The position numbers and the translations under genes were made by a program. 64,000 nt of DNA from Gilliamella sp. wkB171. Its GTDB lineage: Bacteria; Pseudomonadota; Gammaproteobacteria; Enterobacterales; Orbaceae. The stretch is taken from contig NZ_LYST01000053.1 in NCBI RefSeq assembly GCF_001693755.1, positions 1-64,000 of the forward strand, written 5' to 3'. Below the pieces are notes generated by a model. That model saw nothing but the letters and a program-made list of their open reading frames with translations, searched no databases and was not told the origin of the DNA. Below are positions 1 to 64,000 of the stretch, piece by piece. The stretch's first letter is position 1, and every line of letters starts with the position of its first letter.

Positions 1-178
1 TTATGCGGTATTAGCAGTCGTTTCCAACTGTTGTCCCCCTCCATTCGGCAGATCCCCATACTTTACTCACCCGTCCGCCACTCGTCATCAAGTGCAAGCA
101 CTCATGTTACCGTTCGACTTGCATGTGTTAAGCCTGCCGCCAGCGTTCAATCTGAGCCATGATCAAACTCTTCAATTT
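1..178 (-). rRNA. rrs: 16S ribosomal RNA, 5' end (partial)
   Basis: Read on the minus strand, the stretch ending at 178 starts AAATTGAAGAGTTTGATCAT and continues with the universal 27F primer region and the CTGGCGGCAGGCTTAACACA segment of bacterial 16S rRNA. Only about the first 178 nucleotides lie in the window; the rest of the operon is beyond position 1. The gene follows murI in the same direction, the arrangement known from E. coli murI-rrnB. The sequence is typical of a gammaproteobacterium. Confidence 0.97.
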
Positions 179-314
179 AAAGTTTGATGCTCAATAACTG
201 TCTCTGACATAATTCAAATGAATCTTCAGTGTCACTTATCAAGACTTAATTTTTTGAGTCCGTAGACTTTTAATCTTTCGTCTCGCAAGTGCCCACACAG
301 ATTGTCTGTTTCTT

Positions 315-327
315 CTTTTTAAAGAGC
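315..327 (-). promoter_or_regulatory. rrn leader boxA-like antitermination element
   Basis: On the minus strand this reads GCTCTTTAAAAAG, close to the E. coli rrn leader boxA (TGCTCTTTAACAA). It is followed by AGACAATCTGTGTGGGCACT, which is almost the E. coli leader sequence. It lies about 140 nt before the mature 16S 5' end, as expected for NusB/NusE-dependent antitermination. Assignment is by motif and position only. Confidence 0.7.
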
Positions 328-388
328 TGACAGCTTTAAATTTAACTAAACATTTTGTTGTTTCAGTTTGCTGTCTCAAGGGCTGCGT

Positions 389-417
389 ATACTACGCTAC
401 ACCTTTTTATTCGTCAA
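389..417 (-). promoter_or_regulatory. rrn promoter P2 (proximal)
   Basis: Minus strand: -35 TTGACG (412-417) and -10 TAGTAT (389-394) with a 17-bp spacer. It lies about 210 bp before the 16S 5' end and about 110 bp downstream of a second promoter, the usual P1/P2 tandem layout of enterobacterial rrn operons. Confidence 0.75.
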
Positions 418-498
418 GATCTTTTTTCAATATTTTTGATCTTGCTCTCTAACACCTTCTTCGTTTGTTTTTCACTAACGCCGTGTCAGTGGATGCGC

Positions 499-526
499 AT
501 TATAGGCACTTCATTTTTTTTATCAA
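499..526 (-). promoter_or_regulatory. rrn promoter P1 (distal)
   Basis: Minus strand: -35 TTGATA (521-526) and a perfect -10 TATAAT (499-504) with a 16-bp spacer. A GCGC discriminator follows directly, typical of stringently controlled stable-RNA promoters. An A/T tract lies just upstream, as in an UP element. It sits between the murI stop and the 16S leader. Confidence 0.8.
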
Positions 527-563
527 GCAAAAAAACACGATCTTTTAATTGTTCGAATAAGCT

Positions 564-1391
564 TTAAACACTCAAAACATTAATGCATTGATATCTTTGA
601 AGATTATATTGAGCTAATTTGCTAGTTAATTTTTCGACATACTGGTTAAGTGCTGTGCTAACAATAATATTCTCTTTATTTAGTGATAAATTACTATCAA
701 TCAATTTACCTTCTTTATGAAGTAATTCATAAACACGCACAGCAATTGCATTACCAGAATCAATAAAAGTAGCGTGAGGAAATATTACCTGCAACTCTTC
801 TTTGATAAAAGGATAATGTGTGCACCCCAATACAATAGTATCAGGACAAACCGATAAACTTAGCCAAGGTTGTAATAACTGTTTAAGTTGCAGCATATTA
901 ACTACCACTCCTTGCAGTTTATTCTCTGCAATCTGTGCTAGTTCAGATAGTCCAAGTAATTCGACTTTACAATCAGGTGCAAACTGTTTAATCAAATTGT
1001 TTGTATAGGCTCTTTGAACAGTTGCTTTAGTTGCTAACAGCCCTATACATTTATTTTTAGTCATTTTACTAGCTGGTTTAATAGCTGGCACAACACCAAC
1101 AATCGGAAAAGAAAATTTAGCACGTAAACTAGGTAAACAGATAGTACTTGCGGTATTACAAGCAATAACCGCTAAATCAATAGAATATAATTTGCTAATG
1201 TTATCAATAACATTAATTACTCTATCAATGAGAAACTGTTCTGATTTATCTCCGTAAGGAAACATTTCATTATCAAATGCATAGATATAGTGTAGATTAG
1301 GCATCTTTTTGCAGATTTCATTATAGACAGATAACCCACCGATACCCGAATCAAATATTAATATTGTTGGAGATTGTCTCGCTATGCTCAT
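564..1391 (-). CDS. murI: Glutamate racemase
   Basis: Interconverts L- and D-glutamate in the cytoplasm and supplies D-glutamate for peptidoglycan stem peptides. The 275-residue protein has the family length (E. coli 285). The active-site segment FDSGIGGLSV is at residues 13-22, the first catalytic cysteine is in VIACNTAST (Cys78), and the second is in LGCTHYP (Cys190, with His192). It is transcribed toward the rrn operon, so rrn promoter P1 lies immediately beyond its stop codon. This murI-rrn junction is also found in E. coli. No terminator hairpin is obvious after the stop, so some read-through into rrn is possible. Confidence 0.96.
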   Translation of the reverse strand: MSIARQSPTILIFDSGIGGLSVYNEICKKMPNLHYIYAFDNEMFPYGDKSEQFLIDRVINVIDNISKLYSIDLAVIACNTASTICLPSLRAKFSFPIVGVVPAIKPASKMTKNKCIGLLATKATVQRAYTNNLIKQFAPDCKVELLGLSELAQIAENKLQGVVVNMLQLKQLLQPWLSLSVCPDTIVLGCTHYPFIKEELQVIFPHATFIDSGNAIAVRVYELLHKEGKLIDSNLSLNKENIIVSTALNQYVEKLTSKLAQYNLQRYQCINVLSV

Positions 1392-1497
1392 ATTAAATAA
1401 AGATTAGGAAATTAAATCGACATTATCCTAAATTGAATAAAAATTTATGCAAGTAATTTTATTTAAGGTAATACTGGCTTTTTTACTCATAAATTAT

Positions 1498-1519
1498 TAA
1501 AATAGACGTCTAGATGGTA
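1498..1519 (+). promoter_or_regulatory. Candidate MetJ operator (met boxes) before metK
   Basis: A perfect met-box consensus AGACGTCT occupies 1504-1511, directly followed by the weaker AGATGGTA (1512-1519). MetJ binds at least two tandem 8-bp boxes in Enterobacterales, and metK belongs to that regulon. A possible -10 (TAAAAT, 1498-1503) abuts the perfect box, so a bound repressor would block RNA polymerase. Only one of the two boxes is strong, and no metJ gene is in the window. Confidence 0.5.
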
Positions 1520-1590
1520 AAACTGCTAAATCAGAATACATCTCATCGCATATCAAGTATTGCATTTAATAAGTTAAAAGAAGGTATATC

Positions 1591-2742
1591 ATGTCAGAAT
1601 TTTTATTTACTTCAGAATCTGTTTCAGAAGGTCATCCAGATAAAATCGCCGATCAAATATCTGATGCAGTGCTTGATGCTATTTTAAAACAAGATCCCAA
1701 AGCAAGAGTAGCTTGTGAAACTTACGTAAAGACAGGTATGGCACTCGTTGGTGGAGAAATTACAACATCTGCTTGGGTAGATATTGAAGAGTTGACCCGT
1801 AAAACTATTCATGACATAGGATATACCAGTTCAGAAATGGGTTTTGATGCCAATTCATGTGCGGTACTTAATGCTATTGGTAAACAATCGCCAGACATAA
1901 ATCAAGGTGTCGATCGAAAAGATCCTCTTGAACAAGGTGCAGGCGATCAAGGCATTATGTTCGGCTATGCTACCAATGAAATGCCAAATCTAATGCCAGC
2001 AGCAATTAGTTATGCACATGATTTAATGCGTCGTCAGGCAGAAGTCAGAAAAAATGGCACGCTGCCTTGGTTGCGTCCTGATGCTAAAAGCCAAGTCACA
2101 TTAATTTATCAAGATGGGCAGATAAAAGGAGTTGATACAGTAGTTTTATCAACCCAGCATTCCGAAGGTATTGAACAAAAAACAATACAAGAAGCAGTAA
2201 TGGAAGAAATCATTAAACCAACATTACCTGCCAAATGGTTAACATCAAGAACCAAATATTTTATTAATCCAACAGGCCGATTTGTTATCGGTGGTCCAAT
2301 GGGTGATTGTGGATTAACTGGTCGTAAGATTATTGTCGATACATATGGTGGAGCTGCACGTCATGGTGGAGGCGCATTTTCAGGAAAAGATCCATCTAAA
2401 GTTGACCGTTCAGCTGCATATGCCGCTCGGTACGTTGCTAAAAATATTGTAGCAGCAGGGCTTGCCGATAAGTGTGAATTACAAATATCTTACGCAATAG
2501 GCGTTGCAAATCCAACATCGATTTATGTCAATACTTTTGGCACAGAAAAGATTGATCATGATAAAATAGTGAATTTAATCAAAGAATTTTTTGATTTAAG
2601 ACCTTATGGATTGATTCAAATGCTTGATTTGATTCAGCCAATTTATCAACAAACTGCTAGTTATGGCCATTTTGGTCGTGATATTTTCCCGTGGGAAAAA
2701 ACAGATAAAGCTACATTACTTCGCGATGCCGCAGGATTATAG
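1591..2742 (+). CDS. metK: S-adenosylmethionine synthetase
   Basis: Makes S-adenosylmethionine from methionine and ATP, the methyl donor for reactions that include RlmJ encoded nearby. The 383 residues match E. coli MetK (384). The N-terminal GHPDKIAD carries the ATP-binding His15 and Asp17. The [13 protein letters not shown] signature is near residue 120 and the glycine-rich [15 protein letters not shown] loop near 260-275. An AGAAGG ribosome site precedes the ATG. Its last 17 bp overlap sprT in another frame, so the two are probably translationally coupled. A MetJ-like box upstream suggests repression by SAM-loaded MetJ. Confidence 0.97.
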
Positions 2743-3229
2743 ACGAATACCCATTTCATTACATAATAAAGTCATGGCTTGTTTAAGAGAAAACCTAAGA
2801 CAAGCCAGCCTTATTTTACACACCGCATTTCCTGAACCTAAAGTAATTTATAAAGTTAAAGGAAGTATTGCCGGTAGCGCACTGTTGACACGCTGGGAAA
2901 TACAGCTTAATTCAATAATGTTAACTGACAATGGTGATACATTTATTGATGAAGTCGTCCCTCATGAACTTGCTCATCTACTAGTGTTTAAAACGTTTGG
3001 TAAAGTTAAACCTCATGGCACAGAGTGGCAATATATGATGTCTGAAGTATTGGGTAAATTACCCAAAGTAACCCATAATTTTACAATAAAGCGCAATAGC
3101 TATATGTACCGTTGTAATTGCCAAATCCACCATTTAACTAAAATCAGACATAATAAAATCCAAAACAATAAAACTAGTTATTTATGCCAAAAATGCGGTA
3201 GTATACTTAAACAAGTTATTCCAATTTAG
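2726..3229 (+). CDS. sprT: SprT family zinc metalloprotease-like protein
   Basis: A 167-residue SprT-family protein (E. coli SprT 165). The zinc-metallopeptidase motif HELAH is at residues 80-84. A C-terminal zinc ribbon is suggested by CNC near residue 131 and CQKC near 154. The ATG at 2726 is chosen because the protein then starts [11 protein letters not shown] at family length; a longer reading from 2663 lies wholly inside metK. Function is poorly known, although related SprT-domain proteins act in DNA-protein crosslink repair in eukaryotes. It overlaps metK by 17 bp and precedes an unknown membrane protein by 8 bp, so it looks like part of a metK-sprT-orf-rlmJ unit. Confidence 0.9.
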
Positions 3230-3237
3230 ACCATTAC

Positions 3238-3855
3238 ATGTGTAAACTCGATTTTCATTTTTATAAAAGTTCATTTTTTATTCTTCTCTTAGGTGTTTTT
3301 CTTTATATTTTCGGTAATTTTTATATTCCTCTATATAATGGGTTAACAGTTACACTTATTGAACACCTACAATCTCTCTTTTTATTATTTATGTGTGGTT
3401 ATACGTTTTATTATGCAAAACGCGTACAACATCATGCTACCTTATATAAATTCTGGATTTGGACAATCTTTTGGTGGATTATGCTTTTTGGACGAGGAAT
3501 AAGTTGGGGGCGTGATTTTTATCCTGACGTTCCACGTTTTTATTATAAAATCATTGCAGCTATTGTAATGGGTATACCATTACTGACGACTTTCTTACCA
3601 ACAATCCGCAAAGAAATAGCACGGCGTTATAAATTTGAAAGTATTCCTTTTTGGCATATCTTTTTCGCATTTCTTTTTTTGGGAATTGCAGATATCGCAG
3701 AGCACCATCGTATGGGACACGAATTTTTAGTATTAACTCGAGAACGTAAAGATTTGATTGAAGAATTAATGGAGATTCCTTGCCTGCTCTGTATAGCATT
3801 AACAACTTTCTATATGCAAACAAATGAACAAAAAAGGTTGAGTAAATCATGTTAA
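3238..3855 (+). CDS. Predicted inner-membrane protein of unknown function
   Basis: I do not recognise this 205-residue protein. It is strongly hydrophobic, with about five or six membrane-spanning segments (near residues 12-30, 40-60, 70-85, 100-118, 135-152 and 180-195). A conserved-looking polar patch with ADIAEHHR, RERKDLIEELMEIP and an Arg/Trp-rich loop (GRGISWGRDF) hints at a functional site between helices. It starts 8 bp after sprT, and its stop overlaps the rlmJ start by 7 bp, so it is very probably expressed with both. No signal peptide cleavage site or enzyme motif is evident. Confidence 0.75.
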   Translation: MCKLDFHFYKSSFFILLLGVFLYIFGNFYIPLYNGLTVTLIEHLQSLFLLFMCGYTFYYAKRVQHHATLYKFWIWTIFWWIMLFGRGISWGRDFYPDVPRFYYKIIAAIVMGIPLLTTFLPTIRKEIARRYKFESIPFWHIFFAFLFLGIADIAEHHRMGHEFLVLTRERKDLIEELMEIPCLLCIALTTFYMQTNEQKRLSKSC

Positions 3856-4691
3856 GTTATCGTCATAGCTATCATGCTGGTAATCATGCAGATGTGTTAA
3901 AACATGTTGTTTTAACCTTGTGCCTTGAATCGTTAAAAGAAAAAGAAAAATCGATTTTATATTTAGATACGCATTCTGGAGCGGGTCGTTATTTATTACA
4001 AAGCGAGCATGCTGAAAAAACGGGTGAATATTTATCAGGAATAAATTTAGTTTGGCAACAAACAGTTATACCAGAGGCTCTTACTCCGTATATTTCAGTG
4101 TTAAAACGGTATAATCCTTTTGATACTTTGAAATATTATCCAGGTTCTCCTTTAATTGCTAAACAACTATTAAGAGAACAAGATAAATTGAATTTAACTG
4201 AATTACACCCAAGTGACTATCCTTTATTGAAGCAAGAATTTACAAAGGATAAGCGCGCTAAGGTATTACGTGAAGATGGTTTTTTGCAATTAAAATCTAA
4301 ATTACCACCACAATCACGTCGCGGCATTATTCTAATCGATCCATCTTACGAAATAAAAGAAGACTATCAAAAAATTCCAACAGCAATTTGTGAGGCTTAT
4401 AAACGTTTTGCAACTGGAGTTTATTTGATTTGGTATCCGGTTGTGTCAAGAACACAAACCCAAAAAATGATAGATGGAATTGTAAATTTAGGAATTAAAC
4501 GAATATCGCAATTTGAACTAGCATTAAGGCCGGATAACAATCACAAAGGAATGACTGCATCAGGCATGATTGTCATCAATCCACCTTGGAAATTGCATGA
4601 GCAAATGCAAACAATCTTACCGTGGCTATCCAATATTCTTGATACAGATAAAACGGGCAATATACTGATTAAAAAATTAGTGACAGAATAA
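3849..4691 (+). CDS. rlmJ: 23S rRNA (adenine(2030)-N(6))-methyltransferase
   Basis: SAM-dependent methyltransferase that modifies A2030 of 23S rRNA. The 280-residue length equals the E. coli protein. The N-terminus has the family signature LSYRHSYHAGNHADVLKH. The catalytic motif IV appears as IDPSYE near residue 164, the RlmJ variant of the (D/N)PP(Y/F) motif, and a LDTHSGAGRY SAM-binding motif lies near residue 40. The start overlaps the preceding membrane-protein gene by 7 bp. A strong hairpin follows the stop. Confidence 0.95.
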   Translation: MLSYRHSYHAGNHADVLKHVVLTLCLESLKEKEKSILYLDTHSGAGRYLLQSEHAEKTGEYLSGINLVWQQTVIPEALTPYISVLKRYNPFDTLKYYPGSPLIAKQLLREQDKLNLTELHPSDYPLLKQEFTKDKRAKVLREDGFLQLKSKLPPQSRRGIILIDPSYEIKEDYQKIPTAICEAYKRFATGVYLIWYPVVSRTQTQKMIDGIVNLGIKRISQFELALRPDNNHKGMTASGMIVINPPWKLHEQMQTILPWLSNILDTDKTGNILIKKLVTE

Positions 4692-4709
4692 ATTGCCGGG
4701 TTAATAAAC

Positions 4710-4734
4710 AAAATGCGAGGTTTTCTCGCATTTT
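4710..4734. terminator. Bidirectional terminator between rlmJ and dgkA
   Basis: A perfect 10-bp stem (AAAATGCGAG / CTCGCATTTT) with a 5-nt loop, flanked by A and T runs. It lies between the convergent rlmJ (+) and dgkA (-) genes and can terminate both transcripts. Confidence 0.85.
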
Positions 4735-4766
4735 AAATAATTATAAAGAAAATGTTAAAACTGAAA

Positions 4767-5138
4767 TTATGGAAAAAAATGGCATGCAAATAAATATATC
4801 CATAAAATAATAGTTAATAATAGAGATAAAAATACCGCTGCTGAACCGTAATCTTTAGCTCGACCTGATAACTCATGCCTTTCCTTGCCTATACGATCAA
4901 CAACACACTCAATTGCACTATTAATCAGTTCAACAATCATGACTACACCAATCGAGCCAAGTAATAAAATACGTTCATAAATTGAAAAATCGATTAGCAT
5001 TACAATAATATAAGCGACTATTAATAAAATTAATTCTTGCCGAAATGCAGCTTCATACCTAATAGCCGATTTGAAGCCTTTTAAAGAATATTTAGTTGCA
5101 TTAAAAATACGTTGTATACCTGTCGATTTTTCCATCAT
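4767..5138 (-). CDS. dgkA: Diacylglycerol kinase
   Basis: Small integral membrane kinase that turns diacylglycerol into phosphatidic acid, recycling the lipid left over from membrane-derived glycan or LPS modification. The 123 residues match E. coli DgkA (about 122). The conserved EAAFRQE segment is near residues 29-35, and ELINSAIECVVDRI carries the family active-site glutamate and asparagine. Three transmembrane helices are visible. It lies 18 bp downstream of accA in the same direction. That adjacency is not the E. coli arrangement. Confidence 0.95.
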   Translation of the reverse strand: MMEKSTGIQRIFNATKYSLKGFKSAIRYEAAFRQELILLIVAYIIVMLIDFSIYERILLLGSIGVVMIVELINSAIECVVDRIGKERHELSGRAKDYGSAAVFLSLLLTIILWIYLFACHFFP

Positions 5139-5156
5139 AGCATTCCAAATTTAAAA

Positions 5157-6116
5157 TTATCTAACATATCCGTAATTCATTAGCCTTTGAAATCTTCTCT
5201 CCAATAAAACAGATACATCCATATTTTCCAGCTCGTCAAGATCACTTAGTAGCTGCTTTTTCAATGAAGTAGCTACTGTACTATAATCACGATGCGCACC
5301 ACCAAGAGGTTCAGGCACAATAGAATCAATAAGATTTAATTTAAGTAATTTATCAGCTGTCATATTCATGGCTTCAGCAGCAACTGATGCTTTATCTGCG
5401 CTTTTCCATAATATAGAAGCACAGCCTTCAGGAGAAATCACAGAATAGGTACTGTACTGTAGCATATTCACTTTATCTGCTACACCAATAGCAAGTGCGC
5501 CACCAGATCCACCTTCACCAATTACAGTACAAATTGTTGGCACTTTTAAACGTGACATTTCACGTAGGTTACGCGCTATCGCTTCAGCTTGACCTCGTTC
5601 TTCCGCACCAATGCCAGGATAAGCACCAGGCGTATCGATAAAAGTAATAATAGGTAATTTAAAGCGTTCAGCTAATTGCATTAATCTTAGCGCTTTACGA
5701 TATCCTTCCGGAGCAGGCATACCAAAATTACGATAAATTTTTTGCTTGGTCTCACGACCTTTTTGATGACCAATAACCATAACAGCACGATCATCAATAC
5801 GTGCAATTCCACCTACAATAGCTTTATCATCAGCATAAGCACGATCACCGGCTAATTCATCAAAATCAGTGAAAATCTCTTTAATATAATCTAAGGTATA
5901 AGGTCGGTTTGGATGCCGAGCTAATTGTGCAACATCCCAAGGGGACAAGTTTGCAAATATTTTTTTAGTTAATTCACGACTTTTTTGATTTAACTGTTTA
6001 ATTTCTTTATCTAAATTGATATCTAATTCAACTTGTTGTGAATCAATATTCTTTAAGGAATTAATTTTTGCTTCTAATTCCGCTATCGGCTTTTCAAATT
6101 CCAAAAAATTGCTCAT
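5157..6116 (-). CDS. accA: Acetyl-CoA carboxylase carboxyltransferase, alpha subunit
   Basis: With AccD forms the carboxyltransferase that passes the carboxyl group from biotin to acetyl-CoA, giving malonyl-CoA for fatty-acid synthesis. Length (319) equals E. coli AccA. The N-terminus [49 protein letters not shown] and the [12 protein letters not shown] oxyanion-hole region are all typical. It is downstream of dnaE in the same direction, as in E. coli, but separated by 235 bp here. The fab cluster for the next steps is only about 4 kb away. Confidence 0.97.
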
Positions 6117-6351
6117 AACGATTATGATTGCCTCTTGTGTTATTTGTATTTCCTAAAAAATACACTACTAAATACAGTATACTGACTATTTCTTAAGATA
6201 AAATTAAGCCAATTCTACTATGTAATACGCATTAAAGTCACCAATATTTATTTCAGTAAGCTTTAAGATATATTAAAATCATTTTACCTAATTCTATTGA
6301 TATAAATTTTATTCTGAGTTGTTGATGAAAAATACATCGCTGATATATGGG

Positions 6352-9300
6352 CTATTCGAACTCAAATTCAATACGCTCATTTCCAAGTAATGTTTTCAAC
6401 TCTACGATTAAAGCATCTTCAGGAACTATACGCCAAGTTGTTCCAAATTGGATTCGAACGACCGAATCATCTCGATGATAATAAAGATTAACCGGTACAC
6501 TACCATGTCGATGAGGCTCTAAAATCTGTTGTAAACGCTGTAATATTGAACGATTAGCTTCGGCTTCAGTTAATGTAATAGCCAAGCCCTTAACATATTT
6601 AGCTCGAGCATCTTTCAAATCAACAATATCGCGAACAGACATCTTTAGTCCACCATTAAAATCATCGGGGCTAACTTGACCTGACACTATCAAAATTTTA
6701 TCTTTAACTAAAAGGTGTCCAAACTTTTCTAAAGAATCGGCAAATAACATGCCATCAATCCGACCAGAACGATCATCTAAAGTAAACAGACCAATTTTAT
6801 TGCCTTTTTTGGTAATTCTAACTCTCGCATCAGCAACTATTCCTGCGAAGGTTGCTGTCTTTCCCCAACCAGTTGGTGCAGCTTCACTAATGCGTACGCC
6901 ACCAGCATAACGATTGAGTTCTTTCAAATATTGCGTAACCGGATGGCCGGTTAGATAAAGTCCTAAAGCATCTCTTTCACCATCAAGTAATACTTGAGCT
7001 GGTAGCTCTGGTACCGCTGCATAGGCGTGTTCAACTTGTTCAGGCTCTTGAGCTAAGACACCAAACATATCTTCTTGGCCAATATTTTGCGCTTTGGTAT
7101 ATTGCTCAGCTGCCTGCATGGCATCACTAATGCTATGTAAAATTGCTGCCCGATGCGGTCCTAATTTATCAAAAGCACCGGCCATAGTTAGCTTTTCTAG
7201 TACACGTCGATTGATTTTTTTCATATCTGTACGTGCACACAGTTCAAAAATATTTTTAAAATAGCCACCACTGTTTCGTGCTTCAACAATTGCTTCAATT
7301 GGCCCTTCACCAACGCCTTTTATTGCACCAATACCATAAACAATTTCGCCTTTGTCATTGACATGAAAATGGTACAAACCGCTATTAATATCTGGAGGAT
7401 TAACTTTTAGTCCCATTCGTAGGCATTCATCAACCAAGCCCACAATTTTATCGGTATTATCCATATCTGCTGTCATAACAGCTGCCATGAATTCAGCTGG
7501 ATAATGGGTTTTCAGCCATAATGTTTGGTAAGACACCAGTGCATAGGCGGCAGAGTGTGATTTATTAAAACCATAACCAGCAAACTTTTCAACCAAATCA
7601 AAAATATGCATTGAAAGTTCACCATCCACGCCTTGTTTCTCCGCTCCTTCTTTAAAAACAGAACGTTGTTTAGCCATCTCTTCTGGTTTCTTTTTACCCA
7701 TAGCTCGGCGCAGTAGATCGGCACCGCCTAAGGTATAACCGGACAAAGTTTGTGCTATTTGCATGACCTGTTCTTGATATAAAATAATGCCATAAGTTGG
7801 CTCTAAAATAGGTTTTAATGACTCATGTTGATATTTTATATCGGGATAAGAAACATCTTCTCGCCCATGTTTACGATCGATAAAATTATCTACCATTCCT
7901 GACTGTAAAGGTCCCGGGCGAAATAATGCTACTAAGGCAATCATATCCTCAAAACAGTCTGGTTTTAAGCGCCGAATTAAATCCTTCATGCCACGCGATT
8001 CTAGCTGAAATACTGCTGTTGTTTCGGCTTTTAGCAATAAATCAAAAGAGTCTTTATCATCAAGAGGAATGCGCGTAATATCAACAAGTTCTTTCCCTTC
8101 TCGAATTTGACGTTCATTAATCATTTTGATAGCCCAATCAATAATGGTTAATGTGCGCAATCCAAGGAAATCAAACTTAACTAAGCCGGCATATTCAACA
8201 TCATTTTTATCAAATTGAGTAACAGGATGATGCCCTTCGGGGTCACAATAAATAGGTGAAAAATCGGTAATTTTTGTTGGTGAAATCACAACACCACCGG
8301 CATGTTTACCAGCATTGCGAGTCACACCTTCTAATTGACGAGCAATATCAATTAGCGACTTAACCTCTTCGTTATTATCATATAATTCTTGTAGTTGTGG
8401 TTCGAGTTCAAACGCTTTAGCCAGTGTCATACCTGGATCTAAAGGAATCAATTTAGAAATACGATCGACAAACCCATAAGGATGGCCAAGCACTCGCCCC
8501 ACATCTCGAATAACTGCTTTAGCCGCCATAGTACCAAATGTAATAATTTGAGATACCGCATCACGACCATACATATCGGCAACATGATCAATAACCAAAT
8601 CACGTTTTTCCATGCAAAAATCGACATCAAAGTCAGGCATTGATACACGTTCAGGATTTAAAAAACGTTCAAAAAGTAAGTCAAAGGCTAGCGGATCTAG
8701 ATCTGTTATTTTTAATGCATAAGCCACTAATGAACCTGCGCCCGAACCTCGACCAGGGCCTACTGGGATATCATTATCTTTTGACCATTGAATAAACTCC
8801 ATCACGATCAAAAAATAACCGGGAAACCCCATTTGATTAATAACATTAAGTTCGGTTTCTAAGCGCTCATCATATTCTGCTCGTTTTTGTGCTCTAATAT
8901 CTGGATCAGGAAAAAGAAACTCTAGCCGTTCTTCTAGGCCTTCACGAGATTTATAGACTAAAAAATCTTCAGTAGACATATCCCCTGTTGGAAATTTAGG
9001 TAAAAAATATTCACCCAAACGTATAGTCACATTGCAGCGCTTAGCTATTTCTACACTATTTTCTAAAGCTTCAGGAATATCTGAAAACAACTCACACATT
9101 TCCTGTTCACTACGCAGGTACTGTTCTGGTGAATAGTTTTTAGGACGATTAGGATCTTCAAGAGTATTGCCATCATGTATCGCTACGCGAATTTCATGGG
9201 CCTCAAAATCAGAAGGTTGTAAAAAACGAACATCATTGGTCGCAACAACCGGCAACATATATTGTTCAGCAAGTTTTACCGCGCTATGAATAAACAACTC

Positions 9301-9831
9301 TTCGTTGTTACGTTTAGTACGAACTAACTCAAAATAAAAGTGATCATGAAAATTTTCTTGATAAAAATTAATAGCATTATCGATTATAGACGGATTATTA
9401 CGAATAATACCTATACCAATATCACTTTCCCGCCCCGCTAAAATTATAAGTCCAGTACGATATTGAGCTAACCACTGTTGATCAACAACTGGCATATCAC
9501 CAATATATCCTCTTTCATAAGCTTTAGAGATAAGTAATGTCAGATTTTTGTAACCTTCATTATTAGCAGCAAGTAGAGTTAATCGATAAATATCATCCGG
9601 TAATTGTGAGCTTCTAATTGCTAAATCAGCACCAATAATCGGCTTAATTCCTTTAGCCATCGCAGATCCATAAAACTTAACCAAACCACAAAGGTTGGTA
9701 AAGTCGGTAATAGCAAAAGCAGGCATATGCAATTGATTAACTTCATTAACCAATGCCCCCACTTTAGCGATACCATCAACCATTGAAAAGTCACTATGTA
9801 GATGAAGATGAATAAACTTAGGCTCTGTCAT
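6352..9831 (-). CDS. dnaE: DNA polymerase III subunit alpha
   Basis: Replicative polymerase catalytic subunit. Its 1159 residues match E. coli DnaE (1160). The N-terminal PHP domain begins at residue 6 with [14 protein letters not shown]. The palm carries the catalytic aspartates in MPDFDVDF near residue 400 and a third in the KFDFLGL segment near 555. The fingers region ([10 protein letters not shown] near 760) and the C-terminal OB fold (about 985-1075) are intact, so there is no intein or split. It sits upstream of accA, as in E. coli, but rnhB-lpxB are not on its other side; the fab genes are. Confidence 0.98.
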
Positions 9832-9988
9832 ATTTATCAGAAATAATTATGCTAAAAAATTGTGAGCGATTATATCACAAGCAATAGTAATATTCTTACT
9901 TCTGTTTATAAACATGTTTTGTTTGAATTGAAAAAAATAGAAAGAATCTTTTTGATAACTTTGAACGATGAAAAGAATTAAAACTATA

Positions 9989-10014
9989 CCACCGATAATC
10001 TATTTTATCGGTGG
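9989..10014 (-). terminator. Terminator of the fab operon after fabF
   Basis: A 9-bp stem (CCACCGATA / TATCGGTGG) with an 8-nt loop starts about 11 bp beyond the fabF stop. On the minus strand it is followed by a T-rich stretch (TATAGTTTTAATTCTTTT), consistent with an intrinsic terminator. Confidence 0.7.
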
Positions 10015-10025
10015 ATAATCATTAA

Positions 10026-11270
10026 CTAAATTTTCTTAAATAACACTGAACCATTAGTTCCGCCAAAACCAAATGAATTACAAAGTGCATATTCTAAGTT
10101 TTTGACCTGACGAGCGGTATGCGGTACATAATCAAGATCACAACCTTCATCAGGATTATCTAAATTAATTGTTGGTGGTACAGCCTGATCGCGTAATGCC
10201 AATACCGTAAAAATAGACTCAACAGCACCGGCAGCTCCAAGTAAATGACCAATCATTGATTTAGTCGAACTTACCATTACTTTGTTGGCATTTTCTTTAA
10301 AAATACTTTTAACTGCTTGTGTTTCTGCTTTATCACCAGCTGGCGTTGATGTACCATGAGCATTAATATAACCCACTTGCTCAGGTGTTATTCCTGCGTC
10401 ACGAATCGCACATTTCATGGCTAATGCTGCACCACTACCATCTTCTGGTGGTGAAGTCATATGATAAGCATCTGCGCTCATACCAAAGCCAACAACTTCT
10501 GCATAAATTTTTGCACCGCGTTTTTTAGCATGCTCATACTCTTCTAAAAACATAATGCCGGCACCATCACCCAGTACAAAACCATCACGATCTTTATCCC
10601 ATGGTCTACTTGCCGCTTTAGGATTATCATTATTAGTTGATAATGCGCGCGCTGCACCAAAACCGCCAATACCAAGCGGCGTACTCGCTTTTTCACCACC
10701 GCCAGCAAGCATACCATCAGCATCACCATAGGCTATCATACGTGCTGCATGACCAATATTGTGTACACCTGAAGAACAAGCAGTTGCAATTGTAATACTT
10801 GGTCCTTTTAATCCATAAATAATCGATAAATGACCAGCTATCATATTAACTATGGTAGAAGGTACAAAAAACGGACTAATTTTACGCGGACCACCATTAA
10901 TTAAAGCACTATGATTTTCTTCAATTAATCCAAGTCCACCAATACCTGAACCAATAGCACAACCAATACGTTCTGCATTTTCTTCCGAAATTTCAATACC
11001 CGCATCTTGCATTGCTTGTATACCAGCAGCAATGCCATATTGGATAAAATAGTCCATTTTACGAGCATCTTTACGTGAAATATTATAATCTTCGCCATTA
11101 AAATTTTTAACCATAGCGGCGAAGCGCGTTGCGAAAGGGGCAGTATCAAAGTGTTCTATTAGTTCAACACCACTTTGACCAGCTAAAAGTGCTTGCCAAG
11201 TGGATTCAACTGTATTACCTACCGGAGATATCATGCCCATTCCGGTAACAACAACTCTGCGTTTAGACAC
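10026..11270 (-). CDS. fabF: Beta-ketoacyl-ACP synthase II
   Basis: Condenses malonyl-ACP with acyl-ACP in the elongation cycle of fatty-acid synthesis; in E. coli it also controls temperature-dependent cis-vaccenate production. The 414 residues equal the family size. The catalytic triad is visible as Cys in TACSSG (near 164), His in NAHGTSTP (near 304) and His in SMIGHLLGA (near 341), and the C-terminal GFGGTNGS loop is intact. It is the last gene of the yceD-rpmF-plsX-fabHDG-acpP-fabF series, 155 bp after acpP. Confidence 0.97.
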
Positions 11271-11383
11271 ATTGTCCTCCAGAAAAGGATTGAAATGAAA
11301 TTTGAATCATTGAAAATTTTATTTTGAGTTTTCAAAACATGAATATTAATTTTTATCTAAAAATTAAAGACACAAATACAAAC

Positions 11384-11405
11384 TAGGCGATCATTTGACC
11401 GCCTA
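11384..11405 (-). terminator. Weak hairpin after acpP
   Basis: A 6-bp stem (TAGGCG / CGCCTA) with a 10-nt loop about 20 bp after the acpP stop, followed on the minus strand by a mixed GT-rich tract. It may be a partial terminator or an mRNA-stability hairpin that sets the high acpP to fabF ratio. The short stem makes this tentative. Confidence 0.4.
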
Positions 11406-11425
11406 TTATGAAAACTCTGCTAACC

Positions 11426-11659
11426 TTATTGATTTGCAGTAATATAATCAATTGCTGATTGTACAGTTGTAATTTTTTCAGCTTCTTCATCAGGAATTTC
11501 AGTATCGAATTCTTCTTCTAAAGCCATAACTAATTCAACTGTATCAAGAGAGTCAGCGCCAAGATCTTCAACAAAAGAAGATTCATTCTTAACTTCGTCC
11601 TCTTTCACACCAAGTTGCTCAACAATAATTTTCTTAACTCGCTCTTCAATAGTGCTCAT
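11426..11659 (-). CDS. acpP: Acyl carrier protein
   Basis: Carries growing acyl chains on a 4'-phosphopantetheine arm attached to Ser37 in [19 protein letters not shown]. The protein is 77 residues (E. coli 78), strongly acidic, and shows the conserved helix II recognition surface. It lies between fabG and fabF, as in most gammaproteobacteria. The 150-bp gap upstream of it leaves room for its own promoter, which would suit its usual high expression. Confidence 0.98.
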
Positions 11660-11809
11660 ACTCTTTTTTTTCCTATAAATATCGCCAAAAGTGGCGGTGA
11701 ATGTAAGTTTATAAAATGTTGAAAAAGATGCAAATCATTTTTCAACCCAATTGCTTATTTTTCGCTCAAAAAGTCAAAATATTGGCTTATTCTACACTAT
11801 TCTGATCAA

Positions 11810-12544
11810 TTACACCATATACATGCCACCATTGACATGTAAAGTTTCACCAGTAATATAAGATGCTTCATCAGAAGCCAAGAATGCAACAGCATTGGCT
11901 ATCTCTGACGGCTCTCCTAATCGTCCAGCTGGCACTTGTGCTAACGTCACGGCTTTTTGCTCATCGGTTAATGCTTCAGTCATATCTGTTGCAATAAATC
12001 CAGGCGCTACCACATTAACCGTAATACCTCGAGATGCAACTTCACGAGCTAATGATTTACTAAAACCAATTAATCCTGCTTTAGCTGCCGCATAGTTAGC
12101 TTGCCCTGCATTACCCATTGTGCCAACAACAGAACCGATTGTAATAATTCGTCCATAACGTTTTTTCATCATAGATCGCATTAAAGCTTTAGATAGACGG
12201 AACACTGAGGTTAAATTGGTATCTAAAATAGATTGCCACTCTTCTTCTTTCATTCGCATTAATAAATTATCACGAGTGATACCTGCATTATTCACTAAAA
12301 TATCAATATCACCAAATTCAATTTTAATAGCATTAATGACCGATTCAATCGATGCTTCGTCAGTAACATTTAAAGCAAAACCTTTGCCATGTGTACCTAA
12401 ATATTGACTGATTGCTTCAGCACCTTTTTCTGTTGTTGCAGTACCAATAACGGTTGCACCGCAAGCAACTAACTTTTCAGCAATCGCTTTACCTATCCCG
12501 CGACTTGCACCAGTAACTAAAGCAATTTTTCCTGATAGGTTCAT
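11810..12544 (-). CDS. fabG: 3-oxoacyl-ACP reductase
   Basis: NADPH-dependent short-chain dehydrogenase that reduces 3-oxoacyl-ACP. Its 244 residues match E. coli FabG. The TGASRGIG cofactor loop is at residues 11-18, NNAG near 86-89, and the catalytic Ser (IGSVVG) and YAAAK (Tyr near 151, Lys near 155) are all present. The C-terminus YITGETLHVNGGMYMV is canonical. It is 18 bp downstream of fabD. Confidence 0.97.
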   Translation of the reverse strand: MNLSGKIALVTGASRGIGKAIAEKLVACGATVIGTATTEKGAEAISQYLGTHGKGFALNVTDEASIESVINAIKIEFGDIDILVNNAGITRDNLLMRMKEEEWQSILDTNLTSVFRLSKALMRSMMKKRYGRIITIGSVVGTMGNAGQANYAAAKAGLIGFSKSLAREVASRGITVNVVAPGFIATDMTEALTDEQKAVTLAQVPAGRLGEPSEIANAVAFLASDEASYITGETLHVNGGMYMV

Positions 12545-12562
12545 AACTACCCCTTTTATCTT

Positions 12563-13498
12563 CTATTTAGTATTTTCTATTGCAACATCTAATGACGCTT
12601 TATCATTTACCGCACATGCTGATAACGAATCAACAATACGTTTAGTCAATCCAGTTAGTACTTTACCTGGTCCTATTTCAACTAACAGTGTTACACCTTG
12701 TTTAGCCATTTGCTCAACAGTTTCTGTCCAGCGAACTGGGCTATAAAGCTGCGCAATCAATGCGGCTTTAATTTTTTCTGCTGAGGATTCAATCTTAACA
12801 TCAACGTTATTAATAACCGCAAATTTTGGCGTGTTGAAAGTAATTTCATTCAAGGCAATAGCTAATTTTTCGGCTGCGGGCTTCATCAATTCACAGTGGG
12901 AAGGAACACTAACAGCTAATGGTAAAGCACGTTTAGCACCTGCTTCTTTGCAAAGTACACCAGCACGCTCTACTGCTTCTTTATTACCTGCAATAACAAC
13001 TTGCCCTGGTGAATTAAAATTGACAGGTGCAACGACTTGACCTTGGGCTGCTTCGTCACAAGCTTTACGGATCGAATCGTTATCTAAACCGATAATGGCA
13101 TACATCGCACCAGTTCCAGTTGGTACAGCCTCTTGCATAAGTTTGCCACGCAATTCAACTAATTTAATTGCATCTTTAAAATCAATCACGCCAGCACATA
13201 CCAATGCCGAATATTCACCTAAGCTATGTCCTGCCATAAATTCAGGTTGTGCACCATTAACACTTTGCCAAACTCTAAAAGTAGCAACTGAAGCAGCTAA
13301 TAAAGCAGGTTGTGTTTGCCATGTTTTGTTAAGTTCCTCAACTGGACCTTGTTGTACCAGATCCCATAAATCGTAACCTAATACTTGTGACGCTTCGTCA
13401 AAAGTAGATTTCACAATTGGATAATTGTCAGCAAGATCTTTTAACATACCGACGGCTTGTGAACCTTGTCCTGGAAAAACCATTGCAAATTTGGTCAT
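12563..13498 (-). CDS. fabD: Malonyl-CoA:ACP transacylase
   Basis: Moves the malonyl group from CoA to ACP. The 311 residues are close to E. coli FabD (309). The nucleophile is Ser92 in GHSLGEYSALV, and the catalytic histidine is in VPSHCELM near residue 200. The N-terminal FPGQGSQAVGM supplies the oxyanion glutamine. It lies 34 bp downstream of fabH and 18 bp upstream of fabG. Confidence 0.97.
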   Translation of the reverse strand: MTKFAMVFPGQGSQAVGMLKDLADNYPIVKSTFDEASQVLGYDLWDLVQQGPVEELNKTWQTQPALLAASVATFRVWQSVNGAQPEFMAGHSLGEYSALVCAGVIDFKDAIKLVELRGKLMQEAVPTGTGAMYAIIGLDNDSIRKACDEAAQGQVVAPVNFNSPGQVVIAGNKEAVERAGVLCKEAGAKRALPLAVSVPSHCELMKPAAEKLAIALNEITFNTPKFAVINNVDVKIESSAEKIKAALIAQLYSPVRWTETVEQMAKQGVTLLVEIGPGKVLTGLTKRIVDSLSACAVNDKASLDVAIENTK

Positions 13499-13532
13499 TT
13501 TTAAATCCTTGAATACTCAAAATAATTTTTGT

Positions 13533-14486
13533 TTAAAATCTAACGAGCGCAGAGCCCCAAACAAAACCGCCACCAAAAGCTTCTAATAAGATTAGTTGGC
13601 CTCGCTTAATACGCCCATCTCGCACACCTGTATCTAATGCACAAGGAACTGATGCGGCTGAAGTGTTGCCTTGTTTATCTAAAGTGACAATAACTTTACT
13701 TAAATCCATATCTAAACGTTTTGCGGTGGCTGAAATAATTCGTAAATTTGCTTGATGTGGTACTAACCAATCTAAATCGGATTTATTAAAGGAATTTTCT
13801 GTTAATAATTCATCGACTAAATTTGAAAGTTCTTTGACAGCAATTTTAAATACATCATTGCCTTGCATAGTCATATAAACGGGATCATTCATATCACGGC
13901 GATCAACATAAGGATATTTTAATAACTCGCCGTAACGACCATCAGCATGAAGATGTGAAGCAATAATGCCTGGTTCTTGAGAAGCACCAACCACAACCGC
14001 ACCGGCACCATCGCCAAAAATGATAATTGTTCCACGATCTGTTGGATCGACACCACGAGTTAGCATGTCCGAACCAACCACTAATGCATATTTAATTGCA
14101 CCACTTTTTATATATTTATCGGCAATATCAAGTGCATAGACGAACCCCGAACATGCAGCAGAAACATCAAAAGCAATGACATCTCCAATAGCTAATTTTG
14201 CTTGCAGTTCGGTGGCTGAGCTAGGAAAGGCATTTACTGAAGTTGCAGTAGCAACAATAATCATACCTATCTCATTTTTATCAATCTTTGCCATTTCAAT
14301 AGCATTTAAAGACGCTTCATAAGCCATAGAAGTTACTGTTTCGTCTGGTGCTGCAATGCGTCGTTCTTTTATTCCTGTTCGTGTTGTGATCCATTCATCA
14401 CTAGTATCGACCATTTTTTCAAGATCAGCATTGGTTCTTATCTGTTTCGGAAGATAACTCCCTGTTCCTAATATCTTTGTATACAT
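13533..14486 (-). CDS. fabH: Beta-ketoacyl-ACP synthase III
   Basis: Starts fatty-acid synthesis by condensing acetyl-CoA with malonyl-ACP. The 317 residues equal E. coli FabH. The catalytic triad is Cys112 in [10 protein letters not shown], His in VPHQANLRI (near 244) and Asn in GNTSAASVP (near 274). It starts 4 bp after plsX stops, suggesting translational coupling. Confidence 0.97.
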
Positions 14487-14490
14487 CTAA

Positions 14491-15537
14491 TTATTCGCTC
14501 TTAGGTAGTACGGAAGAAAGGCTGCTTGCAATCTTCTCAGGTATATTGGTTTGGATAGCCAAAATAGCTTGTTCTATTGCTGCAAAGAATGATTTTTGAT
14601 TAGCACTACCATGACTTTTAATCACAATGCTTTGAAGACCAAGCAAACATGCGCCATTATATCGTCCGGGATCTAAATAACCAAAATTTTTAGAAACCTT
14701 TCTTTGTAACCACTTACTTAATAGTTTCATTAATAATGAATTATGACTAATAGATAACTTAAATGAAGACATGAAAATTTTAATTAAACCTTCTACTGTT
14801 TTTAATGTCACATTACCCACAAAGCCATCACAGACTAGTACATCGGTTTTACCAGTTAAAAGCTCGTTACCTTCTAAATAGCCGATATAATTAATATTAT
14901 CATTCGATTTTAAAATCGCTGCTGCAGCGCGTATTTTATCCAAACCTTTTGTATCTTCTTCACCAATATTAAGTAAAGCAACTCTAGGATGATCAATTTT
15001 GAGCACTGTTTTGGCTAAGATCTGCCCCATTATGGCAAATTGCACTAACATATCACTATCACACTGAGCATTAGCGCCTAAATCTAATACTACTGTATTT
15101 TGATTATTTAATGCAGGAATGATGGCAACTAATGCAGGACGATCAATACCAACAAGTGCATGTAATAATAGCTTAGACAGTCCCATTAATGCACCAGTAT
15201 TACCAGCGCTAACGCAAGCTTGAGCTTGGTTATTTTTAACCAATTCTAGTGCTATTCTCATTGATGAGCCATGGCTATGCCGAATGGCATAAGCTGGTTT
15301 CATATCATTAGCAATCACAGATGTTGATTCGATCAACGTAAGTCGATGGTCTTGTTGATATTGCTTAACAAACTTTGCATTTTCTTTAGATAAAAAAAGA
15401 CTAATTTCTGTTGGATCACCCACCAGAAAAATAGAGAGATTTGGATAACAATTTAGTGCTTGTATTGCAGCAGGAACAATCACACGAGGACCAAAGTCCC
15501 CGCTCATAGCATCTAACGCAATGGTTAGATTATCCAA
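14491..15537 (-). CDS. plsX: Phosphate acyltransferase PlsX
   Basis: Converts acyl-ACP to acyl-phosphate, linking fatty-acid synthesis to phospholipid synthesis. The 348-residue protein begins with the typical [12 protein letters not shown]. It also contains [25 protein letters not shown] and a [17 protein letters not shown] segment, all characteristic. It lies 33 bp after rpmF and 4 bp before fabH, the standard gammaproteobacterial order. Confidence 0.95.
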
Positions 15538-15570
15538 AATGTCACCTGAAGATTTCTAATGACTAAATAA

Positions 15571-15738
15571 TTATTTAGAAATCACTTTACGACCACGATA
15601 ATAACCATCAGCGGTTACGTGATGACGTAAATGTGTTTTGCCTGATTCATCAACTGAGATATTAGCAGCAGTTAATGCATCATGAGAACGACGCATACCA
15701 CGTTTTGCACGAGTTTTACGATTCTGTTGAACAGCCAT
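15571..15738 (-). CDS. rpmF: 50S ribosomal protein L32
   Basis: A 55-residue protein read on the minus strand, beginning [20 protein letters not shown] and ending [11 protein letters not shown]. It has the basic N-terminus of L32 (E. coli 57 residues) and lacks the C-terminal zinc-binding cysteines, as in E. coli-type L32. It starts 5 bp after the yceD stop and is followed by plsX, the conserved yceD-rpmF-plsX order. It links ribosome and lipid synthesis in one transcript. Confidence 0.96.
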
Positions 15739-15742
15739 GGAT

Positions 15743-16252
15743 TTACCCCTTATTCTTTAAACTAACTAAAATTGCAAATGGATTCGGCTTTTCATTCTCA
15801 ACAGGAATTTCACCAAATACCATATCTGCCTCTGACACTTCGCAGTGTTTACTATCATGTACCGGCGCAATTGGTAACGAGAGAATAATTTCGTCCTCAA
15901 GTAACGCTAATATATCTACCTCGCCAAACTCGTTCATAAAAACGGGTTCATAATGTTCCGGTAACGTCTCTGCCTGAGCATCGCTCTTAACAGGACTAAA
16001 TTTATTCATCACATGAACTTCAGTGATAAAAGGTTTAAAACAACGTTGACAAATAAGCTCCAACGTTACTTTTGCATCAATTGCGATAACACAAAGTTTC
16101 TGTTCATCGTAATAAAAAGACAAACTACACTCAATATCGCTTTTCAGACTTTCAACCCTTGTTGCACTTTGCGCTGGATAGTATCCAACATAATCAAGTC
16201 GTTTTTGTGCCGCTTTGACAGGGTCAATTGTTAATGGCAATTTATTTTGCAT
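15743..16252 (-). CDS. yceD: YceD family (DUF177) protein, 23S rRNA accumulation
   Basis: The 169 residues align in character with E. coli YceD (173). It starts [21 protein letters not shown], has the paired-cysteine element CQRCFKPF near residue 83, and an acidic C-terminal part ending [13 protein letters not shown]. In plants and bacteria this family is needed for normal 23S rRNA accumulation; the mechanism is unsettled. It is the first gene of the yceD-rpmF-plsX-fab series, and 229 bp of non-coding DNA upstream should hold the operon promoter. Confidence 0.9.
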
Positions 16253-16481
16253 AAGATAAGCTTGCTACCTTGAAAATTATTTTGTGTAGTTAAAAACTAC
16301 ACAATGCCGTAAGGCGCGCATCTTACCTTTAAATGACCATTTCGTCAATGGGCGCAAGTAATATTATTTGTATTAGTTATTGATTATTCCTCTAATATTT
16401 TATCAAATATATTTATTCCAATTTCGTGAAAGGTTTAATATAAAAAATACAATTTTGACTATTAAAAATACCCATGACAGT

Positions 16482-18401
16482 TTAAGACAATCGCCCAAAG
16501 CTATCTTTGACGATAGCTTGGAAATCTTCAAAGGTTTTGCTATTTAATAAACGTTTGGTTGAACGCTCCTTCACTAAATTGACAAACAAATTATAAATTC
16601 GCATCGCATCCTCATATTCATCCTTACTAATTGCTAATAAAAAAATGACGTGTGCAACTTCATTTTTATCCCATAAGATTCCTTGTGGCGCTAATATGGT
16701 TGTCACAACCGTCTTTTTGGCTAACAAACCTACTGAGTGCGGAATAGCAATATTTTCACCTAATAATGTTGAAACAATCGCTTCGCGTTCAATGACAGAA
16801 TGATAAAAAGATGCATCGACATATCCATGCTTTTCTAAACGATGACAAACCACTTTAAAAAGCTCTGATTGTGTTATTGGTTTATCCATGATAAGAAAAA
16901 AATTTTTATCGAAAAAACGCTCGATCAAATGGGGCATTGTTCTATCTATCATAGCCAATCGTCCTAATTGCTCGAGTTGATAGGTAGTTGGAAATGGCGC
17001 TATTTTAACAATCGGCTTATCTTTTTCAGTTAAGCGTACGGTTGAGACAATAAAATCTTCCTCAATATTTGTTAACTGCTCATATTCTCGATAGGAAAGT
17101 ATACGACTAATTTGAATATGTGGAAAATCTCGCTTAATCTTCGATTCAATCATACGTAAAGTTGCATTACCAAGATCGCTCACTAGCAGTATTTGAGCAT
17201 ACCTTTCATGACCTGCACTATAATTACGTTCTAATGCGACACCAATGTGCACAGCCAAATAACTGATCTCATCTTCGGTCATTTTTGATTCGGTATATTT
17301 TTCAGTATTTGCTAGTGCTGATAAGGTAATATCATAAGCAAACGGATAATATTGTTTTATTTCTTGCAATAAAGGATTTGTTGTACGAATTTGATATTTC
17401 ACGCGCGATAGCATCGATGAAACATGAATTGACATATCTTCGAATAATTTTTCATCCTCCAATAAATTATAGTGATAAGTATGATTAATATAAGATAAAA
17501 TATATTTTACAAGAGCTAAACTTTTTGCTTGATTTGGCGAATCAATAATGGTGCGAGACATGATTTGAACACATAAATAATTCAACTCAGCTTGAGAAAG
17601 TACACTACCTAAAAAATAAGAAAACTCTTCAGAAATCTCTTGAGCTGCGCCAATAACAGTACTATTAATCTGATCTATTTGATAATCAATTAACTCATAA
17701 CCTTGCGTAATTCGGCTAATTGAAACAGCACAACTATAAAGTAAATAGCTTTGTCCTTCAGCGTTTAATTTTAATTCAAAACGCTCAATTTGATCTTGCA
17801 ATACCTTTGCTAAATAATCCAACTCAATATCATTTAATATATGTTTTTGAAGTCTACCAATTGTTAAAGTATCTTCCGCCATATATCGTTGCCATAAAAT
17901 ATCGGTTAAACATGCTCGAATGGAAGACTCTTCACCAATTAAACGCATACCATAATAGGGACGGTTTTCTAATTGCAAATTATACTTATCTAAATATTGT
18001 TTAACTTCAATCACATCATTTTGCAACGTACTACGACTTAAAAACCATTTATCAGCAATATCATCTAATTTGACAGAATTAGATTGTGTGAGAAAAGCGA
18101 TTATTAATGCAACTATCCTTTCTTTGCTTGTTCTTGGAATATTTTCTATTGAATGCGAATTAGTTAAAGCTGCATAACGTTTAGCATCAGATATTAGCAG
18201 TTGATAACCAATATTTTTAGTATAATCAATTTGCGCGCCATAATGACGTAAAATATCATTAAGTGCTGAAATGTCAGTACGAATAGTACGAGTAGATACC
18301 GAAAAACGGTTAGCGAGTTCCTGTTGAGGCAGCGTTTCGTTTTTTATGGTATCAAATAAATACGCTAATCGCTGATAAGAAAACAGCACTTTAGATGACA
18401 T
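16482..18401 (-). CDS. PRD/EIIA-containing transcriptional regulator (BglG/MtlR type)
   Basis: A 639-residue modular regulator. The order is an N-terminal HTH (about residues 10-70, LPQQELANRFSVSTRTIRTDI), a second Mga-like HTH (about 85-165), two PTS regulation domains (about 175-395), an EIIB-like stretch (about 400-490) and a C-terminal EIIA domain of the mannitol/fructose class (about 495-635) with the phosphorylatable histidine in IAIPHS (His555). The DNA-binding heads argue for an activator like MtlR or LicR rather than an RNA-binding antiterminator. It starts 3 bp after the KDGP aldolase stop, so it is the last gene of the nine-gene operon and probably controls that operon in response to PTS phosphorylation. 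Confidence 0.9.
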   Translation of the reverse strand: MSSKVLFSYQRLAYLFDTIKNETLPQQELANRFSVSTRTIRTDISALNDILRHYGAQIDYTKNIGYQLLISDAKRYAALTNSHSIENIPRTSKERIVALIIAFLTQSNSVKLDDIADKWFLSRSTLQNDVIEVKQYLDKYNLQLENRPYYGMRLIGEESSIRACLTDILWQRYMAEDTLTIGRLQKHILNDIELDYLAKVLQDQIERFELKLNAEGQSYLLYSCAVSISRITQGYELIDYQIDQINSTVIGAAQEISEEFSYFLGSVLSQAELNYLCVQIMSRTIIDSPNQAKSLALVKYILSYINHTYHYNLLEDEKLFEDMSIHVSSMLSRVKYQIRTTNPLLQEIKQYYPFAYDITLSALANTEKYTESKMTEDEISYLAVHIGVALERNYSAGHERYAQILLVSDLGNATLRMIESKIKRDFPHIQISRILSYREYEQLTNIEEDFIVSTVRLTEKDKPIVKIAPFPTTYQLEQLGRLAMIDRTMPHLIERFFDKNFFLIMDKPITQSELFKVVCHRLEKHGYVDASFYHSVIEREAIVSTLLGENIAIPHSVGLLAKKTVVTTILAPQGILWDKNEVAHVIFLLAISKDEYEDAMRIYNLFVNLVKERSTKRLLNSKTFEDFQAIVKDSFGRLS

Positions 18402-18404
18402 TAT

Positions 18405-19148
18405 TTATCCTACCAATTTTTGTGTAATTGCCAAAAGTTTTTCAACATCAGCAGTGCGCGTTTCTCCTGTCGCTTGATTAATAATAGAACTATAAATATG
18501 TGGGATAATCCTTTTCACACCAGCATCTAAAGCTATCTTCAAAATGACTTCATAGTTATCTAAATCGATTCCCCCTGTGGGCTCGAGATAAAAATCTTGT
18601 TCAGCACAACACTTTGCCACATATTCAAATTCGGCTCGATGTTTTAATCCACCCATTGGAAAAAATTTGATTGAACTTCCGCCCATATCTTTGAGTAACG
18701 CAATTGCTGTTTCAATCGGTACCTCACCCTTGGTAGTTTTACTACTTAACGGGCCAGTAGCAATATTGACCAATCCAATTCTACCCGTTGGTGATACTAA
18801 GCCATTAATCACAGTCTCTTTTTGACCTAACAATGCACGGCTAGTCCCTACACCAGTAAATACTTGATTGACATGTTGCGGTTGAAGAACTGCTGATATT
18901 TCAGATACCATAGTTGACTGATTTGGATCGCCAGCGCCTAAACCAACTGAAATTGCATTATCAATTGCTTGCGCATATTTTTTCATATCGGTTATTGCTG
19001 ATTGATTATCACAATAGTTTTTCGATAAAATACCGACTACAACATGAGTTTGTGCTGCTTCATAAACGGCTTTAGCATTATCAATTGAATTAGCCAGAAC
19101 ATTTAAACAGACACGATCATTATAATAATTAGGTGTCAGTTGCATCAT
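18405..19148 (-). CDS. DgaF-like 2-dehydro-3-deoxy-phosphogluconate (KDGP) aldolase
   Basis: A 247-residue protein of the EF_0839/AHA_3917 family, related to DgaF of the Salmonella D-glucosaminate pathway. The predicted reaction is aldol cleavage of 2-keto-3-deoxy-6-phosphogluconate to pyruvate and glyceraldehyde-3-phosphate. A TIM-barrel fold is likely, with the probable Schiff-base lysine in IKFFPMGG (Lys161), a phosphate-binding GGID segment near 206, and VGLGAGDPNQ near 68-77. The start uses a TAGGAG ribosome site, and its ATGA overlaps the stop of the ammonia-lyase gene. Substrate is inferred from the family and neighbours; an adjacent kinase is lacking, so the substrate probably enters the cell already phosphorylated. 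Confidence 0.85.
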   Translation of the reverse strand: MMQLTPNYYNDRVCLNVLANSIDNAKAVYEAAQTHVVVGILSKNYCDNQSAITDMKKYAQAIDNAISVGLGAGDPNQSTMVSEISAVLQPQHVNQVFTGVGTSRALLGQKETVINGLVSPTGRIGLVNIATGPLSSKTTKGEVPIETAIALLKDMGGSSIKFFPMGGLKHRAEFEYVAKCCAEQDFYLEPTGGIDLDNYEVILKIALDAGVKRIIPHIYSSIINQATGETRTADVEKLLAITQKLVG

Positions 19149-20284
19149 TTTACTCCTAGTATAATACGTTTAATTTTATTATAAATAATGTCAAGTTGAG
19201 CAGAAGTTACACTACGTACATCAACATCAACTTTACCTTCGTTAGCTTTATATTCGCGAAAATAAACAGCAATTTCACCTTGCTTCATTAATTCAACTAT
19301 TTCGATAGCGCTTTTACCTATTACAGTGGCATCAAATGCGATTTCTGTTCGAGCAATATCTCGCCCTGCACTATCCCAAACAACTTTGGCTAATACGCCA
19401 GGTAAAGCATTAAGATTATCAATAAATGGGGCCATTTTACTCACCATTTGCTGACCAGTTTCTTGCTTAGGATCGTTAACATAAAGTTCAATGGCTTTAG
19501 TTAAACCTAAAATACCCTCTTTCCCCACTTTCATTGGGCGTCCAATGCCTTGAGATTGCAGTTTTAACCATTCAATCGCTTGATGACGGCCTATCACTAA
19601 ACCACTAGTCGGTCCTTCAATTGCTTTTGCACCACTATAAATAACTAAATCAGCACCTTGTTGATAATAGGCTTGCAAATCCTCTTCTGCGGCAGCATCA
19701 ACAATCAGAGGTATATTATGTTTTTTGGCAATTAAAGCAGTTTGCGCAACCGTTAACATACTTTTTTGTACACAATGATGAGATTTAACATATAAAATGG
19801 CTGCTGTATCGGCATTAATTAATGATTCGATATGTTCTGGCTTACATTCATTAGCGTAACCTGCCTCTACTACAATGCCGCCACCTAAAGACACCATTGT
19901 ACCAATTGGTGCACCAAAATTGACGTTATGCCCTTTAGGAACAATAATTTCACGGGGTACATATTTATCAGACGAATGGAGATTAAATAATAGATCGTGA
20001 TCATCCTTAATAATAAACCCTGCAACAGCTTGTGCTATACCTGCTGAAGCACATGAAACCACAACCGCACTTTCGACATTGAGTAATTTGGCAATATATT
20101 GCCCTGTTTTATCAACTAAATCTTTGATTTCAAAATATTCGCTTAATCCCTGCGATACCGTATCCACTACTTCAGGTCTTGGTGTTGAAACACCTAATAT
20201 AGTCATACGCCCTGATGCGTTAATGACCTTTTTTAAATGATATTGACTATAAACGTCTTTTTCAGTTTGAGATTCTGAGCGCAT
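19145..20284 (-). CDS. DgaE-like PLP-dependent ammonia-lyase (SelA-related fold)
   Basis: A 379-residue fold-type I PLP enzyme related to selenocysteine synthase SelA and to DgaE, the D-glucosaminate-6-phosphate ammonia-lyase. The internal-aldimine lysine is predicted in VIYSGAKAIEGPTSG (Lys220), with the ring-nitrogen aspartate in LIVDAAAEED (Asp196). The N-terminus LKKVINASGRMTILGVS is typical of this group. Likely role: elimination of ammonia from a 2-amino-2-deoxy sugar acid phosphate, giving the 2-keto-3-deoxy product for the aldolase. An AGAAGG ribosome site supports the start, which lies 23 bp inside the amidohydrolase gene. Confidence 0.87.
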   Translation of the reverse strand: MRSESQTEKDVYSQYHLKKVINASGRMTILGVSTPRPEVVDTVSQGLSEYFEIKDLVDKTGQYIAKLLNVESAVVVSCASAGIAQAVAGFIIKDDHDLLFNLHSSDKYVPREIIVPKGHNVNFGAPIGTMVSLGGGIVVEAGYANECKPEHIESLINADTAAILYVKSHHCVQKSMLTVAQTALIAKKHNIPLIVDAAAEEDLQAYYQQGADLVIYSGAKAIEGPTSGLVIGRHQAIEWLKLQSQGIGRPMKVGKEGILGLTKAIELYVNDPKQETGQQMVSKMAPFIDNLNALPGVLAKVVWDSAGRDIARTEIAFDATVIGKSAIEIVELMKQGEIAVYFREYKANEGKVDVDVRSVTSAQLDIIYNKIKRIILGVK

Positions 20285-21416
20285 TTTTACTACCTTCTTC
20301 TGTTATTTCTATGTATAACGAATGTTTTGTCGTATCAGCAACAATCGATGCTAGAGGCACGAATTGTTCATGACTTTGTCTGACTTCACCGTCTGAATCA
20401 GCTAACTCAATAGCTTGTTGTTTAATATCAAAAACAGTCAAATCAGCATCATAACCAACAGTTAACTTGCCTTTATTTTTAAGACGCAAAACTTGTGCCG
20501 CATTTTGAGTAACACTATCAAGAATTCTTTTTCGGCTATAACCAAGACAAATAAACTTGGTCATTACATTTGCTAAACTAAATACGGGGCCTTGTAAGCG
20601 ATTTTTGGAATAAATGTCGGAACTAATTGTATTAGGATAAATATCCAAGCACTTGGCACGCTCGGCGACAGCAAAGCTAAAGCTTTCTCCACCATGACCA
20701 ATATCTAAAATGACGCCACGTTCAATAGCTCGTTTGATTGAATCTCGCAAATTGTTCTGTTTATCAAATATTTGATTTGGCTTACCATTAAAACAGTGAG
20801 TAATAATATCGCCTTTAGTTAATAAATCGGCAATTTCATCCAGCTCTGGCGGATTATTCCCGACATGAATCATCAGTGGTAAACCGGTTTTTTTCTGCAT
20901 CTCTTTCGCTTTGATTAATGGTAAAATACCATTTTCACCCACCACACTCCGGCTCATCCTAACTTTTATTCCAATAATAAAATGTGGGTATTTAGCTAAA
21001 GTTTTGTCAAATAACGCGACATCAATATCTTGCATATCGGCAAGTTCATTTTGTCTAATTAAACCAATCTTTGAGATATTCAAAAATGAATAAACATGAG
21101 TCTGCGCTTGCTGAGCTAGTTGATAGAACGCATCAACATCAAGTGCGCCAACACTACCTGCATCCACAACAGAAGTTACGCCAGCTTTAACCCCAATTAA
21201 ATCAGGCTCATCATGATAGATGGGTGAACGCGCAAAGCAATGAGTATGAGAGTCGATCCATCCAGCACTGACATAATATTTCTGTTTTAGGTCTAAAATG
21301 CGAATAGTTGGATCTGAAATGACACTGTCTATTTTGACAATTTTTCCTTGATAAATAGCAATGTCGGTTATCGAGTCATCAATTAATATGGCGTTTTTTA
21401 TAATTAAATCATACAT
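20262..21416 (-). CDS. Amidohydrolase/deacetylase family metallohydrolase (EF_0837 type)
   Basis: A 384-residue dihydroorotase-like amidohydrolase. Metal ligands visible are the HTH pair in GWIDSHTHC (His57, His59), a probable carboxylated lysine in IGIKVRMS (near 150), histidines in MIHVGN and THCFNG (near 185 and 208) and an aspartate in SSDIYSKN (near 270). The ATG at 21416 is preferred over the upstream TTG because it begins MYDLIIKNA, the family start. In this operon it most likely removes an N-acyl group or opens a cyclic amide before the ammonia-lyase acts. It overlaps the lyase gene by 23 bp. The exact substrate is unknown. Confidence 0.85.
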   Translation of the reverse strand: MYDLIIKNAILIDDSITDIAIYQGKIVKIDSVISDPTIRILDLKQKYYVSAGWIDSHTHCFARSPIYHDEPDLIGVKAGVTSVVDAGSVGALDVDAFYQLAQQAQTHVYSFLNISKIGLIRQNELADMQDIDVALFDKTLAKYPHFIIGIKVRMSRSVVGENGILPLIKAKEMQKKTGLPLMIHVGNNPPELDEIADLLTKGDIITHCFNGKPNQIFDKQNNLRDSIKRAIERGVILDIGHGGESFSFAVAERAKCLDIYPNTISSDIYSKNRLQGPVFSLANVMTKFICLGYSRKRILDSVTQNAAQVLRLKNKGKLTVGYDADLTVFDIKQQAIELADSDGEVRQSHEQFVPLASIVADTTKHSLYIEITEEGSKNALRISN

Positions 21417-21467
21417 AAGTTGTTCCAAATCCGCTGTAATTTAACTAACTACAGCGGAGAGTTAACA

Positions 21468-22121
21468 TTAGACAATAGGAAATATTCCACCAAAAATCAT
21501 CGCACCTAAAATTGCACCACCAGTGATTGGTTTTTTCCATACATAAAAGAGTAATGCACCCAGTAAAGAACCTATACCAATAGGAATTGAAGCTACCATA
21601 GCTGATAAAATAATCATTGGCCCTAAGAATCGTCCCGATGCATTACCGGCGCCCATCATCACATCAGCACCAAAAGTCGATCCACTGCCACTATTAACAG
21701 TAAATTTTCGGATAAGAATAATAATTGCGCCAATCAATGCACCTAAAACTAATCCAGTCGCTAATGCAGCTAAAAAGTTTTCAACAGGAAAGGTATAACC
21801 GCCCGCTAGCAATAATGCCGGTACACCTAATCCAATACCTGTTTGTAAAGCGCCACCAATGTCTAATATGCCAACTAATGAACCTTCGATAACGCGAGCA
21901 AACAAAAAACTAGCGCCAAATGCTGCAACTGCACCATAATCACCAGTTGTCATTCCTGATTTGAGCATTGCAACAAACGCAATCTCATTAAATGCACCTA
22001 TACCATATACATAAAAAGTATGCGTTCCAGCAAAAATACCTGCTGATAAAAGTCCACAAATAATCGGGAATGACCAATCGGCATACCAAAAACTTTTATT
22101 AATGGTTGTTTGAGTATTCAT
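21468..22121 (-). CDS. DUF4310 family integral membrane protein (EF_0833/AHA_3914 type)
   Basis: A 217-residue, very hydrophobic protein with about six membrane segments and repeated glycine/alanine-rich helices. An N-terminal FWYADWSFPIICGLLSAG and a central GSGSTFGADVMMGAGNASGRFLGP loop look like a ligand or partner contact. It belongs to a family of unknown function that always travels with the next three genes upstream. It is 18 bp after DUF4311 and 51 bp before the amidohydrolase ATG. Inference: one of two membrane subunits of an uptake system for the operon's substrate. No transporter motif of a characterised class is recognisable. Confidence 0.8.
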   Translation of the reverse strand: MNTQTTINKSFWYADWSFPIICGLLSAGIFAGTHTFYVYGIGAFNEIAFVAMLKSGMTTGDYGAVAAFGASFLFARVIEGSLVGILDIGGALQTGIGLGVPALLLAGGYTFPVENFLAALATGLVLGALIGAIIILIRKFTVNSGSGSTFGADVMMGAGNASGRFLGPMIILSAMVASIPIGIGSLLGALLFYVWKKPITGGAILGAMIFGGIFPIV

Positions 22122-22139
22122 AATGTGTTATTCCCTATA

Positions 22140-22895
22140 TTATTTAAACCAATAAGACAGACCATCTCGAAATGAATTTATCATCTTCATATCAAAACCG
22201 CGAAAATAGCCACTCATTACAAATAGAACAATGACCGCGACTAACATAATCTTCATAACACGATTCCAGCCACTGTCATCGACACCTTTACCAATTAGGA
22301 TACCTAAAACTAAGCCCGGTACAGCATTACCCATAATCAATTGCGCAAGTCCACCAAATAATGTCCCCCAAAAACCACTGCGACGACCAGCATCTAACGC
22401 TGCCAACCAAAAGATCACTGGCATTACTGTTGCCACAAGCAGATTTGCCGCAGGGACTAATACTTTCGTCGCTGTAATTTTTAATGAATCAGGAATAACA
22501 GAAGTGGTGGTATTTAAAAATAACACCACTATGACGCCGATAAATGCACAAGCTAATGCCATTTTTTTAGGATCATGTAGCGTTTCGGCAAGATTACGAT
22601 TTTTTATCATCAATAACGATGCTCCCCAGTTGGGAATAATTCGGTGATCGACATCTTGGGTAAAAGAGCCCGCAGCCACTGATGATGCCCATGCATTAAA
22701 AAAGAAACCCAGACCAAATGAGAAATGTGCCGCAGGATCACCTTCACAAGAATTAAGTTCGCCAAGTGTTCGAAAAGCCCCCATGCCTTGATAGGTTGGC
22801 GCATGAAACATTCGAGCCGCCCCCGCACCAACGCCAAAACCACAGAGTCCACCAATAATAATAGACTTTAATGCAATAATTAGAATTTCCATCAT
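22140..22895 (-). CDS. DUF4311 family integral membrane protein (EF_0832/AHA_3913 type)
   Basis: A 251-residue membrane protein with about six or seven predicted helices. A long conserved-looking polar loop after the first helix (ARMFHAPTYQGMGAFRTLG, residues about 27-45, then ELNSCEGDPAAHFSFG) is rich in residues suitable for substrate binding. The C-terminus ends in a short amphipathic segment, GLSYWFK. It lies 17 bp after DUF4312. Its family is known only from this gene cluster. I infer that it pairs with DUF4310 as a two-subunit permease. Confidence 0.8.
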   Translation of the reverse strand: MMEILIIALKSIIIGGLCGFGVGAGAARMFHAPTYQGMGAFRTLGELNSCEGDPAAHFSFGLGFFFNAWASSVAAGSFTQDVDHRIIPNWGASLLMIKNRNLAETLHDPKKMALACAFIGVIVVLFLNTTTSVIPDSLKITATKVLVPAANLLVATVMPVIFWLAALDAGRRSGFWGTLFGGLAQLIMGNAVPGLVLGILIGKGVDDSGWNRVMKIMLVAVIVLFVMSGYFRGFDMKMINSFRDGLSYWFK

Positions 22896-22912
22896 TTCCC
22901 TTATACGTTATG

Positions 22913-23209
22913 TTATTCAGATTTAAATTCAATATCCGCAAGATCAACGAAACTTACATTAACAGAGACATCAAGAGTGACGTCGTAAAGGGTTCTTTTC
23001 CTTGGCAGAAAAACAAACAAAAAGCGCTCAGTGGTTATCATTTGTTTTGCTGATACAACTTGAATATCTTGTGGTTCAATACGTAATACAATATTGCCAA
23101 TATGGTTAAACACCTCTTTTTGAACCTGACTTAATGCTATTGCAAATGCCCGTTGTTTAGATTCACCTTTACCATTTACCCTGACATACAACTGTTGTGT
23201 TTTTTTCAT
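22913..23209 (-). CDS. DUF4312 family protein (EF_0831/AHA_3912 type)
   Basis: A 98-residue soluble protein starting MKKTQQLYVRVNGKGESKQRA. It is predicted mixed alpha/beta, with regular beta-like stretches (QLYVRV, IVLRIEPQDIQVV, ERFLFVFLPRKR, YDVTLDVSVNVSFVD), and has no signal peptide. It is 14 bp from the SFCGS gene and 17 bp from DUF4311, which implies tightly coupled expression with the membrane proteins. Function is unknown; size and place suggest a cytoplasmic accessory subunit of the transport module. Confidence 0.75.
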   Translation of the reverse strand: MKKTQQLYVRVNGKGESKQRAFAIALSQVQKEVFNHIGNIVLRIEPQDIQVVSAKQMITTERFLFVFLPRKRTLYDVTLDVSVNVSFVDLADIEFKSE

Positions 23210-23223
23210 TTTTATCTTCGCAC

Positions 23224-23592
23224 TTATGGACGTGGATATTTTTTCAAAAATGCTTGTGCGATACGCTTGCCAAGCTCTTGTGTATCCATAAAACCAAAAC
23301 CAAGAACTTTACAACCATCATTAATCGCAGTCTCACCTTCTTCTATTGATCGCATACCATGGCGTTGTGAATAGCCATATTTATTTTGTGCAGTAATCGC
23401 ACCAGCGCCGCCGCTGCCACAAAACGATAAGCCTAAATCAGCATGCTCGTTATTCATGACATCACCTAACTTCATATCAGCAGCCATACCAGGAATAACA
23501 ATTGCCCTGCAACCTTCTACAGAGTTAATCCCTTCGGCAATCTTTTGCCCTTTTCCCATTCTATCGCCAATAACAATGACTACTTCAGTCAT
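23224..23592 (-). CDS. Glycine-rich SFCGS family protein (EF_0830/AHA_3911 type)
   Basis: A 122-residue cytoplasmic protein. It opens with a beta strand and a glycine/lysine loop (VIVIGDRMGKGQKIAEGI) and carries the family hallmark SFCGSGGAGAIT around Cys58. The fold looks like a small alpha/beta unit. Its size and single conserved cysteine recall PTS EIIB proteins, which are phosphorylated on a cysteine. That likeness is my inference and not established. It is 14 bp before DUF4312 in the same transcript. Confidence 0.8.
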   Translation of the reverse strand: MTEVVIVIGDRMGKGQKIAEGINSVEGCRAIVIPGMAADMKLGDVMNNEHADLGLSFCGSGGAGAITAQNKYGYSQRHGMRSIEEGETAINDGCKVLGFGFMDTQELGKRIAQAFLKKYPRP

Positions 23593-23637
23593 AATATTTC
23601 TCCTATTAATTATTGTTTTTTATCGTCTAGTAATCTT

Positions 23638-23976
23638 TTAATTCGCTTTAGCCACCTCATAATGCACCGCTAACAAATAGGCCTCTTCCATTGGCAAATT
23701 ATCAAATAATTTTACTGTTCTACGAGCTAGCGCTAATGATTCCTGTGAAAGTTCATCAAATAAGCTCGGATCAACTTCTGGCAATTTTTCAAGTGTTTTG
23801 GCTCGTTGAACCATAGCTTTAACGTGTGAAAGTAACATAGCCTTTTGCACATCATTTTGCGTAATCTGCTGTTCAATCAACCAGCCATTTATAATTTTAA
23901 TAATTTGTGGTGTAACTAATTCTGGTTCAAGATTATCTTCGATCATGCGAAACTTTATTGCTGACATAACAAACAT
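23638..23976 (-). CDS. Small PRD-domain protein (EF_0829/AHA_3910 type)
   Basis: A 112-residue protein that is essentially one PTS regulation domain without a DNA- or RNA-binding part. Histidines fitting PRD phosphorylation sites occur in LLSHVKAM and in the C-terminal LLAVHYEVAKAN. The ATG at 23976 is chosen because GAGAATA precedes it; an open frame extends 15 codons further to 24021, and a second in-frame ATG lies 9 bases downstream. It is the first gene of the nine-gene operon, 45 bp before the SFCGS gene. A free-standing PRD may bind or titrate the PRD/EIIA activator at the other end of the operon; this is inferred. Confidence 0.78.
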   Translation of the reverse strand: MFVMSAIKFRMIEDNLEPELVTPQIIKIINGWLIEQQITQNDVQKAMLLSHVKAMVQRAKTLEKLPEVDPSLFDELSQESLALARRTVKLFDNLPMEEAYLLAVHYEVAKAN

Positions 23977-24148
23977 TATTCTCTTTTTTTTTAAGCATGA
24001 TTTAAGCGTAAATGAAACCACAATTAACGTGGATAGAGATTTTTTCCGTCAACAACAGGAAATTAATTATCATTTATCACAATAAATGGCATCATCTGTG
24101 TTTATGGAGGGAAAAATTAAGTTGAACCAAACTAAACTAATTGTTAAT

Positions 24149-24168
24149 TTTGTGAGTTTGATCATAAA
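24149..24168. promoter_or_regulatory. Candidate CRP-cAMP binding site upstream of the nine-gene operon
   Basis: TGTGA-GTTTGA-TCATA (core 24151-24166) matches nine of ten informative positions of the CRP consensus TGTGA-N6-TCACA. It lies about 175 bp upstream of the first operon ATG, in the only leader the operon has. CRP control fits a carbon-source operon, but no clear promoter was found beside it, so this is tentative. Confidence 0.35.
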
Positions 24169-24262
24169 AATGGTACCTAGGGAGGGAAGTGAAGATTTTT
24201 TGTTTTTGGGATTTTGTACACAAAGTTTTCGGATTTAAGTGTTTTTGCTTAAATTCAGGATA

Positions 24263-24380
24263 GGATTCCATACTGAAACGTGATTATTTTCTTAAACTTT
24301 TTGATAATGTTTTTTATTCTTTAGGATTTCGGCCGTTAGTAGTTTGGTGATTTTTTCTTTTCAGTGCAAACGCCCGAGTA
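24263..24380 (+). repeat. Left arm of a long imperfect inverted repeat
   Basis: Pairs with the reverse complement of 25027-25150. It holds a 24-bp identical block (24292-24315), then a run identical except for two bases across CGGCCGTTAGTAGTTTGGT. The outer 29 bp and inner 18 bp match more loosely. The right arm has a 7-bp insertion between the two strong blocks. Confidence 0.85.
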
Positions 24381-25026
24381 GGAGGATTTTGTGCTAAATC
24401 CCCCAACACCCCCTTGCAGCGTAAGAACAAAACGGTCTGCAACTTCCCTCCGCCTTCGTGCGGTTTTACGCACCGTCGCTGATTTGTTCCTGACAAAACA
24501 GCGCCTTCCCAAACGTCCCTGTTTGGCATTCTAACCGCTCTCAGTTATCGGTACTTTGTAATTGCGCAATAACAGTCACTTTCACAGCCCTTGATAAATA
24601 AAATTAGATACACTTCTAAATATTTTTTACAAAACATCTTTTATCTTGGTTAAAAAAATGTGTTTTTTGGAGATAAAAATATGTTTTTAATTGAAATTTA
24701 TTGGCAATAAATTAAATGTTTTATTGATTTAAAACAAAACCTAATCAAGATATCAGTTTCCCGTTTAAATGCTGCCGAGTGAGGGAATTGGCATAGAACA
24801 TTCGGCAAGACGCCGAATGAGGCGAGGATGTACATGGATGAACGATAGTCGCCGGTTCGTTAAGTGACAATTTGCGAAGCGAGGATAGTCACACAGTGAC
24901 CAGCATTTGTACGGGTGTGGGGGACAAATTTTTATGGATAAAATTTGAACAGATGATGACCTCAAAGAGGCGAGCATCATGGATGATACGAGTAGTTTAT
25001 AAAGTGGGGCTCATACCATCCCCTCT

Positions 25027-25150
25027 TTACTTGGGAGTTTTCACCGAAAAGAAAAAATAACCAAACTACTAACGGCCGAAAACCTAAAGAACAAAAATCA
25101 AAAAACATTATCAAAAAGTTTAAGGAAATTGATACGTTTTAGTATCGGAT
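25027..25150 (-). repeat. Right arm of a long imperfect inverted repeat
   Basis: Reverse complement of the 24263-24380 arm. It ends about 10 bp before the stop codon of the TPM-domain gene at 25161, so transcripts of that gene would run into the repeat. Confidence 0.85.
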
Positions 25151-25160
25151 CCCAAAATCT

Positions 25161-26078
25161 TTACCAACTACCAGAAGCACCACCACCGCCACTGCGTCCG
25201 CCGCCTCCACCACCGAATCCGCCAGAGCCGCCAAAACCACCACTACTACCACCAAAACCTCCGCCTCCACCGCGTCGGTTAATCCCCCCTCCATTTCCTT
25301 TAGCCATTAAAATACCACTTAAAATGGTACTTGCCACAAAAGCTAAAAATAATAGTGGTAAAGCAATAGATAGTGGATAGCCATGCCATAATGTAAATCC
25401 GCTAACGGAGAGTCCATTGAGTAATCCTGTACTTAAACTTCGTTTCGCACTGATTTTGCCTGAATTAGATAAGATGAAGTTAGCAATGACAAAGCAGAAA
25501 AAAAATGAGACTAACCCATAATTAAAAACAGTTGCGCCAAAGTCACTTGCTAACAATGAGTTCAGATTCTGTTGTGGGTCATCATCGGTTGTAGTATCTG
25601 AATTATCGATTTTTTGACTTAATACGGTTAAAGCATCATATATGCCTTGATAATAGTTATGTTGTTTAAACTGTGGTGCAAGTTGGTCACGAATAATGTG
25701 ACTAGCAACCAAGTCGGTAATAGTACCTTCAAGTCCATAGCCGACTTCGATACGCATGCGTTTATCATCTTTGACGATCAGTAATAATATGCCGTTATCA
25801 CGACCTTTTTTACCAATTTTCCAGTTAATAAAAACCCTATCGGCATATTGCTCAATTGTTTCATTATCAAGCTTAGCTATCATCAATACCGCAATTTGTG
25901 CACCATCAGTACGTGGTTTTTCAAATGCAATTAAACTTGATTCTAGCTCATCGATTTGTGACGATGTCAGGGTATGCGTGATATCAATAACACGTTGGCT
26001 AAAAACGGGGATCTCAGTTAGCCCATAACTGAGCCAACTGATCATCAATAACAAGCTAAATACAAATAACTTTTTCAT
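25161..26078 (-). CDS. TPM-domain (YgcG-like) membrane protein
   Basis: A 305-residue exported protein. It has an N-terminal signal peptide (MKKLFVFSLLLMISWLSYG), a TPM domain of about residues 25-155 (VIDITHTLTSSQIDELE, DNGILLLIVKDDKRMRIEVGYGLEG), two membrane helices near 190-210 and 235-255, and a glycine/serine-rich tail ending GGGASGSW. The family (formerly DUF477) is often paired with LemA, as here, with 6 bp between the genes. Its function is unclear; roles in membrane homeostasis or photosystem repair are reported for some relatives. The Gly-rich tail produces a spurious proline-rich frame on the opposite strand. Confidence 0.9.
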   Translation of the reverse strand: MKKLFVFSLLLMISWLSYGLTEIPVFSQRVIDITHTLTSSQIDELESSLIAFEKPRTDGAQIAVLMIAKLDNETIEQYADRVFINWKIGKKGRDNGILLLIVKDDKRMRIEVGYGLEGTITDLVASHIIRDQLAPQFKQHNYYQGIYDALTVLSQKIDNSDTTTDDDPQQNLNSLLASDFGATVFNYGLVSFFFCFVIANFILSNSGKISAKRSLSTGLLNGLSVSGFTLWHGYPLSIALPLLFLAFVASTILSGILMAKGNGGGINRRGGGGGFGGSSGGFGGSGGFGGGGGGRSGGGGASGSW

Positions 26079-26084
26079 TTGTAT

Positions 26085-26684
26085 TTACTGGCCAAAATTG
26101 ACAGCAGGCGCATCAGAGATCTGTTTTTCATTATCGACGGTAAATTGTTGCTTAGGTTGCTGGCCTAAAATATCTGCAACCCATTTAGTTGGTAGCGTAC
26201 GGATATAACTGTTGAAATTTTTAACCGTTTCAATATAGCGCCCTCTTGCAACTGTAATACGATTTTCTGTACCTTCAAGCTGGCTCATCAAATCTTGGTA
26301 AAGGGTATTAGCCTTAAGATCGGGATAATTCTCACTTACTGCAATAAGCCTACTTAATGCTGAACTTAAATCGGATTGTGCTTGTTGGAATTTAGAGAAT
26401 AAAGCGGGATCCGTTAATTGATCAGCATTAATTTGAACTGATCCAACTTTAGCTCGCGCATCAGTTACTTGTGTTAATACTTCTTTTTCGTGAGTTGCAT
26501 AACCTTTTACCGTATTAACCAAATTAGGCACTAAATCAGCTCGTCTTTTATATTGGTTAATAACTTCTGACCAAGAAGCTGCAACCGCCTCATCTTGAGT
26601 TTGAATACTGTTATAATCTTTAAAAAAGATAAATCCACCAATAATAATGAGTACAAGAATAACTAATAAAGATTTTGATTTCAT
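26085..26684 (-). CDS. LemA family protein
   Basis: A 199-residue protein with an N-terminal transmembrane anchor (about residues 5-22) and a long helical domain. The family signature KRRADLVPNLVNTVKGYATHE is at about residues 47-67, and TENRITVARGRYIETVKNFN lies further on. LemA proteins are widespread with no settled function. It is first in a two-gene unit with the TPM-domain protein, a conserved pairing. Confidence 0.93.
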   Translation of the reverse strand: MKSKSLLVILVLIIIGGFIFFKDYNSIQTQDEAVAASWSEVINQYKRRADLVPNLVNTVKGYATHEKEVLTQVTDARAKVGSVQINADQLTDPALFSKFQQAQSDLSSALSRLIAVSENYPDLKANTLYQDLMSQLEGTENRITVARGRYIETVKNFNSYIRTLPTKWVADILGQQPKQQFTVDNEKQISDAPAVNFGQ

Positions 26685-27100
26685 TATAAACCTCTTATAA
26701 AGTACTTAACTTTGGTTAAATGTGAATACTAAGTAATTAAGCAACGATAAAAATACATTATTATGACATTCAGTTACTGCTTTAAATAACCATAATGCAC
26801 AAACGCAGATGGCGTAAAAACAACAATGGACAACTTAATCGATAAAGAAGAGATTATTAAAGATAAAGACAAAAATTTATGTCGCTAACTGATTGTTATA
26901 ATTCACTATATTTCAGTTGCATACCACATGGTTTAAATTAACTGTTAAATATTATATCGAGTTTTAGTAAACTTGCGAAGTGTAATCGAAGGAATTTATG
27001 CAAAACACTTCATTGCTTTATTAATGGTTGCTCACAAAGCTATTTATTATAAGTATAACAATCTTTTAATTTTTAACGATAATTATAATCAGATTACTGG
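26685..27100. other. Intergenic region of 416 bp with no recognised gene
   Basis: AT-rich DNA between lemA and the monooxygenase-like gene. It should contain the lemA promoter, read on the minus strand, but I could not pick a convincing one. Only trivial open frames (for example 20 codons from 26826) are present. No tRNA, repeat or strong hairpin was seen. Confidence 0.6.
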
Positions 27101-27412
27101 CTATAAAATCACTTCAAAACATTCAAGCTCTGCTGGTGCAAAATAGATATCACTATTATTTGGCCGATTATTGGTATTTCGGTGAGTATGTTTGAAGTGT
27201 TCAGAGTTTACCCAAGCTTCAAAATCCGCTTTAGTTTCCCACTCTGCAAAAGATGAAAATAGTGTATAGTTTTCTTCTGTTTTTCCTTGTAAGAAATAAA
27301 AACGATTAAATCCCTTCATCTCTTTCAAATGGCTATCACGATTTCGCCATATATCAATAAAAGTATCTTCGCTACCACGTTTAATTTTAAAACGATTCAT
27401 TACTATATACAT
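27101..27412 (-). CDS. Antibiotic-biosynthesis-monooxygenase (ABM) domain protein
   Basis: A 103-residue dimeric alpha-beta-barrel type protein. Features fitting the ABM family are MYIVMNRFKIKRGSEDTFIDI at the start, the FSSFAEWETKADFEAWVNSEHF core and HTHRNTN after it. Family members include IsdG/HmoA haem-degrading enzymes and quinol monooxygenases. An AAAGGAG ribosome site sits 6-7 bp before the ATG. It lies downstream of the rpoC terminator, so it probably has its own promoter. A haem-degrading role is possible but not shown; substrate is unknown. Confidence 0.75.
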   Translation of the reverse strand: MYIVMNRFKIKRGSEDTFIDIWRNRDSHLKEMKGFNRFYFLQGKTEENYTLFSSFAEWETKADFEAWVNSEHFKHTHRNTNNRPNNSDIYFAPAELECFEVIL

Positions 27413-27440
27413 AAATATCTCCTTTTAATTTACTTATGTC

Positions 27441-27475
27441 CGATAAAAAAATAGCACGTTTACACGTGCTATTTT
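27441..27475 (-). terminator. rpoC operon terminator
   Basis: A 12-bp stem (AAAATAGCACGT / ACGTGCTATTTT) with a TTAC loop about 20 bp beyond the rpoC stop. On the minus strand it is followed by TTTTTTTATCG. This is a textbook intrinsic terminator closing the rplKAJL-rpoBC unit. Confidence 0.9.
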
Positions 27476-27493
27476 AAAAATTAAATCAACAAA

Positions 27494-30400
27494 TTATTGA
27501 TTGTTGTTTTCTTCCGCTGCAGAGTTAAGTAATTCAGCTAAGTTTGCTGTTGCTTCTTCAGCAGAAACAGTTGTTTGAATGTCATCAGTTGATGGCATTG
27601 CACGTTTACGTAAACGCTCTTTATGGTAAGCATAACCCGTACCAGCCGGAATTAATCGACCAACGATAACGTTTTCTTTCAAGCCTCGTAACTCATCATT
27701 TTTACCAGCAACAGCTGCTTCGGTTAATACGCGAGTTGTTTCTTGGAACGAAGCCGCAGAAATAAACGATTCAGTCGTTAATGATGCTTTAGTAATACCA
27801 AGTAAATCGTGCAAGTAAACAATTGGTTCTTTACCTTGTGCTTCAAGTTCACGGTTGATAATCTTCAAGCGTGACACTTCAAGTTGTTCACCGTCAAGTA
27901 GACGAGAACCACCCGGATGAATAACCGTTGCTTTACGTAACATCTGACGAACAATAACTTCGATGTGTTTGTCATTGATTTTTACACCTTGTAGGCGATA
28001 AACTTCTTGAACTTCGTTAACAATGTAACGAGTTACCGCATTAACACCACGTAAACGTAAAATATCATGTGCTGATTCCGGACCATCTGAAATCACATCA
28101 CCACGTCCAACTTGTTCACCTTCAAATACGTTAAGTTGACGCCATTTTGGAATCATCTCTTCGTATGGATCACTGCCATCTAGTGGCGTGATAATTAAGC
28201 GACGTTTACCTTTGGTCTCTTTACCAAACGAAATAATACCATCGATTTCAGCAAGAATTGCTGGCTCTTTCGGTTTACGCGCTTCAAACAAGTCAGCAAC
28301 GCGTGGTAAACCACCGGTAATATCTTTGGTACCAACAGACGCTTGTGGAATACGTGCAAGGGTATCACCCACATTGATTTCAGCACCATCTTCTAATTGG
28401 ACTAATGCTTTACCAGGTAAGAAGTATTGCGCAAGCATTTCAGTGCCAGCAACATAAATATCATTACCTTTTGCATCCACAATCTTAATTGCCGGACGTA
28501 AATCTTTACCTACCCCAGTACGTTCAGCCACATCTAAAATTGCAATTGATGATAAACCAGTCAATTCGTCAGTTTGACGAGTAATAGTTTGACCATCAAC
28601 CATATCTACAAATTTGACAAAGCCTTTTGCTTCAGAGATAACTGGCATTGTATGTGGATCCCAGTTAGCAACTGTTTCACCAGCATCAACCGCTGCACCA
28701 TTACCTTTTGTTAAAATCGAACCATAAGGAACTTTGTAAGTTTCTTTCATTCGACCCAATTCATCAATAATGGTTAACTCAGCATTACGTGATGTAATAA
28801 CTAGTTTCTTATCTGGGTTAGTTACAAATTTAGCATTGGTTAATTTAATGCTACCTTTGTTTTTAACTTGAACACTCGATTCTGCTGCCGCTCGTGATGC
28901 CGCACCACCGATATGGAACGTACGCATGGTTAACTGTGTACCTGGCTCACCGATTGATTGAGCTGCGATAACACCGATTGCTTCACCTTTGTTAACCAAG
29001 TGACCACGGGCAAGATCACGACCATAACACTTCGCACAAACACCAAAATCAGTATCACACGAAACCACAGAACGAACTTTCACACTATCAACAGATTCAG
29101 CTTCGAGTAAATCACAGTAGCTTTCATCAAGTAATGTGTTACGTGGAATTAGGATATCTGCGCTACCTGGTTTTAATACATCTTCAGCCGTTACACGACC
29201 TAATACACGTTCACGAAGTGGCTCTTTAACATCTCCTCCCTCGATAACTGGTGTCATTACTACGCCTTCTAAGGTGCCACAGTCATCTTCAATAACAACG
29301 AGATCTTGTGCCACATCAACTAAACGACGAGTTAAGTAACCTGAGTTCGCTGTTTTTAATGCGGTATCGGCAAGACCTTTACGCGCACCATGGGTCGAGA
29401 TAAAGTACTGAAGAACGTTCAACCCTTCACGGAAGTTTGCCGTAATTGGAGTTTCGATGATAGAACCATCCGGTTTTGCCATCAAACCACGCATACCTGC
29501 TAACTGACGAATCTGAGCTGCAGAACCACGAGCACCTGAGTCGGCCATCATATAAATGCTGTTAAAAGAAGATTGTACTTCTTCTTTGCCTTCACGGTTA
29601 GTCACTTTTTCAGTTGATAAGTTATCCATCATCGCTTTTGCAACACGTTCATTGGCTGCTGCCCAAATATCGATAACTTTATTATAACGTTCACCAGCAG
29701 TAACTAAACCTGATTGGAACTGTTCTTGAATTTCAGCAACTTCAATTTCAGCTTCATTGATGATTTGCGATTTTTTCGCTGGAATTTCCATATCATCAAT
29801 ACCAACTGATACACCTGAACGAGCAGCATAAGCAAATCCAGTGTACATTATTTGGTCAGCTAAAATGACTGTTTCTTTCATACCTAATTGACGATAACAG
29901 ATATTCAAGATACGAGAGATCGCTTTTTTACCTAGTGGTTGGTTAATCACAGAGAAGCTCATACCTTTCGGCATAATTAACCATAAGATAGCACGACCAA
30001 CTGTAGTATCTACCACAGAGGTTGTTTCTTCCCACTCACCAACACTGTTACGTTGACTTTCGGTAATACGGACCTTAACTTTCGCATGTAGCTCAACAAG
30101 ACCTAAACGATACAGTTTTTCTGCTTCTTTAGGACCAGTTAAAATCATGCCTTCACCTTTCGCATTGACTTTATCACGAGTCATGTAGTAAAGACCTAAT
30201 ACCACGTCCTGAGAAGGAACAATAATAGGCTCACCGCTCGCAGGTGAAAGGATATTGTTGGTTGACATCATCAACGCACGCGCTTCTAATTGTGCTTCTA
30301 ACGTTAATGGTACGTGAACCGCCATTTGGTCACCATCGAAGTCAGCATTGAATGCCGCACAAACTAATGGGTGTAATTGAATCGCTTTACCTTCAATTAG

Positions 30401-31720
30401 AATAGGTTCAAATGCCTGAATACCTAATCTATGTAGTGTCGGTGCACGGTTTAGTAGTACCGGATGCTCACGAATAACTTCATCTAAGATATCCCAAACA
30501 ATTGCATCTTCACGCTCAACCATTTTCTTCGCAGCTTTGATGGTTGTAGCATAGCCACGACGCTCTAATTTACCGTAAATAAATGGTTTGAATAGCTCAA
30601 GTGCCATTTTTTTCGGTAAACCACATTGATGTAATCGTAAGTATGGACCTACAGTAATTACAGAACGACCTGAATAGTCAACACGTTTACCTAATAGGTT
30701 TTGACGGAAACGACCTTGCTTACCTTTGATCATATCGGCAAGTGATTTTAATGGACGTTTGTTTGAACCGGTAATTGCACGACCACGGCGACCATTATCA
30801 AGTAATGCGTCAACAGATTCTTGTAACATACGTTTTTCGTTACGTACAATAATATCCGGTGCAGCTAAGTCTAATAAACGTTTTAAACGGTTATTACGGT
30901 TGATCACTCGACGATATAGATCGTTTAAATCTGATGTTGCAAAACGTCCGCCATCTAGTGGCACTAATGGACGTAAATCGGGTGGCAACACAGGTAATAC
31001 ATTTAAGATCATCCATTCTGGTTTATTTTCTGATTGAATGAATGCTTCAATGATCTTGATTCGTTTAGTTAATTTTTTACGTTTAGTTTCTGAATTCGTC
31101 GTTTCTAGTTCATCACGTAGTGCTTCACATTCCGCTTGCACATCAATATTACGTAATAATTCTTGAATAGCTTCAGCGCCCATACGAGCATCAAATTCAT
31201 CGCCAAACTCTTCTAACGCATCTAAATATTGTTCTTCAGTTAGGATTTGACCACGTTCTAAGTTTGTCATTCCGCCGTCAAGAACCATAAATGATTCAAA
31301 ATAAAGCACACGTTCAATGTCACGAAGTGGCATATCTAATAATAGACCAATACGTGATGGTAATGATTTTAAAAACCAGATATGTGCAGTTGGTGATGCA
31401 AGCTCAATATGCCCCATACGCTCACGACGCACTTTAGCTTGTGTGACTTCAACACCACATTTTTCACAAATTACACCACGATGTTTTAAACGTTTATATT
31501 TTCCACATAAACATTCATAATCTTTAACGGGTCCAAAAATACGCGCACAAAATAATCCATCACGTTCAGGTTTGAACGTACGATAGTTAATTGTTTCAGG
31601 TTTTTTAACTTCACCAAAAGACCATGAACGAATCATATCAGGAGAAGCAAGGCCTATCTTGATAGCATCAAAGTCTTCTGTTTTTGTTTGTGCTTTTAGA
31701 AACTTTAGTAAGTCTTTCAC
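27494..31720 (-). CDS. rpoC: DNA-directed RNA polymerase subunit beta'
   Basis: Largest RNA polymerase subunit; 1408 residues against 1407 in E. coli. The N-terminal zinc site ([20 protein letters not shown], near 70-90), the catalytic NADFDGDQM (near 457-465) binding Mg2+, and the second zinc site ([11 protein letters not shown] near 885-895) are all visible. It starts with the standard [22 protein letters not shown]. It lies 91 bp after rpoB with no terminator between them, consistent with one transcript. Confidence 0.99.
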
Positions 31721-31811
31721 AATTGGCTCCTATGGAGTTAAACCAATTAGATAACTTATTATCGCTAATAAGTTATCCCTATAAATAGAAATCATTTTTA
31801 GTTAGTTAAGA

Positions 31812-34800
31812 TTACTCTTCATCTAACTCGATATTAATACCTAGCGAACGTATCTCTTTTAACAATACATTAAATGATTCTGGGATCGCAGGTTCCATAC
31901 GATGATCGCCATCTACAATATTTTTATACATCTTAGTACGACCGTTTACGTCATCTGATTTAACCGTTAACATTTCTTGTAAGGTATAAGCAGCACCATA
32001 AGCTTCAAGTGCCCATACTTCCATCTCACCGAAACGTTGACCACCAAATTGAGCTTTACCACCCAATGGTTGTTGAGTAACCAGACTGTATGAACCAGTA
32101 GAACGCGCATGCATTTTGTCGTCAACTAAGTGATTTAGTTTCAACATGTACATGTAACCAACCGTTACTGGACGTTCAAATTGTTCACCGGTACGACCAT
32201 CATACAATGTAATTTGACCAGAGGTTGGTAAATCACCCAGTTCAAGCAAAGATTTAATCTCTTGCTCTTTTGCACCGTCAAATACTGGTGTAGCAAGTGG
32301 CATACCATTACGTAAATTTTGCGCTAAAGTCATCACTTCTTGATCGGTAAATTCTGCAACATTAACTTTTTGTGCAGCACCTAAACCAAGGTCATACGCT
32401 TTTTGGATAAATTCACGTAATTTGGCTAACTCTTGTTGTTCTTTTAGCATTGCATCGATCTTCTGACCAATACCTTTTGCCGCCATACCTAAGTGAGTTT
32501 CGAGAATCTGTCCGATGTTCATACGTGATGGAACCCCTAGTGGATTCAACACGATGTCAACTGGACGACCTTTGTCATCATATGGCATATCTTCAATTGG
32601 GTTGATTTTTGAGATAACCCCTTTGTTACCATGACGACCCGCCATCTTATCACCAGGTTGAATTTGACGTTTAACCGCTAAATAAACTTTAACAATTTTG
32701 AGTACGCCAGGTTGTAAATCATCACCTTGCGTAATCTTCATGCGTTTAGCTTCAAGCTTTTTGTTAAACTCAACTTTAATTTCTTCGTGCTGCTCGGCAA
32801 GTTGCTCTAATTGTGCTTGCTTATCTTCATTAGCAATACCAATAGTTAGCCATTTTTCACGTGGCAGAGCATCTAATTTATCTGCTTTGATACCACCTGA
32901 AATTAACACATCACGAATACGTGCAAACAATGCTGCTTCTAAGATTTTAAGTTCTTCAGTCAAATCTTTTCGTGCTTGTTTAAGTTGCATCTCTTCGATT
33001 TCAAGTGCACGTTTATCTTTTTGTACACCATCACGAGTAAAGACTTGAACATCAATAACTGTACCTGAAACACCATTTGGCACACGTAAAGACGTATCTT
33101 TAACATCTGACGCTTTCTCACCGAAAATAGCACGTAGTAATTTCTCTTCTGGTGTTAACTGTGTTTCGCCTTTAGGCGTTACTTTACCAACCAGAATATC
33201 ACCACCTTTTACTTCAGCGCCGATATAAACAATACCAGATTCATCAAGTTTAGAAAGCGCTGCTTCACCCACATTTGGAATATCAGCAGTAATCTCTTCA
33301 GCACCTAATTTAGTGTCACGAGAGACACAAGATAACTCTTGAATATGAATCGAGGTGAAACGGTCATCTTGTACCACTTTTTCAGAAACTAAAATAGAAT
33401 CCTCAAAGTTATAACCATTCCATGGCATAAATGCCACGCGCATATTTTGACCAAGTGCTAACTCGCCTAAATCGGTTGATGGACCGTCTGCAAGCACATC
33501 GCCACGCTCAACTTTTTCACCTAACTCCACGCATGGAATTTGGTTAATACAAGTATTTTGGTTAGAACGGGTATATTTCGTTAAGTTATAAATATCAATC
33601 CCTGTTTCACCGGCATACATTTCGTCAGCATTGACATTGATTACGATACGTGATGCATCAACATATTGAACAGTACCACCACGACGAGCAACAGCCGTTA
33701 CACCTGAGTCAACCGCAACTGCACGTTCCATACCTGTACCAACAAATGGTTTTTCCGCTTTTAATGTCGGTACTGCTTGACGTTGCATGTTTGCACCCAT
33801 CAAAGCACGGTTCGCATCGTCATGTTCCAAGAATGGAATTAATGACGCACCAACAGAAACGATTTGTTGTGTCGAAACGTCCATATAATGAACTTGTTCA
33901 GGGCTGTATAAACCAGATTCACCATTTAAACGACAAGTCACTAAATCTTCTTTAAAACGACCATCATCATCTAAATTTGAGTTTGCCTGTGCAATAACAA
34001 ATTCACTTTCATCGATTGCTGATAAATAGTTAATCTCATCAGTTACAATACCGTCAATCACTCGGCGATATGGCGTTTCTAAGAATCCATACTCATTAGT
34101 ACGAGCATACACCGCCAATGAGTTAATCAAACCAATGTTTGGACCTTCAGGTGTTTCAATCGGACAAACACGACCATAGTGAGTTGGATGTACGTCACGC
34201 ACCTCAAAGCCAGCACGTTCACGCGTTAAACCACCAGGGCCTAATGCTGAAATACGACGTTTATGCGTAATTTCAGATAATGGATTGTTTTGATCCATAA
34301 ACTGCGATAATTGGCTAGAACCAAAGAACTCTCGAATTGCCGCTGAAATTGGTTTAGCATTAATCATATCTTGTGGCATTAATGAATCAAGATCGCCTAG
34401 CGATAAACGCTCTTTTACGGCTCGCTCAACACGCACTAAACCAATACGGAATTGGTTTTCTGCCATTTCACCAACACTACGAATACGACGATTACCTAAA
34501 TGGTCGATATCATCCACTTCGCCGTGACCATTACGGATAGCGATAAGTTTCTTCATGACATCAACGATATCGCCTTTGGTTAACACACTTTCGCCTTCGA
34601 TATCATCTCGTCCTAAAGAACGATTGAACTTCATGCGTCCAACGGCGGATAAGTCATAACGTTCGTCAGAGAAGAATAGATTATCAAATAGTGCTTCGGC
34701 TGCTTCTTTTGTTGGTGGCTCACCAGGGCGCATCATACGATAAATTTCAACTAATGCACCTAAACGGTCACGAGTTGAATCAACATTTAATGTTTCAGAA

Positions 34801-35840
34801 ATGAATGCACCATGATCTAAATCATTGGTAAATAATGTTTCAATTTTTTTATGGCCAGCATTGGTTAATTCAAGCAATAGCTCCAACGAAATTGGCGTGT
34901 TAGCAAAAGCAATAACTTCACCAGTCTCTTCATTAACATAATTTTTTGCTAATACTTTATTAACGATATATTCAACTGGTACATCAATCTTAGTTACTTT
35001 ATCTTTTTCTAGTTCACGAATGTGGCGTGCGGTTATACGACGGCCTTTTTCAGCATAAACTTTACCTTTTGATTCAATATCAAACAAGGCTGTTTCACCA
35101 CGTAAACGCTCGGGAACTAGATCCATTTTTAATTTTGATTTGCCAACTTCAAAAATAGTTTTTTCAAAGAAGATATCTAAAATTTCTTCGGTTTCATAAC
35201 CAAGCGCTCGTAAAATAATTGTCGCTGGAAGTTTACGACGACGGTCAATACGAGCAAAAAGATTGTCTTTTGGATCAAATTCGAAATCAAGCCAAGAGCC
35301 ACGATAAGGAATAATCCGCGCATTATATAAAACTTTACCAGAAGAGTGTGTTTTACCTTTATCACTATCAAAGAACACACCCGGACTACGATGTAATTGT
35401 GAAACGATAACACGTTCAGTGCCGTTAATCACAAATGTACCATTATCCGTCATTAAAGGAATTTCGCCCATATAGACGTCTTGCTCTTTAATATCTTTAA
35501 CTGTTCCTTCTGGCGCATCTTTATCATAAATAACTAAACGTAATTTAACGCGCAACGGTGCTGAGTAAGTGATCCCTCTAATTTGACATTCTTTAACATC
35601 AAACACAGGTTCGCCCATTTTAAAGCTCACGTATTGTAACTCAGCGTTACCACTATAACTTTTTATCGGAAATATTGAACGAAAAGCGGCTTCTAAGCCA
35701 TACTGACCTTCTGGATCTTGCTCAATAAATTTCTGGAACGAATCAAGTTGAATAGAAAGAAGATACGGTATATCCAAGACTTGTGGACGTTTACCAAAAT
35801 TCTTACGAATTCGTTTTTTCTCGGTATAAGAGTAAACCAT
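31812..35840 (-). CDS. rpoB: DNA-directed RNA polymerase subunit beta
   Basis: Catalytic beta subunit; 1342 residues, identical in length to E. coli. The rifampicin-binding cluster around [20 protein letters not shown] is wild type in appearance, and [20 protein letters not shown], the [13 protein letters not shown] active-site segment and the C-terminal clamp region are present. It follows rplL after 250 bp that contain an attenuator hairpin, as in E. coli. Confidence 0.99.
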
Positions 35841-36039
35841 TAGTTCCTCAACTTGCTTATCTGCTATTTTAGCATGATTAAATATTCATCAGGGGTATTA
35901 CTATCTATCAAATAAGAACGCCTGACACCTCATCGAAAATATCTATAAATATCAATTGATTAGGCTTAATAAATATACTATTTCTTTATTACTTTTTATT
36001 GATAGTCTTCAAATAAAATTCTTTGACTTTTTACAGCGC

Positions 36040-36068
36040 AAAAAGGCTGGAGGTAAAAACCCCCAGCC
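36040..36068 (-). terminator. Attenuator hairpin between rplL and rpoB
   Basis: On the minus strand a 9-bp stem with one G-U pair (GGCTGGGGG / CCTCCAGCC) and a 6-nt loop lies just after rplL and is followed by TTTTTGCGC. E. coli has a partial terminator at the same place that makes ribosomal-protein mRNA more abundant than rpoBC mRNA. The same role is inferred here. Confidence 0.8.
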
Positions 36069-36090
36069 ACTTAGCTTACAATTGATAAAC

Positions 36091-36459
36091 TTATTTAAGT
36101 TCGACAACTGCACCAGATTCTTCAAGTGCCTTTTTAAGTTCATCTGCATCAGCTTTGCTAACGCCTTCTTTAACTGTTGCTGGAGCTGATTCAACAAGAT
36201 CTTTCGCTTCTTTTAAGCCTAAACCTGTTGCACCACGAACCGCTTTGATAACAGCTACTTTGTTAGCGCCAACATCTTTTAAGATTACATCAAATTCAGT
36301 TTTTTCTTCTGCTGCTTCAGCTGGACCAGCTGCTGCAACTGCTACAGCTGCCGCTGCAGAAACGCCAAATTTTTCTTCCATCATTGATACAAGTTCAACA
36401 ACATCCATTACAGACATTTCAGCAACTGCATCTAAAATTTGTTCTTTAGTGATAGACAT
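36091..36459 (-). CDS. rplL: 50S ribosomal protein L7/L12
   Basis: Stalk protein that recruits elongation factors; 122 residues from the MSITKEQIL start (E. coli 121). That ATG is preferred because GGGAAA precedes it at suitable spacing; an in-frame ATG five codons upstream lacks a ribosome site. An alanine-rich hinge (about residues 37-52) and the C-terminal [20 protein letters not shown]...[13 protein letters not shown] domain are typical. It is 60 bp downstream of rplJ. Confidence 0.97.
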
Positions 36460-36518
36460 AATATAGTTTCCCAAATTTACAATTTTTTAATTAATAATAT
36501 TCACAATCACACTGCCAA

Positions 36519-37016
36519 TTAAGCAGCTTGTTTTTGATCGCGAACTGCTGCAAGAGTACGAACCAATTTGCCAGCTGCGGCTTCTTTCATGGTTGACATC
36601 AAGCGAGCTAATGCTTCTTCATAAGTAGGTAATGTTGCTAAGCGATCAATGTTCGCTGCAGTAATCAACTCACCTTCAAAGGCTGCGGCTTTAATCTCAA
36701 ATTTTTCATTTTCTTTTGCAAACGCTTTAAAAATACGCGCAGCAGCACCTGGGTGCTCATTTGAAAATGCAATAAGAGTTGGACCAACAAACGCATCTTT
36801 TAAGCACTCGTATTGAGTTCCCTCAACAACGCGGCGTAATAGGGTGTTACGAACAACACGCATATAAACACCCGCTTCACGAGCAGATTTACGTAATGCA
36901 GTCATTTTTTCTACAGTTACGCCACGAGAATCAGCAACAACTGCAGATAGCGCACCTTTGGCGATTTCATTAACTTCAGCAACAATTTCTTGTTTATTTT
37001 GAAGATTTAGTGCCAT
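36519..37016 (-). CDS. rplJ: 50S ribosomal protein L10
   Basis: Base of the ribosomal stalk, binding L7/L12 dimers through its C-terminal helix. Length 165 equals E. coli. The start [22 protein letters not shown] and the [22 protein letters not shown] region are characteristic. It is preceded by a long structured leader at which the L10-L7/L12 complex is expected to repress translation. Confidence 0.97.
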
Positions 37017-37065
37017 TGGTATTGCTCCTGGATTATATACTAGGCAAAGCCTAGACTTATTTTAA

Positions 37066-37216
37066 CTAACTACACATGTAGCTAGCACAACCACGATGAG
37101 CAGAATCCCTCTATTATATCTTATCAGGTTCTGTCACCGTCTACGTAGGAAGATTAAGTAATTAAATATCAATTACACCTACGGTCTTGGACGGGGTCTG
37201 GTTAAGGCCAGACACC
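37066..37216 (-). promoter_or_regulatory. L10 (rplJ) ribosomal protein leader
   Basis: The rplA-rplJ gap on the minus strand carries the conserved L10-leader segments CCAGACCCCGTCCAAGACCG, CTACGTAGACGGTGACAGAA and GATTCTGCTCATCGTGG, nearly as in E. coli. Translational feedback by L10-L12 is established for this element. A further small hairpin (GTCTAGGCTTTGCCTAG) lies next to the ribosome site at 37035-37054. Boundaries are approximate. Confidence 0.85.
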
Positions 37217-37228
37217 AACCGATTTTTT

Positions 37229-37252
37229 GTTTAATTATCGAAATAATTAAAC
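37229..37252 (-). terminator. UUCG hairpin at the rplA stop codon
   Basis: A 10-bp AT-rich stem with a TTCG tetraloop (minus strand) begins at the end of rplA. No T tract follows, so it is more likely a processing or stability hairpin than a full terminator before the L10 leader. Confidence 0.45.
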
Positions 37253-37948
37253 TGTTGCGTTCAATGTTGCTTGATCGATAGCAACACCTGCGCCCATTGT
37301 AGTAGATAGGCTAACTTTCTTCACAAATACACCTTTAGCAGATGCAGGTTTTGCTCGTTTTAACGCAACAAGTAATGCTTCTAAATTTTCTTTAAGTTTA
37401 TCTGCATCAAAGTCAGCTTTACCGATAGTGGTATGGATAATACCATTTTTATCATTACGGTAACGGATTTGACCAGCTTTAGCATTTTTCACTGCTTCAG
37501 CAACGTTAGGCGTTACAGTACCCACTTTAGGGTTTGGCATTAAACCACGAGGCCCTAAAATTTGACCTAATTGACCAACAACACGCATCGCGTCTGGTGA
37601 TGCGATAACGACGTCAAAATTCATTTCGCCTTTTTTGATTTGATCAGCTAGATCGTCCATACCCACTAATTCAGCACCCGCTTCTTTAGCGGCATCAGCG
37701 TTTGCACCTTGAGTAAAGACTGCAACACGAATACTACGGCCAGTTCCGTGTGGAAGTACAATTGCACCACGTACGTTTTGGTCTGATTTACGTGAATCAA
37801 TACCTAAATTAACTGCAACATCAACGCTTTCTGTAAATTTAGCAGTTGCTAGTTCTTTTAATAAAGCAATTGCTTCGTTGATATCATATTGTTTAGTCGC
37901 ATTCACTTTTTCGCGGATAAGTTTAGCTTTTTTAGATAGTTTAGCCAT
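37247..37948 (-). CDS. rplA: 50S ribosomal protein L1
   Basis: Binds 23S rRNA at the L1 stalk; in E. coli it also represses its own rplKA mRNA. The 233 residues match the family (E. coli 234). The signature [25 protein letters not shown] is found near residues 123-147. It starts 3 bp after rplK, indicating translational coupling. Confidence 0.98.
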
Positions 37949-37951
37949 GAA

Positions 37952-38380
37952 TTAACCCTCCACTTCCAAGCCCATTGAACGTGCAGTTCCTTCAATAGAA
38001 CGCATCATCGTTTCAATGGTAGCACCATTCATATCTGCAGCTTTTAATTCAGCGATTTCGCGAATTTGCGCACTTGTTACTTTACCTACTTTTTTCTTGT
38101 TAGGTTCGCCAGAACCAGACTTGATTTTAGCAGCTTTCTTTAATAATACTGCCGCAGGTGGAGTTTTAGTAACAAAAGTAAATGAACGATCAGAATAGAC
38201 TGTAATAACAACAGGAATAGGTAAACCTTTTTCCATGCTTTCTGTTTTAGCGTTGAAAGCTTTACAGAATTCCATAATATTAACACCGTGTTGACCAAGT
38301 GCTGGACCAACTGGTGGACTAGGATTTGCTGCACCAGCTGCAACTTGCAACTTGATGTAAGCTTGTACTTTTTTTGCCAT
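37952..38380 (-). CDS. rplK: 50S ribosomal protein L11
   Basis: Part of the GTPase-associated centre and needed for RelA activation. Length 142 equals E. coli. The start [20 protein letters not shown] with the proline-rich [20 protein letters not shown] is diagnostic. It is the first gene of the rplKAJL-rpoBC series here. The gene immediately upstream is fbaA, not nusG, and a good promoter precedes rplK. Confidence 0.98.
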
Positions 38381-38455
38381 TTTTAGTTTCCTTTTCTCGG
38401 GTGCAAACGCCTCTATTAATAAATAGACAGCTCCCCTAAGTTAAATGAGGGCAGA

Positions 38456-38484
38456 ATTATCCTACAATCGATTAATAAATGCAA
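38456..38484 (-). promoter_or_regulatory. Promoter of the rplKAJL-rpoBC operon
   Basis: Minus strand: -35 TTGCAT (38479-38484) and -10 GATAAT (38456-38461) separated by exactly 17 bp, about 75 bp before the rplK ATG. A terminator for fbaA lies just upstream, so this promoter probably starts the ribosomal protein and RNA polymerase transcript. Confidence 0.7.
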
Positions 38485-38501
38485 GATTTATTTATTACAC
38501 A

Positions 38502-38533
38502 TAAAAAGTAGGCGATGTTTACCGCCTACTTTT
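38502..38533 (-). terminator. fbaA terminator
   Basis: An 11-bp stem (AAAAGTAGGCG / CGCCTACTTTT) with an 8-nt loop about 26 bp after the fbaA stop, followed on the minus strand by TTTTTATG. It insulates the rplK promoter from fbaA transcription. Confidence 0.85.
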
Positions 38534-38558
38534 ATTTAATAACAATATTATTTGAGAA

Positions 38559-39638
38559 TTAAAGTACATTAATTGCATTGAGTTCTTTAAACGCAAGTTC
38601 TAAACGTGCAACTAATGATTCTTGTCCTTTACGTAACCATACACGTGGATCGTAATATTTTTTATTAGGTGCATCAGGCCCTTCTGGGTTGCCTAATTGA
38701 CCTTGTAAATATGCTTCGTTGGCTTTGTAATAATCTAAAATACCAGCCCAGTTTGCCCATTGCGTATCAGTATCGATATTCATTTTAACAACACCGTAAC
38801 TGACTGCTTCAGCAATTTCTTCAGGAGTAGAGCCTGAACCACCATGGAATACAAAATTCAATGATTTTTCAGGTAAACTGAATTTTTCAGAAACATATTT
38901 TTGTGAATTATCAAGAATTTTTGGTGTTAACTTAACATTTCCTGGTTTATATACACCATGAACATTACCAAATGATGCTGCAATAGTAAAACGTGGACTA
39001 ATTGCACTTAGACGCTCATAAGCATAAGCGACATCTTCTGGTTGAGTATAAAGTGCTGAACTATCCATATGGCTATTATCAACACCATCTTCTTCACCAC
39101 CAGTACAACCAAGTTCCAACTCTAATGTCATTTTCATTGCTGACATACGAGCAAGATATTGGCAACAAATATCAATATTGTCTTTTAAAGTTTCTTCTGA
39201 TAGATCGATCATGTGAGAAGAAAATAGTGGTTTACCCGTTTTAGCAAAATGCGTTTCGCCAGCATCAAGTAACCCATCAACCCAAGGCAGTAATTTTTTC
39301 GCACAGTGATCGGTATGAACAATCACTGGCACACCATATTTTTCAGCCATTAAATGCACATGTTTAGCACCAGATACAGCACCTAACACTGCACATTCTT
39401 GACCTTCAAGTTTTAAACCTTTACCCGCAATAAATTGTGCACCGCCATTAGAAAATTGCACAATAACAGGTGAACCAACTTTAGCTGCTGTTTCAATAAC
39501 CGCATTGATTGTATTAGTGTCAACACAGTTTACAGCTGGTAATGCAAAATTATTTTCACGTGCAATTTGAAATACTTTTTGCACATCATCACCAGTTACA
39601 ACACCTGGTTTAACAACATCAGAAATCTTTGTAGCCAT
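38559..39638 (-). CDS. fbaA: Fructose-bisphosphate aldolase, class II
   Basis: Zinc-dependent glycolytic aldolase that cleaves fructose-1,6-bisphosphate. Length 359 equals E. coli FbaA. The zinc ligand region VIVHTDHCAKKLLPW (near residue 107-121), ELELGCTGGEEDGVD, NVHGVYKPG and VFHGGSGS motifs are intact. It is downstream of pgk in the same direction, as in E. coli (pgk-fbaA), with a terminator between them. Confidence 0.98.
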   Translation of the reverse strand: MATKISDVVKPGVVTGDDVQKVFQIARENNFALPAVNCVDTNTINAVIETAAKVGSPVIVQFSNGGAQFIAGKGLKLEGQECAVLGAVSGAKHVHLMAEKYGVPVIVHTDHCAKKLLPWVDGLLDAGETHFAKTGKPLFSSHMIDLSEETLKDNIDICCQYLARMSAMKMTLELELGCTGGEEDGVDNSHMDSSALYTQPEDVAYAYERLSAISPRFTIAASFGNVHGVYKPGNVKLTPKILDNSQKYVSEKFSLPEKSLNFVFHGGSGSTPEEIAEAVSYGVVKMNIDTDTQWANWAGILDYYKANEAYLQGQLGNPEGPDAPNKKYYDPRVWLRKGQESLVARLELAFKELNAINVL

Positions 39639-39670
39639 TTTATTACCTATTAAATTTATTTATATAAAAA

Positions 39671-39703
39671 GTAAAAGGATGAGTGATTGGCTCATCCTTT
39701 TTT
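39671..39703 (-). terminator. Terminator between pgk and fbaA
   Basis: A perfect stem of about 11 bp (AAAAGGATGAG / CTCATCCTTTT) with a 7-nt loop, 15-45 bp after the pgk stop. The minus strand shows T-rich sequence afterwards. It should reduce pgk read-through into fbaA. Confidence 0.8.
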
Positions 39704-39716
39704 ATTAAATGTCTTA

Positions 39717-40880
39717 CTATGCTTTAGCTCTCGCTTCTAGCATTGCAACAGCCGGTAATTTTTTACCTTCCACAAATTCAAGGAAAGCACCACCGCCAGT
39801 TGAGATATAAGAGATTTTATCTTCAATACCGAATAAATCAATTGCAGCTAATGTATCACCACCGCCTGCAATAGAAAAACCTGCACTATCAGCAATGGCT
39901 TTCGCTACAATTTCAGTACCACGACGGAAATTCGGGAATTCAAACACACCAACAGGACCATTCCATAAAATAGTTTTCGCTTTTTTGATGATGTCCGCTA
40001 ATGCTTCTGCTGATTTATCACCTAAATCAAGAATTTGTTCATTTTCTTTAACATCTTTTACTGATTTTTCAGTTGCAGTTGCAGTTTCACTAAATTCTGT
40101 TGCTACGCGAACATCAGTAGGAACTGGAATATGGCAATTTGCCATTAATTTTTTTGCCTCAGGAATTAAATCTGCTTCGTAAAGTGATTTACCAACATTA
40201 TAACCTTCAGCAGCAATGAAAGTATTAGCAATACCACCACCAACGATAATTTGGTCAGCGATCTTTGATAAAGAATCAAGTACTGTTAACTTAGTTGATA
40301 CTTTAGAACCTGCAACAATCGCAACCATTGGACGAGCTGGATTATCAAGTGCTTTACCTAATGCATCAAGTTCAGCTGCTAATAATGGGCCTGCACATGC
40401 AACTGGCGCAAATTTACCAACGCCATGCGTAGACGCTTGAGCACGATGTGCTGTACCAAATGCATCCATGACATAGATATCACAAAGCGCAGCATATTTT
40501 TTTGATAAAGCTTCATCATCTTTACCTTCGCCGACATTAAAACGTACGTTTTCAAGAACAACAAGTTCACCTTCTTTAACGTCAACACCGTTAAGATAAT
40601 CTTTAACTAGGCGAACAGGAAATGAAACATGTTCTTTTAAATAATCAACAACAGGTTGCAGTGAAAATTCCGGATTATATTCTCCCTCGGTTGGACGCCC
40701 AATATGCGAGGTTACCATTACTTTAGCACCTTTTTTAATTGCCTCTTCAATTGTTGGCAATGATGCTTTAATACGTGCATCAGAGGTTACTTTACCATTT
40801 TTCACTGGCACATTAAGATCTGAACGAATAAATAGACGTTTTCCTTTTAGATCAAGATCTTGCATTCTAATAATAGACAT
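39717..40880 (-). CDS. pgk: Phosphoglycerate kinase
   Basis: Makes ATP from 1,3-bisphosphoglycerate. Length 387 equals E. coli Pgk. The N-terminal [12 protein letters not shown], substrate-binding [31 protein letters not shown] and nucleotide-binding [10 protein letters not shown] and GGGDTLAAI motifs are all present. Together with fbaA it forms a glycolytic pair directly upstream of the ribosomal operon. Confidence 0.98.
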
Positions 40881-41031
40881 GAGACATCCTCTTATAAAAT
40901 ATAAATAAAATAAATTTTACATTATTCTAACATAAAAAATAAGATTAGGTTACTCTCATTAACGCTTAAATAGTAAACATTTACGTTAAATACTTAATCG
41001 AAAAGCCACAAAATTTTTTTATCTAACAGCA

Positions 41032-41060
41032 TTGACAAAAGAAAGAAAATCAGGCATATT
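41032..41060 (+). promoter_or_regulatory. rpsT promoter
   Basis: A perfect -35 TTGACA (41032-41037) and -10 CATATT (41055-41060) with a 17-bp spacer, followed by TTGCCGCC, about 45 bp before the start codon of rpsT. Confidence 0.7.
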
Positions 41061-41106
41061 TTGCCGCCTTATTAATATCTAATTTTTCTAAATTTGGGAG
41101 TTGACT

Positions 41107-41370
41107 TTGGCTAATATCAAATCAGCTAAGAAACGTGCGGTTCAATCCGAAAAACGCCGTAAACATAATGCTAGTAACCGTTCAATGATGCGTACTTATA
41201 TTAAAAAAGTTTACGCAGCTGTTGCAGCTGGTGATAAACAAACAGCTGAAGTAGCATTTAAAGACATGCAAGCAGTTATTGACCGTCAAGCGGCTCGTGG
41301 TTTAATCCATAAAAATAAAGCAGCACGTCATAAAGCGAATTTAATCAAACAGATTAAAGCATTGGCTTAA
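41107..41370 (+). CDS. rpsT: 30S ribosomal protein S20
   Basis: An 87-residue basic protein beginning (M)[20 protein letters not shown], as in E. coli S20. The start is the TTG at 41107, with GGGAG six bases upstream; the TTG at 41101 abuts the ribosome site and can be excluded. E. coli rpsT also uses UUG, and the weak start is part of its autoregulation by S20. A strong terminator follows. Confidence 0.97.
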
Positions 41371-41412
41371 TACTTTATTCTGTTAGTTACTATAGTTAAT
41401 TAAGAACCTAGC

Positions 41413-41438
41413 AAAAAGTGGTGAAAACCACTTTTTTT
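41413..41438 (+). terminator. rpsT terminator
   Basis: A 9-bp stem (AAAAGTGGT / ACCACTTTT) closed by a GAAA tetraloop and followed by a T run, about 45 bp after rpsT. Confidence 0.9.
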
Positions 41439-41490
41439 ATTTATGTGCTAATCATTTATCAATAACAAATAAAAACAAAGAGAGTTTATT

Positions 41491-42138
41491 GTGGTTCAGC
41501 GTGATTATGTGAGAAAAAAGAGCCAATCTAAAAAAAATAAGTCACGAAATATGCCTAATTTAATGATATTATTAGCTATTATCATTATTATTCTATTCTC
41601 TGCTATCCTCTACTTTGTTTCAAATAATAAACCTGCGCAAATTACTGAACAGCCTAAAGCGAAAACTCAACCTCCGGCAGTCACGTTACCTGAACAACCC
41701 CAAGAAAGATGGACCTATTTAAAAGAGTTAGAAACGCCAAATGCTAGCTCGAACGCTCAAACAAATTCTGTTGCAAGTGAACGACAACAAATTCTTGATA
41801 GTTTTGTCAATAATTCACGTCCTGTTGCAAATACACAAAATACCAATAATACGAATAATGCTAACACACAAATAGCAACAACTTCAGCACCATCACAAAC
41901 AAGTCAAATAGTGAATACTTCAAATAAATGGTCACTACAGTGTGGAGCCTTTAAAGATAAAGCTAATGCTGATACGCTAAGAGCCAAACTTGCTATGACA
42001 GGAATAAGTGGTAATATCTCTTCAGGTCAACTGTATCGTGTGACTGTTGGACCTTTTACCAACAAAAATGAGGCAGATAGAACAATGAGCTCGTTACTCA
42101 GTAATGGTATTAACAATTGTGTTGTTTCTAACAAATAA
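41491..42138 (+). CDS. ftsN: Cell division protein FtsN (short form)
   Basis: A bitopic divisome protein with a GTG start and AGAGAG just upstream. The N-terminus VQRDYVRKKSQSKKNKSRN matches the FtsN cytoplasmic tail. One transmembrane helix spans about residues 26-45. The periplasmic ERWTYLKELE motif (near 72-81) corresponds to the essential E. coli helix region, followed by an Asn/Thr/Gln-rich linker. A C-terminal SPOR domain (about 145-215, SLQCGAFKDKANADTLRAKL) binds denuded glycan. At 215 residues it is much shorter than E. coli FtsN (319), mainly in the linker. It is coupled to yihY (2 bp gap). Confidence 0.9.
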   Translation: MVQRDYVRKKSQSKKNKSRNMPNLMILLAIIIIILFSAILYFVSNNKPAQITEQPKAKTQPPAVTLPEQPQERWTYLKELETPNASSNAQTNSVASERQQILDSFVNNSRPVANTQNTNNTNNANTQIATTSAPSQTSQIVNTSNKWSLQCGAFKDKANADTLRAKLAMTGISGNISSGQLYRVTVGPFTNKNEADRTMSSLLSNGINNCVVSNK

Positions 42139-42140
42139 AA

Positions 42141-42986
42141 ATGATGAAAACATTTAAGCAGATACAACTTTTCTCAAAAATGTTATGGTGGCGGATCAAC
42201 CATGATCGTTTAACGACATCATCTGCGGGATTAGCTTATACCACGATACTTGCACTGGTACCGTTGATTACGGTAATTTTTTCTTTACTGTCTGCTTTTC
42301 CAATGTTTAGTGAAGTGAGTCGATCATTAAAGCAGTTAATTTATAGTAATTTAGTACCAACAGCCAGTGACACTATTCAAAACTATCTGGAACAGTTTAT
42401 TGCTAATACAAAAAAAATGACTGTGGTTGGGATAATTGGACTAATTGTCACATCGTTATTATTAATCAATTCAATTAACACGGCTCTCAATCATATTTGG
42501 AAAACAAAACGCAAACGCTCATTAATTTATAATATAACCATTTATTGGACAATATTAACTTTAGGGCCTATTTTAGCTGGCAGTAGCGTAGCGATAAGTT
42601 CATATATTTTCTCGTTAAAATGGATTTCTACAGCAATCACCAGTAACTTATTAATTAGTATTTTACCATTTCTTATTTCTGTTATTGGTTTTTGGTTACT
42701 TTATAGTATTATTCCTACCGAATCTGTCCCTTTTAAAGAGTCATTTATTGGCGCAATCGTCGCTGCCATCTTATTTGAAATAGGCAAACGAGCATTTTCA
42801 CTCTATGTTAGCTCTTTTCCTACCTATCAATTGATTTATGGTGTGGTATCTTCTATACCTATTATGTTGGTTTGGATTTACTGTTCATGGTGTATTGTAC
42901 TATTTGGAGCAGAGTTTGCCGCGACATTAACTGACTATAACCGCCAAAAAAAACAATCTATTGAAAATCAGTCTAAAGTGGAATAA
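42141..42986 (+). CDS. yihY: YihY/BrkB family inner-membrane protein
   Basis: A 281-residue protein with about six transmembrane segments. The family start [20 protein letters not shown] and the [26 protein letters not shown] and [20 protein letters not shown] segments are typical of YihY (once called RNase BN in error). Function is unknown. It lies between ftsN and dtd; yihY-dtd adjacency is also seen in E. coli. Confidence 0.9.
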
Positions 42987-42994
42987 TAAAATCT

Positions 42995-43429
42995 ATGATT
43001 GCCTTAATACAACGCGTTACGCAAGCCAGTGTTACTGTTGATAAACAAATTATTGGACAAATCAACCATGGCCTACTTATTTTATTAGGTGTTGAGCAAG
43101 GTGATGATCAACAAAAAGCCACTCGATTATGTGAAAAAGTTCTAGGCTATCGTATTTTCAGCGATAGTGAGGGAAAAATGAATTTGAATGTTCAGCAAGC
43201 TAAAGGTGAAGTATTAGTTGTTTCTCAATTTACACTTGCTGCTGATACCCAAAAGGGAATGCGACCTAGTTTTACTAAGGGAGCAAAACCCGACGAAGCC
43301 AATAAACTCTACCAATTTTTTGTCGAACAATGTAAAAAGCAAATTAATACCCAAACTGGGCAATTTGCTGCCAATATGCAAGTTGCATTGATTAATGATG
43401 GTCCGGTTACTTTTTGGTTACAGACTTAA
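42995..43429 (+). CDS. dtd: D-aminoacyl-tRNA deacylase
   Basis: Hydrolyses D-aminoacyl-tRNA (and glycyl-tRNA-Ala), preventing D-residue misuse. The 144 residues match the family (E. coli 145). The active-site motifs SQFTL (near 77-81) and the cross-subunit GPVTFWLQT at the C-terminus (near 136-144) are intact. It starts 8 bp after yihY. Confidence 0.96.
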
Positions 43430-43534
43430 AATATTATTCAAGCCTCAACAAATAGATTAACTAAAAAGTGAATTATTTTACCGTAAAAGCCTAATAGACA
43501 GTTCCAGTAAAATTATTACTTCACACCTTTACAA

Positions 43535-44893
43535 TCATCTTAAATTTTTTAACATATCTATCGCTGATGATTGAGGTGATAAACCTAATTTATTTAGCTT
43601 AGTAAGATAAAATTGTTTTACATCGTCCCAATTGTAGTAAGGATAATGTTCAGTTTTGATAGGAAGATGCACTTCCTGCTCATTTAACAGAACCTTCACC
43701 AGTATCGGTTGATCTGCTTTTTTACTTTTATAAAAAATCCATTGAATATTTGCCATCATAGGAATAATTTTATCTGCCTGCCAAACCAAAGGATATTGTA
43801 GTATCGAGTTTGCAACTGTTGCAGCCCCTTCTATTTCGAGTAAAGTCGCCAAAGGCGATACAGTTTCTGCATGGGCAAAACGCAAATTAGCATCAATATT
43901 ATTATTCTTTATTGCAATATCTGCTGTATTTAACATATCCCATAGTAAAGGTGCAGCTATTTTAATCTGAATACCATTTGCATCAAAGGCTGGACCTATT
44001 TGTAGATAATTTTTTACAGTAACAATATTATTAAATTGTGTTTTTTCATCTTCATGAAAAAATGAATTAAGATCCACATGATGTTCTGCTAATAATTGTG
44101 GAGAAAAAGAGAGTGATTCTTGATACAACTGATAAACCGCAATAACAAAATCCATTGATTTTATGGATGAATTTTCTTTAATTTCAAGACCTTTATCTAG
44201 ATATTTGTGGATAAACTCATCACTGAAAATTCGTTGTAAGAAATGCTGCCCCATTTCCCATGAATCGGGCATGTTCTCGATCGATTTTACAGCATTTTTC
44301 ACTTTTTTACTTTGCTTAAACTCTTTATAAGCGGGGGAATATTCGAAGAAACGCAATAACGTTTGTTGATCTTCTTGCTGTTGCGTAACGTTGATTTGAG
44401 GATATTTTGAATGAAACGCTTCTACAAAAATGTTTGCTGTCTCTTTGGCTCTGGGTGAACTTGAAGAGATAACCTCAATTTTCTGACCTTTAAACACAGT
44501 GGGATAATTATCCAACATCCGCTGACTGATTAAACGAATATTTTGCCGTCCCAGATCGGTTAAAGCACCATAATGGCCTTTATTCAATTGTGCAATACGG
44601 CTAATTTGGTCAAGCAAATCTTTACCAAGATGCGTCAACTGCCCCTTGCTTTCAGCGATTAATAAAGTTTGGTAGGCAATATCTTCATATTTTGATTTGC
44701 TAATATAACGCGATCCATGCCGTCCAACATGATCAATATAAAAAGCATCGTAACCATCAGGCGCTGGTGTGTATGTGTATTTCGAATCAAAATGATATGC
44801 AGTTTTAGAACCTGCCGCTATTTGCGGTTCGGCAAATCCCATACAAGAAAAGGCAAATAAACACAGAGCACAAATTTTTTTGGCATAATCCAT
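43535..44893 (-). CDS. Periplasmic histidine-type phosphatase (MINPP-like)
   Basis: A 452-residue member of the histidine acid phosphatase clade 2. The ATG at 44893 is chosen because CAGGAG precedes it and a signal peptide (MDYAKKICALCLFAFSCMGFAEP) follows. The phospho-acceptor motif is VGRHGSRY (His59), and the proton-donor tripeptide is HAE (341-343) rather than the HD of AppA/Agp. HAE is typical of multiple inositol polyphosphate phosphatases. Likely substrates are phytate or other phospho-sugars in the periplasm. It is a single gene convergent with dtd and divergent from dauA. Confidence 0.85.
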   Translation of the reverse strand: MDYAKKICALCLFAFSCMGFAEPQIAAGSKTAYHFDSKYTYTPAPDGYDAFYIDHVGRHGSRYISKSKYEDIAYQTLLIAESKGQLTHLGKDLLDQISRIAQLNKGHYGALTDLGRQNIRLISQRMLDNYPTVFKGQKIEVISSSSPRAKETANIFVEAFHSKYPQINVTQQQEDQQTLLRFFEYSPAYKEFKQSKKVKNAVKSIENMPDSWEMGQHFLQRIFSDEFIHKYLDKGLEIKENSSIKSMDFVIAVYQLYQESLSFSPQLLAEHHVDLNSFFHEDEKTQFNNIVTVKNYLQIGPAFDANGIQIKIAAPLLWDMLNTADIAIKNNNIDANLRFAHAETVSPLATLLEIEGAATVANSILQYPLVWQADKIIPMMANIQWIFYKSKKADQPILVKVLLNEQEVHLPIKTEHYPYYNWDDVKQFYLTKLNKLGLSPQSSAIDMLKNLR

Positions 44894-45172
44894 AAAAATA
44901 CTCCTGACAATTAAATATCTATTTACCAAACGTATCAGTAAAAAATTAAATTATATAACACAATAAACGTTAAATTATAATTTAGCCAAATTGAATATTT
45001 CAGATAGTATTGTGATCAGACGAAATAAATCATTTAATTTTTATTCTACCTATTATAAATAACAAGGTCAAAAAACAGATTATTATTTTAAGTACTCTCT
45101 TTTTAATTTTTGTAAAAAGGATTATCTTATTACCCATTAAAAATAACCTTTGCTTAATTGATAAAAAAACTA

Positions 45173-46846
45173 ATGAAATTATATGGATTTACTGGCACTA
45201 AAATTTGTTGTGCGTTCATTTCGGCATGTATAACAACCCCTTATAACCTCACTCGCTTTTTTAAAGACCTTATTGCAGGCATTACAGTTGGTATTATTGC
45301 AATTCCGCTAGCAATGGCACTAGCTATTGCCAGTGGTGTACCGCCTCAGCATGGACTTTATACGGCAATTATTGCAGGATTAGTCATTGCATTAACTGGC
45401 GGATCGCGTTACAGCGTTTCGGGTCCAACTGCTGCTTTCGTTGTGATTTTATACCCAGTTTCGCTACAATATGGATTAGCTGGATTATTAGTATCGACAC
45501 TATTATCTGGTTTTTTTCTAATTTTAATGGGCGTTGTGAGATTAGGTCGATTAATCGAATATATTCCTCTACCGGTGGTCTTGGGCTTTACATCTGGTAT
45601 TGCAATAACTATTGCAACCATGCAGATCAAGGATTTTTTTGGTTTAACACTCGAACATATGCCCGAAAATTACGTTACAAAGGTCATCGAATTAGCAAAA
45701 ACATTACCCACTATCAACATAGCCGATACCCTAGTTGGAATAGTGACATTAATTGTATTAATTGTCTGGCCAAAATTTCGAGTAAAAATATCAGGTCATT
45801 TACCTGCCTTAATTGCTGGTATTGCCGTTATGTTTATTTTTAAACAATTTGGCTATCAAATTGAAACCATCGGTTCTCGATTCACTTATACGTTAGCCGA
45901 TAACAGTATTGGCCATGGTATTCCATCGGTGTTACCTGAATTCATTTTGCCATGGCAATATAGTGATTTTAATTTAGACTGGTCTACGCTCTCCGCGCTG
46001 CTTCCTATTTCACTCACTATGGCGATGTTATGTGCTATTGAATCACTGCTTTGCGCTGTAGTATTAGATGAAATGACTCATACCAAACATCATTCCAATA
46101 GTGAATTGATCGGTCAAGGATTGGGAAATATCATTGCGCCATTTTTTGGTGGAATTTCTGCAACAGCGGCTATCGCACGTTCTGCCGCCAATGTCAAAGC
46201 TGGTGCAACATCTCCTGTTGCGGCAATGCTACATTCAATCATTGTTTTATTAGCGCTTATCTGCTTTGCTCCACTTTTATCTTATATCCCGCTTTCAGCC
46301 ATGGCAGCACTATTATTAATCGTGGCGTGGAATATGAGCGCAGTACAACGCGTAATTTATATCATTAAACGCGCACCTAAAGATGATATTTTGATTATGC
46401 TTATTTGTATGTCTTTAACCGTATTATTTGATATGGTTATTGCTATAACACTTGGCATAGTCTTAGCCTCAATTCTATTTATGCGTCGCATTGCACATAT
46501 GACACGTTTGGTTGAAATCAATCGAAACAATGAAAAAACATTGGTTCTCCGCATTAATGGACCACTATTTTTTGCCGCTGCTGAGCGCACCTTTTCGGAA
46601 ATTTATCAGAAAATAAATGGCTATGAGCATATTGTATTACAATGGGATGCGGTGCCTATTCTTGATGCAGGTGGATTAAATGCATTAATTCATTTTATTG
46701 ATGAATTACCAAAACAAGTTGATTTATCCATTTGTGAATTACAATTTCAGCCGCTAAAAACAATAGCACGAGCTAAAATTGTACCTATTCCAAATAAATT
46801 AATGTTTTACTCAACGCTTGATGAAGCACTGAAAGATAAAGAATAA
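45173..46846 (+). CDS. dauA: C4-dicarboxylic acid transporter DauA (SulP family)
   Basis: A 557-residue SulP permease with a C-terminal STAS domain (about residues 440-555). It is very close in sequence to E. coli DauA (559): [54 protein letters not shown] and [22 protein letters not shown] are all recognisable. The ATG at 45173 gives exact N-terminal register with DauA; a TTG at 45158 is less likely. In E. coli it carries succinate aerobically at acidic pH. The neighbouring HdeD-like gene may share an acid-related theme (inference). Confidence 0.92.
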
Positions 46847-47019
46847 TTTTATATTTAGTTTTATTATATTAATGCTATTAAAACTCAACAGTAATCATTG
46901 TTGTGTATATCGTATTAGACTGTAACACCTTATCTTTTTTCGCCGATCGTTATTGGCAAAATTATTGATAGGCATATACCCAACAACACAAATTAATCAT
47001 GACAATATAGGAAATGCAT

Positions 47020-47565
47020 ATGATAACTGATTTAAACAATATTAATAATCTCAAACAAAAATCAAACTGGTTTATTTTAGTTGGTATAATTTTAATCGTG
47101 TTAGGATGTTTAGCACTAGGCTATCAATTCGTCGCAACTGTCTTTTCAGTGTATTTTATTGGAACATTAATTTTAATTGCAGGTATTGCTCAAGCAGTAC
47201 ACTCTTTTACTATTAAAGGTTTTGGACAATCAGCATTATGGGCAGTAATGGGCGTTTTATATATTTTTATTGGCTTAATGTCATTTTTCCAACCTATCGC
47301 TGTATCATCAGCATTAACATTAGTGGTTTCTATTCTTCTCATAATGAGTGGCTTTACCCAAATTTTTGCGGCAATGAATAACCGTCATTTACCACGTTGG
47401 GGATGGGTTTTAACCTCAGGAATCATCACATTAATTTTAGGATTTATGATACTTGCGGGTTGGCCATATAATAGCCTTTGGGTGTTAGGCATGTTTTTAG
47501 GTATTGATCTTATATTCCAAGGTTGGGCATATGTAGCGATTGGTTTTGCACTTAAAAATCGATAG
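47020..47565 (+). CDS. HdeD family acid-resistance membrane protein (DUF308)
   Basis: A 181-residue integral membrane protein with six predicted helices arranged as repeated pairs and the DUF308/HdeD pattern (LVGIILIVLGCLALGYQF, WAVMGVLYIFIGLMSFF, ILTLGFMI-like GIITLILGFMILAGWP). The ATG at 47020 has TAGGAA at good spacing; another ATG lies 6 bp upstream. E. coli HdeD (190) aids acid resistance at high cell density. It lies 170 bp after dauA. Confidence 0.85.
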   Translation: MITDLNNINNLKQKSNWFILVGIILIVLGCLALGYQFVATVFSVYFIGTLILIAGIAQAVHSFTIKGFGQSALWAVMGVLYIFIGLMSFFQPIAVSSALTLVVSILLIMSGFTQIFAAMNNRHLPRWGWVLTSGIITLILGFMILAGWPYNSLWVLGMFLGIDLIFQGWAYVAIGFALKNR

Positions 47566-47578
47566 TTTAAACGCAAAA

Positions 47579-47616
47579 GTTGCTCACTAACTTAGTGTAT
47601 AAATTATGTGAGCAAC
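47579..47616. terminator. Possible bidirectional hairpin between hdeD-like gene and rsgA
   Basis: A 9-bp stem (GTTGCTCAC / GTGAGCAAC) with a 20-nt AT-rich loop between convergent genes. The T tracts are poor, so this is a weak candidate. Confidence 0.4.
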
Positions 47617-47676
47617 AACTTTCACTACATTGATGTCACACCTTATAATTGATGTTTAACAAATACAACCAAATAA

Positions 47677-48711
47677 CTATTTGTAATTTTTATTCGTTTT
47701 TGCTTTGACTTCTTTCATTGATTGTAAAATTCGATGATAGTTATCAAGCCTTGAAGGGGCTATTTTTTTATCAATAACTGCTTGTTGCAATAAACAACCT
47801 GGTGTTGTTAAATGATCACAATCACGAAATTGGCATCCCCCTAAATAATCCGCAAATTCTTTAAAACCATTTATAACCTGCTCAGGCTCTAAATGCCACA
47901 AACCAAACTCACGAATACCTGGAGAATCAATAATGTCTCCACCATTAGGCAGATGATATAACCTAGTTGACGTGGTAGTATGTTGCCCAAGCCCAGATAT
48001 TTCCGAAACATCGCCTGTGAGTGCAAATTGCGATTGGTGAGGTAATAATAAGTTAATAATACTTGATTTTCCCACCCCTGACTGCCCAACTAAAATAGAT
48101 ACCTTATTTTGTAAGGCCTGTTGTAACGCTATAATGCCTTGCTGATCTTGGCAAGAAACAAAAAGTACCTGATAACCAATTTGGCGATATATGGCTAATT
48201 GACTTTCAACGTCTTTACGTTGTGAATCAGTAAGCAAATCAATTTTATTTAACACAATAATTGGCGTGATGTCTGTTGCCTCACAAGCAACTAAATAGCG
48301 ATCGATAATATTAAGCGATAATTCGGGCAAAACAGCTGAGATAATTACGATTTGATCGACATTCGCAGCTACCGGCTTAACACCATCATAAAAATCAGGG
48401 CGAACCAACTCTGAATGGCGAGGATAAACAGCCTCGATAATGCCATTGGTATTTGGCTCTAAACTTTCACGCCAAACCACTTTATCGCCAGTCACCAATG
48501 AAGGTAAAGTTCGACGAATACTACATCGACAAATTTTGCCTAAACTATCCTCCACATCAGCAGACTTACCAAAACGGCTAACAACCACACCATCACTTGG
48601 TGACGTGAAGTTGGCTAAGTTTTCATCTGACTTTATGGCTAAACGTTGTTGATGTTTCGCAGCCATGCGTCTTTTTTGGTTTTGAGATAATTGATTTTTT
48701 GCCACAGTCAA
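47677..48711 (-). CDS. rsgA: Small ribosomal subunit biogenesis GTPase RsgA
   Basis: Circularly permuted GTPase that helps 30S maturation. It is 344 residues (E. coli 350). The G motifs appear in permuted order: NKIDLL (G4, near 156), [14 protein letters not shown] (G1, near 209) and DSPGIREFG (G3, near 258). The C-terminal zinc knuckle is [14 protein letters not shown]. It is divergent from orn, the same rsgA/orn arrangement as in E. coli. Confidence 0.96.
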
Positions 48712-48784
48712 TAATTTTTGCTAAAACAGTTTGACAGTTATGCTACACTAGTCGGCATTAAAAAGAAAATTTCTATGACATATT

Positions 48785-49348
48785 ATGACTACATCACCAC
48801 AAGTTAATAGTAATAATCTTATCTGGATTGACCTTGAAATGACAGGTCTGAATCCCACAGTTGATCGCATCATCGAAATCGCCACAATTGTGACTGATTC
48901 AGATCTCAACATTGTTGCTGAAGGTCCCGTTATTGCCGTACATCAATCCGAGGAACAACTGGCGCTGATGGACGATTGGAACAAAAATACTCATGGAAAA
49001 TCAGGTTTAATTGAACGCGTTCGTCAGAGTCAAATCAGTGAACAGCAAGCAGAACAACAAACCATCGAATTTTTAAAACAATGGGTACCAGAAAACTGCT
49101 CACCCATTTGTGGCAACACTATTGCACAAGATCGCCGTTTTTTATTTAATTACATGCCTAATTTAGAACGTTACTTTCATTATCGTTATTTAGATGTCAG
49201 CACTATTAAAGAGTTAGCCAAACGTTGGAAACCTGAGATTTTAAAAGGAATAAGTAAACAAAGTACACACCAAGCGCTTGATGATATACGCGACTCAATT
49301 GCTGAACTTACTTATTATCGTAAGTATTTTTTTAACGTAACCCAATAA
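48785..49348 (+). CDS. orn: Oligoribonuclease
   Basis: 3'-5' DEDDh exonuclease that degrades 2-5-nt RNAs, including pGpG. It is 187 residues (E. coli 181). The ExoI motif [11 protein letters not shown], ExoII around [12 protein letters not shown], and Exo[14 protein letters not shown] with catalytic His and Asp are all present. It is followed by waaA after 22 bp. Confidence 0.97.
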
Positions 49349-49370
49349 TTAGACATGTTGGATAATTGTT

Positions 49371-50636
49371 ATGCAAATTTTATATAATCTCCTGTTATAT
49401 ATTATCCAACCATTTATATGGATAAAATTACTGTGGCGTAGCCGTAAAGCACCAGCTTATCGCAAACGGTGGTTAGAGCGCTATGGTTTTTGTAAACGCA
49501 AAGTCAAACCAAATGGCATTTTAGTTCATGCTGTATCTGTTGGTGAAACCATTGCCGCCATTCCGTTAGTAAAAGCGTTACAGCAGCGATATCCCGATTT
49601 ACCTATTACCGTTACCACAATGACGCCAACGGGTTCAGAACAAGTAAAAGCATCATTAAAAGATAGTGTCAGTCATGTTTACTTACCTTACGATCTACCT
49701 TGTGCATTACATCGTTTTCTTAAAATAGTATCACCTAAATTGGTGATTATTATGGAAACAGAACTTTGGCCCAATTTGATATCTCAGTGCTATAAACGCC
49801 ATATCCCAGTGATTATCGCCAATGCTAGGTTATCAGAACGATCGGCTAAAAGGTATGCTAAGTTAGGAAAAACCATTAGCCACTTATTGGCTAAAATCAG
49901 TACTGTCGCGGTACAAAATCACCAAGATGGCGAGCGTTTTATATCGCTAGGCTTGCCAAAAGAACATCTGGCCATCACCGGTAGTATAAAGTTTGATATC
50001 AACTTAACAAATCAACAGCAACAACAAATAATCGCATTAAAACAACAATGGCAATTAAATCGGCCGGTATTAATTGCAGCAAGTACACATACTGGTGAAG
50101 ATGAAATTATCTTATCTGCTTTTAAACTATTACTGCAAAAACACGCTAATCTTTTATTAATTTTAGTACCACGTCATCCCGAACGTTTTAATACTGTTGA
50201 AAAGTTAATTAATGATGAAGGTTTTCATTATATCAAACGCAGTAATCAACAAATACCAACGCCTCAAACACAGATAATTTTAGGCGATACAATGGGAGAG
50301 TTAATGGTGCTTTACGGTATTGCCGATATTGCCGTAGTTGGAGGTAGTTTCGTTAAACACGGTGGACATAATCCATTAGAACCCGCTTTACACCACATTC
50401 CTATTATCAGCGGAGAGCACTATTTTAATTTCAACGTTATTTGTGAACAGCTCGTTGCTGATAATGCAATGATTATTAGTGATAGTTCAGCCAATAAATT
50501 GGCTTCATTGGTTGATAATTTATTAACTAACCCAACTCACAGCAAGCAAATTGGCGAAAAAGCATACCATGTGTTAAAACAAAATCAAGGTGCTTTAGCT
50601 AAGTTACTTGATATTATTAACCATTATCTTTGTTAA
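49371..50636 (+). CDS. waaA: 3-deoxy-D-manno-octulosonic acid (Kdo) transferase
   Basis: Adds Kdo to lipid A precursors at the inner membrane. The 421 residues are close to E. coli WaaA (425). An N-terminal membrane anchor precedes VHAVSVGETIAAIPLV with the catalytic glutamate, VTTMTPTGSEQV and IMETELWPNL; the GGSFVKHGGHNPLEPA donor-binding motif is near 325. It lies between orn and hemH, only 14 bp from hemH, so the three are likely one operon. This grouping differs from E. coli. Confidence 0.96.
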   Translation: MQILYNLLLYIIQPFIWIKLLWRSRKAPAYRKRWLERYGFCKRKVKPNGILVHAVSVGETIAAIPLVKALQQRYPDLPITVTTMTPTGSEQVKASLKDSVSHVYLPYDLPCALHRFLKIVSPKLVIIMETELWPNLISQCYKRHIPVIIANARLSERSAKRYAKLGKTISHLLAKISTVAVQNHQDGERFISLGLPKEHLAITGSIKFDINLTNQQQQQIIALKQQWQLNRPVLIAASTHTGEDEIILSAFKLLLQKHANLLLILVPRHPERFNTVEKLINDEGFHYIKRSNQQIPTPQTQIILGDTMGELMVLYGIADIAVVGGSFVKHGGHNPLEPALHHIPIISGEHYFNFNVICEQLVADNAMIISDSSANKLASLVDNLLTNPTHSKQIGEKAYHVLKQNQGALAKLLDIINHYLC

Positions 50637-50650
50637 TCGAAGGGTGATTC

Positions 50651-51628
50651 GTGGATAAAAAACAAGGTTTATTGCTAGTCAACTTAGGTACACCTAGCAA
50701 ATTAACACCAGATGCAATAAAACAATATTTAACAGAGTTTTTATTGGACAAGCATGTGGTCGATTTGCCTTATTTGTTATGGTATCCCATTTTAAAATAT
50801 CTAATATTACCCAAACGTGTTCCCTATATTATAAATCACTATAAAAAAATATGGTTCAATAACTGCTCGCCTTTACTCCACTACAGTCAATTATTATCTG
50901 ACAAATTACAACAAAAGCTGCCAGAAATTCACTGCGAGCTGGCAATGACTTATGCTCAACCCGATATGGAGTCGGCACTCAATAATCTTAAATCATGCAA
51001 TAAAATTACTGTATTACCCTTGTTCCCACAATACTCTACCACTACAACGCTTGCAGTATTGGATAAATTAAAACAGATTATTAAACGTGATAGTCATTTT
51101 AATAATATTAACTATATTCGCGATTATGCTGACAATCCATGTTATATCCACGCGCTTTATACACAAATTGAACAGGCAATTTTAAAAAATGGAAAACCGG
51201 AAGTATTACTACTTTCTTATCATGGTATTCCTGAACGTTACCGCAAAAGACGTCAAGAAGATTATATTGAGCGTTGTCAACTCACTACCGAATTATTGAT
51301 AAAAAAATGTCATCAAAGTGGTCTTGATCTATCAATTCAAATGGCTTATCAATCGAAATTTGGTAAAGGAAAATGGGTCGAACCTAACACCAGTGATATC
51401 CTACAAAATCTAGCGAATACTGGTGTCAAACATGTACAAGTAATGTGCCCTGGCTTTTCCGCTGATTGTATTGAAACCCTATACGAAATCGATGATGAAA
51501 ATCGGCAAATATTTCTACAATCTGGCGGTGAACAATTCTATTATATTCCAGCACTGAATGATTCTCGTTTACATATTGAATTAATAAAAAGTTTGGTTAA
51601 TTGTGATAAAACCTATCCTTTAACCTAA
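50651..51628 (+). CDS. hemH: Ferrochelatase
   Basis: Inserts Fe2+ into protoporphyrin IX. It is 325 residues with a GTG start and GAAGGGTG upstream. LLVNLGTPS at the start, PLFPQYSTTTT (near 120-130), LLSYHGIPERYRKR with the metal-binding histidine (near 195) and VMCPGFSADCIETLYEI with the catalytic glutamate are canonical. It is the third gene after orn and waaA. Confidence 0.96.
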   Translation: MDKKQGLLLVNLGTPSKLTPDAIKQYLTEFLLDKHVVDLPYLLWYPILKYLILPKRVPYIINHYKKIWFNNCSPLLHYSQLLSDKLQQKLPEIHCELAMTYAQPDMESALNNLKSCNKITVLPLFPQYSTTTTLAVLDKLKQIIKRDSHFNNINYIRDYADNPCYIHALYTQIEQAILKNGKPEVLLLSYHGIPERYRKRRQEDYIERCQLTTELLIKKCHQSGLDLSIQMAYQSKFGKGKWVEPNTSDILQNLANTGVKHVQVMCPGFSADCIETLYEIDDENRQIFLQSGGEQFYYIPALNDSRLHIELIKSLVNCDKTYPLT

Positions 51629-51820
51629 ATTAGTCGGCATAATGTTAAACATTAAGCATAAGCACTAAACAAAAGACTAATCACTTAAAACGCAGATATG
51701 CTTCAATTATAAATTCAAAATTGATTACAATTAATGCGAAATAATTAGTGGCTAACAATATTTGATTTAACGTGTGGTAGGATAATAAATATTAATATTA
51801 TTAGCAGTAAGGAAAAATAG

Positions 51821-53152
51821 ATGAAAATAATTATTATCGGTGCTCAAGCAGCTGGAGCAAGTGCCGCAGCAAAAGCTAAAAGAATCAATCCCGAGGCAAC
51901 TATCCGTATTTATGAAAAATCCGATATCGTATCGTTTGGTGCTTGTGGTTTACCCTACTTTATTGGTGATCACTTTAGTGATGCTAACGAAATGATATCA
52001 AGAACACCCCAACAGTTCGAAAAAGACGGTATTGACATAAAAATTCTTCATGAAGTTGTTGCAATAGATACTCTATCTAAAAAATTGAAGATAAAAGATC
52101 TGACTAATGGACACTGTTTTGAAGACACTTACGACAAATTACTTTTAGCGGTAGGTGCAAGTCCGATCATTCCACCATTTTCAAATGATAAACTCAAAAA
52201 TATTTTTACGCTTCGCGATATCTATGATGGTCAAGCAATTAAAAAAACGCTAAATGATGCTCAAGTTAATAATATTATTGTGGTTGGGGCTGGTTATATT
52301 GGACTAGAGCTTGTCGAATCACTTGTTGCATTAAACAAAAAAGTTAAGTTGATTCAATTGGATGATAGAGTATTAGTTGATGCATTCGATGCGCAAATTA
52401 CCGATATCATAGCTGAAAATATCAAGCAATATTGCGATTTACATTTGCAAGAAAAAGTACTAGGTTTTGATGGACAAGATAAAGTCACCCACGTGATAAC
52501 CGACAAAGACCAGTACCCAGCGGATATGGTTATTATTGCAACAGGTGTAAAACCCAATAGCAGCATTTATAACAATTTAGGGATTAATACCTTAAAAAAT
52601 GGTGCGATTATTACTGATGCGTTAGGCCAAACCAATATTCGTGACATCTATGCAGCAGGCGATTGTGCCGCACTTTATCACAAGGTTAGCCATGATATGG
52701 TCTATATTCCATTAGCGACCGGAGCAAATAAGCTTGGCAAAGTTGTAGGTGAAAATTTAGCCGGTGGACACTGTCAATTTCCTGGAACCTTAGGTACATC
52801 AGCATTAAAAGTGTTTGATATTGAAGCTGGCCGAACAGGTATAACTGAAAATGATGCTAAAAAAGCAGCCATTGCTTATAAAACCGTTGTAGTTAAAGAT
52901 AAAAACCATAGCAACTATGTTGCTGGACAAACCAGTATAACCGCTAAACTGATTTATCATGCCGATACTCGTATTATTTTAGGCGGACAAATTGCCGGTG
53001 GAGTTGGATCAGCGTTAAGAGTCAATGTGTTAGCAACAGCAATATGGGCAAAAATGACCATTGATGAATTAACTATGTTGGATTTTTTATATGCTCCTCC
53101 TTTTTCTAGACCATGGGATGTTTTAAATATCGCAGGATCCATCGCAAAATAG
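51821..53152 (+). CDS. CoA-disulfide reductase-like / NADH oxidase-like FAD flavoprotein
   Basis: A 443-residue pyridine nucleotide-disulfide oxidoreductase with one active cysteine. FAD binding is IIGAQAAGASAAAKA (6-20), the redox cysteine is Cys42 in SFGACGLPYF, NAD(P)H binding is VVGAGYIGLELVE (near 148-160), and the second FAD motif is IYAAGDCAAL (near 285). The GACGLPY context fits CoA-disulfide reductase (Cdr) better than water-forming NADH oxidase, but the two are hard to tell apart by eye. The next gene downstream, 190 bp away, is a cystine-type transporter, which supports a thiol/disulfide role. Confidence 0.82.
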   Translation: MKIIIIGAQAAGASAAAKAKRINPEATIRIYEKSDIVSFGACGLPYFIGDHFSDANEMISRTPQQFEKDGIDIKILHEVVAIDTLSKKLKIKDLTNGHCFEDTYDKLLLAVGASPIIPPFSNDKLKNIFTLRDIYDGQAIKKTLNDAQVNNIIVVGAGYIGLELVESLVALNKKVKLIQLDDRVLVDAFDAQITDIIAENIKQYCDLHLQEKVLGFDGQDKVTHVITDKDQYPADMVIIATGVKPNSSIYNNLGINTLKNGAIITDALGQTNIRDIYAAGDCAALYHKVSHDMVYIPLATGANKLGKVVGENLAGGHCQFPGTLGTSALKVFDIEAGRTGITENDAKKAAIAYKTVVVKDKNHSNYVAGQTSITAKLIYHADTRIILGGQIAGGVGSALRVNVLATAIWAKMTIDELTMLDFLYAPPFSRPWDVLNIAGSIAK

Positions 53153-53342
53153 CGAATACATAATCAATCATGGGTTATAGAACAAGTATGTTGCAAATTA
53201 GCGACTAATATCCAATTAAAGTTAACACAATACTGAAATATACCCATTGATAGATTAATTAAATCAGAAATTTATTTTATAACCGATCTATTAACATTTT
53301 TTATTTGATAATTAGATTTATCAGCAAAGGCGAGGTTCAACT

Positions 53343-54764
53343 ATGTCAGATGCCATTTTTCAAGGAACTTTTTTTGAAAAGTTCTTATCCATTACTCATT
53401 ACCAAACCTTAATTGGAATTGGACTTTTACTTGTCTGCTTTTTTGCTGTAATGAGGCCGTTACAAAACCGAAAAGTCAATTTTTCGATTCGTATGTTAGT
53501 CGGATTAATACTTGGCGCAGTACTTGGCTTAGGTATTCAAGCTGCTGCCGGATTTCCTGATACATCAAGTGTTTGGATGCAAGAAACAGCAACATGGTAT
53601 GGTCTTTTTGGGCGTGCATTTATTGCCTTTATCCGTATGCTAGTTATTCCCCTCATCTTTGTGTCTATCGTTAAAGTCATTATTGATTTTTCCGGAAAAG
53701 ACAATCTCCCTCAGATTGCTTTTAGAGGTATCTTTTGGTTACTCTTTACTACGGCTATCGCCTGCTTAGTGGGTATTATACTGGCTAACTTATTTTCCCT
53801 CGGTGAAATGAGTAAAGCATCGGAACTTCAAGCTCAAGCAAAACAATATACCAATATAATTGATACGTTTATCAACTTAATCCCCAGTAACATTATCGCT
53901 TCAATGGTCAAAGAAAATATTGTTGGTTTAGTCATCTTTTCTGCATTGATGGGACTTGCTGCCAATCGAATGGAAAAGAAAAATCCTAAACCAATCGAAC
54001 TATTTAAAACATTTATCGAAGCGCTATACAAAATTGTCATGTCAATTGCTATGACAGTAATAAAATACATGCCTTACGCGGTAATAGCTTTACTTGCTCG
54101 TACCATCATTTCTAATGGTATCCCAGCTATTATTCAAGTTTCCAGTTTTGTCGTTGCCATTTATGTTGCGACCTTAATTATGCTAATAGTGCATGTTGCC
54201 ATTGTATTAACGCATGGTATATCACCAATGATGTTTATCAAAAAAGCGTTGGGTACATGGCTATTAGCCTTTACCAGCCGGTCATCTGTTGGCACATTGC
54301 CTATGACAATCTCCACATTAACCGTCAGAATGGGGGTTAATACCGGTACAGCTAATTTAGTCTGCTCGCTTGGTAGTACAATGGGAATGAACGGCTGTGC
54401 TGGCTTCTTTCCGGCATTACTTGCAGTCATGGTTGCACATATGGTTGGTATTGATACTAATATTCAATTTTATATTATGTTAGTGATTGTCGTTGTGATT
54501 GGTTCAATCGGTATTGCGGGTATTCCAGGCACAGCGACCGTTGCTGCAACTGTCGTATTATCTGGAATGGGCATGGCTGAGTATTTTCCGTTGATTGGTA
54601 TGGTCCTTGCTGTTGATCCAATTATTGATATGGCCAGAACTTTAGCCAATGTGTCTGGCGCAATGACCGCTGCAATTGCCACTGATCGTGAAGTGGGTTT
54701 AATGGACTTGAACGTATATAACGATCCTAATGCGACACTTGAAAATGAATCAACAGATGCCTAA
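53343..54764 (+). CDS. L-cystine transporter TcyP-like (DAACS family symporter)
   Basis: A 473-residue dicarboxylate/amino acid:cation symporter. The closest recognisable relative is TcyP/YdjN (E. coli 463): AFTSRSSVGTLPMTISTLTVR and GMNGCAGFFPALLAVMVAHMVGID correspond to its substrate-binding HP1 and TM7 regions. About eight membrane helices and two hairpins are expected. A GCGAGG ribosome site precedes the ATG. Cystine specificity is inferred from sequence resemblance and from the CoA-disulfide-reductase-like neighbour. Confidence 0.82.
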   Translation: MSDAIFQGTFFEKFLSITHYQTLIGIGLLLVCFFAVMRPLQNRKVNFSIRMLVGLILGAVLGLGIQAAAGFPDTSSVWMQETATWYGLFGRAFIAFIRMLVIPLIFVSIVKVIIDFSGKDNLPQIAFRGIFWLLFTTAIACLVGIILANLFSLGEMSKASELQAQAKQYTNIIDTFINLIPSNIIASMVKENIVGLVIFSALMGLAANRMEKKNPKPIELFKTFIEALYKIVMSIAMTVIKYMPYAVIALLARTIISNGIPAIIQVSSFVVAIYVATLIMLIVHVAIVLTHGISPMMFIKKALGTWLLAFTSRSSVGTLPMTISTLTVRMGVNTGTANLVCSLGSTMGMNGCAGFFPALLAVMVAHMVGIDTNIQFYIMLVIVVVIGSIGIAGIPGTATVAATVVLSGMGMAEYFPLIGMVLAVDPIIDMARTLANVSGAMTAAIATDREVGLMDLNVYNDPNATLENESTDA

Positions 54765-54794
54765 TTAGCTTGCTATTATTAAATAGTAAGCTAA
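54765..54794 (+). terminator. Hairpin after the TcyP-like gene
   Basis: A stem of about 13 bp with one G-U pair (TTAGCTTGCTATT / AATAGTAAGCTAA) starts at the stop codon. The T tract is weak, so this is a probable but not certain terminator. Confidence 0.5.
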
Positions 54795-54920
54795 ATGTCA
54801 TCTGAGATAAACACAATCAATATTTTAACAAATTACACTAATGATAAAGTGGATTAGATTACAAATAATCATTTAGATTGAAAATCTACAAATTGTGTAC
54901 ATCTCAATTAATAAAGTCAA

Positions 54921-54947
54921 AATAAAAAAGGTGCGAAATGCACCTTT
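54921..54947 (-). terminator. galU terminator
   Basis: An 8-bp stem (AAAGGTGC / GCACCTTT) with a 5-nt loop about 30 bp after the galU stop. On the minus strand it runs into TTTTTTATTTTG. Strong intrinsic terminator. Confidence 0.85.
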
Positions 54948-54976
54948 CTTATAATCCATTAATGACAGTAAAAACA

Positions 54977-55891
54977 TTAAAGCGTTTTTAGCCAAGCTTT
55001 TACATCATTACCTAAACTTTTGTGACGCATTGCGTATTGTACAAAAGTTTGAACATAACCTAATTTATTACCGCAATCATGGCTACGACCTTTTATACAA
55101 TAAGCATCAACCGGATCTTCTTCTAGTAACATTGCAATAGCGTCGGTTAATTGAATTTCACCACCAGCACCTAAAGGCGTTTTAGCAAGTAATGGCCAGA
55201 TTTTTTCAGATAATACATAACGTCCGACAACTGATTGATTAGAAGGCGCAGCGTCAATAGTTGGTTTTTCAACTACACTATACATCTGAGCAGTATTGCC
55301 AGCTAATAGCGCTTCACCACGACAATCGACAATACCATAAGAAGAGACTAACTCTTTTGGCACTGGTTCAACCATGATTTGACTACGTTTTGTTTCATGA
55401 TAGTTATTAATCATTGCTGCTAAATTGTCTGTGCTAAGATCACTATCGTATTCATCAATGATTACATCCGGTAACACGACCGCAAATGGCTCATCGCCCA
55501 CTAAAGGGTAGGCGCATAATACTGCATGGCCAAGCCCTTTAGCTAAACCCTGACGAACACTGGTTATCGTCACATTTTTTGGCAAAATACCTTGCACCTC
55601 TTGGAGTAATTGACGTTTAACGCGCGCTTCTAGCATAGCTTCTAATTCAAAACTTGTATCAAAATGATTTTCGATAGAATTTTTTGATGAGTGCGTTACA
55701 AAAATAATTTCTGTGATTCCAGCTGAAATACATTCTTTAACGACATATTGAATAAGTGGTCTATCCACAACAGGCAGCATTTCTTTAGGGATGGCTTTAG
55801 TCGCAGGCAACATGCGAGTACCAAGCCCTGCAACAGGGATAACTGCTTTTTTTACTTTTCCATTCACTGATGGTTCAAAATTTAGTGTCAT
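54977..55891 (-). CDS. galU: UTP-glucose-1-phosphate uridylyltransferase
   Basis: Makes UDP-glucose for envelope polysaccharides and galactose use. It is 304 residues (E. coli 302). The nucleotide-binding [21 protein letters not shown] lies at about residues 17-37, with [20 protein letters not shown] and [13 protein letters not shown] further on. An AAGGAAATAA ribosome site precedes the ATG. Upstream is nearly 500 bp without a convincing gene. Confidence 0.97.
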
Positions 55892-56387
55892 TTTATTTCC
55901 TTAAAAACAAATTAACTGACAACGCTGTTACAGCTTTAAATTACTATAACGTCGATTAACAAAGGTATTTCTGATTGGTATAAACTTTAGCATACAAGCA
56001 ATCGAAATACTCAAATAAATTATTGCTACAAAATTTGATATTAGATAAGCCACTTTGGTTTTAGATTGTAATACAAAATTAGTCAGAACGGTATTAGATA
56101 TCAATAAAACATCTAAGATTAATCTAAAAATATTACACAAAATTAGAAAAGAGTTATTTCGGCTTAAAAAGCAATAAACACCATTATCGTTTATCTTAAA
56201 TAAGAACAAATCGACATTAAATGCTAGCGAAAAAATCTAGTGGCAACAAATGGGGGAATGAGATGACCAATATAAAGTAAGAGTGCGACTGAATTTCACA
56301 AAAATTACCCAAATACGAAAGCATAATGTCAACTATTATCAGCCGATTAACGGATATCGCAATGAATTTTGTTCTCACATATAATGC
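55892..56387. other. Intergenic region of 496 bp upstream of galU
   Basis: Very AT-rich. A 93-codon minus-strand open frame (55928-56209) begins with TTG, lacks a ribosome site and encodes a hydrophobic, Ile/Asn/Phe-rich product with two possible helices. I treat it as doubtful. No tRNA, repeat or strong hairpin was seen. The galU promoter should lie here. Confidence 0.5.
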
Positions 56388-56891
56388 CTATTTATTTATT
56401 GATATCTCATTAGACTCAATTAATAAAGGGTTTTCTTTATCTTTGGCTAAAGAATCAATAGCAATATAAACAATTTGGCAATTCTGTAAAATTGCTTGTC
56501 TAACAACAAATTTTGCTTTGCGATCACGTTCTTGTTTTTGTGCTGGGCTAATATAAAGATCATCGTAACCGTCATCATACAAGGTAGCCCTATCTAATAA
56601 ACTTTGTGTACGCCAAAAAGTTTCTTTAGGATAATCACGTGTAAAAATCTGATCGGTTAGCTTGCCTTTTACACCAGCATAACTTGAAGATAAATGCTTA
56701 CTAGCACGACTTTGCGCGATATAAATTGATTGGTAACTTTTTTTATTGGAAGGAAGTAAATTTAACGAAAACTCAACGCCTTCGCGAGTTGCATATTGGC
56801 AATTATGCATAACTGAGGGTGTAGTTCGAAAATTTAATGAACCACACCCAACAAGTAAAAAAAACACGACGAAAATAATAAGACGTTTCAT
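56388..56891 (-). CDS. Predicted lipoprotein of unknown function
   Basis: A 167-residue protein with a clear lipoprotein signal (MKRLIIFVVFFLLVGCGS; lipid-modified Cys16). The mature part is mixed, with a basic stretch and two further cysteines (near residues 30 and 146) that could form a disulfide, and a region QKQERDRKAKFVVRQAILQNCQIVYI. I do not recognise the family. It lies 70 bp downstream of an entericidin-like lipoprotein gene, in the same direction. Confidence 0.7.
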   Translation of the reverse strand: MKRLIIFVVFFLLVGCGSLNFRTTPSVMHNCQYATREGVEFSLNLLPSNKKSYQSIYIAQSRASKHLSSSYAGVKGKLTDQIFTRDYPKETFWRTQSLLDRATLYDDGYDDLYISPAQKQERDRKAKFVVRQAILQNCQIVYIAIDSLAKDKENPLLIESNEISINK

Positions 56892-56960
56892 TTTTACTTA
56901 AGTATATTCACAAAATAACCATTCTCACATTTACCTTGCAAATAGACTACTTTGTCTTAT

Positions 56961-57110
56961 TTACATTTTATCGCTAACTTTTTCAGCAGTATTTGAAATA
57001 GCTTTACCGCCAGATTGCACATCTTTACCTACACCATTTACTGTATTACATCCAGTAACTAATGTTGTCATTACAAGACCGAACACAATAATTAACATTT
57101 TTTGCAACAT
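56961..57110 (-). CDS. Entericidin A/B family small lipoprotein
   Basis: A 49-residue protein read on the minus strand. It has a signal MLQKMLIIVFGLVMTTLVTG with lipidated Cys21 and a mature part CNTVNGVGKDVQSGGKAISN, close to EcnA/EcnB. An AAAGGAG ribosome site precedes the ATG. In E. coli the ecnAB pair has been described as a toxin-antidote module; here only one copy is seen, 27 bp after tyrB, so it may be co-transcribed with tyrB. Confidence 0.88.
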   Translation of the reverse strand: MLQKMLIIVFGLVMTTLVTGCNTVNGVGKDVQSGGKAISNTAEKVSDKM

Positions 57111-57137
57111 TTGATACTCCTTTCATTATTTACATTG

Positions 57138-58331
57138 TTATTTTAGTGTAGCAAATGCTTCTGCCACACGATGAATGTTATGGTGATTTAACCCAGCCAC
57201 ACACATTCTTCCGCTGCCCACCAAATAAACAGCAAAGTTATCTTTTAATTGTGTGACTTGATTTTGGGTAAATCCAGTGTAACTAAACATACCACGTTGT
57301 TTAACTAAATAATCAAAATTACGGTCTAACGATTTGTTTTTTAATAATTCAACTAAAGTTGATCGCATTGTCACAATGCGATTACGCATTGATGCCACTT
57401 CGTTGAACCATAACGCTTTAAGATCATTATTATTTAAAACATAAGACACAAGATGTGCGCCATAAGCTGCGGGACTTGAATAATTACGACGAACTGTCGC
57501 TTGAAGTTGTCCAAGCACATGACTTGCGACTTGGCTATTATCACATAAAACCGACAAACCACCAACTCGCTCACCATAAAGGGAAAATGTTTTAGAAAAA
57601 GAGTTACTGATAAGTCCACACAATCCTACTTCTGCGGCCTTTCGAAGCGCATATGCATCATCGTCAATACTTTCACCAAAACCTTGATAAGCAATATCCA
57701 TAAAGGGAATCAAATCTCGGTTTTTCAATACTGTTATAACTTTATCCCATTGATCGTGAGTTAAATCAGCACCTGTTGGGTTATGGCAGCAAGGATGCAG
57801 TAAAACAATGCTTTTAGCCGGTAATTGGTCTAAAGTTTGAAGCATAGCATCAAATTTTACGCCACAGGTTTTATCATCGAAATAAGGATATTGATTGACC
57901 TTAAAACCTGCCCCACTAAAAATGGCAATATGATTTTCCCAAGTAGGATCACTTACCCAAACCTGAGAATCTGGGAAATAGCGGTATAAGAAATCGGCAC
58001 CAATTTTTAATGCACCCGATCCACCTAGTGTTTGAATAGTTGCAATTCGCTTATCTTTATAAGCACTGTGATTTTCACCAAAAAGCAAAACTTGAATAGC
58101 TTGACAATAAGCAGGCAATCCACTCATCGGTAAATAAAGTTGCGCACCTTGATTATGCTGATAGATATAATCGCGAGCAGCTTTAATACATGATAATTGT
58201 GGGACGACACTGTTTTCATCATAATAGTAGCCAATACTTAAATTGGTCTTGTTTTCTCTATTATCATTATTAAATTCTGCGACCAAAGATAAAATTGGAT
58301 CGCCCGCATACGAATCGATTTTTTCAAACAT
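57138..58331 (-). CDS. tyrB: Aromatic-amino-acid aminotransferase
   Basis: PLP aminotransferase for the last step of tyrosine and phenylalanine synthesis. Length 397 equals E. coli TyrB, and the resemblance is high throughout: [58 protein letters not shown] with the PLP lysine near 247, and [10 protein letters not shown]. No TyrR box was recognised in the 250-bp upstream region. Confidence 0.95.
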
Positions 58332-58550
58332 ATTGACTACCTACTAACACAATCAACACTGACTAATAGTTGTAGATTATTACATCAACTTAATTGTCAA
58401 TCAATCACTAAATAAAAGTTTAACAACAAATAATTAGAGCGATATTTACTGGGTGAATAAAGGCAAAACATTCATTCTTAAACTATAAAAATAGACCAAT
58501 CTATACTAAATTAGCTCAATCTATTAGTTATAGTTTATTTATCATAAACA

Positions 58551-58570
58551 TTAGCACCTTAAGGTGCTAA
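58551..58570 (-). terminator. ridA terminator
   Basis: An 8-bp stem (TTAGCACC / GGTGCTAA) with a TTAA loop about 16 bp after the ridA stop. On the minus strand a partly T-rich stretch follows (TGTTTATG). Moderate support. Confidence 0.6.
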
Positions 58571-58585
58571 CAGAATATATCACGC

Positions 58586-58972
58586 CTATTTAACTGCAAT
58601 CACTTCAATTTCTACTTTTGCATCTTTAGGTATTTTAGCTACTTGTACGCAAGAACGAGCTGGAAATGCCGCATTGTTCTCAGTAAAAAACGACTCATAA
58701 ATAGCATTCACTGCGGCAAAATCATTCATATCAGCTAAAAATATAGTTGTCTTGACAATATTATTGATCTGATAACCCGCAGCTGTCACGATTGCTTTAA
58801 CATTAGCTAAACTTTGTTTGGTTTGTTCCTCAATAGACGTTGCCATTTGACCAGTTACAGGATCGAGTGGAATTTGCCCAGATGCAAATAACATATTACC
58901 TAAATCAACCCCTTGAACATAAGGACCAATTGCAGCAGGCGCTTTATCGGTACTAATCACTTTTTTTACCAT
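58586..58972 (-). CDS. ridA: RidA family enamine/imine deaminase
   Basis: Removes reactive 2-aminoacrylate and related enamines released by PLP enzymes. Length 128 equals E. coli RidA. The start KVISTDKAPAAIGPYVQGVD, NVKAIVTAAG, the arginine in FPARSCVQVAKIPKDAKVEIE and the C-terminal EVIAVK are canonical. It has its own promoter and terminator. Confidence 0.95.
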   Translation of the reverse strand: MVKKVISTDKAPAAIGPYVQGVDLGNMLFASGQIPLDPVTGQMATSIEEQTKQSLANVKAIVTAAGYQINNIVKTTIFLADMNDFAAVNAIYESFFTENNAAFPARSCVQVAKIPKDAKVEIEVIAVK

Positions 58973-59046
58973 GTTTGATTTTCTCCTTTTTCATCTTGTC
59001 TGGTTAATCATTCGTCTCAATACATTCATTTATTTTATCTATTGCC

Positions 59047-59075
59047 ATTTCAACAGTAACCTAATTTACTGTCAA
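59047..59075 (-). promoter_or_regulatory. ridA promoter
   Basis: Minus strand: perfect -35 TTGACA (59070-59075) and -10 TGAAAT (59047-59052) with a 17-bp spacer, about 75 bp before the ridA ATG. Confidence 0.55.
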
Positions 59076-59157
59076 GTTTGTACTAAATTATGATCGTGGG
59101 ACTTCTTATAAATTTCTGATATGATAAACATAATTTTTTTATTTATTGAGAGTAAAC

Positions 59158-60525
59158 ATGTTTGAGAATTTAACCGACCGTTTATCACAGACATTTCGCA
59201 ATATCAGTGGGCGTGGACGTCTGTCTGAAGATAATATTAAAGAAGCACTACGCGATGTGCGCATGGCACTACTAGAAGCCGATGTTGCTTTGCCTGTTGT
59301 TCGTGAGTTTATAAATCAAGTTAAACAAAAAGCTGTCGGCTTAGATGTTAGTAAAAGCTTAACACCAGGCCAAGAGTTTATCAAAATAGTCCAAGATGAA
59401 CTCACCAGTGCCATGGGCGAAGTCAATAGCTCACTGAATTTGGCAACCCAACCCCCAGCAGTCATTTTAATGGCGGGTTTACAAGGTGCAGGTAAAACGA
59501 CCAGCGTCGCAAAATTAGCGAAGTTTTTAAAAGAAAAACAGAAAAAGAAAGTACTCGTCGTTTCTGCCGATGTCTATCGTCCTGCTGCGATTAAACAATT
59601 AGAAACCTTAGCTAAAGCAATTGATGTTGAATTTTTTCCTTCCGATATTAACGAAAAACCAGTAAATATTGTTAATAAAGCAATTAGTCATGCTAAATTA
59701 CAATTCTTTGATGTACTGATTGTCGATACTGCGGGTCGTTTACATGTCGATAATGACATGATGGACGAAATCAAAGCACTACATCAAGCAATTAATCCAA
59801 TTGAAACCCTGTTTGTGGTTGACGCAATGACAGGTCAAGATGCGGCTAATACAGCTAAAGCTTTTGATGAGGCTCTGCCGTTAACCGGCGTTATTTTAAC
59901 CAAAGTCGATGGTGACGCGCGTGGTGGTGCTGCGCTATCAATTCGGCATATTACAGGTAAACCAATTAAATTCTTAGGCATGGGTGAAAAAACTGATGCT
60001 TTAGAGCCATTTTATCCTGACCGTATAGCCTCTCGAATTTTAGGCATGGGTGATGTGATTTCTCTGATTGAAGAGTTGCAAAGCAATGTCGATCGAGAAA
60101 AAGCAGAAAAAATTGCTAAAAAACTTAAAAAGGGAGACAAATTCGATTTCAACGACTTCCAAGATCAACTCAAGCAGATGCGTAATATGGGTGGAATGGG
60201 CGCCATGTTGGCTAAACTACCGGGTGTTGGTCAATTACCAGACCATATTAAAGCTCAAATGGATGATAAGATTACTATCAAAATGGAAGCCATTATTGGA
60301 TCGATGACACTAAAAGAACGAGCCAATCCTGAAATTATTAAAGGATCGCGTAAACGCCGTATTGCCAATGGTTCGGGCACGCAAGTGCAAGATGTCAACA
60401 AACTCTTGAAACAGTTTGAAGATATGCAAAAAATGATGAAGAAGATGAAAGGCGGTGGCATGATGAAAATGATGCGCCAAATGAAAGGATTAATGGGTGG
60501 AGGAATGGGCTTACCAAGACGCTAA
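59158..60525 (+). CDS. ffh: Signal recognition particle protein Ffh
   Basis: SRP54 GTPase that delivers nascent membrane proteins to FtsY. It is 455 residues (E. coli 453) from the ATG at 59158, which gives the usual MFENLTDRLSQTFRNI; a longer frame upstream has no support. The G1 GLQGAGKTT (near 102-110), DTAGRLH (near 188), TKVDGDARGGAALS and the Met-rich M domain, ending in KKMKGGGMMKMMRQMKG, are all present. Confidence 0.97.
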   Translation: MFENLTDRLSQTFRNISGRGRLSEDNIKEALRDVRMALLEADVALPVVREFINQVKQKAVGLDVSKSLTPGQEFIKIVQDELTSAMGEVNSSLNLATQPPAVILMAGLQGAGKTTSVAKLAKFLKEKQKKKVLVVSADVYRPAAIKQLETLAKAIDVEFFPSDINEKPVNIVNKAISHAKLQFFDVLIVDTAGRLHVDNDMMDEIKALHQAINPIETLFVVDAMTGQDAANTAKAFDEALPLTGVILTKVDGDARGGAALSIRHITGKPIKFLGMGEKTDALEPFYPDRIASRILGMGDVISLIEELQSNVDREKAEKIAKKLKKGDKFDFNDFQDQLKQMRNMGGMGAMLAKLPGVGQLPDHIKAQMDDKITIKMEAIIGSMTLKERANPEIIKGSRKRRIANGSGTQVQDVNKLLKQFEDMQKMMKKMKGGGMMKMMRQMKGLMGGGMGLPRR

Positions 60526-60579
60526 TGCGCAATTATTACAATATATAATTGCGTCTAATCTATTCAATTTTTCAATCTA

Positions 60580-60615
60580 AACACATCGCACCCAATATTA
60601 GTTTTGCGATGTGTT
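60580..60615 (-). terminator. rhtA terminator (overlaps the end of the gene)
   Basis: An 11-bp stem (AACACATCGCA / TGCGATGTGTT) with a 14-nt loop includes the last codons of rhtA. The minus strand continues TTTAGATTG. A second AT-rich stem (60528-60553) just after ffh may end the ffh transcript. Confidence 0.55.
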
Positions 60616-61494
60616 CTCTGTGCTAATGACTGACTTGATCGATTTAATCTTAGCCGGTCGATTCATCGCTAATACCGTTCCTATTGATGAGATAATTATT
60701 AAACCAATAGCAAACCATTGATAATGAGTTAATTGTTCATGTAACACAATTAAACCAGAAAATGCTGCAAATACTGGCGATAAACTCATTAACGTACTAA
60801 ATGTTTGAGCTGGTAACCTTGGTAAAGCAACCATATCTAAGGCATAAGGTATAGCTGACGCTAACAAAGAAACCACAAAAACTAACGGTAATAATTCTAT
60901 GGAAAACATAGTGCTACCACTTTGCCACACCCCAATTGGAAATAGCAAAAATGACGCAATAATGGATCCAATTGCAACACTTGATGAACCGTGAATAGCA
61001 CCGGATTGACGCCCAAAGAGTATATAACATGCCCAACATGCTCCAGCAGATAATGCCAACAAAATACCCAGCGGATCTAAATCATTTGATGCTTGATGAA
61101 TCGGTAATAACATAGCTAATCCGACAACCGCAATAGCTAACCAGACAAAATCAGTCAAACGACGACCAGAAAACATCGCCACCATAATAGGACCGGTTAA
61201 TTCAATGGCAACGGCTATACCTAACGGAATACGAGCAATAGCATTATAAAAGCTCAAATTCATACAGCCCATTGCAACACCATAGAAAAAAATATATTTA
61301 AAAGCTTGTTTAGTAATTGGTTTTCGCCAAGGCTTGAAGATAATAGATAACATAACCGATGAAAAAGTCAGTCGCCAAGCAGTCATCCCTTCTGGACCAA
61401 GTACAGGAAACAAGTATTTCGCCATAGACGCACTACCTTGAACCGAAATCATCGAAATAAATATTAAAAAAACAGGCCAAGTACGGTTAAACAT
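60598..61494 (-). CDS. rhtA: Threonine/homoserine exporter RhtA (EamA family)
   Basis: A 298-residue, ten-helix drug/metabolite transporter with two EamA repeats. It resembles E. coli RhtA (295) in IQ/VQGSASMAKYLFPVLG, IPLGIAVAIELTGP, FSGRRLTDFVW, GACWACYILFGRQSG and PYALDMVALPRLPAQTFSTLMSL. It is probably an exporter of threonine, homoserine or related amino acids; specificity comes from the relative, not from visible residues. Confidence 0.85.
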   Translation of the reverse strand: MFNRTWPVFLIFISMISVQGSASMAKYLFPVLGPEGMTAWRLTFSSVMLSIIFKPWRKPITKQAFKYIFFYGVAMGCMNLSFYNAIARIPLGIAVAIELTGPIMVAMFSGRRLTDFVWLAIAVVGLAMLLPIHQASNDLDPLGILLALSAGACWACYILFGRQSGAIHGSSSVAIGSIIASFLLFPIGVWQSGSTMFSIELLPLVFVVSLLASAIPYALDMVALPRLPAQTFSTLMSLSPVFAAFSGLIVLHEQLTHYQWFAIGLIIISSIGTVLAMNRPAKIKSIKSVISTENTSQN

Positions 61495-61601
61495 AAAGTA
61501 TTACTCTAATAAAATTCGACAATGATTATTCAAATAGTGAATATCAAAAAGTTCAAAAAAACGATACTGCTAAGCATCAAACACAAACATGCTCAGCCAG
61601 C

Positions 61602-62588
61602 TTAGTTTTCTCTTTTAACAGATAGCAAAGCAAGATCTTGCAGCGCTTTTTTGTAAGGCGAATCAGGTAAAATTGCAATAACATCAAAAGCTTTTTGGGC
61701 CTCTTGCTGTGCAGTTTGTAACGTAAATTCAAGAGATCCACAGTCTTGCATAATCTGTAAAATACGATCTAATAAATGTCGGCCATTACCTTGTAAAATA
61801 GCTTGACGAATTAACTCAGCATCATCACTGTTGCTCGCATTATGCATAGCGTGTAACAACGGTAATGTTGGTTTACCTTCATTAAGATCATCACCTAAAT
61901 TTTTACCCAATTTTTGATTACTATCAGCACTATAGTCCAATAGATCATCAATAATTTGAAATGCGGTACCTAAAAATTTACCATACTCTTGCAAGGCTAA
62001 TTCTTGCTGCTCATTGGCGCCAGCCAATACCGCAGCTGAATGGGAGGTGGCTTCAAATAAACGCGCGGTTTTACGATAAATAACTTCCAAATATTGCTCT
62101 TTAGTAATGTTTGGATCATTACAATTAATTAACTGTTGTACTTCACCTTCAGCAATAACATTTGTTGCCGCTGACATGATAGTCAAAACTTTAAATGATT
62201 CGGTGCGTACCATCATTTGAAATGATCGTGTATAGATGTAATCGCCAACTAATACGCTAGCGGCATTACCAAAAAGTGCATTAGCGGTTGATTTTCCACG
62301 CCGTAAATCAGATTCATCAACCACATCGTCATGTAGCAACGTCGCTGTATGAATGAATTCAATAAAAGCAGCAGCAATAATGTGTTTATCGCCTTGATAG
62401 TTAAGCGCCTTAGCAATTAATAATGCAATAACAGGGCGAATACGTTTGCCTCCGCTACTAATAATATAATTACCTAATTGATTAATTAAAGCGACATCAG
62501 AGCTAAGCTCTGCTTGTATTGCTGCGTTAACTTTTACTAAGTCATCTTTTATAAGATCGAGAATTTGATTCATTGATGGATTATTCAT
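61602..62588 (-). CDS. ispB: Octaprenyl diphosphate synthase
   Basis: Makes the C40 side chain of ubiquinone and menaquinone. Both aspartate-rich motifs are present: LLHDDVVDESDLRRGK (FARM) and QIIDDLLDYSAD (SARM), plus GGKRIRPVIALL and NEGKPTLPLLHAM. The start is uncertain: ATG at 62588 (TTAGG close by) gives 328 residues and ATG at 62573 gives 323, the E. coli length. The longer frame to 62654 looks spurious. It is not beside rplU-rpmA, unlike in E. coli. Confidence 0.95.
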   Translation of the reverse strand: MNNPSMNQILDLIKDDLVKVNAAIQAELSSDVALINQLGNYIISSGGKRIRPVIALLIAKALNYQGDKHIIAAAFIEFIHTATLLHDDVVDESDLRRGKSTANALFGNAASVLVGDYIYTRSFQMMVRTESFKVLTIMSAATNVIAEGEVQQLINCNDPNITKEQYLEVIYRKTARLFEATSHSAAVLAGANEQQELALQEYGKFLGTAFQIIDDLLDYSADSNQKLGKNLGDDLNEGKPTLPLLHAMHNASNSDDAELIRQAILQGNGRHLLDRILQIMQDCGSLEFTLQTAQQEAQKAFDVIAILPDSPYKKALQDLALLSVKREN

Positions 62589-62690
62589 CAGCCTAACCGC
62601 TAAAAACAATAGAAATTTATTGACTATTATCTGATAAATCTTTTTTCGCAACAAGTTATTGATATATCATATTTAAAAAAAAACTACAAA

Positions 62691-62747
62691 TGATAAGCAT
62701 TTTCATTTAAAATGCCCCCCTTAAGTAAAAAATGATAATTGTTATGA
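62691..62747 (+). promoter_or_regulatory. Two candidate Fur boxes at the tonB promoter and start
   Basis: TGATAAGCATTTTCA (62691-62705) and TGATAATTGTTATGA (62733-62747) resemble the 7-1-7 Fur consensus TGATAAT-N-ATTATCA with two mismatches each by eye. The first overlaps a plausible -10/-35 zone and the second covers the translation start. Iron-dependent repression by Fur is known for tonB in many enterobacteria and is inferred here. Confidence 0.65.
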
Positions 62748-63568
62748 AGATTAACTTTGATATTGATATCAATACTGAAAAAGATCCACAAATAGTTGCT
62801 CACAAAAAGCCGAAAGGTACTTATTTATTTACCTCCCTTTCGGTCGCTTCACACTTATGCTTATTCGCATTATTATTTAGTTCTGCACTATTTGCCAAAG
62901 ATATCATTGTTGAAGAAGGAGACAATTCAATAAAAGCTGTGATGGTTGATTTATCACAATTAGCAGCGCCTGAACAATCTTTAGTTGAAGACAAACCTGA
63001 AATAAAAGGTGACAATAACAGTGATGTTATCGACAATAAACCTATTGAAGAAACACCGGTAGAACCAGTTGTTGAGCCAGAAGTTATTGAAGAAAAAAAA
63101 CCGGAGCCAGAACCCGTTAAAATACCTGATAAACCCGTTATCACACCTGAAAAAGAAGTGGTGAAACCACAACCCAAACCAAAGAAAAAACCGCAACCTA
63201 CACAAAAATCATCGCAACAACAAGTTAGGCAAGAAGTTGCAAGTGAAAATATTGCTAGCACTTCGGTCGCACCTAAAATATCTGATAATCGCCAATATTC
63301 GGCAAGTGCTTCTCCAATTAGTCGAAATCAACCAGAATACCCTAGACGAGCACTCGATATGCGTTTAGAAGGATATGTGATTGCTATGTTTGATGTTAAT
63401 AGCGAAGGACGTGTTGAAAATATCAGAATTATTGAGGCGCAACCCAATAATATTTTTAACCGATCGGTAATTAATGCCATGAAGACATGGAAATACAAAC
63501 CTATTGCTGCACAAAATTTAAAAATTAAAATTGTATTTAATCGGGATAAATCAATTAATTTAGACTAA
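62732..63568 (+). CDS. tonB: Energy transducer TonB
   Basis: Carries proton-motive energy from ExbBD to outer-membrane iron and vitamin B12 receptors. It is 278 residues. The N-terminal transmembrane helix (about 31-54) keeps the SxxxH motif (SVASH, Ser37 and His41). A long periplasmic Pro/Glu/Lys-rich spacer (about 95-170) with many EP and KP repeats follows, then the C-terminal domain YPRRALDMRLEGYVIAMFDV with NAMKTWKYKP (about 205-275). The start may be ATG at 62732 or 62744. No exbBD is in the window. Confidence 0.94.
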   Translation: MIIVMKINFDIDINTEKDPQIVAHKKPKGTYLFTSLSVASHLCLFALLFSSALFAKDIIVEEGDNSIKAVMVDLSQLAAPEQSLVEDKPEIKGDNNSDVIDNKPIEETPVEPVVEPEVIEEKKPEPEPVKIPDKPVITPEKEVVKPQPKPKKKPQPTQKSSQQQVRQEVASENIASTSVAPKISDNRQYSASASPISRNQPEYPRRALDMRLEGYVIAMFDVNSEGRVENIRIIEAQPNNIFNRSVINAMKTWKYKPIAAQNLKIKIVFNRDKSINLD

Positions 63569-63608
63569 TAATTGAAAACCAAACTATATAAATTCACTCA
63601 TAATGATT

Positions 63609-63652
63609 AAAAAGCGCCATAATCTTTTTAAACAATGATTATGGCGCTTTTT
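63609..63652. terminator. Bidirectional terminator between tonB and pepP
   Basis: A perfect 16-bp stem (AAAAAGCGCCATAATC / GATTATGGCGCTTTTT) with a 12-nt loop, between the convergent genes tonB (+) and pepP (-). A and T runs on both flanks support termination in both directions. Confidence 0.92.
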
Positions 63653-63653
63653 A

Positions 63654-64000
63654 TCACTCAATAACGGATACTTTATTGGCCATCAGCTTTTCAATTTCAC
63701 TAGGCTCTTTAGGTACAGCAGAAGTGAGTACTTCGTTACCCGATGAAGTAATTAAAATATTATCTTCAATACGAATCCCAATGCCTTTATATTGATCAGG
63801 TACATCGGCATTTTGATTAATATATAATCCCGGTTCCACAGTCAACACCATACCTGGTTTTAAAAGATAAAGGCGATCACGTCCTACATCGTGAACATCA
63901 ATACCTAACCAATGCCCTAAACCATGCATATAAAATTCAGTATACGCCTTATCAGCGATCAATTTATCTACATCGCCTTGCATAATACCTAATTTTACTA
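63654..64000 (-). CDS. pepP: Xaa-Pro aminopeptidase PepP, C-terminal part (partial)
   Basis: M24 metallopeptidase cut by the window edge; the frame stays open to position 64000 upstream of the first ATG. The visible part has the metal-binding HGLGHWLGIDVHDVG, the PGMVLTVEPGLY glutamate segment and GIGIRIEDNILIT. These match the C-terminus of E. coli PepP (VKLGI...GDVDELI). It cleaves N-terminal residues before proline. The N-terminal part lies outside the window. Confidence 0.93.
   Translation of the reverse strand, partial: VKLGIMQGDVDKLIADKAYTEFYMHGLGHWLGIDVHDVGRDRLYLLKPGMVLTVEPGLYINQNADVPDQYKGIGIRIEDNILITSSGNEVLTSAVPKEPSEIEKLMANKVSVIE

Follow-up and report, generated by a model that had tools for sequence, protein, structure and literature searches.

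A widespread nine-gene operon of Gilliamella as a possible phosphorylation-first route for an N-acetylated amino-sugar acid

Gene content and spread of the operon

The window analysed here is a 64,000-nt stretch from the bee-gut bacterium Gilliamella sp. wkB171, which carries at positions 16482-23976 nine genes, all on the minus strand, in the order and with the spacing that a first-pass annotation had read from the DNA. The cluster begins with a stand-alone PRD protein (23638..23976; TIGR03582, 116 bits, cut-off 69), followed by an SFCGS protein (23224..23592; TIGR03577 and PF14272, profile matches above cut-off), a small DUF4312 protein (22913..23209; TIGR03578) and two membrane-type proteins, DUF4311 (22140..22895; TIGR03580) and DUF4310 (21468..22121; TIGR03579), the last three above both TIGRFAM and Pfam cut-offs. 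Next lie an EF_0837-type amidohydrolase/deacetylase (20262..21416; TIGR03583, 513.7 bits, cut-off 432), whose start was placed through homology at the ATG at 21416 (the listed open reading frame begins at TTG 21428), a DgaE-family PLP ammonia-lyase (19145..20284; TIGR01437, 562.9 bits, cut-off 385), a DgaF-family KDGP aldolase (18405..19148; TIGR03581, 394 bits, cut-off 222, and NF047796, 387.5 bits, cut-off 300), and an Mga/PRD/EIIA_2 transcriptional regulator (16482..18401; PRD, PTS_EIIA_2, Mga and HTH_11 above cut-off). Gaps between genes are 3 to 51 nt, and the amidohydrolase and DgaE genes overlap by 23 nt, the DgaE and DgaF genes by 4 nt. All seven families from TIGR03577 to TIGR03583 (TIGR03577, 03578, 03579, 03580, 03581, 03582 and 03583) are found within this one operon above their curated NCBIfam cut-offs, as is TIGR01437, and Pfam places DUF4310, DUF4311, DUF4312, SFCGS, KDGP_aldolase, PRD, EIIA_2 and Mga above cut-off, which confirms the gene identities first assigned. 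The regulator carries an EIIA-type His motif, AIPH, read by eye, and had no sigma-54 domain match in Pfam. Rfam returned nothing above gathering score and ARAGORN no tRNA; promoter-like sites showed no excess (36 vs 37.1 in shuffles), and terminator-like sites numbered 11 vs 5.7.

The cluster is already known as a set, because its families bear TIGRFAM names of this cluster. The EF_0829-EF_0839 / AHA_3910-AHA_3917 cluster holds the same gene families, all above cut-off, and the E. faecalis version, unlike that of the window, adds an EIIC, a small protein, MupG and a kinase; the AHA tags derive from Aeromonas hydrophila. A literature search by family names found neither a function nor direct biochemistry for this cluster, in agreement with the earlier remark that it has no assigned substrate.

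A single scan returned at least 498 relatives of DUF4311, and 106 loci were compared, collected with DUF4311 as bait, so that linkage is measured from the DUF4311 side only. Eight core genes are retained in 95 of the 106, and with single-gene E-values down to 2e-169 and recurrence in 106 loci the gene set is far beyond chance. Each locus ends within about 10 kb, several reach contig ends beyond which a missing gene may lie (e.g., L020, L023, L037, L062, L085, L087), and the collection includes near-duplicates (L014/L015, L017/L018) and two loci apparently from one genome (L033 and L146). The operon occurs in Enterobacterales, in Chromobacterium and Iodobacter, on Bartonella plasmids and in Bacilli; a search of viral contigs gave no DUF4311. 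In the source genus DUF4311 is missing from 15 of 35 genomes, and scars of operon loss were seen in 3 of 13 examined genomes without it. Old and widely distributed as a unit, the cluster is not bee-specific, and the argument that presence in a gut symbiont implies a host- or diet-derived substrate is weak given this breadth, these absences and the scars.

Enzymes and transport-type proteins

Residue conservation was read from sets in which identical proteins were merged and those with lengths outside 80-125% of the window protein's were dropped, which kept 102 of 104 distinct DgaE and 100 of 102 amidohydrolase sequences, with the window protein added to each. The lyase residues Arg312, Arg343 and Arg357, the catalytic His170 and the PLP lysine Lys220 are invariant in all 103 sequences. 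The three arginines correspond to Arg301/332/346 of Salmonella DGL, assigned to the phosphate site by manual docking (PMC9529869), and since they are invariant the DgaE-like lyase probably acts on a phosphorylated substrate. The canonical dga lyase marks (PLP Lys, His163, phosphate Arg triad) are present; the window protein scores 372 bits against the NCBIfam D-glucosaminate-6-P ammonia-lyase equivalog NF047797 (cut-off 600), so its sugar may differ from D-glucosaminate. The aldolase clears the KDGP aldolase equivalog NF047796, and it has solved homologues (3m0z and others). In the amidohydrolase, the metal site HxH/K/H/H/D is complete, with His56, His58, Lys150, His183, His206 and Asp266 invariant in 101/101 sequences; the enzyme is a candidate N-deacetylase of the 6-phosphorylated acid. 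Of the 106 DUF43xx loci 104 contain it, and neither of the 2 Man-PTS dga loci does. Together these features fit the proposed analogy with dga and an acylated amino-sugar acid 6-phosphate as substrate. An amidohydrolase match was obtained in 206 records, mostly distant Rhizobium copies, and in the one inspected neither DgaE nor DgaF adjoined it.

The four transport-type proteins (DUF4310, DUF4311, DUF4312 and SFCGS) matched no EIIA, EIIB or EIIC domain in NCBIfam and Pfam, only DUF, SFCGS and TIGR families and, for SFCGS, a weak RpiB profile. We propose DUF4310 and DUF4311 as translocator subunits. Their AlphaFold models are all helical, that of DUF4310 moderate (pLDDT 73.6) and that of DUF4311 poor (pLDDT 62.3), and neither was judged good enough to rely on. 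With such models no Foldseek match fell below E 0.001, and VIA-align Z scores did not exceed 5.8. Man-PTS chains appeared in the VIA-align list of DUF4311 (9wjw_F, 8hfs_C, 7xtg_D and 9wju_S at Z 4.2, 3.9, 3.0 and 2.8) and were set aside, as many unrelated membrane proteins score equally high. Aligning the four proteins with Man-type EIIC and EIID by hhalign was negative, although hhalign likewise failed to link EIIC with EIID. When solved structures were searched by sequence, neither the SFCGS protein, its profile nor the DUF4310 and DUF4311 profiles gave a significant match. DUF4312 lacks a conserved His or Cys; in SFCGS, Cys58 is invariant (33/33 homologues) and is proposed to be a phospho-Cys with an EIIB-like role. 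The small PRD protein has no Pfam match, its assignment resting on TIGR03582, and both of its PRD histidines are kept in 29 aligned homologues. It was detected by tblastn in 92 of 106 loci, and most of the remaining Bacilli loci have a small ORF in its place that aligns with both His motifs. We propose that it is an HPr target acting as phosphoryl relay or transporter switch.

Kinases, HPr and Enzyme I

DgaF matched 13 plasmid records, three of which, together with genome G478, supplied the comparator loci without DUF43xx; the other plasmid records comprised six with DUF43xx or an A. caviae remnant, two with a Man-PTS and two from Listeria without DgaE, one of which was inspected. The four loci that have amidohydrolase, DgaE and DgaF but not DUF43xx (L211, L228, L230, L233) all contain a PfkB-type sugar kinase, accompanied by either a gluconate symporter or an EIIC of the lactose/cellobiose family and MupG. 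Such a kinase occurs in just one of the 106 DUF43xx loci (L013, which also has EIIC and MupG) and in neither of the two Man-PTS dga plasmids. This contrast gives a Fisher p of 9e-7, or 5e-4 in Firmicutes only, for loci that are not independent. Other permease types replace DUF43xx together with a kinase, and a B. cereus GntP cassette likewise groups KDG kinase, amidohydrolase, aldolase and a PLP enzyme (available text of PMC4896439). Beyond the operon span the kinase search covered the PfkB type only; within the span, a family-blind check found an extra ORF of >=220 aa in only 20 of 106 loci, namely 17 with a lactonase, L013, L091 (opposite strand) and L145 (no Pfam match). As the operon is without a kinase, the four transport-type proteins probably perform substrate phosphorylation themselves.

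Unlinking of transport genes from the enzymes, which the first-pass annotation had counted as evidence against its pathway, does occur in one genome (G478), and elsewhere the enzymes are paired with permeases of other types; these cases do not refute the pathway and are informative about mechanism instead. That annotation had not remarked on the missing operon kinase, on HPr/EI in some relatives' operons or on the kinase-accompanied permease exchanges.

In 9 of the 106 loci the operon includes HPr, seven of them in Bacilli and two on Bartonella plasmids, where it is an HPr-EI fusion; EI is present in four of these nine. The EI domain PF05524, which matches nitrogen-type EI too and does not prove a sugar PTS, is found in 56 of 58 operon genomes searched, and both EI and HPr are absent from the other two, G437 (a MAG) and G449 (whose regulator is frame-broken near a contig end). 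Opposite-strand HPr matches beside L016, L064, L066, L073, L079, L087 and L093 were excluded from the operon counts; several of them, judging by ORF sizes, look like the npr-rapZ-ptsN chromosomal region.

The two genomes without EI and HPr would suit an ordinary ion-coupled importer built from the four proteins, with a kinase elsewhere (e.g., KdgK) and EI/HPr needed only to set the phosphorylation of the PRD regulators; the PRD and EIIA domains of the operon's regulator explain the HPr/EI need without transport phosphorylation. The searches described above brought out no likeness to a PTS EIIC in either membrane protein, which also favours such an importer; it is harder to reconcile with the distribution of in-locus kinases (4/4 with other permeases vs 1/106), and every lineage would have to recruit an off-operon kinase. 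We hold it to be the foremost alternative, though somewhat unlikely, and infer that DUF4310, DUF4311, DUF4312, SFCGS and the lone PRD constitute an unrecognised PTS-type permease.

Proposed pathway and substrate

We interpret the operon, with a probability of roughly one half, as a phosphorylation-first pathway whose substrate is an N-acetylated amino-sugar acid, N-acetyl-D-glucosaminate (GlcNAc1A) being the likeliest candidate. DUF4310 and DUF4311 would form the membrane pore, with DUF4312, SFCGS and the lone PRD serving it from the cytoplasmic side, and the acid would be phosphorylated at C6 during entry, paid for by PEP via EI and HPr. The EF_0837-type amidohydrolase would strip the acetyl group to give D-glucosaminate-6-phosphate, the lyase, placed by family and active site, would convert this to KDG-6-phosphate and ammonia, and the aldolase, placed by family, would release pyruvate and glyceraldehyde-3-phosphate. 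The Mga/PRD/EIIA protein, perhaps with the lone PRD, may adjust expression according to how far the system is phosphorylated. The overall products are probably pyruvate, glyceraldehyde phosphate, acetate and ammonia. More tentatively, the transport proteins could be a new PTS permease class, unrelated to known EIIC superfamilies, in which phosphate would pass from HPr to the small-PRD His, to SFCGS Cys58 and to the N-acetylated aldonate at the DUF4310/DUF4311 pore, and which with deacetylase, lyase and aldolase would handle oxidised chitin in parallel to the marine ong pathway, with phosphorylation as the first step.

The Salmonella DgaABCDEF system for D-glucosaminate (reviewed in PMC4987338, available text) shares with the window the DgaE/DgaF-type enzymes, a phosphorylated substrate and PRD-based control. 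Unlike it, the window operon is without a Man-family EIIABCD and a sigma-54 LevR-type activator, has an extra deacetylase, and carries four DUF proteins where that system has its PTS permease; NCBIfam and Pfam found no Man-family EIIA, B, C or D among its nine proteins, and the L. paracasei dga plasmids have all four. The ong pathway of marine bacteria, as far as the available text of PMC9537276 describes it, takes up unphosphorylated GlcNAc1A through the SSS transporter OngIT and uses OngB, OngC and KdgK. The window route would share its substrate, deacetylation, deamination and KDG-6-P, but would phosphorylate first and use a DgaE-type lyase, and neither SSS transporter nor KdgK families were found among the nine proteins (NCBIfam, Pfam). 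OngB is of subtype V with a Cys metal ligand, whereas the window amidohydrolase is of a different subtype with His/Lys/Asp ligands.

Neighbouring genes offer clues to the substrate. A lactonase lies between DgaF and the regulator in 17 of 106 loci, with a signal-like N-terminus in 10 of the 17 by a crude test. Some Firmicutes loci add a lactose/cellobiose-family EIIC with MupG/GH170, the EIIC scoring above cut-off for TIGR00410 and only far below it for the chitobiose model NF007634; an EIIC and a YdjC-like gene also lie beside L137. The order EIIC-small protein-MupG, seen in the E. faecalis version, resembles the L. paracasei diacetylchitobiose cluster, which in the available text of PMC12791066 comprises ChbR, PTS components, ChbD (DUF3284) and the GH170 hydrolase ChbE, with no amidohydrolase, DgaE or DgaF; unlike ChbD, the E. 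faecalis small protein has no Pfam match. GlcNAc1A is a chitin LPMO product, and LPMO co-occurrence was considered and judged not decisive as a substrate indicator: none of the 8 Orbaceae genomes tested has LPMO genes, outside Bacilli there is no enrichment (21/49 operon genomes vs 7/22 same-order genomes without the operon, p 0.44), and the excess in Bacilli (16/26 vs 1/31, p 1e-6) cannot be separated from effects of clade and genome size.

The same scheme might serve another N-acylated amino-sugar acid, such as N-acetyl-galactosaminate, an N-glycolyl, formyl or lactam form, or a peptidoglycan muramic-type acid. The DgaE score below the DGL equivalog cut-off would allow it, as would the lack of LPMO genes in the tested Orbaceae, and MupG, termed the sole biochemically characterised GH170 enzyme (PMC12791066, available text), acts on MurNAc-6P-GlcNAc (PMC6262408, available text). 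We nonetheless consider it unlikely, given that DgaF clears the KDGP aldolase equivalog, that the associated EIICs are of the lactose/cellobiose family and that their gene order is like that of the diacetylchitobiose cluster.

Use of free D-glucosaminate as in Salmonella dga, with the amidohydrolase an accessory for ester or lactone removal, would suit enzymes homologous to DgaE and DgaF, and in work by Ornelas (2013) COG3964 enzymes are reported to be far more effective in hydrolysing O-acetyl-(R)-mandelate than N-acetyl-D-serine. It appears improbable when the amidohydrolase is so consistently kept with DUF43xx and missing from the Man-PTS dga loci, and when 17 loci already have a separate lactonase.

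If the phosphorylation-first reading is correct, five function-less families (DUF4310, DUF4311, DUF4312, SFCGS and TIGR03582) gain one joint job and the PTS gains a permease class. Two Aeromonas have LPMOs but no good OngB/OngC in the available text of PMC11653859, and the operon could explain oxidised chitin-end use by such LPMO-bearing bacteria without ong genes.

SFCGS itself may be a distant relative of the RpiB/LacAB family, as suggested by hhalign against a 12-sequence RpiB/LacAB set (76%, E 2.2e-5, 68 columns; controls <1%) and by a weak hmmscan match to TIGR02133 (E 7e-5, 22.7 bits against a cut-off of 168). That it is an aldose-ketose isomerase of this kind rather than a transport component is doubtful, for although the similarity includes a Cys-Gly-Ser/Thr-Gly motif, the residue matching RpiB His10 is Arg in SFCGS, a dga-type route requires no isomerisation, and SFCGS remains with the transport genes at L144, a locus that does not include the enzymes.

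A recurrent nine-gene operon

The nine genes proposed in the first-pass annotation (PRD, SFCGS, DUF4312, DUF4311, DUF4310, amidohydrolase, DgaE-like lyase, DgaF-like aldolase and regulator) were confirmed on the minus strand, running from 23976 down to 16482 with 3-51 nt between genes, plus two overlaps. Seven of the proteins match TIGR03577-TIGR03583 and one matches TIGR01437, all exceeding the curated cut-off (NCBIfam); the ninth gene encodes an HTH_11/Mga/PRD/EIIA_2 regulator (Pfam). The operon lies between what we take to be a LemA/TPM-type pair on one side and yceD-plsX-fabH-type genes on the other, and adjacent ptsH and ptsI matches occur on the same contig just past the window end (G000:C53 66168 and 66478). 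Upstream, an inverted repeat with 73-nt arms (89%; 24308-24380 and 25028-25100, 647 nt between arms) resembles the remains of a small mobile element. It contains two sub-threshold TwoAYGGAY matches, and a 70-nt piece is found again in an uncultured Gilliamella (L019), the nearest named locus among the matches listed (99% DUF4311 identity). At the other end, a terminator-like hairpin of 10 pairs (16304-16282, minus strand; consensus match only) stands about 180 nt past the regulator stop codon, before yceD.

DUF4311 was found in 22/60 relatives, including 20/35 of the same genus, in 27/348 genomes of one class, taken as Bacilli because it is the class of a Lactobacillales MAG, and in 1/369 genomes of a wide class-level draw, the sole one being the window's own genome. 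One scan of named genomes returned at least 498 DUF4311 relatives, from which 80 loci were retained, and six plasmid-collection records contributed Klebsiella, Aeromonas caviae, Enterococcus faecalis and Bartonella. The resulting comparison set holds 106 loci, each at least 6 kb. All 106 carry the four transport-type genes (SFCGS, DUF4310, DUF4311 and DUF4312; DUF43xx below), with matched genes on one strand; the amidohydrolase is present in 104, DgaE in 104, DgaF in 98 and the regulator in 104, and 95 hold all eight core genes.

The gene cluster is already known. In the literature searched, which lay mostly outside subscription journals, we found no paper using the names DUF4310, DUF4311 or DUF4312, and no published role for the cluster; matches to SFCGS were unrelated acronyms. 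EF0839 and EF2975 of E. faecalis are described as candidate aldolases for amino sugars with a possible role in fitness (PMC7701990), and a urine-induced E. faecalis clone held the promoter of EF_0839 or EF_2975, which are identical genes (PMC2912369). We put the pathway reading as a whole, developed below, at roughly one in two.

Enzymes of a dga-type route

In the Salmonella D-glucosaminate-6-phosphate ammonia-lyase (DGL), Arg301/332/346 are described as the docked phosphate site and His163 as the proton donor (PMC9529869). These residues align with Arg312/343/357 and His170 of the DgaE-like lyase, which, together with the PLP lysine Lys220, are invariant in 103/103 sequences. The enzymes represent a variant form of the Salmonella D-glucosaminate (dga) route, whose control by DgaR is described in a review (PMC4987338). 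The DgaE-like protein scores below the NCBI DGL equivalog cut-off (372 vs 600), and the DgaF-like protein exceeds its own. Solved relatives of the amidohydrolase are 8wzy, 2ics and 2ogj, and its His56, His58, Lys150, His183, His206 and Asp266 are kept in 101/101 sequences. COG3964 enzymes turn over acetyl-(R)-mandelate and show weak activity with N-acetyl-D-serine, and C2 of D-glucosaminate has the D-amino acid configuration. OngB, which deacetylates N-acetyl-D-glucosaminate (GlcNAc1A) in the marine ong pathway, belongs to subtype V and uses a Cys as a ligand (PMC12017989). A Listeria record (L231) places a distant DgaF homologue beside ascorbate-type PTS, phosphotriesterase, creatininase-family and sugar-isomerase-domain genes, which is another use of this aldolase family.

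A kinase accompanies other permeases

Four loci combine amidohydrolase-DgaE-DgaF with other permeases, and all four include a kinase: Priestia (L230; amidohydrolase-DgaE-DgaF-sugar kinase-GntR-gluconate symporter), C. difficile (L228; EIIB-EIIA-GntR-EIIC-MupG-amidohydrolase-DgaE-DgaF-sugar kinase), Niallia (L233, an unannotated locus read by tblastn; EIIC-MupG-amidohydrolase-DgaE-DgaF-kinase, with an EIIB piece upstream) and genome G478 (L211; GntR-EIIC-small protein-MupG-amidohydrolase-DgaE-DgaF-PfkB). Ahead of its MupG/DgaE set, L211 encodes two more amidohydrolases (377-3408), one of them with a C-terminal adenine-deaminase domain. For a similar B. cereus set that includes a KDG kinase and GntP, a gluconate derivative such as D-glucosaminate has been suggested (PMC4896439). 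Among the 106 DUF43xx loci, a PfkB-type kinase occurs in one, E. faecalis L013, which also carries EIIC and MupG, through which unphosphorylated acid would be released. The contrast gives a Fisher p of 9e-7 overall and 5e-4 in Firmicutes alone (4/4 vs 1/20), values to be read in light of the relatedness of the loci. A family-blind count found an extra ORF of at least 220 aa within the operon span in 20/106 loci, namely 17 with a lactonase, L013, L091 (opposite strand) and L145. Between its DgaF and regulator, L145 has a gene of CesT chaperone type and a 587-aa ORF that matches no Pfam family (14619-16834, oriented). The dga genes of two near-identical L. paracasei plasmids come with a Man-type EIIABCD, and with neither kinase nor amidohydrolase. 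The lyase appears to require a phosphorylated substrate, the operon encodes no kinase, and a kinase is present with other permeases; most simply read, this means that DUF43xx phosphorylates the substrate it imports.

PTS partners and relay candidates

The transport half is probably PTS-dependent; that it forms a new permease class is a more tentative proposal, held at clearly below even odds. General PTS proteins are encoded in 9/106 loci: HPr is the next same-strand gene after DgaF in seven Bacilli loci (L128, L130, L132, L133, L134, L135, L141), accompanied by EI in L132 and L134, and both Bartonella plasmids have a gene for an HPr-EI fusion after the regulator (identified by Pfam for L017, L130 and L132, and by tblastn elsewhere). 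An EI domain, which also marks nitrogen-type EI, is present in 56/58 operon genomes searched; EI and HPr are both absent from two of these, a MAG (G437) and G449, whose regulator is frame-broken near a contig end. Pfam recognises an EIIA domain in the window and Bartonella regulators, and its motif was read by eye in four more Gram-negative loci; Pfam found none in the E. faecalis regulator, and inspected Firmicute C-termini show what reads as a PRD-like stretch in its place.

The small PRD protein has two His in all 29 aligned proteins and SFCGS has Cys58 in 33/33, and DUF4312 has no conserved residue of either relay type (His, Cys). The two His and Cys58 would be the candidates for a phosphoryl relay, itself speculation. 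SFCGS appears, on profile comparison, to be a distant relative of RpiB/LacAB: it matches TIGR02133 at E 7e-5, far short of the cut-off, and a 12-sequence RpiB/LacAB set at 76% probability in hhalign (E 2.2e-5; six controls below 1%).

Clues to the substrate

Four clues favour an N-acetylated aldonate as the substrate, with GlcNAc1A our best guess. Among them, the amidohydrolase, the proposed deacetylase, accompanies DUF43xx and is missing from both Man-PTS dga loci. Another is a 7-bladed lactonase between DgaF and the regulator in 17/106 loci, a 6-phosphogluconolactonase relative under that model's cut-off. Its N-terminus is signal-like in 10/17 by a crude hydrophobicity test affected by start choice, which would fit an oxidised sugar arriving in lactone form. 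A further clue is the lactose/cellobiose-family EIIC with MupG/GH170 at the E. faecalis locus and at three more in Firmicutes. Diacetylchitobiose use by L. paracasei needs a cellobiose-type EIIC as well as a GH170 enzyme (PMC12791066), although the first member of GH170 has MurNAc-6P-GlcNAc as its substrate (PMC6262408). In L137, EIIC and a YdjC-like gene lie about 300 nt downstream of DgaE.

GlcNAc1A and its oligomers are products of chitin C1 oxidation, and the marine ong pathway, in contrast to the route proposed here, processes GlcNAc1A without prior phosphorylation (PMC9537276). Two Aeromonas are described with LPMOs and with OngB and OngC distant or absent (PMC11653859). LPMO counts weigh against a chitin link: 21/49 operon genomes outside Bacilli (0/8 Orbaceae among these) vs 7/22 same-order operon-less genomes. 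In Bacilli the counts are 16/26 with the operon vs 1/31 without, but these groups differ in clades and genome sizes. A Gilliamella user of GlcNAc1A would depend on acids made by others.

Operon loss and local variants

Both window flanks fall inside one 3.5-kb stretch in 11/13 operon-less Gilliamella genomes; in the remaining two, the right flank is a more distant window segment (L223) or was not found (L226). Operon fragments persist at the same site in 3/13 (L214, L218 and L219, from G027, G030 and G022), so loss accounts for at least part of the patchiness, and these remnants are evidence of recurrent loss in Gilliamella. The A. caviae operon L016 is decayed by deletion, from inside DUF4310 into DgaF (around 9836), joining both and removing amidohydrolase and lyase. 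DgaF is missing from five Xenorhabdus loci, L137 and L085, with no TIGR03581 match in the four searched genomes of those Xenorhabdus loci or in G731 (L137). L144 holds transport genes, PRD and regulator only, and amidohydrolase-DgaE-DgaF sit on a different contig of its genome, G478. The regulator is missing from L037 and L046.

Immediately ahead of the operon, the Bartonella HY761 plasmid (L018, 121-7085) has its replication/partition genes annotated in duplicate and in inverted order, a doubling that could be real or an assembly effect. The E. faecalis record L013 reads DgaF as two unannotated tblastn pieces in different frames (15498-16225), frame-broken in that record. L140 has a tandem duplication of amidohydrolase and transport genes, with DgaE and DgaF after the second copy.
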